NCBI RefSeq assembly: GCF_007625205.1 | Contig: NZ_VMNI01000007.1 | Location: 186,001 to 250,000, forward strand | DNA length: 64,000 bases | Direction of reading: 5' to 3' | Origin: Denitromonas ohlonensis | Lineage (GTDB): Bacteria; Pseudomonadota; Gammaproteobacteria; Burkholderiales; Rhodocyclaceae | In this document: piece by piece, positions 1 to 64,000 of the stretch | Numbering within the stretch: position 1 is the stretch's first letter | Layout: the number at the start of each line of letters is the position of its first letter | Notes under the pieces: generated by a model | Database searches by the model: none | Told to the model about the DNA's origin: nothing | The model's input: the letters and a program-made list of their open reading frames with translations, nothing else | Position numbers and translations under genes: made by a program

Positions 1-1
1 A

Positions 2-58
2 CGGCTCAAACTCAAGGATGAGTTGTTTGGTCTGCTGCAACGCTTCAGCCCGGCCTGA
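2..58 (+). CDS. C-terminal end of an upstream gene (partial)
   Basis: An open frame enters from the left edge and stops with TGA at 56-58, giving the last 18 residues (ending LLQRFSPA). It is followed 20 bases later by an intrinsic terminator, which fits the end of a real gene. The fragment is too short to identify the family. Confidence 0.45.
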   Translation, partial: RLKLKDELFGLLQRFSPA

Positions 59-78
59 ACCGGTTCGCGACATGACGA

Positions 79-100
79 AAGCGCCTGCGGGCGCTTTTTT
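79..100 (+). terminator. Rho-independent terminator
   Basis: AAGCGCC and GGCGCTT pair around a short loop and run straight into six T residues. It lies just after the stop codon at 56-58, so it most likely ends the upstream transcript and insulates the MFS gene that follows. Confidence 0.75.
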
Positions 101-156
101 CATGTCTGCCGTGCATGCGTCGTTTGCGGTGGCGGGCTGTCGGTACAATGCCGGCC

Positions 157-1305
157 ATGCTTCCTTACTGGCGCCTGTCGGGCTACTACTTCTTCTATTT
201 CGCGTTCATTGGCGCTTTTTCGCCGTACTTCACGCTCTACCTGCAGTCGCTCAGCTTTTCGGCCACGGATATCGCCATTCTGATGTCGCTCATGCAGGTC
301 ATGCGGGTGGTGGCGCCCAATCTGTGGGGCTGGTTGGCTGATCGCCTCGGTGCGCGGATGCCCATCGTGCGCTTGTCGGCTTTTGCGTCGCTGGCGGGCT
401 TCGCGGTGTTCTTTCAGACCACCAGCTTCGAAGGCATCTTTGTCGGCATGGCGATCATGGCCTTCTTCTGGAGCGCGGCCTTGCCGCTGGTCGAGAGCCT
501 CACGTTCAGCCACCTCGCGGGGCAATCGGGGCGCTATGGCAACATCCGGCTGTGGGGCTCGGTCGGATTCATTGTCGCCGTGCTCGGCATCGGTCATGCC
601 TTGAGTTGGCTGCCCGTCGATAGTCAGTTGTGGATGACCGCCGCCCTGCTGGCGGGGATTGCGGCGTTTGCGCTATGCGTGCCCGAGGCGCCGCGGCCGC
701 CGCATCATCACGACACGCCCGGGCTGTCGGCGGTGCTTCGGCGGCGCGATGTGCGCGCCATGCTCGGGGGCGCGTTCTTTATGTCGGCGGCGCATGGCGC
801 CCTGTATATTTTCTACTCAATCCTGCTGGTTGATGCGGGCTACTCGAAAGCCTTTGTGGGCTGGATGTGGACGCTCGGCGTGGTGGCGGAAATCGGGGTC
901 TTCATGGTCATGCCGCAGCTGACCCGACGCTTTGGTCTGCGTCAGATTCTGCTCGTTGCGTTTGCCGCGGCGGTGCTGCGTTTTGCAATGATTGGCTGGG
1001 GTGTGGCTTCGCTGGTGGTGCTGGTACTTGCCCAGTTGCTCCATGGGGCAACGTTTGGTGCTTATCATGCGGCCTCGATTGCGGCGGTGAATCAGTGGTT
1101 CCCGGGGCGGCTACAGGCGCGTGGGCAAGCGATCTACGGCAGTTTGAGTTTTGGCGCGGGTGGGATGCTGGGCGGTTTGATCAGCGGTTACACTTGGGAC
1201 TGGATGGGCTCTGGCTGGACATTTACCCTCGGCTCCGTGTTTGGGCTGATGGGCTGGTTGTTGATCTGGCGGGGCTGGCGGAATGACTCGCATCAGGAGG
1301 TGTAA
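157..1305 (+). CDS. MFS transporter (HcaT/nucleoside-symporter-like, MFS_1-like)
   Basis: A 382-residue, very hydrophobic protein with about twelve membrane segments, of the size of major facilitator superfamily porters. The N-terminus (MLPYWRLSGYYFFYF) and the following FSPYFTLYLQ stretch resemble the phenylpropionate permease HcaT / LacY-like group; the loop WGWLADR is the family's cytoplasmic G-x-L-x-D-R type motif between helices 2 and 3. I chose the ATG at 157 because the family normally begins near this sequence; ATGs at 148 and 115 are also in frame. The substrate cannot be read from the sequence. The next gene starts one base after this stop, so the two are probably co-transcribed. 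Confidence 0.8.
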   Translation: MLPYWRLSGYYFFYFAFIGAFSPYFTLYLQSLSFSATDIAILMSLMQVMRVVAPNLWGWLADRLGARMPIVRLSAFASLAGFAVFFQTTSFEGIFVGMAIMAFFWSAALPLVESLTFSHLAGQSGRYGNIRLWGSVGFIVAVLGIGHALSWLPVDSQLWMTAALLAGIAAFALCVPEAPRPPHHHDTPGLSAVLRRRDVRAMLGGAFFMSAAHGALYIFYSILLVDAGYSKAFVGWMWTLGVVAEIGVFMVMPQLTRRFGLRQILLVAFAAAVLRFAMIGWGVASLVVLVLAQLLHGATFGAYHAASIAAVNQWFPGRLQARGQAIYGSLSFGAGGMLGGLISGYTWDWMGSGWTFTLGSVFGLMGWLLIWRGWRNDSHQEV

Positions 1306-1306
1306 C

Positions 1307-2125
1307 ATGCGTAAAACTTGGAGTCGCTGGTGTGGCATGGCATTGGCCGCGCTGGTGCTGGCGGGGTGTCAGACGATTCAGACAACGCAAGGCGGCGCGG
1401 TCGGTGTGGATCGCGGCCAGTCGATGCTGGTCTCGGCCTCGGAAGTGGAGCAAGCCTCGGCGCAGCAATATCAGCAGGTGATCGCCGCGGCGCAGAAGAA
1501 AGGTCAGCTCAATCGTGACCGACGCATGCTGACGCGGGTGCGTGGCATCGCCAACCGGCTGATTCCGCAGACATCCGCTTTCCGTGCCGACGCGCCGGGT
1601 TGGCGTTGGGAGGTCAACGTGATCGAGTCAAACGAGCTCAACGCCTGGTGTATGGCGGGCGGCAAGATTGCGTTCTATCGTGGTTTGATTGACCGCTTGA
1701 AACTGACTGACGACGAAATCGCGGCGGTGATGGGGCACGAAATTGCTCACGCACTGCGTGAGCACGCCCGCGAGCGCGTGTCGCAAGCCATGGTCACCAA
1801 TATTGGAGTATCGGTATTGAGCGCGGCAGTCGGGCTCGGGCAGCCGGGCGCGGAGTTGATGGGCACGGTCGCCAAGGTCAGCTTTGAGCTCCCCAACTCG
1901 CGCCTGCACGAGACCGAAGCCGACAGCATGGGGGTCGAGCTGGCCGCTCGCGCCGGCTACGATCCGCGCGCGGCGGTGGGGCTGTGGGACAAGATGGCGA
2001 GCCAGAGCAATGGTGCGCAGCCGGAATGGCTGTCCACCCACCCCTCGCATGCGACCCGCAAGGCCGAACTGGCACGCGATGCCGCGCGGGTGATGCCGAT
2101 CTACGAGGCCACCCGGCGCCGTTGA
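1307..2125 (+). CDS. M48-family metalloprotease lipoprotein (LoiP/BepA-like)
   Basis: A 272-residue protein with a lipoprotein signal (LVLAGC lipobox near residue 22) and the zinc-protease motif HEIAH with H144, E145 and H148; a downstream ETEAD segment supplies the third zinc ligand as in M48 peptidases. It is probably anchored in the outer membrane facing the periplasm, with a role in envelope protein quality control. The start at 1307 is set by an AGGAGG site at 1295-1300; upstream in-frame codons lie inside the MFS gene and would remove the signal-peptide position. No TPR tail is present, so it is closer to LoiP/YcaL than to full-length BepA. Confidence 0.88.
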   Translation: MRKTWSRWCGMALAALVLAGCQTIQTTQGGAVGVDRGQSMLVSASEVEQASAQQYQQVIAAAQKKGQLNRDRRMLTRVRGIANRLIPQTSAFRADAPGWRWEVNVIESNELNAWCMAGGKIAFYRGLIDRLKLTDDEIAAVMGHEIAHALREHARERVSQAMVTNIGVSVLSAAVGLGQPGAELMGTVAKVSFELPNSRLHETEADSMGVELAARAGYDPRAAVGLWDKMASQSNGAQPEWLSTHPSHATRKAELARDAARVMPIYEATRRR

Positions 2126-2214
2126 AAATGCGGATGGCGCACTGCAGCATATCGGCTATCCAGCAGGGAATAGCTGTGGTTTAATCAAACGTTCACGGTG
2201 TGTTGGAAGACAAG

Positions 2215-3627
2215 ATGCAACAAGCACAAACACTTTACGAAAAGTTGTGGTCCAGCCATGTGGTTCGCCAGGATGCGGACGGCACGGCGCTGATCTATAT
2301 CGATCGTCATCTGGTGCACGAAGTCACCAGTCCGCAGGCCTTCGAAGGGCTCAAGCTGGCCGGGCGCAAGCCGTGGCGGGTGAGTTCCATCGTGGCCACG
2401 GCCGATCACAACACGCCGACCGATCACTGGGAGGAGGGGATCAAGGATCCGATCTCTCGCCAGCAGGTCGAGACGCTGGACGCCAACATCCGCGAAGTCG
2501 GGTCGCTGGCCTATTTCCCGTTCAAGGATGAGCGTCAGGGCATCGTGCACGTGATCGGACCGGAAAACGGCGCCACGCTGCCGGGCATGACCGTAGTCTG
2601 CGGCGATTCGCACACTTCGACGCATGGCGCGTTCGCCTGTCTGGCGCATGGCATCGGCACCTCCGAGGTCGAGCATGTGCTGGCCACGCAGTGCCTGATG
2701 CAAAAGAAATCGAAGACGCTGCTGATTCAGGTCGATGGCGATCTGGCTCCGGGTGTGACCGCCAAGGACGTGGTGCTGGCCATCATCGGCCGTATCGGCA
2801 CGGCCGGCGGGACGGGCTACGCGATGGAATTCGGCGGCAGCGCGATTCGTGGGCTGTCGATGGAAGGTCGAATGACGATCTGCAACATGGCGATCGAAGC
2901 CGGCGCACGCGCGGGCCTGATTGCTGTGGACGAGACCACGATCGAGTACCTGAAAGGGCGTCCGTATGCGCCCGCGGGCGATGCGTTTGAGCAAGCGGCC
3001 ACCTACTGGCGCACGCTCACCTCTGACGCCGGCGCGGTGTACGACAAGGTCGTCGAGATGGACGCCGCGGCGATTCGCCCGCAGGTGACCTGGGGCACGT
3101 CCCCCGAAATGGTGTCCGACATCAGCGGTGTGGTGCCTGATCCGGCGGCCGAGAAGGACCCGGTCAAGCGCGAGGGCATGACCCGTGCGCTGGCCTACAT
3201 GGGCCTGGAAGCCGGCACGCCGATCAAGCGCATTCCGGTCGATCGTGTGTTCATTGGCTCGTGTACCAACTCGCGGATTGAAGATCTGCGTGCAGCGGCC
3301 GCGGTGGCCAAGGGGCGCCAGAAGGCCGATTCGGTCAAGCAGGTGCTGGTGGTGCCGGGTTCCGGACTGGTCAAGCGCCAGGCGGAGTCGGAAGGGCTGG
3401 ACAAGGTCTTTGTTGCGGCCGGTTTTGAGTGGCGTGAGCCGGGCTGTTCGATGTGCCTGGCCATGAACGCCGATCGTCTCGAGTCGGGCGAGCGTTGCGC
3501 GTCGACCTCGAACCGCAACTTTGAAGGGCGCCAGGGCGCCGGTGGCCGGACCCATCTGGTGAGTCCGGCGCTGGCGGCTGCGGCGGCGATTGCCGGTCAC
3601 TTTGCCGATGTGGCCGAGTTGAACTGA
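2215..3627 (+). CDS. leuC: 3-isopropylmalate dehydratase large subunit
   Basis: This 470-residue aconitase-family subunit isomerises 2-isopropylmalate to 3-isopropylmalate in leucine synthesis together with LeuD. Typical landmarks are [21 protein letters not shown], and the 4Fe-4S cysteines in GSCTNSR and [12 protein letters not shown] place the start at ATG 2215, behind GGAAGA, giving the usual betaproteobacterial beginning (Q-TLYEKLW); a GTG at 2200 would add five residues. LeuD follows after a small lipoprotein gene. No T-box or leader peptide was seen in the short region upstream. Confidence 0.96.
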
Positions 3628-3637
3628 GGAGCGTGAG

Positions 3638-3769
3638 ATGAAACGACTGATCGCTTTGATCGTGGCCACGATGGCCTTGGTGAGCCTGTCGGCATGCAAT
3701 ACGGTGCGCGGCGTGGGTCAGGATATTGAAAAGGGTGGCGAAGCCATCCAGAAGGCGGCGAAAAAGTAA
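3638..3769 (+). CDS. Entericidin A/B-like small lipoprotein
   Basis: A 43-residue protein with a signal peptide and a lipobox (LSAC, cysteine 20), followed by a short hydrophilic tail with the entericidin pattern [25 protein letters not shown] site precedes the ATG. It sits between leuC and leuD: 10 bases after leuC, and its TAA overlaps the leuD ATG by one base (TAATG). It is therefore translated as part of the leu operon. E. coli entericidins are membrane lipoproteins linked to stationary-phase and envelope stress, but the role here is unknown. Easily missed by gene callers because of its size. Confidence 0.85.
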
Positions 3770-4407
3770 TGCGAGCTTTTACAACTCTCGATGGATTGGT
3801 CGCGCCACTCGACCGTGCGAATGTCGATACCGACGCGATCATCCCGAAGCAATTCCTGAAGTCGATTCAGCGCAGTGGCTTCGGCCCTAACCTGTTCGAC
3901 GAATGGCGCTATCTGGACCACGGCGAGCCGGGCATGGACAACAGCACCCGCAAGCTGAATACGAACTTCGTGCTCAATCAGTCGCGGTACACCGGCGCGC
4001 AGATTCTGCTGACTCGTGACAACTTCGGCTGCGGCAGTTCGCGTGAGCACGCGCCGTGGGCGCTTGACGACTACGGGTTCCGCGCGCTGATCGGCACCAG
4101 CTATGCCGACATCTTCTTCAACAACTGCTTCAAGAACGGCGTACTGCCGATTTGTCTGCCAGCAGATGTTGTTGATCGCCTGTTTGCCACTTGCCTGGCG
4201 AACGAGGGCTATCGCCTGAAGATCGATCTGGCCGCGCAGCAAGTGATCGAATCCGACGGAACCGCTCACCATTTTGATGTGGACGCCTTTCGCAAGGAAT
4301 GCCTGCTCAATGGCTGGGACGAGATCGGGCTGACGCTGCGCCATGCTGACGAGATCCGCGCATTCGAGGCGAGCCGCAAGGCCGAGCATCCTTACTACTT
4401 CCGCTAA
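3769..4407 (+). CDS. leuD: 3-isopropylmalate dehydratase small subunit
   Basis: A 212-residue swivel-domain subunit that completes the isopropylmalate isomerase with LeuC. Recognisable features are the N-terminal [12 protein letters not shown] segment and the [15 protein letters not shown] substrate-binding loop. The start overlaps the stop of the preceding small lipoprotein gene by one base, which suggests translational coupling. Length is normal for bacterial LeuD (about 200-215). Confidence 0.96.
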
Positions 4408-4458
4408 TCGCGAACCCATTTGCTGTCGGCGTGCGTGGCGCGCCGGCCGGAGAATTGA

Positions 4459-5520
4459 ATGAAAATCTGTGTGCTGCCCGGCGACGGAATCGGTCCCGAG
4501 ATCATGGCCCAGGCGCTGCGCGTGCTGGACGCATTGCGCGCTGACGGTTTGCCGTTTGAAACCGAAACCGCACATCTGGGCGGTTGCGCCGTCGATGCGA
4601 CCGGCGTGCCGCTGCCCGAGGAAACGCTCAAGTTGGCCAAGGCGGCTGATGCGGTGCTGCTCGGTGCCGTGGGCGGCCCGCAGTGGGATGCGCTGCCGCG
4701 CGAACAGCGTCCAGAACGCGGGCTGCTGGGCATCCGCAAGGAACTGAATCTGTTTGCCAACCTGCGACCGGCGATTCTGTATCCCGAACTGGCCAACGCC
4801 TCTTCGCTCAAGCCCGAGCTGGTGGCCGGGCTGGACATCATGATCGTGCGCGAACTGACCGGCGACATCTACTTCGGTCAGCCGCGCGGCATCGAGGTGC
4901 GCAATGGCGAGCGCGTGGGCTACAACACGATGATCTACAGCGAATCCGAGATTCGCCGCATCGGCAAGGTGGCCTATGAGATTGCCCGCAAGCGCGGCGG
5001 CAAGCTGTGCTCGGTGGACAAAATGAACGTCCTCGAATGCACCCAGCTGTGGCGCGACGTCATGATCGAGATGGCGCCGGATTACCCCGATGTAACCCTG
5101 AGCCACATGCTGGTCGACAACGCCGCGATGCAACTGGTGAAGAACCCGAAGCAGTTCGACGTGGTGGTCACCGGCAATATCTTTGGCGACATCCTGTCGG
5201 ACGAAGCGGCGATGCTGACCGGCTCGATCGGCATGCTGCCGTCGGCCTCGCTCGACGAGAACAACAAGGGCATGTACGAGCCTTGTCACGGTTCGGCGCC
5301 CGATATCGCCGGCAAAGGCCTGGCCAACCCCTTGGCAACGATCCTGTCGGTTGCGATGATGCTGCGTTACACCTTTAATCAGGAAGCGGCCGCGCAGCGT
5401 ATCGAGACGGCGGTCAAGTCGGTGTTGGCGCAGGGCTATCGCACCGGCGATATTTACGAGGCCGGCACGCGCAAGGTGGGCACGATTGAAATGGGCGACG
5501 CGGTGATCGCGGCGCTCTGA
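4459..5520 (+). CDS. leuB: 3-isopropylmalate dehydrogenase
   Basis: A 353-residue NAD-dependent beta-decarboxylating dehydrogenase that oxidises 3-isopropylmalate to 2-oxoisocaproate. It carries the start [14 protein letters not shown], the arginine-rich substrate segment ([13 protein letters not shown]) and the metal/NAD region [10 protein letters not shown]...[21 protein letters not shown] precedes the ATG. It follows leuD by 51 bases, completing leuCDB; leuA is not in this window. Confidence 0.96.
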
Positions 5521-5552
5521 TCCGGAAATCTTTGAAACCAGGAATCAAGACG

Positions 5553-6671
5553 ATGGCAACGATGCGAGTAGGTCTGGTGGGGTGGCGCGGCATGGTCGGC
5601 TCCGTGCTGATGCAGCGCATGCGCGAAGAAAACGATTTTGCGCTGATCGACCCGGTGTTTTTCAGCACCTCCAACGCCGGTGGTGCTGCGCCTGACGTGG
5701 GCAAAGATGCGCCCCCGTTGCAGGACGCAAACAGTATTGACGCGCTCAAGGCCATGGATGTGATCCTGACCTGCCAGGGCGGTGATTACACCAATGAGGT
5801 CTTCCCCAAACTGCGTGCGGCGGGCTGGAAGGGCTACTGGATTGACGCGGCTTCGGCGCTGCGCATGAAGGATGAGGCAATCATCGTTCTCGATCCGGTC
5901 AACATGGATGTCATCCGCAACGGTCTGCACCGCGGCGTGAAGGATTACATCGGCGGCAACTGCACGGTCAGCCTGATGCTGATGGCGCTGGGCGGCCTGT
6001 TTCAGAACGATCTGATCGAGTGGGCCACGTCCATGACCTATCAGGCCGCGTCGGGTGGCGGTGCGCAGCACATGCGCGAACTGCTCAACCAGATGGGCTA
6101 TTTGAACGCTGCCGCCGGTGATGCGCTCAAGGATCCGGCAGGTGCCATTCTTGATATCGACCGCAATGTCGCGGCTGCGCTGCGCAACAGCGACTGCCCG
6201 ACGGCGCAGTTTGGCGTGCCGCTGGCTGGATCGCTGATTCCCTGGATCGACAAGGATCTGGGTAACGGTCAGAGCAAGGAAGAGTGGAAGGGCCAGGCCG
6301 AAACCAACAAGATTCTTGGTCGCAGCGGCAGCCCGATCGTGATCGATGGACTGTGCGTTCGCATGGGCGCCATGCGCTGTCATTCGCAAGCTTTAACAAT
6401 CAAGCTAAAGAAAGACGTCCCGCTTGACGAAGTAAACGACATGCTGGCCAAGGCAAACGGTTCGGTCAAAGTGGTGCCCAACGAGCGCGAGCTCTCGATG
6501 CGGGATCTCACGCCGGCCGCCGTCACGGGAACATTGACGGTTCCGGTGGGGCGTCTGCGCAAGATGGGCATGGGCGGGGAGTATCTTTCCGCCTTTACCG
6601 TCGGCGACCAACTGCTGTGGGGTGCTGCCGAGCCCTTGCGTCGTATGTTGCGCATCTTGCTCGAGCAGTAA
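5553..6671 (+). CDS. asd: Aspartate-semialdehyde dehydrogenase
   Basis: A 372-residue enzyme making aspartate semialdehyde for lysine, threonine, methionine and diaminopimelate synthesis. It has the N-terminal NADP loop [11 protein letters not shown], the catalytic cysteine C137 in GGNCTVSLM and the [12 protein letters not shown] segment of the gram-negative Asd type. I start at ATG 5553 behind AGGA (5540-5543); a TTG at 5532 is unlikely. It lies 32 bases after leuB. The dapB gene of the same pathway is at 46359. Confidence 0.95.
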
Positions 6672-6772
6672 TTTGCGATGGCCCGGTGCTCAGGTGCCGG
6701 GTCATGTCATGACCGTCGAATGCGGAATATGACGCTTGTAAGACCGCGATTGTCATTGGCTGGCAGACCGGA

Positions 6773-6789
6773 GAAGGAAATTTTCCTTC
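6773..6789. repeat. Short perfect palindrome upstream of fimV
   Basis: GAAGGAAA and TTTCCTTC are inverted around one T. It lies in the 225-base gap between asd and fimV, about 45 bases before the predicted fimV -35 element. It could be an operator or a small hairpin; nothing else supports a function. Confidence 0.4.
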
Positions 6790-6831
6790 CGTTTTAAGGT
6801 TTTGCGGATAATACTTAATGTGGATACTTGC

Positions 6832-6860
6832 TTGATACACCCTATCCATAATGATATGTT
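6832..6860 (+). promoter_or_regulatory. Putative sigma-70 promoter of fimV operon
   Basis: TTGATA at 6832-6837 and TATGTT at 6855-6860 are separated by 17 bases, ending 36 bases before the chosen fimV start. The surrounding DNA is clearly more AT-rich than the coding sequence. An alternative -10 (CATAAT) lies inside the spacer. Predicted by eye only. Confidence 0.45.
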
Positions 6861-6896
6861 CGCAATCCTGTATTGCTCCAGCGCGAGGATGCGGTT

Positions 6897-9800
6897 TTGA
6901 ATACCTTCCAGAAGACCTCTCTCAGGGCCACCGTTATTGCGGCCACGATCGCGGCGATGCCGTTCAGTGCTCAGGCCGCCGGTCTGGGCCGCATTTCCGT
7001 ACTCAGTGCGCTCGGGCAGCCACTCAGGGCAGAGATCGAACTGAATGCGACCGCCGACGAAGTCAAGTCAATGACGGCTGCCGTCGCCGCGCCAGACGCG
7101 TTCAAGGCAGCCAAGCTCAGTTACGCGCCGGCACTGACCAGCGTGCGAATGGCCGTTGAGCAGCGCGGAGGTAAATCCTACGTTCGCCTGAGCAGCGTCA
7201 AACCCGTCAATGATCCGTTTGTCAGTTTGCTCGTTGAGCTCAACTGGCAGTCGGGGCGGCTCTTGCGCGAATACACCTTCCTGCTCGATCCGCCGTCCAT
7301 GCCGGCGCCCAAAGCGTCTGCCGGTGTGGCCGCAGCGCCGATCGTCAAGCCGCAGGCAGCAAGCGCGCGTCCCATCGGCGGACAAACCGGCGGGACTTAC
7401 AACGTTCGCCGTGGCGACACCCTGGGCAAGATCGCCGAACAGCATCTGCCGCAAGGCGTTGCGGTCGACCAGATGCTGGTGGCGCTCTACCGCGCGAACC
7501 CCGATGCCTTTGTTGGCAACAACGTGAACCGGCTGCGCTCGGGCGTGATTCTTAACGTGCCCGATGCCGCCGAGGTCAGCGCAATTCCGCGCGCCGAAGC
7601 GCGCCGCGAAGTTGTTGCTCATGCAGCCGACTTCGCCGACTACCGTCGCCGCGTTGCGGCGCGCGTTGCGCAGACCGCACCCGAGCCAGAAACTGCGCCG
7701 TCGGGTCAGACCAGCAGCGGCAAGATTACCGCCAAGGTGGAAGAGCCCACCTTGCCAAGCGCCGCGAGCAAGGATCAGGTCAAGGTTTCCAAAACAGTCG
7801 ACGACGCCACACCTGCGGTCGCCGACAATGGCACGGCAATGGCCGCCGCCACCGAGCGTTTGAAGTCACTCGAAGAAGATCTGGTCGCACGCGACAAGGC
7901 CCTGCGCGAGGCCACGGATCGTCTGGCTGCGCTTGAAGCCAATATCGCTGAGTTGCAAAAACTCATCGCGCTGAAGAACGAGAATCTCGCCGCACTTCAG
8001 ACGCAAGCGAGCACGCCTGCACCGGCACCCACCGCGGCGGCGCCGGCACCTGAACCTGTAGCGCCCGCGCCTGAGGCGTCCGCGCCCATGGCAGCGCCAA
8101 AAACCGAGACGCCGCCTGCCAGCGCTGCTGAGCAGGACGCGATCGACAAAGAACTCAAGGCGCTGGTGGCGCCCGAGCCTGCAGCCGAACCGGCCGTGGC
8201 GCCGGCGCCGCCCGTTGAGGCACCAGCCCCCGTCGCAGCGGAGCCGGCGCCGACGCCAGCTCCCGCTCCTGCACCGACGGCGCCGCCACCGGCGGAGCCC
8301 AGCTTCCTCGATTCATTGATCGCCAATCCGACTACCCTATACGGTGGCGGCGGCATTCTCGCCTTGTTGCTCGGCTACGGCCTGCTTCGCAGCCGCAAGA
8401 ATCGCGCCGCATCGCCCGAGGCAACCGCGATGGCATCGGTTTTCCCGCCTGACCAGAATTCGGTGTTCGGTGAAACGGGTGGCCAGAGTGTCGATACCGG
8501 TAGCAGTAGTCTGATTCAGACCGATTTCAGTCAATCCGGCTTGTCGGCCATTGATGCCGACGAGGGGGTTGATCCGGTGGCCGAGGCCGATGTCTATATG
8601 GCCTACGGCCGCGACGCGCAGGCTGAAGAGATTCTTCTGGATGCGCTCAAGGGCGATCCGAACCGTTCGGCGGTTCATGTCAAGCTGCTCGAAATCTACG
8701 GCCAGCGCAAGAACATGAAGCAGTTTGAAACCACGGCGACCGAGTTGTATTCGGTGACCGGTGGCAATGGCCCGGACTGGGCGAAAGCGGCCGAAATGGG
8801 CCGCAAGCTCGACCCGGAGAACCCGCTGTTCCTGCGCGGACCGCAGAGCGAAATCGATCTGCCGCTTGACGAAGCGCTTCCGGACGCGGCTGGCTTCAAG
8901 GCGGATGACGACACGACGGATGACAAGGCAGCATTTTCTGCGCCAGTCGCCGAGGCAGCCGTGGAAGCGGCGCCTTCGGATATCGATGCGGCCATTGACG
9001 GTGACGAGTCAGCCGAGATGCCGCTCGACTTCTCCTCGTCCGTGCCGAATCCCGATGCGCCTTCTCCGTCACAGCTGAAAGATACTTGGGCAATCCCCGG
9101 CGACCTGAACCAATACACCGACTCCGATCTTGAAGCAGCGGCGGTGGCTCAGATCGAAGAGGAGGCGGCGTCTGATGCCGCTGAGGCGCCAGACGCGCTT
9201 GATTCGGGCGATCTTGACTTCAACCTGGATCTCGATGAGGCCGAAGCGCTACCCACGGCGGACGCAGCCTCCATGGAAGCCACCGAAGTGGCGGGCCGAC
9301 GTCTGGACGAGAGTTTCACCACGACCGATACAGGGCTTGAGTTCAACCTCGATCTGGCAGATGGCGACGAGGTTGCAGACGCATCGCTGGATGTGACGCG
9401 TGTCGATGGCGTCGAGCCAACTGCGGATGCCGATGTCGGCCAAGCCAGCGATCTGGATTTCGATGCCGAGATCACCCTGCCGGAAGTGGATGCAGACGCC
9501 GAGCCTGACGTCGATGCCGGTGTGAAGGTCGCGCCTGAGGCCGAGACCGCGGCAGAACCGGAAGCAGAAGCCGAGGCGGATCTGGACCTGGATCTGCCAA
9601 AAGAAGATGAGACCAAGGCGTCTGCAGACGCCGCGGGTGTGTCGGTAGTTGATCTCGAGAAAACAAATTTCGATGGCAGTTTGCTGGATTTCGATTTTGA
9701 TCTTGATGAAGGCCAACCTGGCGCGGGCGACGATGAACGGATGATGGCAACATCTCTCGACTTGTCGGATATCAGCCTGGACCTGGAAGGTGCCGACGAT

Positions 9801-10223
9801 GAGGTCAAGCCGGCTGACGCCGGGCCAGAAAATGCAGCCGCTGAACCGCCGGCCGAAGTTGCTGATGATGCAGTCGGCGACAAACTCGATATCGATGTTG
9901 GCGACGAGTTGGACGATGAAGCGCCGGTATTTGACGAACCTGCCCCCGCGGCTGCCGAAGCCGATGAGCAGGCTCAGGAAGACGACATGATGGCATCGCT
10001 GTCCAAGAGCGTTGTAACCTCGCTCACCGATAGCCGCAGCATGCCGGACCTTCCCGATGACGAGGATCTGAATCAGGAAGTCGACACCAAGCTCGAACTG
10101 GCGCGGGCCTATGAAGAAATGGGTGACGCTGAAGGCGCCCGGGAACTGCTTGACGAGGTCATTCGCGATGGCAATGACGCTCAACAGGAGCAGGCGCGTG
10201 CGGTGTTTGCACGATTGGGGTAA
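6897..10223 (+). CDS. fimV: FimV-family polar hub / pilus assembly protein
   Basis: About 1108 residues. Order of parts: signal peptide (cleavage after AQA near 27); FimV N-terminal domain (about 28-125, GLGRISVLSALGQPLRAEIEL); LysM-like domain (about 165-225, NVRRGDTLGKIAEQHL); coiled coil near 315-365; Pro/Ala-rich linker; one membrane segment near 481-500; a long, very acidic cytoplasmic region rich in DLDFNLDLDE-type runs; and the conserved C-terminal TPR-like FimV domain (about 1058-1108, LELARAYEEMGDAEGARELLDEV). The family organises the pole and supports type IV pili. I chose TTG 6897 (GAGG eight bases upstream); a TTG at 6873 is possible. Gene order asd-fimV-truA is typical of betaproteobacteria. 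Confidence 0.92.
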   Translation: MNTFQKTSLRATVIAATIAAMPFSAQAAGLGRISVLSALGQPLRAEIELNATADEVKSMTAAVAAPDAFKAAKLSYAPALTSVRMAVEQRGGKSYVRLSSVKPVNDPFVSLLVELNWQSGRLLREYTFLLDPPSMPAPKASAGVAAAPIVKPQAASARPIGGQTGGTYNVRRGDTLGKIAEQHLPQGVAVDQMLVALYRANPDAFVGNNVNRLRSGVILNVPDAAEVSAIPRAEARREVVAHAADFADYRRRVAARVAQTAPEPETAPSGQTSSGKITAKVEEPTLPSAASKDQVKVSKTVDDATPAVADNGTAMAAATERLKSLEEDLVARDKALREATDRLAALEANIAELQKLIALKNENLAALQTQASTPAPAPTAAAPAPEPVAPAPEASAPMAAPKTETPPASAAEQDAIDKELKALVAPEPAAEPAVAPAPPVEAPAPVAAEPAPTPAPAPAPTAPPPAEPSFLDSLIANPTTLYGGGGILALLLGYGLLRSRKNRAASPEATAMASVFPPDQNSVFGETGGQSVDTGSSSLIQTDFSQSGLSAIDADEGVDPVAEADVYMAYGRDAQAEEILLDALKGDPNRSAVHVKLLEIYGQRKNMKQFETTATELYSVTGGNGPDWAKAAEMGRKLDPENPLFLRGPQSEIDLPLDEALPDAAGFKADDDTTDDKAAFSAPVAEAAVEAAPSDIDAAIDGDESAEMPLDFSSSVPNPDAPSPSQLKDTWAIPGDLNQYTDSDLEAAAVAQIEEEAASDAAEAPDALDSGDLDFNLDLDEAEALPTADAASMEATEVAGRRLDESFTTTDTGLEFNLDLADGDEVADASLDVTRVDGVEPTADADVGQASDLDFDAEITLPEVDADAEPDVDAGVKVAPEAETAAEPEAEAEADLDLDLPKEDETKASADAAGVSVVDLEKTNFDGSLLDFDFDLDEGQPGAGDDERMMATSLDLSDISLDLEGADDEVKPADAGPENAAAEPPAEVADDAVGDKLDIDVGDELDDEAPVFDEPAPAAAEADEQAQEDDMMASLSKSVVTSLTDSRSMPDLPDDEDLNQEVDTKLELARAYEEMGDAEGARELLDEVIRDGNDAQQEQARAVFARLG

Positions 10224-10251
10224 GCCTGCATGACACGTGCTGGCTGACGTG

Positions 10252-10851
10252 ATGGTCTTGCATCCGGCGGCGATGCTCACCCTTTGGGCGGGCGTCGCCG
10301 TTTTCGTTCAGACCTTGCCGGCGCCGACGCTGTGGGTCGCGGCCTTGGGTGTGTTGGCGGTCGCGCTGTGGGTGGATCGTACGCGGACGATAAAGCTGAT
10401 TCGCCGCATCCGCATTTTGCTGGTGATGATTGCGCTGATGTTCGCCTTCGCGACGCCCGGGACAGCCGTATTCGCCGATGGGGCCTCGTGGAGTCCGACC
10501 TACGATGGGGTGGCGCTCGGTGCAACACATGCGGCGCGGCTGCTTGCCATGGTGTCGCTGGTGTCCATTTTGTTATCGAAAATGCCGGTGGCTCATCTTG
10601 TTCTTGCCTTGCATGTGCTGGCGTCGGCACTGCGGCCTTTGGGCGTGAGCCCGGAGCGCGCCGCCGTGCGGTTGAGCCTGGTGCTGGCCGAGCTTGACGG
10701 TCCGCGCATGCGGTGGCGCGACTGGCTTGAAACAGTGGAGGCGCCCGCAACACAAGGCGCGCTGACGCTCGAGGCCTTGCCTTGGCGTGTGCAAGATCAC
10801 GGCGCTGTTGCCCTTGTTTTTTTTGTGGGTCTTGTTTGGTGGTGGGTTTGA
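10252..10851 (+). CDS. Membrane protein resembling ECF-transporter T component (CbiQ/EcfT-like)
   Basis: About 199 residues with roughly five hydrophobic segments. The beginning (HPAAMLTLWAG) and the stretch DGVALGATHAARLLAMVSLVSILL followed by ALHVLASALRPLGVSPERAAVRLSLVLAEL match the layout of EcfT/CbiQ proteins, where HP-x-x-K starts the protein and two coupling helices follow the membrane core. The arginine-containing coupling motifs are not obvious, and no ECF ATPase or S component is in the window. ATG 10252 is preferred; a GTG at 10237 is also in frame. The stop overlaps the truA start (TGATG). Confidence 0.55.
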   Translation: MVLHPAAMLTLWAGVAVFVQTLPAPTLWVAALGVLAVALWVDRTRTIKLIRRIRILLVMIALMFAFATPGTAVFADGASWSPTYDGVALGATHAARLLAMVSLVSILLSKMPVAHLVLALHVLASALRPLGVSPERAAVRLSLVLAELDGPRMRWRDWLETVEAPATQGALTLEALPWRVQDHGAVALVFFVGLVWWWV

Positions 10852-11681
10852 TGCGTACCGTACTGAGTGTCGAATACGCTGGCGAGTCCTTTGAGGGCTG
10901 GCAGACGCAGCCGCATGGCAGGACGGTGCAGGACGCACTGGAACTGGCGTTGGCGCGGATCGCCGATGCACCTGTGCCGACAGTGTGTGCCGGCCGCACG
11001 GATACGGGGGTTCACGCCACGACGCAGATTGCTCACTTCGATGCCCCGGTGGCACGACCCCTCAGCGCGTGGGTGAGGGGTGTCAACAGCCATTTGCCGG
11101 ATGGCGTGTCGGTACGATGGGCGCAAGGGGTGGCCGATGATTTTCATGCACGCTTCAGCGCCACGGCCCGTCACTATCGCTACGTGCTGTTCAACGGCCC
11201 TGTACGCCCGGCCTTGCTGCATGCCCGCGTGGGCTGGTTCCATCGCCCGCTAGATGCAGGCGCAATGGCAAAAGCGGCGCTGGCCCTGGTTGGCAAGCAC
11301 GATTTCACCGCTTTCCGCGCGGCGAGCTGTCAGGCGCATTCGCCGGTGCGTACCATGCGACACGCCCGGGTTCAGCGCCATGGCGAGTATGTTATTTTCG
11401 ATTTTTGCGCCGACGCCTTCCTGCACCACATGATCCGAAATCTGGTGGGTGCCCTGGTGTATGTCGGCAAGGGTGCTCAGCCCTTGGACTGGCTGACGGT
11501 GCTGTTGTGCGGGCGCGATCGCACGCTCGCGGCGCCGACCTTCTCGGCGTCGGGCTTGTATCTGTGTGGTGTCGAGTATCCGGATCAATGGTCCTTGCCG
11601 GGGCAGGGGCGTATCATTTGCACTCCGCAACTTGCCCTGCCTGAATCGTGCATCGAACCCGAATCAAAATTTGTGGACTGA
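10851..11681 (+). CDS. truA: tRNA pseudouridine(38-40) synthase
   Basis: A 276-residue enzyme that forms pseudouridine in the anticodon stem-loop. The catalytic aspartate is D51 in CAGRTDTGVHA; other TruA landmarks are VEYAGESFEGWQ at the start, the HYRYVL segment, and DFTAFRAASC followed by HHMIRNLVGAL near the end. The start ATG overlaps the upstream stop by one base; the frame is open further upstream but the family start is here. The gene's 3' end overlaps trpF by 34 bases. Confidence 0.95.
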   Translation: MRTVLSVEYAGESFEGWQTQPHGRTVQDALELALARIADAPVPTVCAGRTDTGVHATTQIAHFDAPVARPLSAWVRGVNSHLPDGVSVRWAQGVADDFHARFSATARHYRYVLFNGPVRPALLHARVGWFHRPLDAGAMAKAALALVGKHDFTAFRAASCQAHSPVRTMRHARVQRHGEYVIFDFCADAFLHHMIRNLVGALVYVGKGAQPLDWLTVLLCGRDRTLAAPTFSASGLYLCGVEYPDQWSLPGQGRIICTPQLALPESCIEPESKFVD

Positions 11682-12271
11682 CCCGCACACAAGACGTTGA
11701 CGCGGCTGTCGCGTCGGGCGCCGATGCTGTGGGTTTTGTTTTTTATCCCCCCAGTCCGCGCAATGTCACGATCGAACAGGCGGCGGTCTTGATGGCGCGG
11801 GTGCCGCCTTTCGTGACCATCGTGGCCTTGTTTGTCAATGCTGATCCGGCCTGGGTCCGCGAGGCGCTGGCGCGGTTGCCGATTCAGTTGTTGCAGTTTC
11901 ACGGCGATGAAACCGAAGCGGACTGCCTGCAGTACGGCCGCCCCTACATCCGCGCCGCGCGGATGCGGGCGGGGGTCGATCTGGTAGAATACGCAGCTGG
12001 TTTTCCGTCGGCGCGTGGCCTGTTGCTGGACGCCTTTGTCGAAGGCTACGGCGGCGGTGGAAAAGTGTTTGATTGGTCCTTGATCCCCCCGGATTTTGAT
12101 CGGCCCCTGATTCTGTCGGGCGGCTTGTCGGCGGACAACGTTATCGATGCCATGCGGCGCGTTCGCCCATGGGCGGTGGACGTGTCCAGCGGTGTCGAAG
12201 CGGGCAAGGGAATCAAGGATGCCGAGGCGATCGCCCGGTTTATTTCCGGAGTTAAAGATGCAGATGGCTGA
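11648..12271 (+). CDS. trpF: Phosphoribosylanthranilate isomerase
   Basis: A 207-residue TIM-barrel enzyme of tryptophan synthesis. It has the start RIKICGLTR, the segment [17 protein letters not shown], the LQFHGDE strand and the phosphate-binding end [10 protein letters not shown]...DVSSGVE. The only workable start is GTG 11648, inside the end of truA. The 3' end overlaps trpB by 14 bases, so truA, trpF and trpB are likely one coupled transcript. Confidence 0.95.
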
Positions 12272-13469
12272 CACGCCGTATCAGATGCCCGACGCGCAAG
12301 GCCATTTTGGGCCGTATGGTGGCGTGTTTGTGGCCGAGACGCTGATCCCCGCCCTGGACAGTCTTCGTGAGGCCTATGCTGCCTGCCAGAAGGATCCGGC
12401 CTTCATGGAGGAGTATCGCTACGAGTTGCGCCACTTTGTTGGCCGACCGAGCCCGATTTACCATGCCCAGCGTTGGTCCGAATTGCTGGGCGGCGCGCAG
12501 ATCTACCTCAAGCGCGAAGATCTCAACCACACTGGCGCGCACAAGATCAACAACTGTATCGGTCAGGCGCTTTTGGCTCGTCATATGGGCAAACCGCGCG
12601 TGATCGCCGAAACCGGCGCCGGCCAGCACGGCGTGGCAACGGCAACCGTTGCGGCACGCTATGGGCTGGAGTGCGTGGTGTACATGGGCTCCGAAGACAT
12701 CCGCCGGCAAGCCGCGAACGTCTATCGCATGAAGTTGCTGGGCGCCAGCGTTGTGCCGGTCGAGTCGGGCTCGCGCACGCTCAAGGACGCCCTGAATGAA
12801 GCCATGCGCGATTGGGTGACCAACATCCATGACACCTTCTACATCATTGGCACGGTGGCCGGCCCGCACCCCTATCCGCAAATGGTGCGTGATTTCCAGA
12901 AGGTCATCGGTGAAGAATGCCTGACTCAGATGCCGGAGATGACCGGGCGTCAGCCTGATGCTGTCATTGCGTGCGTTGGCGGCGGGTCGAATGCAATGGG
13001 TATTTTCTACCCGTATATCCCGCATGCGGATGTGCGATTGATTGGTGTTGAGGCCGCCGGTGATGGTCTTGATTCCGGGCGGCATGCGGCCTCTTTGAGT
13101 GCCGGGCGTCCTGGGGTGCTGCACGGCAACCGCACCTATCTGCTGCAGAACGAGGACGGGCAGATCATCGAAACCCACTCGATCTCCGCTGGCCTGGACT
13201 ATCCGGGGGTTGGGCCCGAGCACGCCTGGCTTAAAGACTGCAGCCGCGCCGAGTATGTCGGGGTGACCGACGCCGAAGCACTGCAGGCGTTTCACGATTT
13301 GTGCCGCTACGAAGGTATTATCCCGGCCCTCGAGTCCTCGCATGCCCTGGCATACGCGGCAAAGCTCGCGCCGACGCTGGGCAAGGACAAGGTGCTGCTG
13401 GTGAATTTGTCCGGACGTGGCGACAAAGACATGCATACGGTGGCCGAAAAGTCCGGCATCCAGTTCTGA
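12258..13469 (+). CDS. trpB: Tryptophan synthase beta chain
   Basis: A 403-residue PLP enzyme condensing indole and serine. The PLP lysine is K96 in HTGAHKINN; the phosphate-binding glycine run GGGSNAMG and the [13 protein letters not shown] start are clear. A GGAG site eight bases upstream supports ATG 12258; an in-frame ATG two codons later is an alternative. Its partner trpA follows after 39 bases that contain an intra-operon hairpin (GCCGGG at 13476 and CCCGGC at 13491) without a T-run. Confidence 0.96.
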
Positions 13470-13508
13470 TTTTTGGCCGGGTGCACTCAGCCCGGCGTGT
13501 AGGTGTTT

Positions 13509-14324
13509 ATGTCACGAATTCAATCTTGTTTTGAACAGTTGCGTGCGGCCGGTCGGCGCGGACTGATTCCTTTTATCACCGCAGGCGACCCGTCGCCCGA
13601 GGCGTCCTTGCCGCTGATGCATGCGCTGGTCGATGGCGGCGCCGATATCATCGAACTGGGTGTACCGTTTTCAGACCCGATGGCTGATGGCCCAACCATT
13701 CAACGTGCCTCCGAGCGGGCGCTCGCCGCAGGCATGTCCCTGCGCAAAGTGCTTGCACTGGTCGAGGCGTTCCGCAAGACCAACACCACCACGCCGGTGG
13801 TGCTCATGGGCTACGCCAACCCCATCGAAGCCATGGGGGCCGAAGCCTTCGTTGCTGCGGCTGCTGCCGTGGGCGTCGATGGCGTACTGGTGGTGGATTA
13901 CCCGCCGCAGGAGTGCGTTGCTTTCGCCGGCATCGCCAAGAGCGCGGGGATCGATCCCATCTTTCTGTTGGCGCCAACCTCGCTCGAGTCGCGTTTTGAC
14001 GATGTGGCGAAGGCCGGTAGTGGCTATATCTACTATGTTTCCCTGAAAGGGGTGACCGGCTCAGCCAAGCTGGATCTCGACGAGGTCGCCCAGCGGATTC
14101 CGTTGATCCGCGAGCGTGTTGGCATGCCGGTCGGCGTTGGCTTCGGCATTCGTGACGCCGAAACGGCCAAGGCGGTCGGCGCCGTGGCTGACGCGGTTGT
14201 GATTGGCAGCCGGATTATCGAAGAAATTGAACACGCTGGCCCCGACGCCGCGGTCGCGCGCGTGACGGCTTTTCTGCGCTCGATTCGCGAGGCGCTAGAC
14301 AGTCTTGGAGAACCCCGCTCATGA
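13509..14324 (+). CDS. trpA: Tryptophan synthase alpha chain
   Basis: A 271-residue TIM barrel that cleaves indole-3-glycerol phosphate and passes indole to TrpB. The catalytic glutamate lies in [16 protein letters not shown] (which also carries the substrate aspartate) and the start has the [10 protein letters not shown] signature. ATG 13509 is preferred; GTG 13503 is in frame two codons earlier. The stop overlaps the accD start by four bases (ATGA). Confidence 0.95.
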
Positions 14325-15190
14325 GTTGGCTTCAGAAACTGCTGCCCCCGAAGATCAAGCGTGATGACAGCGCCGCCCGCAAGTCGATTCCCGAGGGATT
14401 GTGGAGCAAGTGCCCGGCCTGCGAAGCGGTGCTCTATCGCTCCGACCTGGAAAGCAACCACAGCGTTTGCCCCAAGTGCAGCCATCATCAGCGCATTCGT
14501 GCGCGCGAACGCCTGAATCTGCTGCTCGATCCCGAAGGCCGATTCGAGATCGGCGCCGACGTGACGCCGATGGACTTGCTCAAGTTCAAGGATTCGAAAC
14601 GTTACCCTGATCGGCTCAAGGCCGCTGCACGTGAGACGGGCGAGCAGGACGCGATGGTTGTGCTGCAAGGTGCCATTTTGAGTGTGCCGGTGGTGGTGGC
14701 CTGCTTTGAATTCGACTTCCTTGGCGGCTCGATGGGCTCGGTGGTGGGCGAGCGCTTCGTGCGAGGTGTTCACGCAGCCATCGAACAGCGCGTGCCGTTT
14801 ATCTGCATCACCGCCACGGGCGGGGCGCGCATGCAGGAAGGGTTGTTTTCGCTCATGCAGATGGCCAAGACCACGGCGGCCATCAATCAACTGGCCGTGC
14901 GCAAGCTGCCCTTCATTTCGATTCTGACCGATCCGACAATGGGCGGGGTGTCCGCAAGCTTTGCCTTTATGGGCGACGTGGTCGTTGCCGAGCCGAATGC
15001 GCTCATTGGCTTTGCCGGCCCGCGGGTGATCGAGCAAACCGTACGCGAGAAACTGCCCGAGGGCTTCCAGCGCGCCGAATTCCTGCTTGAAAAAGGCGCC
15101 ATTGACATGATCGTCGACCGTCGTGAAATGCGTCGCCGCCTTGCCGACCTGATGACTCTTTTGACACGCCAGCCCGCTACGAATGCCTGA
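14321..15190 (+). CDS. accD: Acetyl-CoA carboxylase carboxyltransferase subunit beta
   Basis: A 289-residue subunit that forms malonyl-CoA with AccA for fatty-acid synthesis. An N-terminal four-cysteine zinc ribbon (CPAC...CPKC, about residues 30-55) is followed by the crotonase-like carboxyltransferase domain with [21 protein letters not shown] and [13 protein letters not shown] 14321 overlaps the trpA stop. The trpA-accD-folC order is widely conserved in proteobacteria. Confidence 0.96.
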
Positions 15191-16463
15191 TTCCGTTTTG
15201 CCCGGCGATCTCGCCGGATGGTTGGCCCTGATCGAAGCCCGACATGGCCAACGTATTGAGCTCGGCCTTGAGCGTGTTGCCGCGGTGCGCGACGCCATGG
15301 GGCTGTCTTCTGACGCGATTGTCATCACCGTTGCCGGCACCAATGGCAAGGGCTCGAGCTGTGCAATGCTCGAAGCGATCTGCCTGGCCGCAGGCTATCG
15401 GGTCGGGCTGTACACCTCGCCTCATCTGATGCGCTACAACGAGCGGGTTCGTATCAACGGTTTCGATACCGACGATGCCACGCTTGCCGCCGCGTTCGCA
15501 CAGGTCGAGCAGGCCCGCGGCGACACCTATCTGACCTATTTCGAGCATGGCACGCTGGCCGCCTGGGCTTGTTTCGCCGATGCCGCGCTGGATGTAATCA
15601 TCCTTGAGGTCGGATTGGGCGGCCGGCTGGACGCGACCAACGTGTTCGAATCGGATTGCGCCATCGTCACCAGTATCGCCATGGATCACATGGAATACCT
15701 CGGCGATACCCTTGAAGCGATCGGACGCGAGAAGGCCGGCGTTTTCCGGCCCGGGCGCCCCGCGATCTGCGCTGATCCGCAGCCACCGGCGACAATCGAA
15801 GCGGTCGCTGCAGAAGTGGGCGCGCAGTTGCAGATCAGTGGGCGCGATTTTGGTTTTTCTGGCGATCGCACGCAGTGGAAATTCTGGGGGCCTGGCGTCC
15901 GCCGTGGCGGACTGGCCTATCCGGCGCTGCGTGGCGCCAATCAGTTGCTCAATGCCAGCGCGGTCATGGCGGCGCTCGAAGCGATTCGCGACCGGCTGCC
16001 TGTGTCGATGCAAGCCATCCGCGAAGGCATGATGCTGGTCGACTTGCCGGGGCGTTTCCAGACCTTGCCGGGGCAGCCCGCCGTCGTGCTGGATGTGGCC
16101 CACAATCCGCAGGCGGTCGGCGTGCTGGCCGAGAACCTTGCCAACATGGGTTACTACCCGGAAACCTGGGCGGTGGTCGGCATGATGGCCGATAAAGCCG
16201 TTGAGGCATCGCTGGCGCGAATCAAGCATCGTGTTGATCACTGGCTGCCGGCCAGTTTGCCCGGACCGCGGGGATTGTCCGCCGATGATCTCGCGGCGCG
16301 CATGACGGCTGCTGGCATCGACGTCGGTGATCATCGCCATGCGTCGCCCGCCGACGCCTATCGGGCTGCTCGGGCGGCGGCACAGGACGGTGATAGAATC
16401 ATCGTCTTTGGTTCTTTCCTTACGGTGGCCGACGCATTGGTCGCCATTCGCGCTGAACGCTGA
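15183..16463 (+). CDS. folC: Bifunctional folylpolyglutamate / dihydrofolate synthase
   Basis: A 426-residue Mur-ligase-like enzyme that glutamylates dihydropteroate and folates. The ATP loop [10 protein letters not shown] and the [17 protein letters not shown] segment are diagnostic; the C-terminal ligase domain contains [14 protein letters not shown] 15183 lies within the end of accD (8-base overlap). The SPOR-domain gene follows seven bases after the stop. Confidence 0.95.
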
Positions 16464-16470
16464 GCTTGCC

Positions 16471-17148
16471 ATGGCGACCGACGACGCCCAGACCGATCTG
16501 AAAAAGCGCGCACGCCGCCGCCTGGTAGGCGCCGCTGCGTTGGCGCTGCTTGCCATCATCATTTTGCCGATGGTGATGGATCCGGCGCCCAAGCCCTTGG
16601 GTGAGGATATTCAGGTCCGCATTCCCAGCCAGGATGGCGAAAACTTCGCGCAACGAAAGATCGAGTTGCCATCGCCACCCGTGGTGTCGCCGATGGCGGT
16701 GCCTGCCGATGCGCCGAAGATCGAGCCGCCGCCTGAACCTGTGGCGGCTGCGCCGGTCAAGCCGGCCGCTGTCGACAAGCCAGAACCGAAGCCTGTCACA
16801 CAGAAAACGCCCGAGGACCAGAAACCGGCGCCGACGACTGCGACGACCACGACTACGACTGACGAGCGTGCCCGCGTCGAGGCGATTCTGGCCGGCAAAT
16901 TGCTGAAACCCGAAGCCCCAGCGACGGGTGAGGCCTTTGTGGTGCAGCTGGGTGCCTACAGTAATGCGGATAGCGCGACGAATCAGGCGAACAAGGTGCG
17001 CGAAAAGGGATTCAAGGTATTTACCCAGAAGGTTGGGACCAGCACGCGTGTGCGTGTGGGGCCGTACGGCAGTCGGGACGCCGCGGAAAAGGCCGCAGAT
17101 CAATTGGAAAAAGCCGGTTTCAAAGGCGTGGTAATGGCCCGCGGCTGA
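16471..17148 (+). CDS. SPOR-domain membrane protein (DedD-like)
   Basis: A 225-residue bitopic protein: short basic cytoplasmic start (KKRARRR), one membrane helix near residues 17-36 (AAALALLAIIILPMV), a Pro/Ala/Lys-rich periplasmic linker, and a C-terminal SPOR domain (about 152-225, AFVVQLGAYSNADSATNQA). SPOR domains bind denuded septal peptidoglycan, so a cell-division role like that of DedD is likely. The folC-dedD-cvpA-purF order supports this. The start at ATG 16471 puts the helix in the usual place; the frame is open further upstream inside folC. Confidence 0.88.
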   Translation: MATDDAQTDLKKRARRRLVGAAALALLAIIILPMVMDPAPKPLGEDIQVRIPSQDGENFAQRKIELPSPPVVSPMAVPADAPKIEPPPEPVAAAPVKPAAVDKPEPKPVTQKTPEDQKPAPTTATTTTTTDERARVEAILAGKLLKPEAPATGEAFVVQLGAYSNADSATNQANKVREKGFKVFTQKVGTSTRVRVGPYGSRDAAEKAADQLEKAGFKGVVMARG

Positions 17149-17164
17149 GTGGCCGGGCACCGTA

Positions 17165-17656
17165 ATGACAGTTTTCGACTATGCGTTTCTGGGTTTGCTC
17201 TGCGTCATGGCGATTCTCGGCTTTTGGCGCGGATTGATCAGTGAAGTCCTGGCCCTGGCGGGTTGGATTCTCGGCTTTATCGTGGCGCGCATGTTTGCCG
17301 GTCAGGTCGCGTTTTTGTTTGCCGACTGGATCAGTGAGCCCGCGTTTGCCTATCTTGCCGCGTTCGCGTTGATCTTCCTGGCGGTGCTTGTGTTGGTGGC
17401 GGTTGTCCGGTATGCCCTGCGTGCGCTGATTCACGCGGTCGGTCTGGGCTTTGTTGATCGAGGATTTGGTGCGCTGTTCGGAACGGCCAAGGCGGTTGCG
17501 ATTGCGTGTCTGCTGGTAGCTTTTGGGGGTGCGAGCGGTCTGTCTCGGGCCCCGTGGTGGGAGGCGGCGATGTTCTCGCCGCTGCTTGAGACAGCCGTGG
17601 TTGCGGCGAAACCCTGGATGCCCAATGTGGTGGCGGAACGGGTGAGTTTTCGATAG
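17165..17656 (+). CDS. cvpA: CvpA family inner-membrane protein
   Basis: A 163-residue protein with four predicted membrane segments and the CvpA start pattern (DYAFLGLLCVMAILGFWRGLISE). CvpA proteins have roles in colicin V production, envelope homeostasis and biofilm formation, with an unclear biochemical activity. Its position directly before purF, eight bases away, is the classical arrangement. Confidence 0.9.
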   Translation: MTVFDYAFLGLLCVMAILGFWRGLISEVLALAGWILGFIVARMFAGQVAFLFADWISEPAFAYLAAFALIFLAVLVLVAVVRYALRALIHAVGLGFVDRGFGALFGTAKAVAIACLLVAFGGASGLSRAPWWEAAMFSPLLETAVVAAKPWMPNVVAERVSFR

Positions 17657-17664
17657 GTGATGGC

Positions 17665-19203
17665 ATGTGCGGGATTCTAGGGGTTGTCGCTACAACGGCG
17701 GTCAATCAGTTGCTCTACGACGGACTGCAGGTGCTGCAGCACCGCGGCCAGGATGCGGCCGGGATCGCGACCACCGAGGGTGGGCGCTTCCTGATGCACA
17801 AAGGCTCGGGTCTGGTTCGTGATGTGTTCCGTACGCGCAATATGCGCAACCTTCAGGGCAACTGGGGGATCGGCCATGTGCGCTATCCGACGGCGGGTTC
17901 GGCGTATAACCCGGCTGAGGCGCAACCGTTTTATGTGAATTCGCCGTTCGGGCTGATGCTCGCTCATAACGGCAATCTCACCAATTCGGAAGAGCTCAAG
18001 CGCGAGATGTTTCTCGCAGACCTGCGCCACATCAACACCAACTCCGACTCCGAGGTGCTGCTCAACGTGCTCGCGCACGAGCTGCAGGCTGCCTCCAATG
18101 GATGCAAACTGGACGAGAAGGCCATTTTCCAGGCCGTCGCGGCGGTGCATCGTCGTTGTCGCGGCGCGTATGCCGCGGTCGTGATGATTGCCGGGTATGG
18201 TCTGCTGGCGTTTCGCGACCCCTACGGGATCCGGCCGCTGGTGATTGGTCGCAATGACGCACCGGCTGGCACAGAGTGGATTGTCTCTTCGGAGAGTGTT
18301 GCCGTCGATGCGCTCGGTTTCAAACTGTTGCGCGACGTCGAACCTGGCGAGGCGATCGTCATCGACATGGAAGGCAACTTCCGCAGCCACGCCTGTGCCG
18401 AGTCAACGGTGCACGCACCGTGCATGTTCGAGTATGTGTACCTGGCACGGCCGGATTCGCTTATCGATGGCGTGTCGGTGTATGAAGCCCGCCTGAAAAT
18501 GGGCGAGTATCTGGCAGCCAAGTTTCGACGCACCATGCCGCATGTCGAGGTCGATGTGGTGATTCCCATCCCCGACTCGAGCCGGCCCGCCGCGCTTGAA
18601 ATGGCCAACCAGATGGGGGTGCCGTACCGCGAGGGCTTCGTCAAGAATCGCTATATCGGTCGGACTTTCATCATGCCTGGTCAGGCGGTACGACGGAAGT
18701 CAGTGCGCCAGAAGCTCAATACGATCCATCAGGAATTCAAAGGCAAGCGGGTGCTGCTCGTCGATGATTCGATCGTGCGTGGCACCACCAGCCAGGAGAT
18801 CGTGAGCATGGCCCGCGATGCGGGAGCGACCAAGGTGTATTTCGCCTCGGCGGCGCCTCCGGTGCGTCATGCCAACGTGTATGGCATCGATATGCCCACC
18901 CGCGCCGAATTGATCGGCTCAGACCGGGACGAGGCCGAAATTTGTGCAGCCATCGGCGCCGATGGCCTGCTGTATCAGGATCTTGAAGACTTGCGCGCGT
19001 CAGTGCGGGCCATCAATCCGTCGCTCCAATACTTCGAAACTTCCTGTTTTGACGGCAAGTATGTGACCGGCGATGTGACGCCGGACTATCTCTTTGGCAT
19101 TGAGAATCGTCGTAGCTCGCCGCCGGTGACGCTGGAAGACACCGACAGCGATCCGGTCGCCAATCAGCTCGACCTGAATCTGGCGTCGGACAACTCGGAC
19201 TAG
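17665..19203 (+). CDS. purF: Amidophosphoribosyltransferase
   Basis: A 512-residue enzyme for the first committed step of purine synthesis (PRPP plus glutamine to phosphoribosylamine). Cysteine 2, exposed after Met removal in MCGILG, is the glutaminase nucleophile; RGQDAAGI follows. The C-terminal transferase has the PRPP loop VLLVDDSIVRGTTS near residues 365-380. Length matches the E. coli enzyme (505). Confidence 0.96.
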   Translation: MCGILGVVATTAVNQLLYDGLQVLQHRGQDAAGIATTEGGRFLMHKGSGLVRDVFRTRNMRNLQGNWGIGHVRYPTAGSAYNPAEAQPFYVNSPFGLMLAHNGNLTNSEELKREMFLADLRHINTNSDSEVLLNVLAHELQAASNGCKLDEKAIFQAVAAVHRRCRGAYAAVVMIAGYGLLAFRDPYGIRPLVIGRNDAPAGTEWIVSSESVAVDALGFKLLRDVEPGEAIVIDMEGNFRSHACAESTVHAPCMFEYVYLARPDSLIDGVSVYEARLKMGEYLAAKFRRTMPHVEVDVVIPIPDSSRPAALEMANQMGVPYREGFVKNRYIGRTFIMPGQAVRRKSVRQKLNTIHQEFKGKRVLLVDDSIVRGTTSQEIVSMARDAGATKVYFASAAPPVRHANVYGIDMPTRAELIGSDRDEAEICAAIGADGLLYQDLEDLRASVRAINPSLQYFETSCFDGKYVTGDVTPDYLFGIENRRSSPPVTLEDTDSDPVANQLDLNLASDNSD

Positions 19204-19216
19204 CAAGGACTTTCGC

Positions 19217-20398
19217 GTGGCAGATCATTCCGGGCTCTCGCTCGATTTCGATACCCTGGCAGTGCGCGCAGGCATTGAGCGCAGCCAGTTCAACGAGCAC
19301 AGCGAGGCGATGTACCTCACCTCAAGCTTCGTGTTCGACAGCGCAGCGCAAGCGGCGGCGCGTTTTTCCGGCGAAGAGCCTGGCAATGTGTACGCGCGCT
19401 TCACCAACCCGACGGTCTCGGCCTTGCAGACCCGTCTGGCCGCGCTCGAAGGCGGCGAGGCCTGCGTGGCCACGGCGTCCGGGATGGCGGCCATCCTGTC
19501 GACCGTGATGGCCTTGCTCAAGAGCGGCGATCACATCGTTGCCTCGCAGGGACTGTTCGGATCGACGCAGCAGTTGTTCGGGAATGTCTTTTCGCGTTTC
19601 GGGATCGAAACCACCTTCGTGCCCGCTGCGGACATCGCGGCGTATGATGCGGCGGCGCGTCCGAACACCCGGCTGTTCTTCGTCGAAACCCCGTCCAACC
19701 CGCTCACCGAACTGGTCGATATCGCTGCCGTGGCCGAAGTCGCCCATCGTCACGGTGCATTGCTGGCTGTCGATAACTGTTTCTGTACGCCTGCGCTGCA
19801 AAAACCTTTGGCGCTGGGTGCCGATCTGGTCATTCATTCGGCCACCAAGTATCTCGACGGACAGGGCAGGGTACTCGGCGGCGCCGTGGTCGGCGCCGCA
19901 TCGCTGACCGAAGAAGTCTTCCGCTTCCTGCGCACTGCCGGACCGTGCCTGTCGCCCTTCAACGCATGGGTGATTCTCAAAGGCCTGGAAACGCTGCGTA
20001 TCCGCATGGAAGCGCAAAGCGCCAGTGCGCTCGCGCTGGCGCAGTGGCTCGAAGCGCAACCGCAAGTCGAACGGGTGTATTACCCGGGCCTGCCGTCGCA
20101 TCCGCAACATCAACTGGCATTACGCCAGCAGGGCTCGGGTGGGGCGATCGTCAGTTTCGATGTCGTCGGCGGTCGTGCTGCAGCGTGGCAACTGATTGAC
20201 GCGACGCGCCTGATATCAATCACGGCCAACCTGGGCGATACCAAGACCACCATCACCCATCCGGCTTCGACCACGCACGGTCGCATTTCGGCGGAAGCGC
20301 GCGCGGCGAGCGGGATTGGCGAAGGTCTGATTCGTGTGGCCGTCGGGCTGGAGTCGGTGGCTGATTTGCGGGCGGACTTGGCGGGACTGACTCGCTGA
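19217..20398 (+). CDS. metZ: O-succinylhomoserine sulfhydrylase
   Basis: A 393-residue Cys/Met-metabolism PLP enzyme that makes homocysteine from O-succinylhomoserine and sulfide. The PLP lysine is K211 in SATKYLDGQGR; YARFTNPT and ATASGMAAI are further markers. GTG 19217 is the start, with an AAGGA site. metZ after purF is typical of betaproteobacteria and pseudomonads, and distinguishes it from metB/metC. It is the last gene of the long run from fimV and is followed by a strong terminator. Confidence 0.9.
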   Translation: MADHSGLSLDFDTLAVRAGIERSQFNEHSEAMYLTSSFVFDSAAQAAARFSGEEPGNVYARFTNPTVSALQTRLAALEGGEACVATASGMAAILSTVMALLKSGDHIVASQGLFGSTQQLFGNVFSRFGIETTFVPAADIAAYDAAARPNTRLFFVETPSNPLTELVDIAAVAEVAHRHGALLAVDNCFCTPALQKPLALGADLVIHSATKYLDGQGRVLGGAVVGAASLTEEVFRFLRTAGPCLSPFNAWVILKGLETLRIRMEAQSASALALAQWLEAQPQVERVYYPGLPSHPQHQLALRQQGSGGAIVSFDVVGGRAAAWQLIDATRLISITANLGDTKTTITHPASTTHGRISAEARAASGIGEGLIRVAVGLESVADLRADLAGLTR

Positions 20399-20418
20399 CA
20401 TTGTCGTGAGACATCTCG

Positions 20419-20450
20419 AAAGGCGCTGACGAAAGTCCGCGCCTTTTTAT
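20419..20450 (+). terminator. Rho-independent terminator after metZ
   Basis: AAAGGCGC (20419-20426) pairs with GCGCCTTT (20439-20446) and is followed by TTTTATTTT. It lies 20 bases after the metZ stop and closes the fimV-to-metZ gene run. Confidence 0.85.
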
Positions 20451-20782
20451 TTTGGAAGTCAGTATGTAAGAGTCTGTAGCAAAGATTCCTGCGGATCACT
20501 TTCTTCAGTGGCCGGCTTTGCCTTGCTACTCGCCGGATCGAGCATGGAAGTGCACTTCTGGCGTGTGCTTTAAGCCCATGGCGTCAGCGTTTCACTGTGA
20601 GTTTGCATGGCGCAAGATTGGGAAACGCGTCTATTTCTGACGATGAACCGTAACGTCGCGCTGACTGGCTGCGCGCGTTCGCTCCAACTGATCCGGTGTG
20701 TCCGCCTCGTCGTCCAGTCACTGTTCTGCCGTGCTCTTGTCGTGTTGCACTGAAGAGCTCGTCGCTGACATGGAGGTTGCAC
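20451..20782. other. 332-base noncoding gap before the heme/hydrolase gene
   Basis: No convincing gene, RNA or repeat was seen. Reading frames here do not have starts with ribosome-binding sites, except the TGGAGG (20771-20776) that serves the downstream gene. The long gap between a strong terminator and an isolated gene implies that it carries that gene's own promoter, but I could not pick a convincing -35/-10 pair. Confidence 0.5.
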
Positions 20783-23700
20783 ATGCGCTGGATGCTGGCT
20801 TTGCTTTTAGTCGCGCTTGCAAGCATTGCTTTGGCCGACGACGACACGACGACGCCATTGATCTGGGTCGAATTCGATATTGATCGCACGCCTTCGCAGT
20901 ACCAGGGGATGCAGTTCGATCACCCGGATGTATGCATCTCGTTACCTGAAGTGAACAATCGGGTGCACAACCAGAAATCCGCCGGCAATGCACCCAACGG
21001 TATCAGCGGCCCCGGCCGTCTCATGCGTCGTGACAAGACCGGGCGGGTGACTGTTCTCTACGACTGTGCCGCTGCCGGGAAGATCTGTATGCCTACGGAT
21101 CCTCGCCTGTCGTTTGATGGCACGAAAGTGGCGTTCACGCTTTATCACGGTAGTCAGTGGGAGCCGGTGTGTGGTTCAAGGAACAGGGTGCTGGCCGGGG
21201 TGTCTGGCGCCAGCGTCGCTATTCATGATTTGGTCACTGGGTCCACTACCGCTTGGCCCTATAAGCCAGGGCAGCATGACCTGACGCCGGCATTCGTGAA
21301 TCAGAACGGTCGTTTGCGGGTGACGTTTTCATCGGATCGCGATCGCGAGTACGAGCCATTGTTGCCGCGAATGTCTGTTCAGGGCTATGCAAACCTGCAA
21401 ACCTATTTCGCCGATCTCGATGGCGCGAATGTCGTCAAGACGGGTTATCACGACATGGCCAGTTTTTACGGTGCGACTCAAATTCGGGATGGCCGATTGA
21501 TTGGCTCGTGCGCCCAGTGGGGCCATGATCTGGCCTATATCGGTTATGGCCCGGTTTACACCAATTACCCGGGAACCCTTCTGAATCAATGGTGGATATG
21601 CGCGACCGATCCTTGGGGCGGCTCTCAGGAGTCGTCGTTCGGTGCGCATTATCGTGGCCGTGCCTTGCACTGGGTCAGCCAGCTCCAGGACGGCAGGCTG
21701 GCGGTTGGGGAGTACTACCGAGGCAATAATAATCAGGGGGCGGGCAAGATTTTTCTGTGGTCGCCCAAGCCGTTCACCGTCGAGGGAGTCCCGGTTCGTG
21801 AAGCGAAGGGCCGCTTCGCCGCGCTCAACCCTCGCGATCTACTTGATGTTGCGAGTTGGGCGAACGGCAACGATGAAAAGGCACACTTCGATTTTTCCAA
21901 TGCACGCTACAAGGGCAAGATCCGCGATCCGTTTGGCTTGCCTGGGAACGCCTTGGGTTTTGTGTGGTGCCAGGGCATGTGCAACAAGCAGATGGGCCTG
22001 AAGCCGGATGGCAACGACCGTTTTGTGGAACAAGGCCCCGACCCCAGCCGGCGCCCCGCAAATATCGTCAATCCAGTCGGGATCGAGATCGGTATCTACA
22101 AATTGCCGGCGGACAAGATCCCGTCGGATGATTACCAGCGCGACCCGGTGCGTTTGATTGATCGACCGGGAGTGGCTGAATACGGAGCGATTTACGGCGG
22201 GCCGTATATCGATGTTCACGGTCAAGCCACACCCGACAACGTCGCACAGCCACGCTCAGAAGATGGAAAGTGCTATTTGCATATCGCGTCCCAGCAGTCT
22301 GAGACGAAGGCCTATCCGGTGCTGCATGGCAACTACCGCTGGGGGCATCAGGAGTTGTCGCCCTTGCTTGGCAAGGAACTGGTCGGAGTCAAAGATGCCG
22401 ATGTGAAGTACATCCGGATTACCCAGGTGCTGCCGAATACCGAGCGAGTGCGCAATTTCGCCGGGGAAGGTCGGCAGTGGTGGTCGGTGTGGGGGTATCG
22501 TGGGGCGATTCTTGGCGACGCGCCCGTCGAGTCGGATGGCTCGGCAAACATCGAGGTGCCCTGCGATGTGCCTTGGGTGCTGTCTGGTCTGAACGCCGAT
22601 CACGAAGTGATTCGTCGAGACATGATGCCGCAGTCCTTGCGCCCGGGCACTGTACTTAGTTGCGGCGGTTGCCACAACCACAATGATATTGATGCGTCCC
22701 CCGAGTTTTCTGGCAGCCTCGCCGCAATGCAGCCGCCGACGCGCCTGCTCGTCGCGACCCGTCAGCCCGAATACAACGCGGATATCGTGCCGATTCTCAA
22801 CCGTCGTTGTGTCAGCTGCCACCGTGGATCGCAAGCCGCGGGGGGCATTGATTTTGACGACCGTGATGCCTCTGATGGAATGACGACGGTAAAGATGCTC
22901 ATCAACGACTTTGAGCAAAAGGTAAATCCGCGCCCTGTGCAAGTGCATCAGCGCTCGGAGGGTTATTCCGAGAAGGCTGTGTATCGCCTCGATCGACCGC
23001 ACATCTCCTGGCTGATCAACGGAAACTACGCCGCCGGCTCCGCCTTCTACTGGTATTTCAAAGGGCGCCGGGCGGACTATCGAACGAATGCAAGCACGAG
23101 TAATGACATTGATTTCAATGCAGCACATCCGGACGTCGGTGCCAGTGCCGAGGAGGTGACGGTGGTGCGGAACTGGATCGATACCGGTGCGTTTGTCGAT
23201 CCGACCGTTCCTGCGCCACGTTATGATGGGGAGGGCACCAGGCGTGTGCCGCCATCACCGGGCGTCAGCGGAGGCGGTCAGGCGGGTGCCAAGGGCGGTG
23301 GTGGCGGTGGGGTTGACCGGCAGCCCGTTGGCTATCTGTCGGCGCCCGAGCGACCGGCAAAGACGGGTGGCGGGCCGGCGGGTAAGTGGGCGTGGTTCCC
23401 GGGCGTGTGGCAGATTGCCAATGAACGGTATTTCGATCCTCATGGCGTGGATTTTCAATGGGCGTATTCACGCACGGATCCGGTGCCGCCCCGCATGCGT
23501 CTGTTTGTGCACCTGCATGGCTCGTCCGCAGGAAATGGCGCCGGCATGACGCAAGTCTTCGCGCCACCGCTTGCACGGGCGGGTCAGATCGAATTGCGCA
23601 ACCAGGACGCCGAAGCGCATCAGGGCGCCTGGCGGGAGTCTTGGGCATACGGTGCGGACGGGCAGATTTATGCGGGCCGGAGGTTGGCCGGGTCTATTGA

Positions 23701-24601
23701 ATACTTGTTGCAGCGCTACCCCCAGATTGATGTTGATAAATTGGGTATCGTGCTCAAAGGCGGCTCAATGGGCGGTGGGGGTGCAGTGAGTCAGAGCATG
23801 ATTCTGCCCGACCCGTGGCGCGCGCGAATTGCCTACGTGACCGGGGCTATTGGCCTGATCATGCCGCGCCGGATCGCGCAGCGTAACCCCGGCATGTACG
23901 CTGGCTGGCCGCCCGACCGGGGGGGCGGCAGGGTCTCTTGGGATCGCATCGATTTCGCCATTCAGGCTGAGCGTGATCCGGTCGTGCGAGGGATTCACTA
24001 TCGCCACGTGTTCTCCACGGATGACGGATTCAGCGCCGGACCGGATGGTAATACACAGCTGGAATTCGTGAATCTGGTAGAGAAACACCGTATTGGCGGG
24101 GCGTTTTCCTGGTTTCGGAACGGGCACAATTCATCCGAACCGGGGGTGAGCCTGCCCGCGCTGTCGGAGTTCGAGGCCCCGGAGCAGGACGTCACACTGG
24201 ACCGGGCGCATCCCGCATTTACACGGTCTACCGGAAACCACCCGTTGTTGGCGGAGGATCGGGTTGATGAAGCACGCTTTCCGCGCGGGCACTACAACAT
24301 GGGCTTGTTGTGGGATCACGCGAAAATCGTGGATACGGCCTCACAACTTGTGTTCCCGATTCGCTATAAACGGCGGACCGGTATCGGCGCGGAGGTGCCC
24401 GATCAGCCGGCGCGCATCACCGTCAGTGTGACGCCGCGTCGGTCAGCGCATTTCCGCCTGCACGAAGGGGAGCGGATTCGTTGGTCTTGGGATGGTGGCG
24501 CCCTGGAGGGCAGCGCGCTTGTGCTTGGCGACACGGTGACTGCAGACGGCATTCCGTTGATTTCCGGTGAGCCGTACAAGACGCTGAGGTTTTATAAGTA
24601 G
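20783..24601 (+). CDS. Secreted HzsA-like propeller / di-heme cytochrome fused to alpha/beta-hydrolase-like domain
   Basis: A 1272-residue exported protein; signal peptide cleaved after about residue 18 (ASIALA). Residues ~20-600 look like a propeller with PD40/TolB-like repeats (DPRLSFDGTKVAFTLYHGS, VTFSSDRDREYEP) and resemble the hydrazine synthase alpha-subunit family. Two c-type heme motifs follow: CGGCH 627-631 and CVSCH 676-680, the latter in the PILNRRCVSCH context common in fused cytochromes. A glycine-rich linker (~826-870) leads to a C-terminal region with HGSS at 912-915, a GGSMGGGG nucleophile-elbow-like turn (Ser 995) and a late His 1115, suggesting an esterase-type fold. TGGAGG upstream fixes the start. 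The gene stands alone between metZ and convergent lpxH. Substrate and partners are unknown; hydrazine synthesis is not implied. Confidence 0.7.
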   Translation: MRWMLALLLVALASIALADDDTTTPLIWVEFDIDRTPSQYQGMQFDHPDVCISLPEVNNRVHNQKSAGNAPNGISGPGRLMRRDKTGRVTVLYDCAAAGKICMPTDPRLSFDGTKVAFTLYHGSQWEPVCGSRNRVLAGVSGASVAIHDLVTGSTTAWPYKPGQHDLTPAFVNQNGRLRVTFSSDRDREYEPLLPRMSVQGYANLQTYFADLDGANVVKTGYHDMASFYGATQIRDGRLIGSCAQWGHDLAYIGYGPVYTNYPGTLLNQWWICATDPWGGSQESSFGAHYRGRALHWVSQLQDGRLAVGEYYRGNNNQGAGKIFLWSPKPFTVEGVPVREAKGRFAALNPRDLLDVASWANGNDEKAHFDFSNARYKGKIRDPFGLPGNALGFVWCQGMCNKQMGLKPDGNDRFVEQGPDPSRRPANIVNPVGIEIGIYKLPADKIPSDDYQRDPVRLIDRPGVAEYGAIYGGPYIDVHGQATPDNVAQPRSEDGKCYLHIASQQSETKAYPVLHGNYRWGHQELSPLLGKELVGVKDADVKYIRITQVLPNTERVRNFAGEGRQWWSVWGYRGAILGDAPVESDGSANIEVPCDVPWVLSGLNADHEVIRRDMMPQSLRPGTVLSCGGCHNHNDIDASPEFSGSLAAMQPPTRLLVATRQPEYNADIVPILNRRCVSCHRGSQAAGGIDFDDRDASDGMTTVKMLINDFEQKVNPRPVQVHQRSEGYSEKAVYRLDRPHISWLINGNYAAGSAFYWYFKGRRADYRTNASTSNDIDFNAAHPDVGASAEEVTVVRNWIDTGAFVDPTVPAPRYDGEGTRRVPPSPGVSGGGQAGAKGGGGGGVDRQPVGYLSAPERPAKTGGGPAGKWAWFPGVWQIANERYFDPHGVDFQWAYSRTDPVPPRMRLFVHLHGSSAGNGAGMTQVFAPPLARAGQIELRNQDAEAHQGAWRESWAYGADGQIYAGRRLAGSIEYLLQRYPQIDVDKLGIVLKGGSMGGGGAVSQSMILPDPWRARIAYVTGAIGLIMPRRIAQRNPGMYAGWPPDRGGGRVSWDRIDFAIQAERDPVVRGIHYRHVFSTDDGFSAGPDGNTQLEFVNLVEKHRIGGAFSWFRNGHNSSEPGVSLPALSEFEAPEQDVTLDRAHPAFTRSTGNHPLLAEDRVDEARFPRGHYNMGLLWDHAKIVDTASQLVFPIRYKRRTGIGAEVPDQPARITVSVTPRRSAHFRLHEGERIRWSWDGGALEGSALVLGDTVTADGIPLISGEPYKTLRFYK

Positions 24602-24623
24602 GTGTGTTTGTTGGTTGTGTCGG

Positions 24624-25367
24624 CTAGATGCGTAGTTCTTTACGACGCAAGACGCCGTCCAAGCACTCTAGATAGGGGGCACTACCATGCCAGTCAGCCA
24701 AGACCCAGCGCTCGCATGGCTGATTCTCGATGTCGTGAATATGGGTCGCCGGGCGGTGGGTGTGTCCGTGGATCATCAGGCCGCATTCGGCGCTCTGGAA
24801 GGCTGAAACAACCGCGGATTCGTTGACGTCCATGATGTCGGCCGCTTTTTGCTGCTTGCCAGCTTCGCTTTGCGCGCGGATGCCTTCGATGATGGCTCGG
24901 CGCTCGTCGAGCGGGCGGGCGAGAAATGCGGCTTGCCAGTCAGGGTTTCGGACTTGTTGTCGGAAGGCCTGGTAGGCGTGATCGTCGGTGCACAAGACGT
25001 CACCGTGTAGAAGGACCGCGTCGCGTCCGCCAAGCGAAATGGCGACAGGTTCGATGGCGAGCGCGATGCCGGTCGCCGCGCAGAAGTCTGCGCCGATCAG
25101 AAAATCGCGGTTGCCGGCCACGAAGATGACGGTGGTGCCGCTGGCTGTGAGATCGGTGAGGTGATCGGCAATGTGGCGGTGATACGGGGCGGCGAGGTCG
25201 TCGTCGCCAGCCCAGTACTCGAAGAGATCGCCGAGGATGTACAGCGTTTTGGCCTGGCGCGCGGGTCCGGCCAAAAAAGCTTCGAAGGCGCGCGTGGTCG
25301 CGGCCTCGGCCGCACACAGGTGCAGGTCGGCAATGAAGAGAACCGGTCCGTCCACCTGTGTGCCCAT
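24624..25367 (-). CDS. lpxH: UDP-2,3-diacylglucosamine diphosphatase
   Basis: A 247-residue metallophosphoesterase of lipid A synthesis, peripheral to the inner membrane, hydrolysing UDP-2,3-diacylglucosamine to lipid X. The metal-binding blocks appear in order: FIADLHL, LGDLFEYW, GNRDFLIG, LLHGDVLCTDD and GHTHRPA. It starts eight bases after the ppiB stop, so it is the last gene of ppiA-ppiB-lpxH. It converges with the heme/hydrolase gene with a 22-base gap. Confidence 0.94.
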   Translation of the reverse strand: MGTQVDGPVLFIADLHLCAAEAATTRAFEAFLAGPARQAKTLYILGDLFEYWAGDDDLAAPYHRHIADHLTDLTASGTTVIFVAGNRDFLIGADFCAATGIALAIEPVAISLGGRDAVLLHGDVLCTDDHAYQAFRQQVRNPDWQAAFLARPLDERRAIIEGIRAQSEAGKQQKAADIMDVNESAVVSAFQSAECGLMIHGHTHRPATHIHDIENQPCERWVLADWHGSAPYLECLDGVLRRKELRI

Positions 25368-25375
25368 GGGCGCGA

Positions 25376-25870
25376 TCAGATGATCTCGGCGCGCTCGATG
25401 ATGACGTCTTCGGTCGGCACGTCCTGGTGGAAGCCGGACGAGCCGGTCTTGACCGCGCGGATAGCGTCAACGGTTTCCAGGCCTTCGGTCACACGCCCGA
25501 AGACGCAGTAGCCCCAGCCCTGCGGCGACGGCGAGCGGTGGTTCAGGAAGTCGTTGTCAGACACGTTGATGAAGAACTGGGCGGAGGCTGAGTGCGGATC
25601 CTGGGTGCGCGCCATGGCAATCGTGCCTTTGTCGTTCTTCAGGCCGTTGTCGGCTTCATTCTTGACCGGTTCGTTGGTCGGCTTTTGCTTCATGCCGGGC
25701 TCGAATCCGCCGCCCTGAATCATGAAGCCGTCGATCACACGGTGAAAAATGGTGTTGTTGTAGTGGCCGGCCTCGACATAGGCCAGAAAGTTCTTGACCG
25801 TCTCGGGCGCTTTTTCAGCGTCGAGTTCGAGGGTCATGGTGCCGTGATTGGTGTGCAGTTTGACTGCCAT
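25376..25870 (-). CDS. ppiB: Cytoplasmic peptidyl-prolyl isomerase (cyclophilin B)
   Basis: A 164-residue cyclophilin with no signal peptide. Conserved active-site blocks are [22 protein letters not shown] and the tryptophan loop. The start at 25870 is preceded by AAGGAG; the frame extends further upstream without support. The ppiB-lpxH pair is common in beta- and gammaproteobacteria. A second, exported cyclophilin lies immediately upstream. Confidence 0.94.
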
Positions 25871-25898
25871 GTGATGCTCCTTGCGTGTTCGGGTGAGA

Positions 25899-26459
25899 TT
25901 ATTTGCTGCCGGTGATTTCACGGGCGCTGCGAATGGTGATGTCCTCGGTGGGGACATCGCGATGACCGCCAGCGATGCCGGTCGGCGCGGCGCCGATGGC
26001 TTTGACCACGTCCATGCCTTCTACGACTTTGCCGAATACGGCGTAACCCCAACCATCAAACGAGGGGTAGTCGAGCTTGCTGTTGTCGACGAGGTTGATG
26101 AAAAACTGGGCGCTGGCCGAGTGCGGATCGCTGGTACGTGCCATGGCGATGCTGCCGGGGACGTTGCTGAGGCCGTTCTTGGCTTCGTTCTTGATGGGCT
26201 CGCGGGTGCTCTTCTGCTTCATGCCGGGCTCAAAGCCGCCGCCCTGGATCATGAAGCCGGGAATGACGCGGTGAAAGATCACGCCATCGTAGAAGCCGTC
26301 ATTGACGTATTTGAGAAAATTTTGGGTTGTCACCGGTGCGGCTTTGTCATCGAGTTCGATGACGATCTGGCCTTTGTTGGTTTCGAGTGCGACCTTGGGG
26401 CCAGCGTAGGCGGCGCCTGTGGACAATGCAAAGCTCAGCGCGAGCAACAGTGCTTTCAT
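25899..26459 (-). CDS. ppiA: Periplasmic peptidyl-prolyl isomerase (cyclophilin)
   Basis: A 186-residue cyclophilin with a Sec signal peptide ([19 protein letters not shown], cleaved near residue 19), so it acts in the periplasm. It carries [27 protein letters not shown], very like the neighbouring cytoplasmic copy, and [13 protein letters not shown]. The two genes are 28 bases apart and probably arose by tandem duplication followed by gain or loss of the export signal. Confidence 0.9.
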
Positions 26460-26534
26460 GGTGTTTACCTGTGTCGGTTTTTGGGGTGAGCGGGGTGGTG
26501 TGCCCCGGCACGTCAATTGCGAGAGATCAGCGAA

Positions 26535-27716
26535 TCAGGCGTTGCCTTCATAGGCAATTCGCCACTGGCCGTCTTCCTTGATCCAGTATTGCTTCTTGCG
26601 CCGCTGATCGTCGTGGTTGTTGCTTTCATAACGCTGATCGAAGCTCACTTCGACCAATTCGTCCTTGCCGGGGCTGCGCAGCATGCTGATGCGATCCAGG
26701 CCCACTTTGATCCAGGTCTTGCCGCCGGCCACTTTGCTTTTGTGCTTCGACCAGCTCGCCAGATCGGCGCTGCCGCTCTTGAAGTTTTTGGCGTAGTGCT
26801 TGAGATAGCGGGCAACATCCCGGCTCTCCCAGTCTTTGCGCCAGGATTCAATAGCCGCATTGAGCGAACCGCGCTCGGCCTGCCAGTCGTCCATCGACAG
26901 CCATTCGATCTGGTTGCTGATGATGACCGGCGTCATGCCGACCTGGACGTAATTGGACAGGGTGTTGAAGTCCTGATTGGCGAGCACCACGCAGCCCTCT
27001 GAAGCGCGCGGCGGGCGAGCATAGGTGTCTTGCGGCACGCCATGCAGCCAGATGCCGTAGCCGGTGCGGCCGACCCGTTTGTCCCACTCGTTGGGGTAGT
27101 TGATCGGGAAGGCGCCGTCGCCGTAGAGGTCGGGGAGCTTGCTGCGATCAATTTGCGAGATGACGTGATAGACACCCACTGGCGTCTTGTTGTCGCCTTC
27201 GCGGATTTTTTCAGCGCCAGCCTTGCCGTGACTGGCATAGAAGTCGGCCACGAAACGCGGCGTACCGTTCTCGTTCTTGTAAACGTAGAGTCGGGCGCGG
27301 CGGGTATCGACCACCACTGCGTACTTCTGCTCTGCGCCCATTTGCAGCAAATAGCGCGGTACGTAATGGGTCTGCGGTTTGTCACGGTAGGCGCTCAGCC
27401 GGGCCAGCGCTTCGTCACGCAGATCGTTGATCGCGCCACTGCTGCTGCCGGTATTACCGAAGCCTTTGAGTGCGCCCCCGCGCGCGAGCAGGAGATCGCC
27501 CTTGATCAGGTGGGCCAGCCGGAAATTCGGATACACCTTGATGATGGCCTCGGTCTGCGCGAGTGCCTCGTCAAGACGCTTTGATTCAATGGCTTGAAAC
27601 ACCCGCAACAGATCGGCGTCCGGGCCGCTGTCCGACAGTGTTGCCGCGGATGCGCCAAGTGCGACCGTTGCGAGCGCCCCGATGACACCGAGGCGGAGGG
27701 TATTGAATACGTTCAT
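26535..27716 (-). CDS. L,D-transpeptidase (YkuD) with C-terminal NTF2-like domain
   Basis: A 393-residue exported protein. A signal peptide (cleavage near ASA) leads to an N-terminal helical region, then a YkuD catalytic domain (about 130-265) with H225 in WLHGVPQ and the nucleophile C242 in ASEGCVVL. The C-terminal ~110 residues (IESWRKDWESRDVARYLKHYAKNF...DGQWRIAYEG) form an NTF2/SnoaL-like domain of the kind found on Cds6-type proteins. It likely remodels peptidoglycan or attaches proteins to it. The start overlaps the upstream stop by four bases (ATGA), implying translational coupling with the TPR gene, whose product ends in a similar domain. Confidence 0.86.
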   Translation of the reverse strand: MNVFNTLRLGVIGALATVALGASAATLSDSGPDADLLRVFQAIESKRLDEALAQTEAIIKVYPNFRLAHLIKGDLLLARGGALKGFGNTGSSSGAINDLRDEALARLSAYRDKPQTHYVPRYLLQMGAEQKYAVVVDTRRARLYVYKNENGTPRFVADFYASHGKAGAEKIREGDNKTPVGVYHVISQIDRSKLPDLYGDGAFPINYPNEWDKRVGRTGYGIWLHGVPQDTYARPPRASEGCVVLANQDFNTLSNYVQVGMTPVIISNQIEWLSMDDWQAERGSLNAAIESWRKDWESRDVARYLKHYAKNFKSGSADLASWSKHKSKVAGGKTWIKVGLDRISMLRSPGKDELVEVSFDQRYESNNHDDQRRKKQYWIKEDGQWRIAYEGNA

Positions 27717-28936
27717 TGGAGACCGATCAATTCCTGCTGAATGCGCCACCGGCCATCTTGCTGAACAAAGACCAGTGTTTTGTTGGTGGAGCCGCTAAAG
27801 CCGGATGAATCATAGTGTTGGCGGAATGTGGCTTTGGCCGTTTGGCCCTTGATCGTGACGTCGATATTTTCGAGCACGACTGAAATCTCACCGGGTTTGT
27901 CACCCACGCGCGCCTGACGTTCATTTTCCCATTGCGATCGGCTTCGGCCGCCCGGTACGCGGAAGTCTTTGGCGTAGTGCGACAGGTAGGCCTTGACGTC
28001 TTTGCGGGCCCAGTCGCGCGCCCAGCCGCTGAGTGCCTCGCGGACTGGATCGGTGGCGTCGACTTTGGCAGGCGCCTTGACGGGCGCGGCCGGTGCGGCC
28101 ACGGCGACTGGCGCCGGTGTTGGTGCCGCAACGACTGGTGTGGGTGCCGGGGCAGGCGCAGCAACGGGGGCGGGTGTCGGGGCAGGCGTCGGTGTGGCCA
28201 CGGCGACTGGCGCCGGTGGTGTTGGTGCCGCAGCGACTGGCGTGGGTGCCGGGGCAGGCGCAGCAACGGGGGCGGGTGCCGGGGCAGGCGCCGGTGTGAC
28301 CACGGGTGACGGCAAGGGCGTCTGCGCGGGCTTGGCAACGGCGACCGGTGCGACGGGTTGGGCGATGGGCTTGGCTGGTGCAGGGGCGGCCTGAGCCATG
28401 ACCACTGGCGGTGTGTGCCCGCCCGAAGCGGTCATGAGCTCGCGAATCAAGGCCAGCTTGGATTGCGCGACGGTATTGCTGGAGTCGAGCTGCAAGGCCT
28501 TGTCGTAGGCCTGGCTGGCCATGCGGGCGTAGACATCGCCGAGATTTTCGTGTGCCGTGGCGTAGCTCGGATGCGTGCGAATCGCCATTTCGAGCGCCGC
28601 CTTGGCTTTGTCGAAGGACTTTTGCTGGGCGTAGAGCACGGCCAGATTGTTGTACGGCTCGGGCAGCTCCGGATAGTCCTCGGTCAGCTTGCGGAAGACA
28701 CCGATCGCCTCTTCGACCTTGTTCAGTTCGGTGAGAGCGACGGCTTTCAGGAAGCGGGTCTGTGGATCCGTGGGATTGCTGGTCAAATCGACGTCAGCAA
28801 CACGGATCGCTTCAGGGAATTGGCCACGTGCGACCAGGGCCTGGATTTCCTGAACAGACGCGATGGCGCTCTGCCCGAAAGTGAGGAACAGCGCAGCGGA
28901 TGCGGCGTGCAGGACGGAGGAGTCGCGTTTTTTCAT
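27713..28936 (-). CDS. TPR protein with Ala/Pro linker and C-terminal NTF2-like domain
   Basis: A 407-residue exported protein: signal peptide (ASAALFLTFGQSAIA), three or four TPR repeats (about 25-155), a long Ala/Pro/Thr/Val linker encoded by tandem DNA repeats, and a C-terminal domain (about 295-407: REALSGWARDWARKDVKAYLSHYAKDF ... DGRWRIQQELIGLQ) that closely parallels the C-terminus of the L,D-transpeptidase encoded next. The two genes overlap by four bases. A shared envelope function, with the TPR protein as scaffold or regulator, is inferred. ATG 28936 is used because it begins the signal peptide. Confidence 0.82.
   Translation of the reverse strand: MKKRDSSVLHAASAALFLTFGQSAIASVQEIQALVARGQFPEAIRVADVDLTSNPTDPQTRFLKAVALTELNKVEEAIGVFRKLTEDYPELPEPYNNLAVLYAQQKSFDKAKAALEMAIRTHPSYATAHENLGDVYARMASQAYDKALQLDSSNTVAQSKLALIRELMTASGGHTPPVVMAQAAPAPAKPIAQPVAPVAVAKPAQTPLPSPVVTPAPAPAPAPVAAPAPAPTPVAAAPTPPAPVAVATPTPAPTPAPVAAPAPAPTPVVAAPTPAPVAVAAPAAPVKAPAKVDATDPVREALSGWARDWARKDVKAYLSHYAKDFRVPGGRSRSQWENERQARVGDKPGEISVVLENIDVTIKGQTAKATFRQHYDSSGFSGSTNKTLVFVQQDGRWRIQQELIGLQ
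28097..28297 (-). repeat. Two tandem ~100-base repeats encoding an Ala/Pro linker
   Basis: Copy one spans 28097-28195 (99 bases) and copy two 28196-28297 (102 bases); they differ by a one-codon insertion and a few substitutions. Both start GGCC(A)CGGCGACTGGCG. They encode the Ala/Pro/Thr/Val linker of the TPR protein, and the multiple-of-three period keeps the frame, so copy number could vary between strains. Confidence 0.85.
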
Positions 28937-29058
28937 TGTGATATACTTCGGCACCAAATTTGTCGCCGTTGATAGCTCGAAAAACAACGGGGCATTCTAC
29001 CAATAAACATCAGTCGAGTCTCACCCGGGGCGCTTTGCCGGTTGCCGACTTGCCGTCG

Positions 29059-29095
29059 AAAAAGGCGGGTTCCCCTTGTGGGGCCCGCCTTTTTT
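29059..29095. terminator. Intrinsic terminator hairpin between divergent genes
   Basis: AAAAAGGCGGG and CCCGCCTTTTTT pair with further GC pairing inside the loop and a T-run on either strand, so it could work in both directions. It is not downstream of any annotated gene: the TPR gene leaves to the left and cysS to the right. It may end a short leader or small RNA. Confidence 0.75.
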
Positions 29096-29148
29096 GCGAT
29101 TGGCGCGGGCGTTGGCACGAAGCTCCCATCTGAACAGGCACTTGTCCC

Positions 29149-30528
29149 ATGTTGATGATTCACAATTCCCTTTCGCGTGAAAAAGAGCCGTTCCGCCCGA
29201 TAGAGGCCGGAAAAGTGCGGATGTATGTGTGCGGGATGACGGTCTATGACTATTGCCATCTGGGGCACGCCCGGGTGATGGTGGTGTTCGACATGGTGAC
29301 GCGTTGGCTGCGGGCCAGTGACTACGATGTGACCTATGTGCGCAATATTACCGACATCGATGACAAAATCATCCGACGAGCGGGCGAAAATGGCGAATCG
29401 ATTCGCGCCCTGACCGATCGATTCGTCGCTGCCATGCACGAAGACGCGGCCAAACTGGGCGTCTTGCCGCCCGATCATGAGCCGCGCGCGACCGAGTACG
29501 TCGAGGGCATGCTCGGCATGATCGGCCAACTCGAAACCCGCGGCCTGGCCTATGTGGCCGACAACGCCGATGTTTGCTACGCCGTGCGCAAGTTCGCACC
29601 CTATGGTCGTCTGTCGGGCAAAACGCTGGACGAATTGCGGGCGGGCGAGCGCGTGGATGTGGCCGACGGCAAGCGCGATCCGCTCGATTTTGTGCTCTGG
29701 AAGCGCGCCAAGGAAGATGACCCGCGCGACGCACGCTGGGCGTCGCCGTGGGGCGAAGGGCGTCCGGGATGGCACATCGAGTGCTCGGCCATGGGCTCGG
29801 CCTTGCTCGGCAAACAGTTCGATATTCACGGCGGCGGCCAGGATCTGCAGTTTCCACACCACGAAAATGAAATCGCCCAGAGCGAAGGCGCGCATGATTG
29901 CCAGTATGTGAATTACTGGATGCACAACGGATTCGTGCGGGTCGACAACGAAAAAATGTCGAAGAGCCTGGGCAATTTCTTCACCATTCGCGAGGTACTC
30001 AAGCAGTACGACGCCGAAGTCGTGCGCTTCTTCATCTTGCGTGCGCACTATCGCAGCCCCTTGAATTACAGCGATGCCCATCTCGATGATGCCCGCACGG
30101 CCTTGACGCGTCTGTACACGGCACTCAAGCACGCGCCCGAGGCAATCGAGGTGGTGGATTGGACGGGCGAGTTTGCGCTTCGGTTCCGCGCCGCGATGGA
30201 TGACGATTTCAATACCGCCGAAGCCATGGCGGTGTTGTTTGAAATGGCCGCCGAGGTCAATCGCACCGCAAACGCGTCGCTGGCCTCGCAGTTGCAGGCG
30301 CTGGGGAATGTGCTCGGTTTGCTTGAGCGTTCGGCGACGAGCTTCTTGCAGGGGGGCGGTGACGCCGATGGTCTGGATGAAGCCGCCATTGAAGCGGCGA
30401 TTGCCGAGCGCGTGGCCGCCAAGCGAGCGAAGGATTACGCGGCCGCTGACCGCATTCGCGCCGAGCTCCAGACGGCCGGCATCGTGCTTGAAGATACGGC
30501 CGAAGGCACGCTGTGGCGTCGAGCGTGA
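29149..30528 (+). CDS. cysS: Cysteinyl-tRNA synthetase
   Basis: A 459-residue class I synthetase. The zinc/cysteine-binding start [18 protein letters not shown] includes the HIGH-type motif; the other zinc ligands lie around ECSAMG and [14 protein letters not shown], and KMSKSLGN is the second ATP signature. ATG 29149 gives the expected short leader before [10 protein letters not shown]. An intrinsic-terminator hairpin stands 54 bases upstream. An FNR-like regulator gene follows after 54 bases. Confidence 0.96.
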
Positions 30529-30582
30529 CATGTTGAACATGCATGCGCGGCACGCGGGGCTGGATTCGGGCACACTTCGTTC

Positions 30583-31308
30583 ATGACGCGAGTGCACCTT
30601 CTTTCCCAGTGGTCCGGGCACACCGATTGTGCCAAATGCCCGGTGCGCGACTCGGCCTTGTTCTCGTCCTTGGCACCTGAGCAGATCGCGCTGGTTCAGG
30701 GCAGTCTCGATGATCTGAAAATCGAGGCAAAGCGGGTGCTTTATCACCAGGGCGCTCGAAGCGACGCGCTCTATACGGTGCGAGAAGGTGCGATCAAGCT
30801 GGTGCGCCATGGCGCCGATGGCTCGGCGCGTATTGTGCGCATCATCAAGCCGGGCGATCTGGCCGGTCTCGAGGTGCTCAGCGGGCGCGAATACGATGCG
30901 TCGGCCATCGCCATTGGTCCGGTGAGGGTGTGTCGCTTGCCGCTGGCTACGCTCGATCGTTTGCGGACCATCGATTCGGGTCTTGGTCAGCGCATGCTGG
31001 AGAAAGCCGGCGACGCGTTGGCCGAAGCCCAGTTGTGGCTGGCTGAACTCACCGCAGGTAGCGCCCCGGCGCGTGTGCGCGTCGCGCGCCTGCTGCTGCG
31101 CTTGAAGACCAAGCCGGGCAGCACTGAGGTGTTTCGCCTGGCCTCGTCGGATATCGCGGCCATCCTGGGGATCACCGTTGAAACCGCGAGTCGGGTGATC
31201 GCGGCCTTCAAGCGCAGCGGTGTTTTGACGCCGCCGGCGGCAGGCAGTTATGTCATGACGGCCGATTCAGATCGCTTGATGCAGGAAGCCGAAAGCCGCG
31301 CGGACTGA
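30583..31308 (+). CDS. Crp/Fnr-family regulator with FNR-type DNA recognition helix
   Basis: A 241-residue protein with an N-terminal cyclic-nucleotide-binding fold (about 30-140) and a winged helix (about 160-235). The recognition helix VETASR has E200, S203 and R204, the E-x-x-S-R pattern that reads TTGAT half-sites in FNR proteins. Cysteines C16 and C19 (DCAKCP) and C117 (VCRLP) sit where FNR has three of its four cluster ligands, but the third N-terminal cysteine of the C-x2-C-x5-C motif is alanine 25. Oxygen sensing through a standard 4Fe-4S cluster is therefore uncertain; another redox or ligand sensor (DNR-like) is possible. Confidence 0.85.
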   Translation: MTRVHLLSQWSGHTDCAKCPVRDSALFSSLAPEQIALVQGSLDDLKIEAKRVLYHQGARSDALYTVREGAIKLVRHGADGSARIVRIIKPGDLAGLEVLSGREYDASAIAIGPVRVCRLPLATLDRLRTIDSGLGQRMLEKAGDALAEAQLWLAELTAGSAPARVRVARLLLRLKTKPGSTEVFRLASSDIAAILGITVETASRVIAAFKRSGVLTPPAAGSYVMTADSDRLMQEAESRAD

Positions 31309-31413
31309 GTCGTGCCGGTTGTCGTGCCGCCGCGTCCAGATGCGGCGCGGTGCTGCAAACGCGGGTGTCTTGGCCGCGCTCCGACGACCCGCGCTCCGTC
31401 GCTTGGTGTGCTC

Positions 31414-32535
31414 TCAGCGCAGATATTTCCCGCGGCTGATAATCGCCAGATCGACAAATTTCGAGGCCACGTGATCGCGGGGCGAAAAGCCGATCTTGAC
31501 CCCACCCGCATCCCAACCGTTCAGACTTTCCAGCGCCTTGATTAGCTTGTCGCGTGTCAGCTCCGCGCTCGCGCGCGTCAGGCCTTCCGTCAGCACCTTG
31601 GCCGCCATATAGCCTTCCAGCGAGGTGTAGGACATCTCGACTTTCGCCGCTTCTGCCGCTTTCCGGTAGGCCTGAGCCACCTCATGGTCAAAGCGGAAGG
31701 GGGAGGGCACCACCTGCGCAATCACCAGGCCGTGCGCGTTTTCGCCCAAGGTCTTGATCAGCTGATTGGCGCTGATGACTGACAAGCCGTAGAGCATCGG
31801 ACGCGCATCGCGGGCGCGCAGTCCCTGCATGATTCCGATCGAGCTTTTGCCCGCGGTGACCATGATCAAGGCGGCGGGGTTGGCTTGCGCGATCGTGTCG
31901 GCGGCCTGCTCGGCGTCTTCGGCCGAGGCTTTGACCGCAACCTCGACGACTGCCGTCAAGCCTCGTCCGGCGAGCGCCTTGCGCGCCACGTCCAAGCCCG
32001 CGGTGCCAAAGCTGTCCGCGTGGTGAACGACCCCAATGCTGGTGATGCCGGCGCTCACCAGATGGCTGACGATCTTTTCGATTTCCTGGCCATACGAGGC
32101 GCGCATGTGGAACACCTCGGGCTTCATGCCTCGCAGCATGTCTGCGCCGGTGTAGGGTGCAAAGAACGGCACCCGGGCTTCGGTGGCGACCGGAATCGTG
32201 CGCAGGCTGGGGCCGGTGCCGAAGCATCCGAACAAGGCAAACACCTGCTTGTCTTGAATGAGGGCTCGTGTGTTCTGTTCTGCACGTTCAGCATCGTAGG
32301 CGTCATCGAGCGTGATCAATTCGATCTTGCGCCCATGAACGCCACCGCCGCGATTGACCGTGTCGAAATACAGGCCGGCGCCGCCAAGGTACTCACTGTT
32401 GAGCGTGGCCAGCGGACCGCTTGCGGCGCCCGTCTGGCCGATCAGGATGCGCTCGGCGGTGACGCCGATTTCGGCATGAACCAGGGGGGTGGCCGCGAGC
32501 AGCACTGCGGCGATCCAGGATTTGAGTGGTCGCAT
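31414..32535 (-). CDS. ABC-transporter substrate-binding protein (LivJ-like, Peripla_BP_6)
   Basis: A 373-residue periplasmic protein with a signal peptide (cleaved after LVHA) and the type I binding fold of branched-chain amino acid / amide receptors: start ILIGQTGAASGPLATLNSEYLGGAGLYFDTVN, then FGCFGTGPSLRTIPVA and the HHADSFGTAGLDVARKAL hinge. GAGGA precedes the start. No permease or ATPase gene is near, so it is an orphan receptor either sharing a remote transporter or acting as a sensor. It converges with the FNR-like gene across a 105-base gap. Confidence 0.88.
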   Translation of the reverse strand: MRPLKSWIAAVLLAATPLVHAEIGVTAERILIGQTGAASGPLATLNSEYLGGAGLYFDTVNRGGGVHGRKIELITLDDAYDAERAEQNTRALIQDKQVFALFGCFGTGPSLRTIPVATEARVPFFAPYTGADMLRGMKPEVFHMRASYGQEIEKIVSHLVSAGITSIGVVHHADSFGTAGLDVARKALAGRGLTAVVEVAVKASAEDAEQAADTIAQANPAALIMVTAGKSSIGIMQGLRARDARPMLYGLSVISANQLIKTLGENAHGLVIAQVVPSPFRFDHEVAQAYRKAAEAAKVEMSYTSLEGYMAAKVLTEGLTRASAELTRDKLIKALESLNGWDAGGVKIGFSPRDHVASKFVDLAIISRGKYLR

Positions 32536-32866
32536 GGGCGTCCTCTATGTAAGGGGGGCGTTGGAGCGCGGAGTCTCGGCGGATGTTCGGGTCAGGCGGC
32601 GTGCACGGGCAGGCATCGCGCGGTGACACGCGGCGGATGTGCTGGGTGGGGGCCGCGCTTTTGGCGGAGGTGGGCAGTGCGGTTGGATGTTCCGTGGCCG
32701 GAGTGTCCGAGCCATGCGGGTACGACGGGAGCGATCGTGTGGTGCGGACGCGTGGCAGTCGCGGCCGAGGGCCCTCGTGGCGAGCCGCCTAGAGTGAGAT
32801 ATGGCATTGTATTTATGTCTTTTGTAAAAAAATGTCTCCTGCGGGTCGAGTATAGCGAAGCTTCCG

Positions 32867-32882
32867 CGAACGTAAACGTTCG
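32867..32882. repeat. 16-base palindrome, possible operator
   Basis: CGAACGT and ACGTTCG are inverted around AA. It lies beside the AT-rich stretch upstream of the binding-protein gene. The perfect dyad and size fit a dimeric regulator site, but no regulator is indicated. Confidence 0.4.
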
Positions 32883-32947
32883 TTTGACGATGGCTGACGA
32901 AACGGGGGTACGGGCGGATGTGCGGTCGATGCTGGCCGCGAAGCAAT

Positions 32948-32972
32948 CGGAGTGGCACGAATGGCCACTCCG
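32948..32972 (-). terminator. Hairpin following dnaJ
   Basis: CGGAGTGGC and GCCACTCCG form a perfect nine-pair stem with a seven-base loop, starting 12 bases past the dnaJ stop on the minus strand. There is no T-run, so it may be a transcript-stabilising or Rho-assisted end rather than a classical terminator. Confidence 0.5.
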
Positions 32973-32983
32973 GGTAAGGGGTG

Positions 32984-34111
32984 TTACTGGAAGAAGTCTT
33001 TTACCTTGTCCATCCAGGACTTGGCTTTTGGGTTTTGTCGGTCGGCATTCTCGGAGCCAATACTTTGAAATTCCTCAAGAAGCTCCTTCTGACGATCAGT
33101 CAATTTGACCGGCGTTTCGACCAGCACATGGCACATCAGGTCACCCTGAACATGTGAGCGGACATTGCGAATCCCCTTGCCGCGCAGGCGGAAGACCTTG
33201 CCGGTCTGGGTCTCGGCGGGCACCTTGATGCGGGCCATGCCGTCCAGTGTCGGGATCTCGATGTCGCCGCCCAGGGCTGCGGTGGCGAAGCTGATGGGCA
33301 TTTCGCAGTGCAGATCGTCCCCCTCACGCTGGAAGACGGCGTGCGGTTTGATATGGATTTCGACATAGAGGTCGCCTGACGGGCCGCCGTTGATGCCAGG
33401 CTCGCCATGACCGCCGTGACGCAGGCGCATGCCTTCGTCGATACCGGCGGGAATCTTCACTTCCAGCGTCTTTTGCTTCTTGACGCGGCCCGCGCCATGG
33501 CAGGTGGCGCAGGGGTCGGGAATGTACGAGCCCGAGCCGTGGCATTTCGGGCAGGTCTGCTGGATCGAGAAGAAACCTTGCTGGATGCGCACCTGACCCG
33601 CGCCGCCGCAGGTCGGGCAGGGCTTGGCGTGTGAGCCAGCTTTGGCGCCACTGCCGCCGCAGGTGTCGCAGCGTTCCTGGGTGGGAATGCGGATGGTTTT
33701 CTCGGCGCCGCGGGCGGCTTCTTCGAGCGAGATTTCGAGGTTGTAGCGCAAATCTGCGCCGCGATAGACGTTGGAGCGTCCGCCGCGACCACCGCCGCCA
33801 CCACCAAAAATATCGCCAAAGATGTCGCCAAAGGCGTCGCCGAAGCCCTCGAAGCCCTGGCCGCCCGCACCGGCGCCCATGCTCGGATCGACGCCGGCAT
33901 GGCCGTAGCGGTCGTAGGCGGCACGCTTGTCGGGCTCGGACAGCACCTCGTAGGCTTCTTTCACCTCTTTGAAGTGTTCCTCCGCATCCTTGCTGTCCGG
34001 GTTGCGGTCGGGGTGAAACTTCATCGCCAGCTTGCGATAAGCCTTTTTTAGGTCGGCGTCGGAGACGTCACGATTGACGCCGAGAATTTCGTAGAAGTCG
34101 CGCTTGGCCAT
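32984..34111 (-). CDS. dnaJ: Chaperone DnaJ (Hsp40)
   Basis: A 375-residue co-chaperone that stimulates DnaK ATPase. It has the J domain with HPD (KFHPDRN), the Gly/Phe-rich segment ([20 protein letters not shown]), four C-x-x-C-x-G zinc repeats ([32 protein letters not shown]) and the two C-terminal client-binding barrels. Length equals E. coli DnaJ. It is the last gene of grpE-dnaK-dnaJ, 86 bases after dnaK. Confidence 0.97.
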
Positions 34112-34138
34112 GGTCTTGTATCAGCTCTGTCGTGGAAA

Positions 34139-34177
34139 GGCCGGACCGCGCTGCACGAGGTGCAGTACGGCCCGGCC
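34139..34177 (-). other. Long imperfect hairpin between dnaK and dnaJ
   Basis: GGCCGG, CCG and CTGCAC on one arm pair with GTGCAG, CGG and CCGGCC on the other around GAG. With no T-run it is more likely an RNA-processing or partial-termination element that lowers dnaJ relative to dnaK than a full stop. Confidence 0.5.
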
Positions 34178-34197
34178 GGGTGTTGCGAGGGAGCGAA

Positions 34198-36126
<1,929 letters not shown>

Positions 36127-36190
36127 GATGGTTCCTTTAACGAGATGCTTGTCTGGCCGGACCAGGCATCCGGTCCGTTGTTGAATTCAG

Positions 36191-36218
36191 AAGTGGGGGC
36201 GTGGTGCGAAATTTCAAC
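36191..36218 (-). promoter_or_regulatory. Putative sigma-32 heat-shock promoter of dnaK
   Basis: On the minus strand GTTGAAA (36218-36212) and CCCCACTT (36198-36191) are separated by 13 bases, close to the sigma-32 consensus CTTGAAA / CCCCATNT. The -35 element overlaps the grpE stop codon, and the dnaK start is 65 bases further on. Confidence 0.6.
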
Positions 36219-36801
36219 CCGCTTTGGGCGCAGAAACGATCACCAGCGCCGGACGGATCACCCGCTCGTGCAGGCTGTAGCCGCGCTGGAGCACGTTGAT
36301 GACACGGTTCGGCTCGCCGTCGTCCGGCTGGGCGCTGATCGCCTGGTGCAGGTTGGGGTCGAATTTTTCGCCCATCGGGTCGATGACGGCGAGGCCGGCG
36401 CCGTCGAAGGCGGCGGTCAGTTGCTTGAGTGTCAGCTCAACACCATCACGCAGGTTTTCGACCGTGCTGTTCTCGGCGGCGAGGGCGGCCTCAAGGCTGT
36501 CCTTGACCGGCAGCATGGCCTGCGCGAATTTTTCGGCGGCAAATTTACTGGCCTTGCCGATGTCTTCCTGCGCGCGGCGACGCACGTTTTCGGTCTCCGC
36601 TTTGGCACGCAGCCAGGCGTCGTGATGTTCGCTGGCTTTGAGTTCGGCCTGGCGCAGGGTTTCTTCCAGGCTCGGCATCACGTCGGCTTGCGCGGTGTCC
36701 TGGGCAGCTTCAATGGTGTTTTCTGTGGCGTCGGTGTCGGTCGCATTGACGTCGATAACCGGCGTTTGCTCGGGGGCTTCGGGCGTCTGTTTCTCTTGCA
36801 T
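36214..36801 (-). CDS. grpE: Nucleotide exchange factor GrpE
   Basis: A 195-residue dimeric exchange factor for DnaK: acidic unstructured start, long coiled coil (about 45-100, [27 protein letters not shown]) and the C-terminal beta domain ending in [22 protein letters not shown], the family signature. It is the first gene of the heat-shock set and has its own sigma-32-like promoter. Confidence 0.96.
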
Positions 36802-36843
36802 GGATCGGTCCTGATGCGGTTTGAGTTGGGCGATGCAGGCCTA

Positions 36844-36870
36844 ACTTGGGGCTGGGTCGCGGATTTCAAG
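36844..36870 (-). promoter_or_regulatory. Sigma-32 heat-shock promoter of grpE-dnaK-dnaJ
   Basis: On the minus strand CTTGAAA (36870-36864) matches the sigma-32 -35 box exactly, and after 12 bases CCCCAAGT (36851-36844) is close to the -10 box CCCCATNT. The predicted transcript starts about 35 bases before the grpE ATG. This is the best promoter match in the window. Confidence 0.75.
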
Positions 36871-36999
36871 CCGAAAAAGCGAAATTTGTTGTGCCCAGTA
36901 ATGGTGTGATTTGCATCAAGCCGGGGAGGCGGGGGCATAATGATGCGTATCAAATACGGCCGCGCGTGTGTGCCGTCACGGCTTGGGTGGAGGATTTCA

Positions 37000-38361
37000 A
37001 TGAGCGATCTCCCGGCACAGATCGGGAATTTCCGGATCATCAAGGAGCTTGGCAAGGGCGCGACGGCCACCGTCTACCTGGCCGAGAGCCCGGACTATCC
37101 GGAGCCGGTGGCCCTGAAGTACATCCGCTTCGAAGACAAGTCCAAGGACGAAGCCAAGTGGAACCGGCGGCTGCTGAAACTGCTCAAGGCGGAGCGGGCG
37201 GTCGCCAGTCGACTCAACCATCCGCACATCATCCGTATCTTCGAAGGCGTGGTCGCCCACAAAGAAGCCTATGTGGTGATGGAGTATTTCGCCGGCGAAT
37301 CGCTCGAGCGCTTCTGTACTTTCGCCCACTTGCTGCCGGTGCATCGAACCATCGGCATCGTATTCAAGTGCTGCATGGCGCTCGACTATGCCTATCGTCA
37401 GGGCGTGGTACACCGGGACATCAAGCCGGCAAACATCCTTGTGGATGAAAAGGACAACGTCAAGATCACCGATTTTGGCTTGGCCATGAACATCAACAAG
37501 AAGGTGGATACCGATTCGACCTTCATCATGGGCGTCGGCTCGCCGGCCTACATGTCGCCGGAGCAGATCAAGAGCTATCCGCTCAATCAGAAAACCGATC
37601 TCTACTCGCTGGGTGTGGTGCTTTTTCACATGCTCACGGGGCGTTTGCCGTTTCGCGCCAAGAATCCCGCGCAATTGATCTACAAGATCATCAATGCCGA
37701 TCCGCCTGCCGTGACGCAGCTATTGCCGGATCTGCCGGAGCTGATGGATCGCGTGATACGCAAGTCGCTCGAAAAGGATCTGTACTCGCGCTACAAGAAC
37801 GGCGCCGAGTTTGCCAAGGATCTGTCGGCCGTCCGCTACCAGCTGGTCGATGACAAGCTTCTGCCGCCAGACACCAGTCGCTTCTCGACCTTGCGCAAGC
37901 TGAGCTTTTTCACCGAGTTTGACGACATCGATGTCTGGGAAGCGCTACGCATCTCCACCTGGCGCACCGTGAAACCGAATACCACCCTGATTCGCGAGGG
38001 CGATCAGGACCAGCGCTTTGGTTTGGTGATTGAAGGCAAGGTCGAGCTGTCGGTGGCCAACAAACGGATCATCGAGTTGGGTGAAGACGAGGTATTCGGT
38101 GAAACCGCATTTCTCGATGAACTTGGCCACAAGCACGTGTTCTCGGTGGTGTCGCTGACCGACGCGACTTTCCTTGAGATCAACCCGGCGGCGCTGGCCT
38201 TGTCGACTGACGAGAGTCAGGACCTGTTCCGCCGGCGCCTGACAACGACCATGGTCAAGCGCTTGAGCCTGCTCTCGGCGGATGTCGCGAAACACGCCCC
38301 GTCGGCCGCCAAAGGCCAGGCGCTGGCCGCGGGTATTGATTTGCAACTGATGGACGACTGA
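37000..38361 (+). CDS. Ser/Thr protein kinase fused to a cyclic-nucleotide-binding domain
   Basis: A 453-residue cytoplasmic protein. The N-terminal Hanks-type kinase (about 8-275) has the glycine loop ELGKGATATVYLAE, the ATP lysine K40, catalytic D140 in HRDIKPAN, D158 in DFGLA and an intact SPAYMSPEQ activation/P+1 segment, so it should be active. It is followed (about 300-415) by a Crp-like cNMP-binding fold (LIREGDQDQRFGLVIEGKVELSV ... DEVFGETAFLDE) with no DNA-binding domain. No membrane helix is present. TGGAGG precedes the ATG. It is divergent from grpE, and no phosphatase partner lies nearby. Confidence 0.88.
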   Translation: MSDLPAQIGNFRIIKELGKGATATVYLAESPDYPEPVALKYIRFEDKSKDEAKWNRRLLKLLKAERAVASRLNHPHIIRIFEGVVAHKEAYVVMEYFAGESLERFCTFAHLLPVHRTIGIVFKCCMALDYAYRQGVVHRDIKPANILVDEKDNVKITDFGLAMNINKKVDTDSTFIMGVGSPAYMSPEQIKSYPLNQKTDLYSLGVVLFHMLTGRLPFRAKNPAQLIYKIINADPPAVTQLLPDLPELMDRVIRKSLEKDLYSRYKNGAEFAKDLSAVRYQLVDDKLLPPDTSRFSTLRKLSFFTEFDDIDVWEALRISTWRTVKPNTTLIREGDQDQRFGLVIEGKVELSVANKRIIELGEDEVFGETAFLDELGHKHVFSVVSLTDATFLEINPAALALSTDESQDLFRRRLTTTMVKRLSLLSADVAKHAPSAAKGQALAAGIDLQLMDD

Positions 38362-38372
38362 GCCGCGGCTCA
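38359..38372. repeat. 14-base palindrome holding both stop codons of convergent genes
   Basis: TGAGCCG and CGGCTCA form a perfect dyad. Its left end is the stop codon of the kinase gene and its right end, on the other strand, the stop codon of trxC. It could fold in either transcript, but it has no loop and no T-run. Confidence 0.7.
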
Positions 38373-38807
38373 GAGGTTTTCACGCGTCCAGGCGGCCAGT
38401 CGGGTCGCGTCCATGGCGCCGCTGATGCGCGCGACTTCCCGTCCCCCACGAAACAGCACCAAAGTCGGAATGCTGCGAATGTTGTAGCGGCCGGCGAGCG
38501 CCTGTTCATCCTCGGTGTTGACCTTCAGCAGACGGGCTTCGGTCATCAGCGCCTTCGCCGTGGCCTCAAACGCCGGCGCCATCGAGCGACAGGGGCCGCA
38601 CCAGGGCGCCCAGAAGTCCACCAGCACCGGCAGATCATCGTTGGCCAGATGGCGCTCGAAGACCGGTGCGCCGGTCGGGATGGCTTTGCCTTCGATGAGT
38701 GGCTCGCGACACTTACCGCAGCGCGCGCCGTCGCCGAGGCGGTGAGCGGGAACACGATTGACGGCTTGGCAGTGCGGGCAGACGACCTGCGGTGTGTCGG
38801 CGGGCAT
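38370..38807 (-). CDS. trxC: Thioredoxin 2 (TrxC type)
   Basis: A 145-residue thioredoxin with an extra N-terminal zinc-binding region: two CxxC pairs, C10/C13 (CPHC) and C30/C33 (CGKC), then the thioredoxin fold with active-site C70/C73 in WCGPC. This layout is specific to TrxC, a cytoplasmic disulfide reductase often tied to oxidative and heat stress. It converges with the kinase gene with only eight bases between stops. Confidence 0.94.
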   Translation of the reverse strand: MPADTPQVVCPHCQAVNRVPAHRLGDGARCGKCREPLIEGKAIPTGAPVFERHLANDDLPVLVDFWAPWCGPCRSMAPAFEATAKALMTEARLLKVNTEDEQALAGRYNIRSIPTLVLFRGGREVARISGAMDATRLAAWTRENL

Positions 38808-38954
38808 GGGGCGTTCCTGATGATTAGCGATGGCTGATACATGGTGGCCGCTTGTCGGCTTTCAAGACCGTTCTTCCGCTACCGGTAAAGTTTTTCGGTC
38901 TGCGGCCGAAAGCGTCCTTATGCCCCACATGAATCCGGGCCGGAGGACGTTCGA

Positions 38955-39485
38955 GTGAGCCAAAGCAGCGTATATGGCATCAGCCGTGTCGATAATGAAG
39001 CGAGCCGCACCCATGGCTGGCTGGTCACGATCCAGCGCCGGGGGGTGATCTACCGGAAGCACTTCAGCGACGGCGTGTTCAGTGGCAAGCGCAAAGCCTT
39101 CTCGGCCGCCAAGAGCTATCGGGACGAGGTGATTGCCGCGCATCCGCCCTTGTCGATGCAGGAGTATTCGTCGATCCGAAAAAAGAACAATCGTTCTGGC
39201 GTGGTCGGCGTGTGCCGCTACTGCGCCTCGGAAACGCGAGACCTGCCCGAGGACAGGCAGCGCTGGTTCTGGGTGGCGTCGTGGCCCTTGCCGGACGGTC
39301 GGCGCAAGCGTGTCAAGTTTTCGGTGAATAAATACGGCGAAGATGGCGCGTTCAAACTGGCGCTCGAGGCGCGCAATGAGGCGCTGAACAAACTCGATGG
39401 CGATTTCGACCCGGGTGCCGTGCGTCGGCGGCCGGCGCGCAAATCGCCGTCACACAACGGCGCAGACAAGTCGGCCCGACTCTGA
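38955..39485 (+). CDS. AP2/ERF-like domain protein
   Basis: A 176-residue, basic protein. Residues about 75-145 (NRSGVVGVCRY ... RWFWVASWPLPDGRRKRVKFSVNKYGEDGAFKLALEARNEAL) match the AP2 fold of three strands and a helix, as seen in bacterial and phage AP2/HNH proteins, though no HNH nuclease motif is present. An N-terminal part (GWLVTIQRRGVIYRKHFSD ... AAKSYRDEV) looks like a second, degenerate copy of the same fold. The tail is Arg/Lys-rich. GTG 38955 is set by GGAGG eight bases upstream. DNA binding is likely; target unknown. Confidence 0.75.
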   Translation: MSQSSVYGISRVDNEASRTHGWLVTIQRRGVIYRKHFSDGVFSGKRKAFSAAKSYRDEVIAAHPPLSMQEYSSIRKKNNRSGVVGVCRYCASETRDLPEDRQRWFWVASWPLPDGRRKRVKFSVNKYGEDGAFKLALEARNEALNKLDGDFDPGAVRRRPARKSPSHNGADKSARL

Positions 39486-39509
39486 TGGTCTGGAAGGGGC
39501 CGGGCTGAC

Positions 39510-39908
39510 TCAGCCCCGCCCATCGGGCGGCCAGCGATTGACGCTGACGCGCACCGTTTTGTTGCCGTCCGACAAGGCCATGCTGACTACCCAGGTGAGC
39601 AGGCTGTAGACCAGCGCCCCCCAGAATGCCGTGGAAAAATCCGGCACCAGCAATCCTGCGACAAGCCCGGAAACCAGCCAGAACAGCAGCCCGTTGATGA
39701 CCAGGGTGAAGATGCCCAGGGTCAGCACCGTGATCGGCAGCGTGATCAAGATCAGCACCGGGCGGATCAGGGCGTTGACCAGGCCGAGCAGCAGGGCGCT
39801 GATCAGCGCCGTGGTGTAGGACGTCACCTCCAGCCCGTCCACCAACTCGGGCACCAGCATCAAGGCCACCGCATTGAGCGCCCAGCGCGCGATCAGCGTC
39901 ACATTCAC
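39510..39908 (-). CDS. Phage-holin-4_2 / YvlD family membrane protein
   Basis: A 132-residue protein with four membrane helices and the family pattern [40 protein letters not shown]. Despite the Pfam name it is a widespread chromosomal protein of unknown role rather than evidence of phage. GTG 39908 overlaps the hemH stop by four bases, so it is coupled to hemH. Confidence 0.85.
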
Positions 39909-41017
39909 TTCGCGTCTCCGTTCTTGGCGCCCAGGGCGACGGCGCGCGCCTTGCCGATCTGACGATCCGCCGTGCTTCGGCGGGGGTCCGCTTCAAGCCA
40001 GTGGCCGGCGTGGCGGATCACCAGTGCGGTGAGCGCATGCATCCAGTCGTTGCGGGTGTTCAGGCAGGGGATGTAGTGGAAGCGCTCGCCGCCGTGGGTG
40101 AGGAAGGCCTCCTTGCACTCCATGGCGATCTCTTCGAGCGTTTCAAGGCAGTCCGAGGAGAAGCCGGGGCACATGACGTCGACCGAGCGTACGCCTTGCT
40201 TGGGCAGGGCTTCGAGTGTGGGTTGGGTGTAGGGCTTGAGCCACTCGGCCTTGCCGAAGCGTGACTGGAAGGTGAGCATCACGCGCTCGGGCGCGATGTC
40301 GAGCGCGTCAGCGAGCAGGCGCGCGGTCTTGTGGCATTCGCAGTGATAGGGGTCGCCTTTGTCGAGCGTGTAGCGCGGCACGCCGTGAAAGCTCAGGATC
40401 AGGCGGTCGGCCTGGCCATTTCTGGCCCAGTGCTCGGTCACGCTGGCGGCCAGCGCCGCGATGTAGCCGGGGTCGTCATGGTAGCTGCGAATGAAGCGCA
40501 GTTCGGGCAGATTGCGCCAGGCGTGAATACTGCTGGCGACCTCGTCCATCACGCTGCCCACCGTGCTGCCGGCGTATTGCGGGTAGAGCGGCACGACCAG
40601 GATGCGGTCGCAGCCCGCAGCGCGCAGCGCATCGAGCCGGTCGGGAATGGACGGCTGGCCGTAACGCATGGCCCAGTCCACTTTCACGTCGTGATGTCCC
40701 GCCTCGGTCAGGAAACCGGCCAGCAACTTGGCCTGACGTTCGGTGTACACGCGCAGTGGCGAGCCTTCGTCGGTCCAGATGGAGGCGTACTTTTCGGCAG
40801 ACTTGGCAGGGCGGGTGTTGAGGATGATCAGGTTGAGGATCGGCCACCACGCCAGCCGGGGGATCTCGACCACGCGAGGGTCGGACAGAAACTGTTTGAG
40901 GTAGGGGCGGACGGCGGCTGCGGTGGGTGCCTCGGGCGAGCCGAGGTTGACCAGCAAGACACCAATGCGCGGTGTGCTGCCGTGAGCATGCGTCGGTTCA
41001 GGCCGGTAACGGGCCAT
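39905..41017 (-). CDS. hemH: Ferrochelatase
   Basis: A 370-residue enzyme inserting Fe(II) into protoporphyrin IX, the last step of heme synthesis. It has [13 protein letters not shown] at the start, the catalytic histidine in [17 protein letters not shown] and the ending [16 protein letters not shown] start at ATG 41017 (GGAGA upstream); a TTG one codon earlier is in frame. It follows hrcA by 24 bases, as in many betaproteobacteria. Confidence 0.95.
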
Positions 41018-41041
41018 CAAGATGTCTCCGGAAAAGCGGGT

Positions 41042-42067
41042 TCAATTGTTTGACGACAGCGCGCTCGAGAGCAGGCGCGCGGTGATGTCGACGATGGGGA
41101 TGACGCGCTCGTAGGCCATGCGGGTCGGACCGATCACGCCTAGCGAGCCAACCACCTGGCCATCGACTTCGTAAGGTGCGGTGATCACGCTGCATTCGTC
41201 GAGCGGCGCGAGCCCCGACTCGCCGCCGATGAAAATCTGCACGCCTTCGGCCCGGTTGGACACGTTGAGCAATTGCAGCAGACCGGTTTTCTGGTCGAAC
41301 AGCTTGAACAGTTCGCGCAGGCGAACCATGTTGGACGACAGGTCTTCCACGTCGAGCAGATTGGTTTCGCCCGACAGGATGTACTGGGAGGATTCCTCGA
41401 CCGCTTTCGAGCCGACATCGACCGCCGCGGTCATCAGCTCGGACATGTCTGAATGCAGCTGCTCAAGCTCGGCCTTGAGCCGGATGCGGATGTCTTCGAA
41501 GTCGAGGCCAGCGTACTGCTGGTTGAGGTAATTGGCTGCGGTGACCAGCTCCGACGGCGAATATTTGCGGTTGGTGATCAGGATGCGGTTTTGGACATCA
41601 CCACGCGTGGTGACGATGATCAGCAGAATGCGTGTCTCTGACAGCGACAGAAACTCAATCTGACGAATGCGCACGACCTCCCGTCGCGGCGACACCACCA
41701 CGCCGGCAAAGTGGGTGAGTTGCGACAGCAGGTTCGACGCCGCGCTGATCAGGCGCTGCGGCTGGTCAGGTTGCAGTTGCTCCTTGAGTTCGAGCATCTG
41801 CGCCTTGTGCATGGGCCGGACGGTGAGCAGGTTGTCGACGAACAGGCGGTAGCCGCGCGAGGTCGGAATCCGGCCGGCCGAGGTGTGCGGGCTCGAAATG
41901 AAGCCCGCCTCTTCGAGATCCGACATGACATTGCGGATGGTGGCCGGTGACAGCTCCAGCCCGGATTGCTTCGACAGCGCGCGCGATCCAATCGGCTGGC
42001 CGTCCGCGATATAGCGTTCGATCAGCGTCTTGAGCAGGATTCTGGAGCGTTCGTCGAGTTCAGCCAT
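41042..42067 (-). CDS. hrcA: Heat-inducible transcription repressor HrcA
   Basis: A 341-residue repressor: an N-terminal winged helix ([30 protein letters not shown]) followed by a GAF-like dimerisation region. The family binds CIRCE repeats, typically before groESL. I see no CIRCE element in the window, so its targets are presumably elsewhere and dnaK here appears to be under sigma-32. First gene of hrcA-hemH-membrane protein. Confidence 0.94.
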
Positions 42068-42193
42068 AGTGTTCGTAGTCCGGATCGGCCATGGATTTTA
42101 AGTAAGTCTGCCACGTGTGCCTAGCGCAGTGTCGGCGGCGTCATGCTTTGCACCGTCGAATCGCCCGGATTCTTGTGGTTTAATCTTTGCCCT

Positions 42194-43078
42194 ATGAATC
42201 CTGCGTTCAAGACGATCGCTCTGATCGGCAAATACCAAAGCCCCGATGTGGCCGCCGCCGTGCTGCAAATCGGCGATTTTCTGCGTGCTCGCGGGCTGCA
42301 TGTGTTGATCGAGCAAGGCACGGCAAGTTCCACCCGTCTCGGTTCGGGCTTTGCCGTGGCGACTTACGAAGAAATCGGCGCTGGCGCCGATCTGGCCGTG
42401 GTGCTGGGTGGTGATGGCACGATGCTCAATGCCGCGCGTCGCCTGGCCGCGCATGGTGTGCCATTGGTTGGCGTCAACAAAGGGCGGCTGGGCTTTCTGA
42501 CGGACATCGCGCGTGAGGTCATGGACGTCAGCCTGGGGGCAATTCTTGACGGCGAAGGCGTTGAGGCCCACCGGTTCATGCTTGATGTGGTCGTCAAGCG
42601 TGGGCCCCGTAGCGTGTTTCATACGGTTGCCCTTAACGACGTTGTGGTCAACAAAGGCGACATTGGCCGCATGATTGAATTCGATGTGCGCATCGACGAC
42701 GAATTTGTCTATACGCAGCGCTCCGACGGCATGATCGTGTCCACCCCGACGGGCTCTACGGCCTACGCGCTGTCAGCCAACGGCCCGATCCTGCATCCCG
42801 ACATGGTCGGTATCGCGCTCGTGCCCTTGTGTCCGCATACGCTCACGGCGCGCCCGATCACCTTGCCTGATAGCTGCACCATCGATATCACACTGCTCGC
42901 GCCGCATGACGCGCGGGTGCACTTCGATGGTCAGGAACGCTTCGATGCACGGGCGGGCGACAGTATTCGTGTGACCCGTTCGCCGCATTACCTCCGCCTC
43001 ATTCATCCGCCCGGCTACAGCTATTTCGCCATGCTGCGCGAGAAGCTCCACTGGAGCGCCTCGCCGCGCACGCCCTGA
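42194..43078 (+). CDS. nadK: NAD kinase
   Basis: A 294-residue enzyme making NADP. The diagnostic GGDGT is at 72-76 (catalytic D74), followed by NKGRLGFLTD, and DGMIVSTPTGSTAYALSANGP contributes to NAD binding. ATG 42194 gives the normal length. It diverges from hrcA with a 126-base gap and is 30 bases upstream of recN, a conserved pairing. Confidence 0.95.
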   Translation: MNPAFKTIALIGKYQSPDVAAAVLQIGDFLRARGLHVLIEQGTASSTRLGSGFAVATYEEIGAGADLAVVLGGDGTMLNAARRLAAHGVPLVGVNKGRLGFLTDIAREVMDVSLGAILDGEGVEAHRFMLDVVVKRGPRSVFHTVALNDVVVNKGDIGRMIEFDVRIDDEFVYTQRSDGMIVSTPTGSTAYALSANGPILHPDMVGIALVPLCPHTLTARPITLPDSCTIDITLLAPHDARVHFDGQERFDARAGDSIRVTRSPHYLRLIHPPGYSYFAMLREKLHWSASPRTP

Positions 43079-43108
43079 CACCGGTTTTTTCGTCCCTACG
43101 GTCCATCC

Positions 43109-44776
43109 ATGCTGCGTCGTCTTCATATCCGCGATTTCGTCATTGTTGATGCGCTCGAACTGCATTTCGATGCAGGCTTTGGCGCGCTCACCGGCGAGAC
43201 CGGTGCGGGCAAGTCCATCCTGCTCGACGCGCTCGGCTTGGTGATGGGCGATCGTGCCGAAAGCGGGGTGGTTAGAGCGGGGCAGGCGCGGGCCGAGATG
43301 AGTGCCGAATTCGACCTGCCGGTAGCCGACGATCTGATGCAGTGGCTGGACGAGCAAGCCATCGACGTGGATGACGACAGCTTGCTGCTGCGTCGCGTAG
43401 TCGACCAGACCGGCCGCTCGCGCGCCTGGATCAACGGTGTGAGTGTCACGCTCACGCAATTGCGCGAGGTCGGCGCCTGGCTGGCCGATATCCACGGGCA
43501 GCACGCACACCACGCCTTGCTGCGCGCTGATGCGCAGCGCAATTTGCTTGACACCTACGCAGGCCTCGAAGACCAGGCAAAGGCTGTTGCTGCCGCCTGG
43601 CAGCAGTGTCAAAAGGCGCGTCAGGCCTGCCAGCGGGCTGAGGCTGACGCCGCCGGTGTGGCGCAGGAGCGCGAACTGCTCGAATGGCAGGTGAAGGAGC
43701 TCGACGCGCTCGATTTCAATGCCGACGCCTGGCGCGAACTCGAAGCCGAACACGCCCGATTGGGTCACGCCACCGGGCTGCTCGAAGGCGTGTCGGCCGC
43801 GGTGGATGTGCTGGACGAAGGCGAGCAGCCGCTGATTGGCGAGATCGAGCGCATGGCCGTACGGATTGCCGAACTGGCGGCGATCGACCCAACACTTCAA
43901 GAACTGCAAGAGCTTCTCAGCAGTGCGGCCATTCAGGCGGACGAGGCGGTTCATGGCCTGCGGCGCTATCGGGATCGTGTCGAGGCGGACCCCGAACGCC
44001 TGGCCGATATTGAAGCCCGTATTGCGGCCGTGACCGACATGGCGCGCAAACACCGGGTTAGCCCCGAGGCTTTGGCGGATGTGCTCGCCGAGCGCCGTGC
44101 CCGGCTGGACGCCTTGCTATCGGATGCCGATCCGGTCGCACTGCAAGAGAAAGCCGAGGCCGCGCAGCGCGCCTACGCAACACTGGCGGCCGATTTGAGT
44201 ACGGCGCGTGCGCCGGTGGCCAAGGCCTTGTCTGAGCAGGTGACTGCCGCGATGCAAACGCTGGCGATGACCGGGGGGCAATTCGACATTGCCTTGCTGC
44301 CGATGCCGGAGGGCAGCGCTCACGGCAACGAGAGTGTGGAATTTCAGGTGGCCGCCAACCCCAGTCAGCCGGTGCGGCCTTTGGCCAAAGTGGCGTCCGG
44401 CGGCGAGTTGTCGCGTATCGGGCTGGCGATTCAGGTCATTACCAGTCGCGCCGCGGCGGTGCCGACCCTGATTTTTGACGAAGTGGATGTCGGTATTGGC
44501 GGTCGGGTGGCCGAGATTGTCGGCCGCATGCTGCGCGAGCTGGGTGTGCAGCGCCAGGTGATGTGCGTGACCCACTTGCCGCAGGTGGCGGCGCAGGCCA
44601 ACTGGCAGTGGTCCATCGCCAAGACGCAGCGCGATGGCGAAACGGTGAGCACCGTGGCCGTGCTGGATGACGCAGCCCGTATCGATGAGATTGCCCGCAT
44701 GCTCGGCGGCGTCAACATCACCGACACCACCCGCCAGCACGCCTCGGAAATCCTCGGCCTGACGCCAACCGCCTGA
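43109..44776 (+). CDS. recN: DNA repair protein RecN
   Basis: A 555-residue SMC-like ATPase acting in double-strand break repair. It has Walker A GETGAGKSILLDAL near residue 30, the central coiled-coil arms, the signature SGGELSRIGLAIQVI and Walker B TLIFDEVDVGIGG. Probably co-transcribed with nadK. It converges with the GDT1-type gene with one base between stops. Confidence 0.95.
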   Translation: MLRRLHIRDFVIVDALELHFDAGFGALTGETGAGKSILLDALGLVMGDRAESGVVRAGQARAEMSAEFDLPVADDLMQWLDEQAIDVDDDSLLLRRVVDQTGRSRAWINGVSVTLTQLREVGAWLADIHGQHAHHALLRADAQRNLLDTYAGLEDQAKAVAAAWQQCQKARQACQRAEADAAGVAQERELLEWQVKELDALDFNADAWRELEAEHARLGHATGLLEGVSAAVDVLDEGEQPLIGEIERMAVRIAELAAIDPTLQELQELLSSAAIQADEAVHGLRRYRDRVEADPERLADIEARIAAVTDMARKHRVSPEALADVLAERRARLDALLSDADPVALQEKAEAAQRAYATLAADLSTARAPVAKALSEQVTAAMQTLAMTGGQFDIALLPMPEGSAHGNESVEFQVAANPSQPVRPLAKVASGGELSRIGLAIQVITSRAAAVPTLIFDEVDVGIGGRVAEIVGRMLRELGVQRQVMCVTHLPQVAAQANWQWSIAKTQRDGETVSTVAVLDDAARIDEIARMLGGVNITDTTRQHASEILGLTPTA

Positions 44777-44777
44777 G

Positions 44778-45338
44778 TCAGTTGAGGGCGGTGATCAGCG
44801 CGGTGAGCATGAACCCCGCCGCAGCGACGCGTCGCATGATGTGACCGGGCAGGCGCTGGGCCAGGCGTTCGCCAACCAGCACTGCCGGTATGTTAGCAAT
44901 CATCATGCCCAGCGTGGTGCCCAGCACGACCCAGGTCAATCCATCAAAGCGTGCGCCCAGCGCCACGGTCGCGAACTGGGTTTTGTCACCAATCTCCGCC
45001 ACAAAAAACGCCACCAGCGCGATCATGAACACCCGCCACGCGGTGTGCGCGGGCGGGGTGGTGGTGTCGTCCAGCGTGTCGGGGAGAAGCGCCCACAGCC
45101 CGAATGCGACAAAGCTGATGACCAGCGCCCACTTCAGCCAGCCCTCCGGCAGCCACTGGGCCAGCCAGGCGCCCGCCGCAGCGGCCAGCGCATGGTTGAG
45201 CACGGTGGCGATGAGGATGCCCCAGATGATGGCGCTGCGATGCTTCAATCGCGCGGCCAGCATGAAGGAGAGGAGTTGGGTTTTGTCGCCGATTTCGGCG
45301 ACAGCGACCAGAGCGGTCGCCGTCAGAAAGGTTTCCAA
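44778..45338 (-). CDS. GDT1/TMEM165-family cation (Mn2+) exporter
   Basis: A 186-residue membrane protein with six helices and the family motif E-x-G-D-K-T occurring twice (VAEIGDKTQLLSF and VAEIGDKTQFATV). Bacterial members (MneA) export manganese. The start appears to be TTG 45338; the next ATG would remove the first motif. It is 15 bases downstream of fur, so it is likely co-transcribed with the iron regulator. No yybP-ykoY manganese riboswitch is visible in that short gap. Confidence 0.88.
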   Translation of the reverse strand: METFLTATALVAVAEIGDKTQLLSFMLAARLKHRSAIIWGILIATVLNHALAAAAGAWLAQWLPEGWLKWALVISFVAFGLWALLPDTLDDTTTPPAHTAWRVFMIALVAFFVAEIGDKTQFATVALGARFDGLTWVVLGTTLGMMIANIPAVLVGERLAQRLPGHIMRRVAAAGFMLTALITALN

Positions 45339-45353
45339 GTACGCCTGCTTTGA

Positions 45354-45794
45354 TTATTTTTCGTTGTTGTTTCGGTTGGGGCAGTTCTTGCGCAGGCATT
45401 CGACGTAGAGATACAGCGCATGCTCTTTCACCGCAAAGCCGCGTTCTTTGGCGACGGCGACCTGGCGTTTTTCGATCTCGGGGTCAAAAAATTCTTCCAC
45501 CGCGCCGCATTCGACGCACACCAGATGGTCGTGGTGCGCGCCTTCGTTCAGTTCGAACACGGCTTTGCCGGACTCGAAGTGATGGCGTTCGAGCAGCCCG
45601 GCCTGCTCGAATTGGGTGAGTACCCGATAGACCGTGGCCAGGCCAATGTCCATGTCGTCATTCATCAACAGACGATAGACATCCTCTGCGGTCAGGTGGC
45701 GCTGATCGGTGTGCTGGAACAGTTCGAGGATCTTCAGCCGCGGTAAAGTGGCTTTCAGACCCATGCTCTTGAGGCTCTGCGAATTTGATGGCAT
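45354..45794 (-). CDS. fur: Ferric uptake regulator
   Basis: A 146-residue metal-dependent repressor: winged helix ([15 protein letters not shown] ... [17 protein letters not shown]) and a dimerisation domain with the metal-binding [11 protein letters not shown] run and C-terminal cysteines (CLRKNC). Start at 45794 by family alignment. fur diverging from bamE is the usual proteobacterial arrangement. The 118-base gap holds an AT-rich stretch around 45848-45865 suited to promoters in both directions. Confidence 0.95.
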
Positions 45795-45912
45795 GTCGGT
45801 GTCGGCCCGCCAGATGTTGGGGAACACGAAAAGTTGGGCGAGACAGTATGATATATTTTTTGTCTTTTCCTGAGAATTCGGGCGTTATTCCACGCCGTTC
45901 CTTGAGCAGACC

Positions 45913-46362
45913 ATGCACTCCAAAACCAAATTGATGACCGCAATGGCGGCGGCACTGCTGATCGCCGGCTGCAGCGTGACTGAGTATCTCAGCCCCTATC
46001 GCATCGACGTGCGCCAAGGAAACTATGTGACTCAGGACATGGTGTCGCATCTGAAAAAAGGCATGACCCGCGATCAAGTGCGCTTCGCGCTCGGTACGCC
46101 CTTGCTGTCGGATGCCTTCCATGCTGACCGCTGGGACTATGTTTATCGCTTTGCGCCCGGCAAAGGTGAAGCGGATCAGCGCGTGCTGACGGTGTTCTTC
46201 GAGGGCGATCAACTGGTGCGCGTCGAAGGCGATGTGGTGGCCGGCGATGCCGCTGGGCAACCTGAATCGACCGAGAACCGGATTCGCACGCTGTCCTTGA
46301 GTGGCCCGGAGGCGACAGCCGCGGCAGAGGCCTCGACCGACGCACAGGAAGCGAAGAAGTGA
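45913..46362 (+). CDS. bamE: Outer membrane assembly lipoprotein BamE
   Basis: A 149-residue lipoprotein (lipobox LIAGC, cysteine 20) with the SmpA/OmlA fold: [37 protein letters not shown], then WDYVYRF and [14 protein letters not shown]. It is a subunit of the BAM beta-barrel assembly machine in the outer membrane. The Ala/Glu-rich tail is variable in the family. The stop overlaps the dapB start by four bases. Confidence 0.95.
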
Positions 46363-47174
46363 GCGCACCTCAGCCAATCAAAATTGCCGTTGCCGGGGGC
46401 AGCGGCCGCATGGGCCGGATGCTGATCGAGGCCGTGCAGCAGTCAGACGATCTGGTGCTGGCGTCGGTATTCGACCGCGTCGGCAGCCCGTTCATCGGCC
46501 GTGATGCCGGTGAGCTGGTGGCCCAGCCTTGCGGCGTGATCATGACTGACGACGTGGCCGCAGCCATTGCGGCGGCCGATTGTGTCATCGACTTCACCCT
46601 GCCGGAAGGCTCGCTCGGGCATCTTGAGGTGGCGCGCCAGCTGGGTAAAGCCATGGTGATCGGCACCACCGGTTTCAATGCCGAGCAAAAAGGCCAGATC
46701 CAGCGTGCCGCCGAGCGTATTCCCGTCGTGTTCGCGCCGAACATGGCGGTCGGCGTAAATGCCGTTTTCAAGTTGCTTGAAGTGGCTGCGCGCATTCTCG
46801 ATCAGGGCTACGACATCGAAGTCATCGAGGCGCATCACCGCTTGAAGGTCGATGCGCCTTCCGGCACCGCGCTGCGCATGGGCGAAATTGTGGCCGCTGA
46901 GCTGGGTCGGGATCTTGAGCAATGCGCGATCTACGGTCGTGAAGGCGTGACCGGCAAGCGCAAAGACGAGACCATCGGCTTTTCGACGATCCGCGGTGGT
47001 GATGTGGTGGGTGATCACACGGTGCTGTTCGCGGGCATCGGCGAGCGCATCGAGATCACGCACAAATCGGGCAGTCGCATGCCTTACGCGCTGGGCGCCT
47101 TGCGCGGCGCGCGTTTCCTGGCCGGGCGAGAGAAGGGATTGTTCGACATGCAGGACGTTCTCGGCCTGCGTTGA
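46359..47174 (+). CDS. dapB: 4-hydroxy-tetrahydrodipicolinate reductase
   Basis: A 271-residue NAD(P)H enzyme of lysine and diaminopimelate synthesis. The Rossmann loop is [14 protein letters not shown]; the catalytic region is [19 protein letters not shown] and the end [25 protein letters not shown] is typical. GTG 46359 overlaps the bamE stop. It uses the pathway fed by asd at 5553. Confidence 0.96.
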
Positions 47175-47186
47175 TGAGGGTGGCGA

Positions 47187-47221
47187 CCTGATGCATCGCA
47201 CTCAAGTAGCGATGCGTCAGG
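47187..47221 (+). repeat. 13-base inverted repeat after dapB
   Basis: CCTGATGCATCGC (47187-47199) and GCGATGCGTCAGG (47209-47221) pair along 13 positions with one G-U around a nine-base loop. It starts 12 bases after the dapB stop. Without a T-run it may be a Rho-assisted end, an RNA stabiliser or a protein site. A second, imperfect hairpin follows near 47236-47269, shortly before the kinase gene. Confidence 0.65.
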
Positions 47222-47288
47222 CCGATAGCGCTTGTGATGGCCCGCTTTTCTGCTTGGGCCGCCATTGTGATCCGGGAAATCTATCCGC

Positions 47289-49871
<2,583 letters not shown>

Positions 49872-49966
49872 GGCACCATCTGGGCAAGTGTCGAGCCAGA
49901 CGTAGCGTCGGCACCGATTTGACAGAGCGGCGAGGCCATTTTTGAGTCCGTGCGTTTTTACCGACG

Positions 49967-49995
49967 TTGCCGGCGAGGCCGAATTTAGCTAGAAT
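49967..49995 (+). promoter_or_regulatory. Sigma-70 promoter of carAB
   Basis: TTGCCG (49967-49972) and TAGAAT (49990-49995) with a 17-base spacer, about 125 bases before the carA start. This leaves a leader of roughly 115 bases that contains an attenuator-like hairpin. Confidence 0.6.
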
Positions 49996-50023
49996 TCGGC
50001 GAATTTTCTTGTTGATTGCTGAG

Positions 50024-50055
50024 CGGGATGGGCCGGCTAGGCTTGTCCCGTTTTT
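50024..50055 (+). terminator. Terminator-like hairpin in the carAB leader (possible attenuator)
   Basis: CGGGA (50024-50028) and TCCCG (50046-50050) with inner GGCC/GGCT pairing, followed by five T residues (50051-50055). It lies downstream of the predicted carA promoter and upstream of carA. It could attenuate carAB, or instead terminate transcripts arriving from the kinase gene. Confidence 0.55.
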
Positions 50056-50118
50056 CACGTGTGGAGCAGCGCGCGGTTGCGCTGAAATCCTATCAACGGT
50101 TGAACCAGGAGTTTCGTC

Positions 50119-51258
50119 GTGACTCAATTTCCGCGCGCCATCCTCGTCCTCGCTGACGGGACGGTTTTTAGCGGCAAAGGCATCGGTGCAGTTGGCCAGA
50201 CCGTGGGCGAGGTTGTTTTCAATACCGCCATGTCGGGCTATCAGGAGATCCTCACCGATCCGAGCTATTCACGGCAGATCGTCACGCTGACTTACCCGCA
50301 CATCGGTAACACCGGTGTGAACGCCGAGGACGTGGAATCCGGCCGGATCCACGCTGCCGGTCTGGTGATTCGTGACCTGCCTTTGCGCGCCTCCAACTGG
50401 CGTATGTCCAAAACACTGGACGCCTACCTTCGTGACGAAGGCGTGGTGGCCATTGCCGATATCGACACGCGTCGTCTGACTCGTGTGTTGCGCGAGAAGG
50501 GCGCCCAGGCCGGGTGCATCGTGACCGCGGGCGAAGATGGTGTGATCGACACCCAGGCGGCGCTGGCCGCTGCCCGCGCCTTTCCGGGCCTCGCTGGTAT
50601 GGATCTGGCGAAGGAAGTCACGGCCGAGGCGACTCAGCAGTGGGCTGAGACCGAGTGGGATCTCGCGGACGGCTACGGCGCGCTCGACGCACCGAAGCAC
50701 CACGTGGTGGCCTACGATTTCGGCGTCAAGCGCAACATCCTTCGCATGCTCGCGTCGCGCGGCTGCCGCCTGACCGTTGTGCCGGCACAAACGCCTGCCG
50801 ACGAGGTGCTGGCCATGAATCCGGATGGCGTGTTCCTGTCGAACGGACCGGGCGATCCGGAGCCGTGTGACTACGCCATCAGCGCGATCAAGACCATCGT
50901 CGACAAAGGCGTGCCGACTTTTGGCATCTGCCTCGGGCATCAGCTGCTGGCGCTGGCCTCCGGCGGGCGCACAGCAAAGATGAAGTTCGGCCACCACGGT
51001 GCCAACCACCCGGTGAAAGACCTGGATTCCGGTCAGGTGATGATCACCAGCCAGAACCACGGCTTTGCGGTTGATGCCGACAGCCTGCCGGCTAATCTGC
51101 GCGCCACGCATGTGTCCTTGTTTGACGGCAGTTTGCAGGGCATTGCGCGCACCGATGCACCAGCCTTCAGCTTCCAGGGACACCCCGAGGCGAGCCCCGG
51201 CCCGCACGACGTCGCCTACCTGTTCGACCGCTTCATCAAACTGATGGATGCGCGTTAG
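50119..51258 (+). CDS. carA: Carbamoyl-phosphate synthase small subunit
   Basis: A 379-residue glutaminase subunit supplying ammonia to CarB for arginine and pyrimidine synthesis. The amidotransferase nucleophile is C271 in FGICLGHQ, with the histidine and glutamate in [11 protein letters not shown]. The start [15 protein letters not shown] is typical. GTG 50119 is preceded by AGGAG. Confidence 0.96.
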
Positions 51259-51267
51259 TGATGTGAT

Positions 51268-51290
51268 CGATCCCGGCACAAGCGGGATCG
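51268..51290 (+). other. Hairpin between carA and carB
   Basis: CGATCCCG and CGGGATCG form a perfect eight-pair stem with a seven-base loop, followed by CCTTCTTTTC. The pyrimidine-rich tail is too weak for full termination; partial termination or processing between the two subunit genes is possible. Confidence 0.55.
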
Positions 51291-51336
51291 CCTTCTTTTC
51301 GACACATCACATTTACCGAGTTATCGAGGCAAGCAC

Positions 51337-54555
<3,219 letters not shown>

Positions 54556-54559
54556 GACA

Positions 54560-55036
54560 ATGAACAAGATTCCTTTGACCGTGAACGGAGCCGAACTGCT
54601 CCGCCAAGAACTGCATCAACTCAAAACTGTCGAGCGCCCGAGTGTTATCGCGGCGATTGCCGAAGCGCGTTCGCATGGCGATCTGTCGGAGAATGCCGAG
54701 TACGATGCCGCCAAAGAGCGCCAGGGATTCGTCGAGGGGCGAATCAAGGAAGTCGAAGGCAAGTTGTCGATGGCGCAGATCATCGATCCGAGCGTGCTCG
54801 ATGCCGACGGCCGTTGCGTGTTTGGCGCCACCATCGAACTCGAAGACCTTGAGACCGAAAGCGTTGTGACCTACCAGATCGTCGGCGACGATGAGGCCGA
54901 CATCAAGCTGGGCAAGATTTCGATCAGCTCACCGATCGCGCGTGCCCTGATTGGTAAATACGCCGGCGACGTGGCCGAAGTGCAGGCACCCGGTGGCGTA
55001 CGCGAGTACGAAATCATCGACGTTCGGTACATCTGA
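54560..55036 (+). CDS. greA: Transcription elongation factor GreA
   Basis: A 158-residue factor that triggers transcript cleavage in backtracked RNA polymerase. The N-terminal coiled coil carries the acidic tip region in [20 protein letters not shown], and the C-terminal FKBP-like domain ends in [15 protein letters not shown] 54560 is four bases after carB, a common carAB-greA arrangement. Confidence 0.96.
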
Positions 55037-55044
55037 GTCATTCG

Positions 55045-55539
55045 ATGACATTTACCGTCGCCCGCCTGCAGCGCCTGATCCTCACACTTTGGGTCGGTGC
55101 GATGTGGGCGGTGGCGTATCTGGTGGTGCCGGTGCTGTTCAGCGCGCTCGACAACCCGGTGTTGGCGGGGTCGCTGGCCGGCAAGTTGTTTGAAAACGTG
55201 GCATGGCTCGGGCTGGTGTGTGGCGCCGGCCTGCTCGTTCTGCAGTTTTCACGGGGTCACGCCTCGCCGTTACCGCGCGTTGTGGTGATTTGTATCATCG
55301 GCATGGTGGCGCTGGTGTGTGTCGGGCAGTTCGTGATTGACCCGATGATCGCCGCCATCAAGGCCGAAGCCGGTGCGGCGGGCGTCATGGCCGGTGCCCA
55401 ACAAGATCGCTTTGCCATGTGGCATGGCATCGCCAGCGTGCTCTATCTGTGTCAGAGCCTGCTGGGTGCCTTGGCCGTCTGGCGCGCCGCGGTGCCCGAA
55501 GGCACGATCGCGGACGCGTCAGCGCGTTCAGCCACGTGA
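55045..55539 (+). CDS. DUF4149 membrane protein
   Basis: A 164-residue protein with four membrane helices and the DUF4149 pattern near the start (LILTLWVGAMWAVAYLVVPVLF). No function is known. It starts eight bases after greA, a neighbourhood repeated in betaproteobacteria, and its 3' end overlaps the convergent yhbY gene by 12 bases. Confidence 0.85.
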   Translation: MTFTVARLQRLILTLWVGAMWAVAYLVVPVLFSALDNPVLAGSLAGKLFENVAWLGLVCGAGLLVLQFSRGHASPLPRVVVICIIGMVALVCVGQFVIDPMIAAIKAEAGAAGVMAGAQQDRFAMWHGIASVLYLCQSLLGALAVWRAAVPEGTIADASARSAT

Positions 55540-55962
55540 CTGACGACGCGGTGCGCTGGTGCGCGCCGTGCGGGACGCCGGTTTGCCGCGGCTTGCGGTG
55601 GTGTCGCGGGTGTAAGCTGTGCGTGCCTTCGGTTTGTCGGCAGACGGGCGGGGGCTGCGTTTCTTGACCTCGACCGCCGGTTTTTCTTCGGCCGGCGCTT
55701 CACGCCAGAGTACGAGAATATTGCCGATATGCTGAATGCTGGCGGCGCCGGTCTGCTCGCAAATGTCGGCCATGAGCTGCTCTCGGGCATCGCGGTCTTC
55801 ACCATAGACGCGGACCTTGATCAGTTCGTGGGCAGCCAGGTTGTGATTGATTTCTGCCAGCACCGAGGGGCTCAACCCGTTGCCCGCAACACTGACCACC
55901 GGATTCAGATGGTGGGCGCGGGCGCGAAGAGCACGTCGCTGGACGGGCGTGAGGTCAGTCAT
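55528..55962 (-). CDS. yhbY: YhbY-family CRM-domain RNA-binding protein
   Basis: A 144-residue protein: a CRM domain (about 1-95; RRALRARAHHLNPVVSVAGNGLSPSVLAEINHNLAAHELIKVRVYG, with the GxxG-like turn) that binds pre-50S ribosomal RNA, followed by a basic, Arg/Lys/Pro/Ser-rich tail of about 45 residues that E. coli YhbY (97 aa) lacks. It diverges from rlmE with a 41-base gap. Confidence 0.93.
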   Translation of the reverse strand: MTDLTPVQRRALRARAHHLNPVVSVAGNGLSPSVLAEINHNLAAHELIKVRVYGEDRDAREQLMADICEQTGAASIQHIGNILVLWREAPAEEKPAVEVKKRSPRPSADKPKARTAYTRDTTASRGKPASRTARTSAPRRQSRG

Positions 55963-56003
55963 GTTGTTGATCCATTTGGGGAAAAGGACGCGATTCTACT
56001 CCT

Positions 56004-56630
56004 ATGAAGCGTAGCAAGACCAGCAAGGCGTGGATGCGCGAGCATCTCAACGACACCTATGTACAGCAGGCGCGGGCCGCCGGTTATCGCGCCCGTGCGG
56101 CCTACAAGCTGCTTGAGATCGACGAAAAAGACAAACTGATCCGGCCCGGCATGGTCGTGGTCGATCTGGGCGCCGCGCCCGGGTCCTGGAGTCAGGTGGC
56201 GGCGCAGAAGGTCGGTGACAACGGGCGGGTGATCGCGCTCGACCTGCTTGAAGTGCTGGGTATGCCGCGTGTGACCTTCATTCAGGGCGATTTTCAGGAT
56301 CTCGCGGTGCTGCGCCAATTGGAGGCGACACTCGATGGCCGGCCGGTCGATCTTGTTTTATCGGACATGGCCCCCAATGTATCCGGTATCGGTGCGGCGG
56401 ATCAGGCACGATCGATTGGCCTGTGCGAGTTGGCGCTTGATTTCGCGGTTCAAAACCTGACGCCGGGGGGTAATTTCCTGGTGAAGGTGTTTCAGGGCAG
56501 TGGCTTCGATGCGTTCCGGCGCGCCATGCAGGCCGCTTTTCGATCGGTGGTTGTTCGAAAGCCCGCCGCCTCGCGGGACCGCAGTTCCGAAGTCTATTTG
56601 TTGGGGCTGGGTGTCAAATCGGCCGATTAG
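56004..56630 (+). CDS. rlmE: 23S rRNA 2'-O-ribose U2552 methyltransferase
   Basis: A 208-residue SAM-dependent enzyme (also called FtsJ/RrmJ). Features: [30 protein letters not shown], the SAM loop [13 protein letters not shown], the catalytic aspartate in [12 protein letters not shown] and the lysine in FLVKVFQG. rlmE directly before ftsH is a conserved heat-shock-linked pair; no clear sigma-32 site was found in the gap before it. Confidence 0.96.
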
Positions 56631-56727
56631 AGGCAGGCAAGTGGTGTTTGTTTTGCCTGCGGGAACGTTCACCCATAGAATGGGTCTGCATCACTAGTGC
56701 CCCTGCCGGGCGTTCAAGGAAGTCGCG

Positions 56728-58620
<1,893 letters not shown>

Positions 58621-58639
58621 TCGTAGTTGTGTAGAACGA

Positions 58640-58666
58640 ATGGCCGGCCTATGCCGGCCATTTTTC
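58640..58666 (+). terminator. Rho-independent terminator after ftsH
   Basis: ATGGCCGGC (58640-58648) and GCCGGCCAT (58653-58661) form a nine-pair stem with a four-base loop and continue into five T residues. It ends the rlmE-ftsH transcript. Confidence 0.88.
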
Positions 58667-58707
58667 CGTTCATTCTCGATTTTTCGCACTGCCATCAGGA
58701 CTGACGC

Positions 58708-60489
58708 ATGACTGCTGCTCCGATTCGCTATTCCATTCAGCCCATTGATCTTGCAGGCCATCTGTTTTCAGTGAGTTGCGAGATCAGCGCACCGGCACCG
58801 GCGGGGCAGTGTCTGTCTTTGCCCGCCTGGATCCCTGGTAGCTACATGATTCGCGATTTTGCGCGAAACATTGTCAGCATCGCCGCCGAATCGGCGGGGA
58901 AACCGCTTGGATTGGAAAAGCGTGACAAACACACCTGGCAGGCTGAGCCGGTGGCTGATGGCGCGGCGCTGCGGATTGTCTATACCGTCTATGCGTGGGA
59001 CTTGTCGGTACGCACGGCGCACCTGGATCAAACACACGGCTTCTTCAACGGGACGAGTGTCTTTCTGGCCGTTGATGGGCAAACCGATCAACCCTGCCAG
59101 GTCGACATCTTGCCGCCACCGGCCGACGCCGTCGGCCACTGGCGCGTTGCCACGGCCATGCGCGAGGCGGTGGGTGTCGACGGGGCGGCGCACCGACATG
59201 GTTTTGGATGGTACGAAGCCGACAACTACGACGAATTGATCGACCACCCGGTCGAGATGGGCGATTTTACGCTGGCGAGCTTCGACGCCGGCGGCGTGGT
59301 GCACGAGATCGTGCTGACTGGTCGGCACGACTGCGATCTGACGCGGCTGTGCGAAGACTTGGCACAGGTCTGCCAGTGGCAGATCGATCTGTTCGGCGCG
59401 CCGCCACCCATGTCGCGTTATGTGTTTTTGACCATGGTGGTGGGTGATGGCTATGGCGGGCTGGAACATCGCGCGTCCACCGCCTTGCTCACGCGTCGCG
59501 ACGATCTGCCCTTCCATGGCATGGATAAACAGACCGAGGGCTACCAGCGCTTTCTCGGGCTGTGCAGCCATGAGTATTTTCATAGCTGGAACGTCAAGCG
59601 TATCCGGCCGGCGGCTTTCATCCCCTACGACTTGTCCCGCGAAACCCACACGCCCTTGCTGTGGTTGTTTGAAGGCTTCACGTCTTACTACGATGATCTG
59701 GCGCTGGTGCGCAGCGGGGTGCTGGCGGTTGAGGACTACCTCAATCAGCTGGGCAAGACGATCACTCAGGTGCAACGTGGCGCCGGGCGTCTCAAGCAGA
59801 GCGTGGCCGCGTCCTCCTTCGACGCCTGGACCAAGTACTACCGTCAGGACGAGAACGCCGCCAACGCGATCGTCAGTTATTACAGCAAGGGCGCATTGAT
59901 TGCCTTGGCGCTGGATCTGCAGATCCGGCTGCACAGCGAAGGGGCGCAGAGTCTGGATGATGTGATGCGAGCCTTGTGGCAAGCGCACGGGCAAACCGAT
60001 GTCGGGGTGACGGAAGAGGCGGTGTTTTCAATCGTCAAAACCGTTGGTGGCGCGACGATCGCCCGCTGGCTGCGCAAATCGGTCAGCGCAGCCGAGGATG
60101 TGCCGCTGGCGCGCTGGTTGAAAAAGATTGGCGTGCAGGTGCAGATCGATGTGGCCGGCACCCCATCGCTCGGCGCGCGCCTTGGCGCGACGTCGGGGCC
60201 AGCGGTGCTTTCGGTGGTGCATGAAGGTTCAGCCGCGCATCGGGCTGGCTTGTCTGCTGGCGATACTTTGATCGCCATCGATGATCTGAAAGTTTCGGCA
60301 GAGACACTGGTGCCGATGTTGGCGCGCCGCGCCGCAGGTAGTGCGGTGCGCATCCATGCCTTCCGCCGCGATGAATTGATGTGTTTTGATGCCGTACTCG
60401 ACCGTGGCGACGTCTCCACCCGTCTCGCGCTGCTTGAGCGCCCGACCACGCCGGTGCGTCGATTGCGGCGTGCTTGGTTGGGGCGCTAG
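58708..60489 (+). CDS. M61-family metallopeptidase with PDZ domain
   Basis: A 593-residue glycyl-aminopeptidase-like protein. The N-terminal domain (about 5-170) is followed by a thermolysin-like catalytic domain with H288-E289-Y-F-H292 in HEYFHSWNVKRIRP and the downstream glutamate in WLFEGFTSYYDD; a PDZ domain (about 490-570, SVVHEGSAAHRAGLSAGDTLIAI) closes the protein. No signal peptide is visible, so it is probably cytoplasmic. It stands alone between the ftsH terminator and the convergent VWA gene. Confidence 0.9.
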   Translation: MTAAPIRYSIQPIDLAGHLFSVSCEISAPAPAGQCLSLPAWIPGSYMIRDFARNIVSIAAESAGKPLGLEKRDKHTWQAEPVADGAALRIVYTVYAWDLSVRTAHLDQTHGFFNGTSVFLAVDGQTDQPCQVDILPPPADAVGHWRVATAMREAVGVDGAAHRHGFGWYEADNYDELIDHPVEMGDFTLASFDAGGVVHEIVLTGRHDCDLTRLCEDLAQVCQWQIDLFGAPPPMSRYVFLTMVVGDGYGGLEHRASTALLTRRDDLPFHGMDKQTEGYQRFLGLCSHEYFHSWNVKRIRPAAFIPYDLSRETHTPLLWLFEGFTSYYDDLALVRSGVLAVEDYLNQLGKTITQVQRGAGRLKQSVAASSFDAWTKYYRQDENAANAIVSYYSKGALIALALDLQIRLHSEGAQSLDDVMRALWQAHGQTDVGVTEEAVFSIVKTVGGATIARWLRKSVSAAEDVPLARWLKKIGVQVQIDVAGTPSLGARLGATSGPAVLSVVHEGSAAHRAGLSAGDTLIAIDDLKVSAETLVPMLARRAAGSAVRIHAFRRDELMCFDAVLDRGDVSTRLALLERPTTPVRRLRRAWLGR

Positions 60490-60543
60490 GCGGTCTTCAG
60501 CCGACCCACGGGGCGACAGGCTGAAAGCCGTGTGAAGCCGGAA

Positions 60544-61725
60544 TCAGCGTTTTTTCGATAGCGCGCTGATGGCGCGGCTGAGCCCGTCGAGCGTCAGCGG
60601 ATACATGCGCTCCTCGCCGACGATATCGCGAATGATGCGGATCGACTGGCGGTACTCCCACAGCCGCTCGGGCTCGGGGTTGAGCCAGGCCGCCGAGGGG
60701 TAGGTTTCGAGCAGGCGGCGCAGCCAGTCCGCGCCGGGCTCCTCGTTCATGTACTCAATGGCACCGCCGGGCTGGACGATTTCATACGGGCTCATGGTCG
60801 CGTCGCCGACAAAGATCAGTTTGTAATCTGGCCCGTAGGTGTGGATCACGTCCATGGTCGGCGTCCGCTCCGAGTGCCGGCGGTGGCCGTCGCGCCACAC
60901 GTAGTCGTACACGCAATTGTGGAAGTAGAAATACTCCAGGTGCTTGAACTCGGTCCGGCTGGCGGAGAACAGTTCTTCGCAGACCTTGATGTGGTCGTCC
61001 ATCGAGCCGCCAACATCGAAAAACATCAGCACTTTTACTGCGTTGTGGCGTTCCGGCCGCATGTGCAGATCCAGCCAGCCGGCGTTGCGGGCGGTGGCGG
61101 AGATGGTTTTGTCGAGGTCCAGCTCTTCGACGGCACCCTCGCGGGCAAAGCGTCGCAAGCGGCGCAGTGCGACCTTGATGTTGCGGGTGCCGATCTCGAC
61201 GCTGTCGTCGAGATTGCGAAACTCGCGCTTCTCCCACACCTTGACGGCCGTGCGATGGCCCGCTGATTCGCCGCCAACGCGAATGCCTTCGGGGTGGTAG
61301 CCGTTGTTGCCGAAAGGTGAGGTGCCGCCGGTGCCCACCCACTTGCTGCCGCCCTGGTGGCGTCCCTTTTGCTCTTCGAGGCGCTTGCGGAATTCGTCCA
61401 TCAAACTGTCCCAGCCGAGTTTTTCGAGGGCCGCTTTTTCTGCGGCGCTCAGATGCTTGGTCGCCAGCGCCTTGAGCCAGTCTTCTGGCAGGTCGACATT
61501 GAGACCGGGGATTTCAGTGACACCCGAAAAATAGCTGCCGAAGGCTTTGTCGAAGCGATCGTAGTGGCTCTCGTCCTTGACCAGACAGGTGCGTGAGAAC
61601 ACATAAAAATCGTCGATCGAGTGTCCGCACACACGCTGCGACAGGCCTTCGAGCAAGGTCAGGAACTCCTTGGTGGAGACCGGGAGCTTGTGCTGCCGAA
61701 GATGAAGGAAAAACGGGATCAACAC
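60544..61725 (-). CDS. VWA-domain protein of the CoxE/YehP-like group
   Basis: A 393-residue cytoplasmic protein. An N-terminal CoxE-like region (IPFFLHLRQHKLPVSTKEFLTLLEGL) leads to a von Willebrand A domain (about 220-390) with a metal-site motif FFDVGGSMDDH, where the first serine of DxSxS is glycine, and a later FVGDATMSP. Such proteins normally work with a MoxR-type AAA ATPase encoded next door; none is visible here. GTG start at 61725. It lies 63 bases downstream of the TIR gene on the same strand. Confidence 0.82.
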   Translation of the reverse strand: MLIPFFLHLRQHKLPVSTKEFLTLLEGLSQRVCGHSIDDFYVFSRTCLVKDESHYDRFDKAFGSYFSGVTEIPGLNVDLPEDWLKALATKHLSAAEKAALEKLGWDSLMDEFRKRLEEQKGRHQGGSKWVGTGGTSPFGNNGYHPEGIRVGGESAGHRTAVKVWEKREFRNLDDSVEIGTRNIKVALRRLRRFAREGAVEELDLDKTISATARNAGWLDLHMRPERHNAVKVLMFFDVGGSMDDHIKVCEELFSASRTEFKHLEYFYFHNCVYDYVWRDGHRRHSERTPTMDVIHTYGPDYKLIFVGDATMSPYEIVQPGGAIEYMNEEPGADWLRRLLETYPSAAWLNPEPERLWEYRQSIRIIRDIVGEERMYPLTLDGLSRAISALSKKR

Positions 61726-61788
61726 GGTGGTGCGCTTCCAGCGGTTTGGCGAGTCATGATGCCGCCCACGACGTCGGCCGTCGAGTGA

Positions 61789-63759
61789 TCAGCGTGCGCG
61801 GATTTCGACCAGTTCAAAAATGTCTTCTTCAATTTCGGCGTTGCTTGCGGCCTTGGTTGTGCGCACCATTTTGACATAGCGTTTGGCTTCGGGCGCGTAC
61901 CACACATCGAAGTGAACCGTTGTCGGTTCAATATCGCGCATGGCGGAGCCGCCGGTCGCCAAGCGGGTGCTCCACACTTCGATGCGAACGGTGTCGAAGC
62001 TGCCCGCCGGCACACGTACGCGCTCACGGCCATCGACTTTTGCCACTGTGTTCCAGTCGCCCCAGCGGCCTTCGAGTTTTGGTGTGCTGATGCTGCGCCA
62101 GCGCCCGGAATTGGTGGGCGGGTCAAATGCGCCCATCCAGGGGCTGAACTCCCAGCCGATGTCGCCCCAGTCGACCAGTGTCGCTTGCGTACCGGGTGAG
62201 CGCCGAAGCACGGCGCGGGCGGGCTTGGGGGCCAGGACGCTCATGTTTTCGTACACCGTGTTGCCGTCCACCCGGTCCGTGGTGAATTGGAGCGTGCGTG
62301 CCGGGCTGGTAGGCCACTTGCCGCGGGTGCGGTAGATCCAGGTCTCGCCGGGCTGGGGGTGGGCAGAGACGACCGGCGCCGGCGGCGGTGGTGTCGGGGT
62401 CGCGAGGACTTTCTGACGCGTGCTGCCGCCGGGGCCGGTTGCGGTGAGTGTCAGCGTGGCGGGTGCGGACAGTGGCACCTTGATGCAGTTGCGGGCGGTG
62501 CTGGGGAGGTCGCCCGGGCGCGGCGTCAGGCGTAGCTGTGTACTGTTCTCGACCCGATAGCAGATGGTGGCGCCATCGGATTCGGCGCGGGCGTCGAGGC
62601 TGAGAATGCGCGGTGCGGCGGGCGCGGGGGGCGGTTGGGGCGCCGGAGCAGGCGCGGGTGTCGGCACAGCCACCGGGGCTGACGGTGTGGGCGCAGGCGG
62701 CGCCTCTGCCTCGCCGGACAGTTGCCATTGCAGTGGTTCGCCCTCAAGTTGACTGACATGCAGCGCCGCCAGATAGTTGCCGGCTTGAGCGGGAGAGAAG
62801 GCCACGGTGTAGCTGCAGCTCCCACCGGCGCGCAGTGAGTCACCACAGGTGTCGACGATGATCCGGAAGCTGCCGTGCGCGTTGTCAGTCAGGGTGCTCT
62901 TCAGCGCGGCGGGCGCCTGACCGGTGTTTCGGAGCTTCAGTTCGAGCGTCGCGGTTTTTCCGAGCGCGATGGCGTCGAACCGGGCCTCTTTGTGCTCGGC
63001 AACCAGATGTGCCACGGGGGGCGGGGCTTCGGCGGCGGGGGCATTGCGAGCGGGGGCTTCGGCCGCAGGGGGCGCAGAGGCTGGCGTGGCAGGTGGGTGC
63101 GGGGTGCCGCGATTGAGCCAGAGCCACGCGCCGACGGCCGCGACGATCAGGGCGGCGAGGGCGCCCCAGCGGCCCCAGTGCTTGGCCGGCGAGGTGGGCG
63201 TGGCAGCGGGGGGGGCAGGAATGATGGGCGGTGGGGCGGCGGGTTCGGGGTCCGCCGACGGGGCGGGCGTGGGCGCATCGTTTGCGCCAAGAATCTTTTC
63301 GAGCGTGCGGATGAGTTCGCCGGAGGTCGCGTCCCATTGTTTGTGATTGAGCTCAACGGCCTGCCGACGCACCAGGGGGCGGAGGTCTTCGGGCAGCGCC
63401 TCGTAGGCCGGCATGGGCGCGCGGTCGAGCAGGACCGGTACAACACGGATGTCGCGCGCCAGCGCGGCACGGGTTTCGAGGCGGATGAAATCGTGCGGGT
63501 CGTCGAGCCGCCGTCGGCCGTTGGCGTCGGTGGTCGACAACCATTCATCGCCGATCAGGACTATCAGGACGCGGCAGGACGCAACGGCGTTTTCGATCGC
63601 GTCGACGAAGTCCGTGCCAGGCTCAATGCCTTCCACGTCCATGAACACCCGGCCCGCGCCAAAGTGGCCAGCCAGCCGGTCATAGAGGCGGCCGGCGTAG
63701 CCGGCCGAATCGTCCCGACGATAGCTTATGAAGATGCCATCCACACTCGCAGCCCTCAT
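61789..63759 (-). CDS. Membrane-anchored TIR-domain protein with ASH-like domain
   Basis: About 656 residues. The N-terminal TIR domain (about 5-150) has GIFISYRRDDSAGYAGRLYDRL, FMDVEGIEPGTDF and a glutamate (E95, in FIRLETRAAL) at the position used by NAD-cleaving TIRs. After a Pro/Ala linker come one membrane helix (about 196-214), another linker, an ASH/HYDIN-like immunoglobulin fold (about 258-335, LELKLRNTGQAPAALKSTL ... GGSCSYTVAFSPAQAG), a second Pro-rich segment and an unassigned beta-rich C-terminal domain (about 466-656, GETWIYRTRGKW ... VPAGSFDTVRIEVW). The TIR would face the cytoplasm and the rest the periplasm. ATG 63759 is used; a TTG five codons earlier is in frame. Confidence 0.8.
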   Translation of the reverse strand: MRAASVDGIFISYRRDDSAGYAGRLYDRLAGHFGAGRVFMDVEGIEPGTDFVDAIENAVASCRVLIVLIGDEWLSTTDANGRRRLDDPHDFIRLETRAALARDIRVVPVLLDRAPMPAYEALPEDLRPLVRRQAVELNHKQWDATSGELIRTLEKILGANDAPTPAPSADPEPAAPPPIIPAPPAATPTSPAKHWGRWGALAALIVAAVGAWLWLNRGTPHPPATPASAPPAAEAPARNAPAAEAPPPVAHLVAEHKEARFDAIALGKTATLELKLRNTGQAPAALKSTLTDNAHGSFRIIVDTCGDSLRAGGSCSYTVAFSPAQAGNYLAALHVSQLEGEPLQWQLSGEAEAPPAPTPSAPVAVPTPAPAPAPQPPPAPAAPRILSLDARAESDGATICYRVENSTQLRLTPRPGDLPSTARNCIKVPLSAPATLTLTATGPGGSTRQKVLATPTPPPPAPVVSAHPQPGETWIYRTRGKWPTSPARTLQFTTDRVDGNTVYENMSVLAPKPARAVLRRSPGTQATLVDWGDIGWEFSPWMGAFDPPTNSGRWRSISTPKLEGRWGDWNTVAKVDGRERVRVPAGSFDTVRIEVWSTRLATGGSAMRDIEPTTVHFDVWYAPEAKRYVKMVRTTKAASNAEIEEDIFELVEIRAR

Positions 63760-63808
63760 GCCTTCGTACTGCAAGCATAGCAGTGGCGCGCTGCCGGTGT
63801 GGCGCCGA

Positions 63809-63994
63809 TTAGTCTTCTTCGGCTTCGATGCTGGCGCGCTGGCGCGCCATGTAGGCGCGGTGCAGCCCGGCGATGCAGAGTAGGAAGCCGACGAGCGTGA
63901 CCAGCCCGAGCAGCATGCCGGCGCTACCGGAGATGATCAGCGGCGGGGGCGTGGGTTGGCTGGCGGCCACATAAATGCCGAAGCCGAAAACCAT
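63809..63994 (-). CDS. Small two-helix membrane protein, possibly cut by the window edge
   Basis: At least 61 residues with two hydrophobic stretches (MVFGFGIYVAASQ and GSAGMLLGLVTLVGFLLCIAGL) and a charged, acidic tail (RQRASIEAEED). The frame stays open to the right edge, so the true start may lie outside. It ends 49 bases before the TIR protein start and reads the same way, so it may share its transcript. Function unknown. Confidence 0.5.
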   Translation of the reverse strand: MVFGFGIYVAASQPTPPPLIISGSAGMLLGLVTLVGFLLCIAGLHRAYMARQRASIEAEED

Positions 63995-64000
63995 GAGAAT

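Follow-up and report, generated by a model that had tools for sequence, protein, structure and literature searches.

A single gene of Denitromonas ohlonensis was found to encode one large protein, in which a two-heme core related to HzsA of hydrazine synthase is followed by a serine-esterase-like tail. The protein belongs to a known family, HZS_alpha, and its architecture is new. Our main reading, held tentatively and with a rough probability of 0.45, is a two-module exported enzyme that combines an HzsA-related redox core with a serine hydrolase and is carried as a single-gene islet in Denitromonas. The features of the window, i.e. the whole 64,000-nucleotide (64 kb) stretch of DNA that was analyzed, are as follows.

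19217-20398, plus strand: metZ (named by eye), left neighbour of the islet
20399..24623, no strand: accessory islet between metZ and lpxH, delimited by the metZ-lpxH stop spacing in genomes without the gene
20783-24601, plus strand: open reading frame of 1272 aa, ATG start, GGAGG ending 6 bases upstream
20783..20839, plus strand: signal-peptide-like start, residues 1-19, read from the translation, cleavage site inferred
20840..22399, plus strand: N-terminal region, residues 20-539, probable beta-propeller (PD40 in 3/9 aligned cores)
22400..22678, plus strand: HZS_alpha middle domain, residues 540-632 (PF18582 match)
22661..22681, plus strand: heme I site CGGCHNH (CxGCHxH), residues 627-633, from the translation
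22808..22822, plus strand: heme II site CVSCH, residues 676-680, from the translation, opposite the second CxxCH of 5c2v_A in the alignment
23126..23128, plus strand: His782, predicted distal ligand of heme II, opposite HzsA His772 in the 5c2v_A alignment
23234..23335, plus strand: Gly/Ser/Pro-rich linker, about residues 818-851, from the translation
23366..24598, plus strand: residues 862-1272, putative serine hydrolase module whose end (about 1182-1272) is beta-rich, from elbow similarity and AF2
23765..23767, plus strand: Ser995, predicted nucleophile, in GGSMGGGG
24023..24025, plus strand: Asp1081, predicted acid
24125..24127, plus strand: His1115, predicted base, in NGHN (like Ser995 and Asp1081, kept in 6/6 fusion copies)
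24624-25367, minus strand: lpxH (named by eye), right neighbour of the islet

The original prediction had described an exported chain of 1272 residues. Reading frame and length were confirmed, and the N-terminal residues are hydrophobic and were read by eye from the translation as a signal peptide, from which export would follow. The two CxxCH sites placed at 627-631 and 676-680 lie exactly there in the translation, and the glycine linker corresponds to a Gly-rich stretch ahead of residue 850. The proposed link to HzsA was borne out by profile searches of the N-terminal region. The Pfam HZS_alpha model (PF18582) matched residues 540-632 with 48 bits (cut-off 26.6; E 1.9e-12; 53.4 bits in the genome search), and all nine members of the core alignment gave a match when E values up to 10 were admitted. 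A profile built from these nine sequences found the crystal chain 5c2v_A with an E of 3.7e-16, and the match covers both heme sites. As in HzsA of Kuenenia (PDB 5c2v), the HZS_alpha middle domain ends in a CxGCH heme site, after which come a second CxxCH, a distal His that aligns with its counterpart and an end segment of WID type. The PD40 propeller that had been proposed stood only in part: PD40 was found in three of the nine aligned cores (best E 0.0025), but Pfam finds no such repeat in the window protein up to E 10. The N-terminal region is likely a beta-propeller, judged from these relatives. AF2 of the core half gave a mean pLDDT of 28.3, with an alignment limited to the window protein and L017-L019.

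Nine Cys of residues 20-539, both CxxCH motifs and the His two residues past the heme I motif (+2 His) are invariant across seven genus rows. In the core tree (24 rows, midpoint root, long branches for L063 and L064), the +2 His was present in 13/13 rows of the protein's own clade versus 0/11 of the other clade. Distant heme proteins of L057 (16.0 bits) and L060 (14.8 bits) were left out of this tree, as were L045, L046 and L052, which are repeat views of genus genes. His782 lies opposite chain position 745 of 5c2v_A, which is PDB 772 after a 27-residue offset set by hand, in a segment scoring only 0.1 bits; 22 of 24 aligned rows have His at this position. Heme II is predicted to be bis-His ligated (His680, His782). 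Covalent attachment of c-type heme is plausible because CcmH is encoded in the genome.

In the preferred reading, residues 20-815 would constitute the HzsA-related core, with a probable propeller, the HZS_alpha domain bearing heme I and a cytochrome domain bearing heme II, and this core would act as a redox unit that lacks the apparatus for forming hydrazine. After a flexible linker, residues 862-1272 would form a serine hydrolase that uses Ser995, Asp1081 and His1115 and ends in a small beta-rich part. Outside the cytoplasm, the hydrolase would most likely cleave an organic substrate at an ester-type bond. The heme core would oxidize or reduce the same substrate, or exchange electrons with a soluble partner. 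If this coupling is real, the protein represents a bifunctional exported enzyme of a new kind. Hydrazine synthase was, to our knowledge, held to be without homologs. Since esterase activity is open to assay, the fusion of an HzsA relative with a probable serine hydrolase gives a handle on a substrate. No operon partner hinting at a substrate was found, which counts against this reading. Denitromonas was among the dominant genera in one stage of a denitrifying reactor with poly(butylene succinate) and bamboo, according to PMC5818489; this link is ecology only, and polyester is not claimed as the substrate.

The C-terminal additions differ among relatives of the core. One of them (G051) carries Ig-like repeats, as judged by reading, and three Bacteroidota proteins annotated as SUMF1/EgtB/PvdO (WP_309942884.1, WP_228002637.1 and WP_309942531.1) combine HZS_alpha with an FGE-sulfatase domain. 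The latter share with the window protein the order of HZS_alpha and then a C-terminal enzyme domain, and the two whose sequences were read have two CxxCH each. They differ in the nature of the tail and in an NPCBM domain in 2/3, and neither of the two placed in the alignment has the +2 His at heme I. These arrangements suggest that one heme core recurs with enzyme tails of different kinds. In PMC12758564 (sections 7 and 8) and PMC10732223, HZS_alpha proteins outside anammox are described as having, like the window protein, the heme I domain without conserved HzsA active-site residues, and those sections of the former report no relative of HzsA with another confirmed function. The clades analysed in PMC12758564 were chosen for adjoining beta-gamma-like genes; the window gene differs in standing alone, in its hydrolase-like tail and in an aligned His772. 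Searches of the open-licence literature listed no report of an HZS_alpha-hydrolase fusion.

Such very different tails would also fit a protein in which the hydrolase is the sole enzyme and the HzsA-like core serves as scaffold, sensor or anchor outside the cytoplasm, with hemes that are structural or store electrons. In its favour, the Tyr that is the proximal ligand of heme I in HzsA is not conserved. Against it, one genus member (G009) retains the core without the hydrolase at the same site, and neither the two CxxCH motifs nor the +2 His vary in the seven genus rows. We consider this explanation rather unlikely.

The same copy supports the reverse assignment, namely that the enzymatic work is done by the core, as an exported diheme oxidoreductase acting alone, and the tail is a dispensable or decaying addition. 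Frameshifts were seen in the hydrolase region of 2/6 fusion copies (G001, G005), but these are possibly assembly errors. Over six pairs of intact copies, dN/dS was 0.03-0.26 for the core and 0.09-0.30 for the tail; the values are approximate, as synonymous sites approach saturation. Both halves are well under 1, while the linker is loose (amino acid identity 0.28-0.62 among four intact copies). Constraint on the tail and the Ser-Asp-His set kept in every fusion copy argue against decay, and we consider this explanation unlikely. The tree does not fix how G002, G009 and the remaining five genus rows branch, so it does not separate gain of the tail from its loss. Modularity speaks for the two-module enzyme: G009 has the core alone, and core relatives carry other C-terminal additions. 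The natural tail-less copy, found at this very site within the genus, makes the modules separable in experiment.

The nature of the tail was examined by several comparisons. The GGSMGGGG elbow with Ser995, the late His and the HGSS motif had all been predicted and are all present. Ser995, Asp1081 and His1115 follow the alpha/beta-hydrolase order with spacings of 86 and 34 in 6/6 fusion copies, and their roles would be those of nucleophile, acid and base. HGSS (912-915) fared less well, since it reads HPSA in the G002 copy, which counts against the hydrolase. The hydrolase-family HMM search proposed for the tail returned no Pfam match (0/4 members). The NCBIfam model for S-formylglutathione hydrolase appeared in 3/4 members with a best E of 0.019, far under its cut-off (TIGR02821, 12.6 bits versus 281.7). 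With hhalign, the tail scored 65.9% against an esterase-D alignment, confined to the nucleophile elbow. As controls, the reversed alignment gave 0.7%, 20 column shuffles at most 1.1% and a short-chain dehydrogenase alignment 0.7%. Masking the elbow reduced the esterase-D score to 0.3%, and a PHB-esterase alignment gave 0.3% unmasked, whereas two true hydrolase families reached 96.4% with each other by this method; these values count against the preferred reading. The comparison sets held 8 esterase, 8 PHB-esterase and 9 dehydrogenase rows, with L079 and L110 dropped. As a profile comparison, the hhalign result on the tail points both ways. AF2 of the tail, from a five-row alignment likewise limited to the window protein and L017-L019, gave a mean pLDDT of 36.2, only the last about 90 residues being mostly above 50, and Foldseek found no match for this low-confidence model at E 0.001. 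Compared with esterase D / S-formylglutathione hydrolase (PF00756, TIGR02821), the tail has the same SMGGxGA nucleophile elbow but appears to lack similarity outside it, and it is fused, has a predicted beta-rich end and would be exported by virtue of the protein's start. A tail that is no hydrolase at all, with the SMGGGG stretch a look-alike, would account for the missing Pfam match, the confined similarity and the failure of AF2 to give a fold, and it overlaps with the dispensable-tail explanation. The ordered, conserved triad and an elbow similarity far above shuffles make it quite improbable.

By the markers tested, the protein is probably not a hydrazine synthase. It scored 15.5 bits with the NCBIfam equivalog for HzsA (NF052339), far below the cut-off of 800. 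Of the zinc site, which we take to be His587 and Cys303 in HzsA, the His of the CxxCH is present, and the 5c2v_A alignment does not reliably extend to Cys303. No Tyr lies opposite Tyr591 in this alignment; the window protein has CxGCHxH instead. Residue 635, four past the CxxCH His, is Asp, and no aligned row has Tyr there. Tyr591 is the proximal ligand of heme alpha-I in HzsA according to PMC12607021. The only other frame with at least two CxxCH in the 64 kb window is a dnaJ-like gene, therefore no beta-gamma partner adjoins the gene. The extra C-terminal module is a further difference from HzsA. The equivalog score, the missing Tyr591 equivalent and the lack of a partner gene in the window make hydrazine-synthase-like N-N chemistry, as in anammox, hardly credible, despite the HZS_alpha domain and the apparent conservation as His782 of the distal His772 of heme alpha-II, a residue that PMC12758564 reports as absent from its clade I homologs.

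The gene is a single-gene accessory islet in Denitromonas. It lies between metZ and lpxH in 6/10 genus genomes, and in the other four the site is empty, with the stop codons of the two neighbours -4, 3, 19 and 19 bases apart. In 84,980 species genomes scanned with two peptide patterns, 27 stretches matched and 3 encode relatives, all in Denitromonas; a pattern-based scan may miss distant relatives. Tail relatives outside G000 were not found in 399 order and 398 phylum genomes (at most four candidates scored per genome), nor on plasmids among 72,556 records. A weak match in G036 was rejected, being antisense to a longer frame and of low-complexity sequence. A promoter and terminator scan of the islet gave nothing above shuffles, and its ends show short imperfect repeats only. 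A wider reading, speculative and on present evidence unlikely, is that the core of HzsA serves generally as an exported redox chassis taking different catalytic tails, that in Denitromonas the product of the serine hydrolase is passed to the heme I site, and that the metZ-lpxH islet is a slot exchanging heme-plus-hydrolase blocks between species. If true, it would define a new class of coupled hydrolase-oxidoreductases and show a role of the HzsA fold besides anammox. The heme-plus-tail block has been exchanged between species; it differs sharply between two that are otherwise close.

The fusion gene has its ATG at window position 20783, preceded by a GGAGG ending 6 bases from it, and encodes 1272 residues with a hydrophobic N-terminus. 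Start and length agree with the original prediction, as do both heme motifs, the elbow serine and the late histidine. The predicted HGSS mark was found in the window copy, but reads HPSA in the copy of another Denitromonas genome, G002. Translation of the plus strand (20783-24601) places the motifs as follows.

Residues 627-631: first heme motif, CxxCH
Residues 676-680: second heme motif, CxxCH
Residues 912-915: HGSS
Ser995: within GGSMGGGG, the putative nucleophile elbow
His1115: within NGHN

A likeness to HzsA, the hydrazine synthase alpha subunit, had been proposed and was borne out by the searches. Residues 540-632 matched Pfam HZS_alpha (1.9e-12; 48 bits, cut-off 26.6), and a profile of nine cores found the HzsA crystal chain 5c2v_A at 3.7e-16, with an alignment spanning both heme sites. 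HzsA was missed in a single-sequence search of solved structures, and with the HzsA equivalog model the fusion protein stayed below the cut-off (15.5 bits versus 800). According to PMC12607021, Tyr591 is the proximal ligand of HzsA heme alpha-I and zinc is bound by the CxxCH histidine. PMC12758564 describes HZS_alpha relatives from bacteria other than anammox organisms, with Tyr591 absent from their clades I-III and His772 missing from clade I. In contrast to HzsA, the fusion protein has no tyrosine opposite Tyr591 and carries CxGCHxH instead. In the tree of cores, this motif was present in 13/13 rows of one clade and in 0/11 of the other. The distal ligand of heme alpha-II in HzsA, His772, lines up with His782 of the fusion protein, in an end segment scoring just 0.1 bits; 22 of 24 aligned rows have histidine in this column.

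The tail had been predicted to be esterase-like. Residues 850-1272 had no Pfam family match in any of four members. The NCBIfam S-formylglutathione hydrolase model matched three of the four tails (best E 0.019; window copy 0.071). A PDB profile search returned 12 weak matches, of which the top three were unrelated proteins and seven (E 0.68-1.3) were lipase, cutinase or PET-hydrolase types matching at the elbow. By hhalign, the tail reached 65.9% against eight esterase-D proteins, 0.3% against eight PHB esterases and 0.7% against nine short-chain dehydrogenases; the esterase-D and PHB-esterase families reach 96.4% with each other. As controls against esterase D, the reversed tail profile gave 0.7%, and among 20 column shuffles the highest value was 1.1%. 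Masking the elbow lowered the value to 0.3%. Given this drop and the lack of a family match, the hydrolase case rests on the elbow and on conserved Asp and His in order. AF2 of both protein halves gave no usable fold. Our preferred reading, with a probability of 0.45, is that the fusion is an exported bifunctional protein in which a hydrolase would be joined to a diheme redox unit. Weighing most against it are the lack of fold evidence, a similarity confined to the elbow and the frameshifts in two tails.

The named relatives come from Denitromonas iodatirespirans, D. halophila and one unclassified metagenome genome. Among 10 genus genomes, seven have the core: as an intact fusion in four (G000, the window's own, G002, G003 and G006), with a frameshift in the tail in G001 and G005, and without the tail in G009. 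The metZ-lpxH site holds the gene in six (G000, G001, G003, G005, G006, G009). In G002, whose copy sits elsewhere, and in G004, G007 and G008, the metZ and lpxH stop codons lie -4 to 19 bases apart; since G004 and G007 are 86% complete, it is less certain that they lack the gene elsewhere than that this site is empty. In the six pairs formed by the four intact copies, dN/dS was 0.03-0.26 in the core and 0.09-0.30 in the tail, rough values because synonymous sites are near saturation. For the linker, five pairs fell at 0.17-1.26 and the sixth yielded no value.

Compared with the D. halophila copy (G005, L019), window 22500-24700 is a sharp mosaic: identity is about 96% as far as residue 573, then about 70% through the rest of the gene, and the flanks are alike. 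Per 150-base bin, the upstream DNA and the gene's first part show identities of 0.87-1.00 (residues 20-580, 0.96). From about base 22500 through the remainder of the gene, the majority of bins fall to 0.57-0.75; in lpxH identity climbs back, apart from one more dip. The divergent block contains both heme sites and the tail. Past residue 600 the distance between this pair is similar to that of most others in the genus (0.67 and 0.72), and only the G001-G006 pair is closer than 0.80. The simplest reading of these alignments is that recombination replaced the heme-plus-tail block in the window or the G005 copy.

Among 398 genomes from the phylum, 13, counting the window's own, had HZS_alpha above cut-off, as against none of 14 control genomes; in Denitromonas the figure was 7/10. 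The core profile matched 29 of 399 order genomes (up to two candidates per genome scored). By match range, the HZS_alpha region was covered in only six of these (G000, G051, G052, G421, G357, G299); in the other 23 the match was confined to the second heme segment. In the surroundings of eight CxGCHxH genes (those of G002, G009 and G052, four in G051 and the second in G438), a gene list built simply from longest frames included no neighbour with at least two CxxCH except a dnaJ-like gene near the G009 copy. One of the G051 genes has a short frame with a single CxxCH nearby. In the 64-kb window, the sole other frame with at least two CxxCH is likewise dnaJ-like.

The core also matched four plasmid records. 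In each of the three examined, the protein had HZS_alpha (122-128 bits) and a C-terminal FGE-sulfatase domain; L066, L067 and L068 are Bacteroidota plasmid proteins of this arrangement. In the longest G051 proteins, Ig-like repeats seem, by reading, to follow the core. Thus the core occurs with several kinds of tail. The Parabacteroides HZS_alpha/FGE-sulfatase gene is adjoined by ccsA. G051 has four HZS_alpha genes (L047-L050), of which two closely resemble each other and have long Ig-like repeats at the end; by eye, two of the four loci lie near copies of one transposase-like pair.

Elsewhere in the window, two adjacent genes at 25379-26516 on the minus strand look by eye like cyclophilin-type peptidyl-prolyl isomerase genes, and one of them seems to have a signal-like start. 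A protein encoded at 61792-63774 on the minus strand appears by eye to begin with a TIR-like segment (FISYRRDDSAGYAGRLYDRL).
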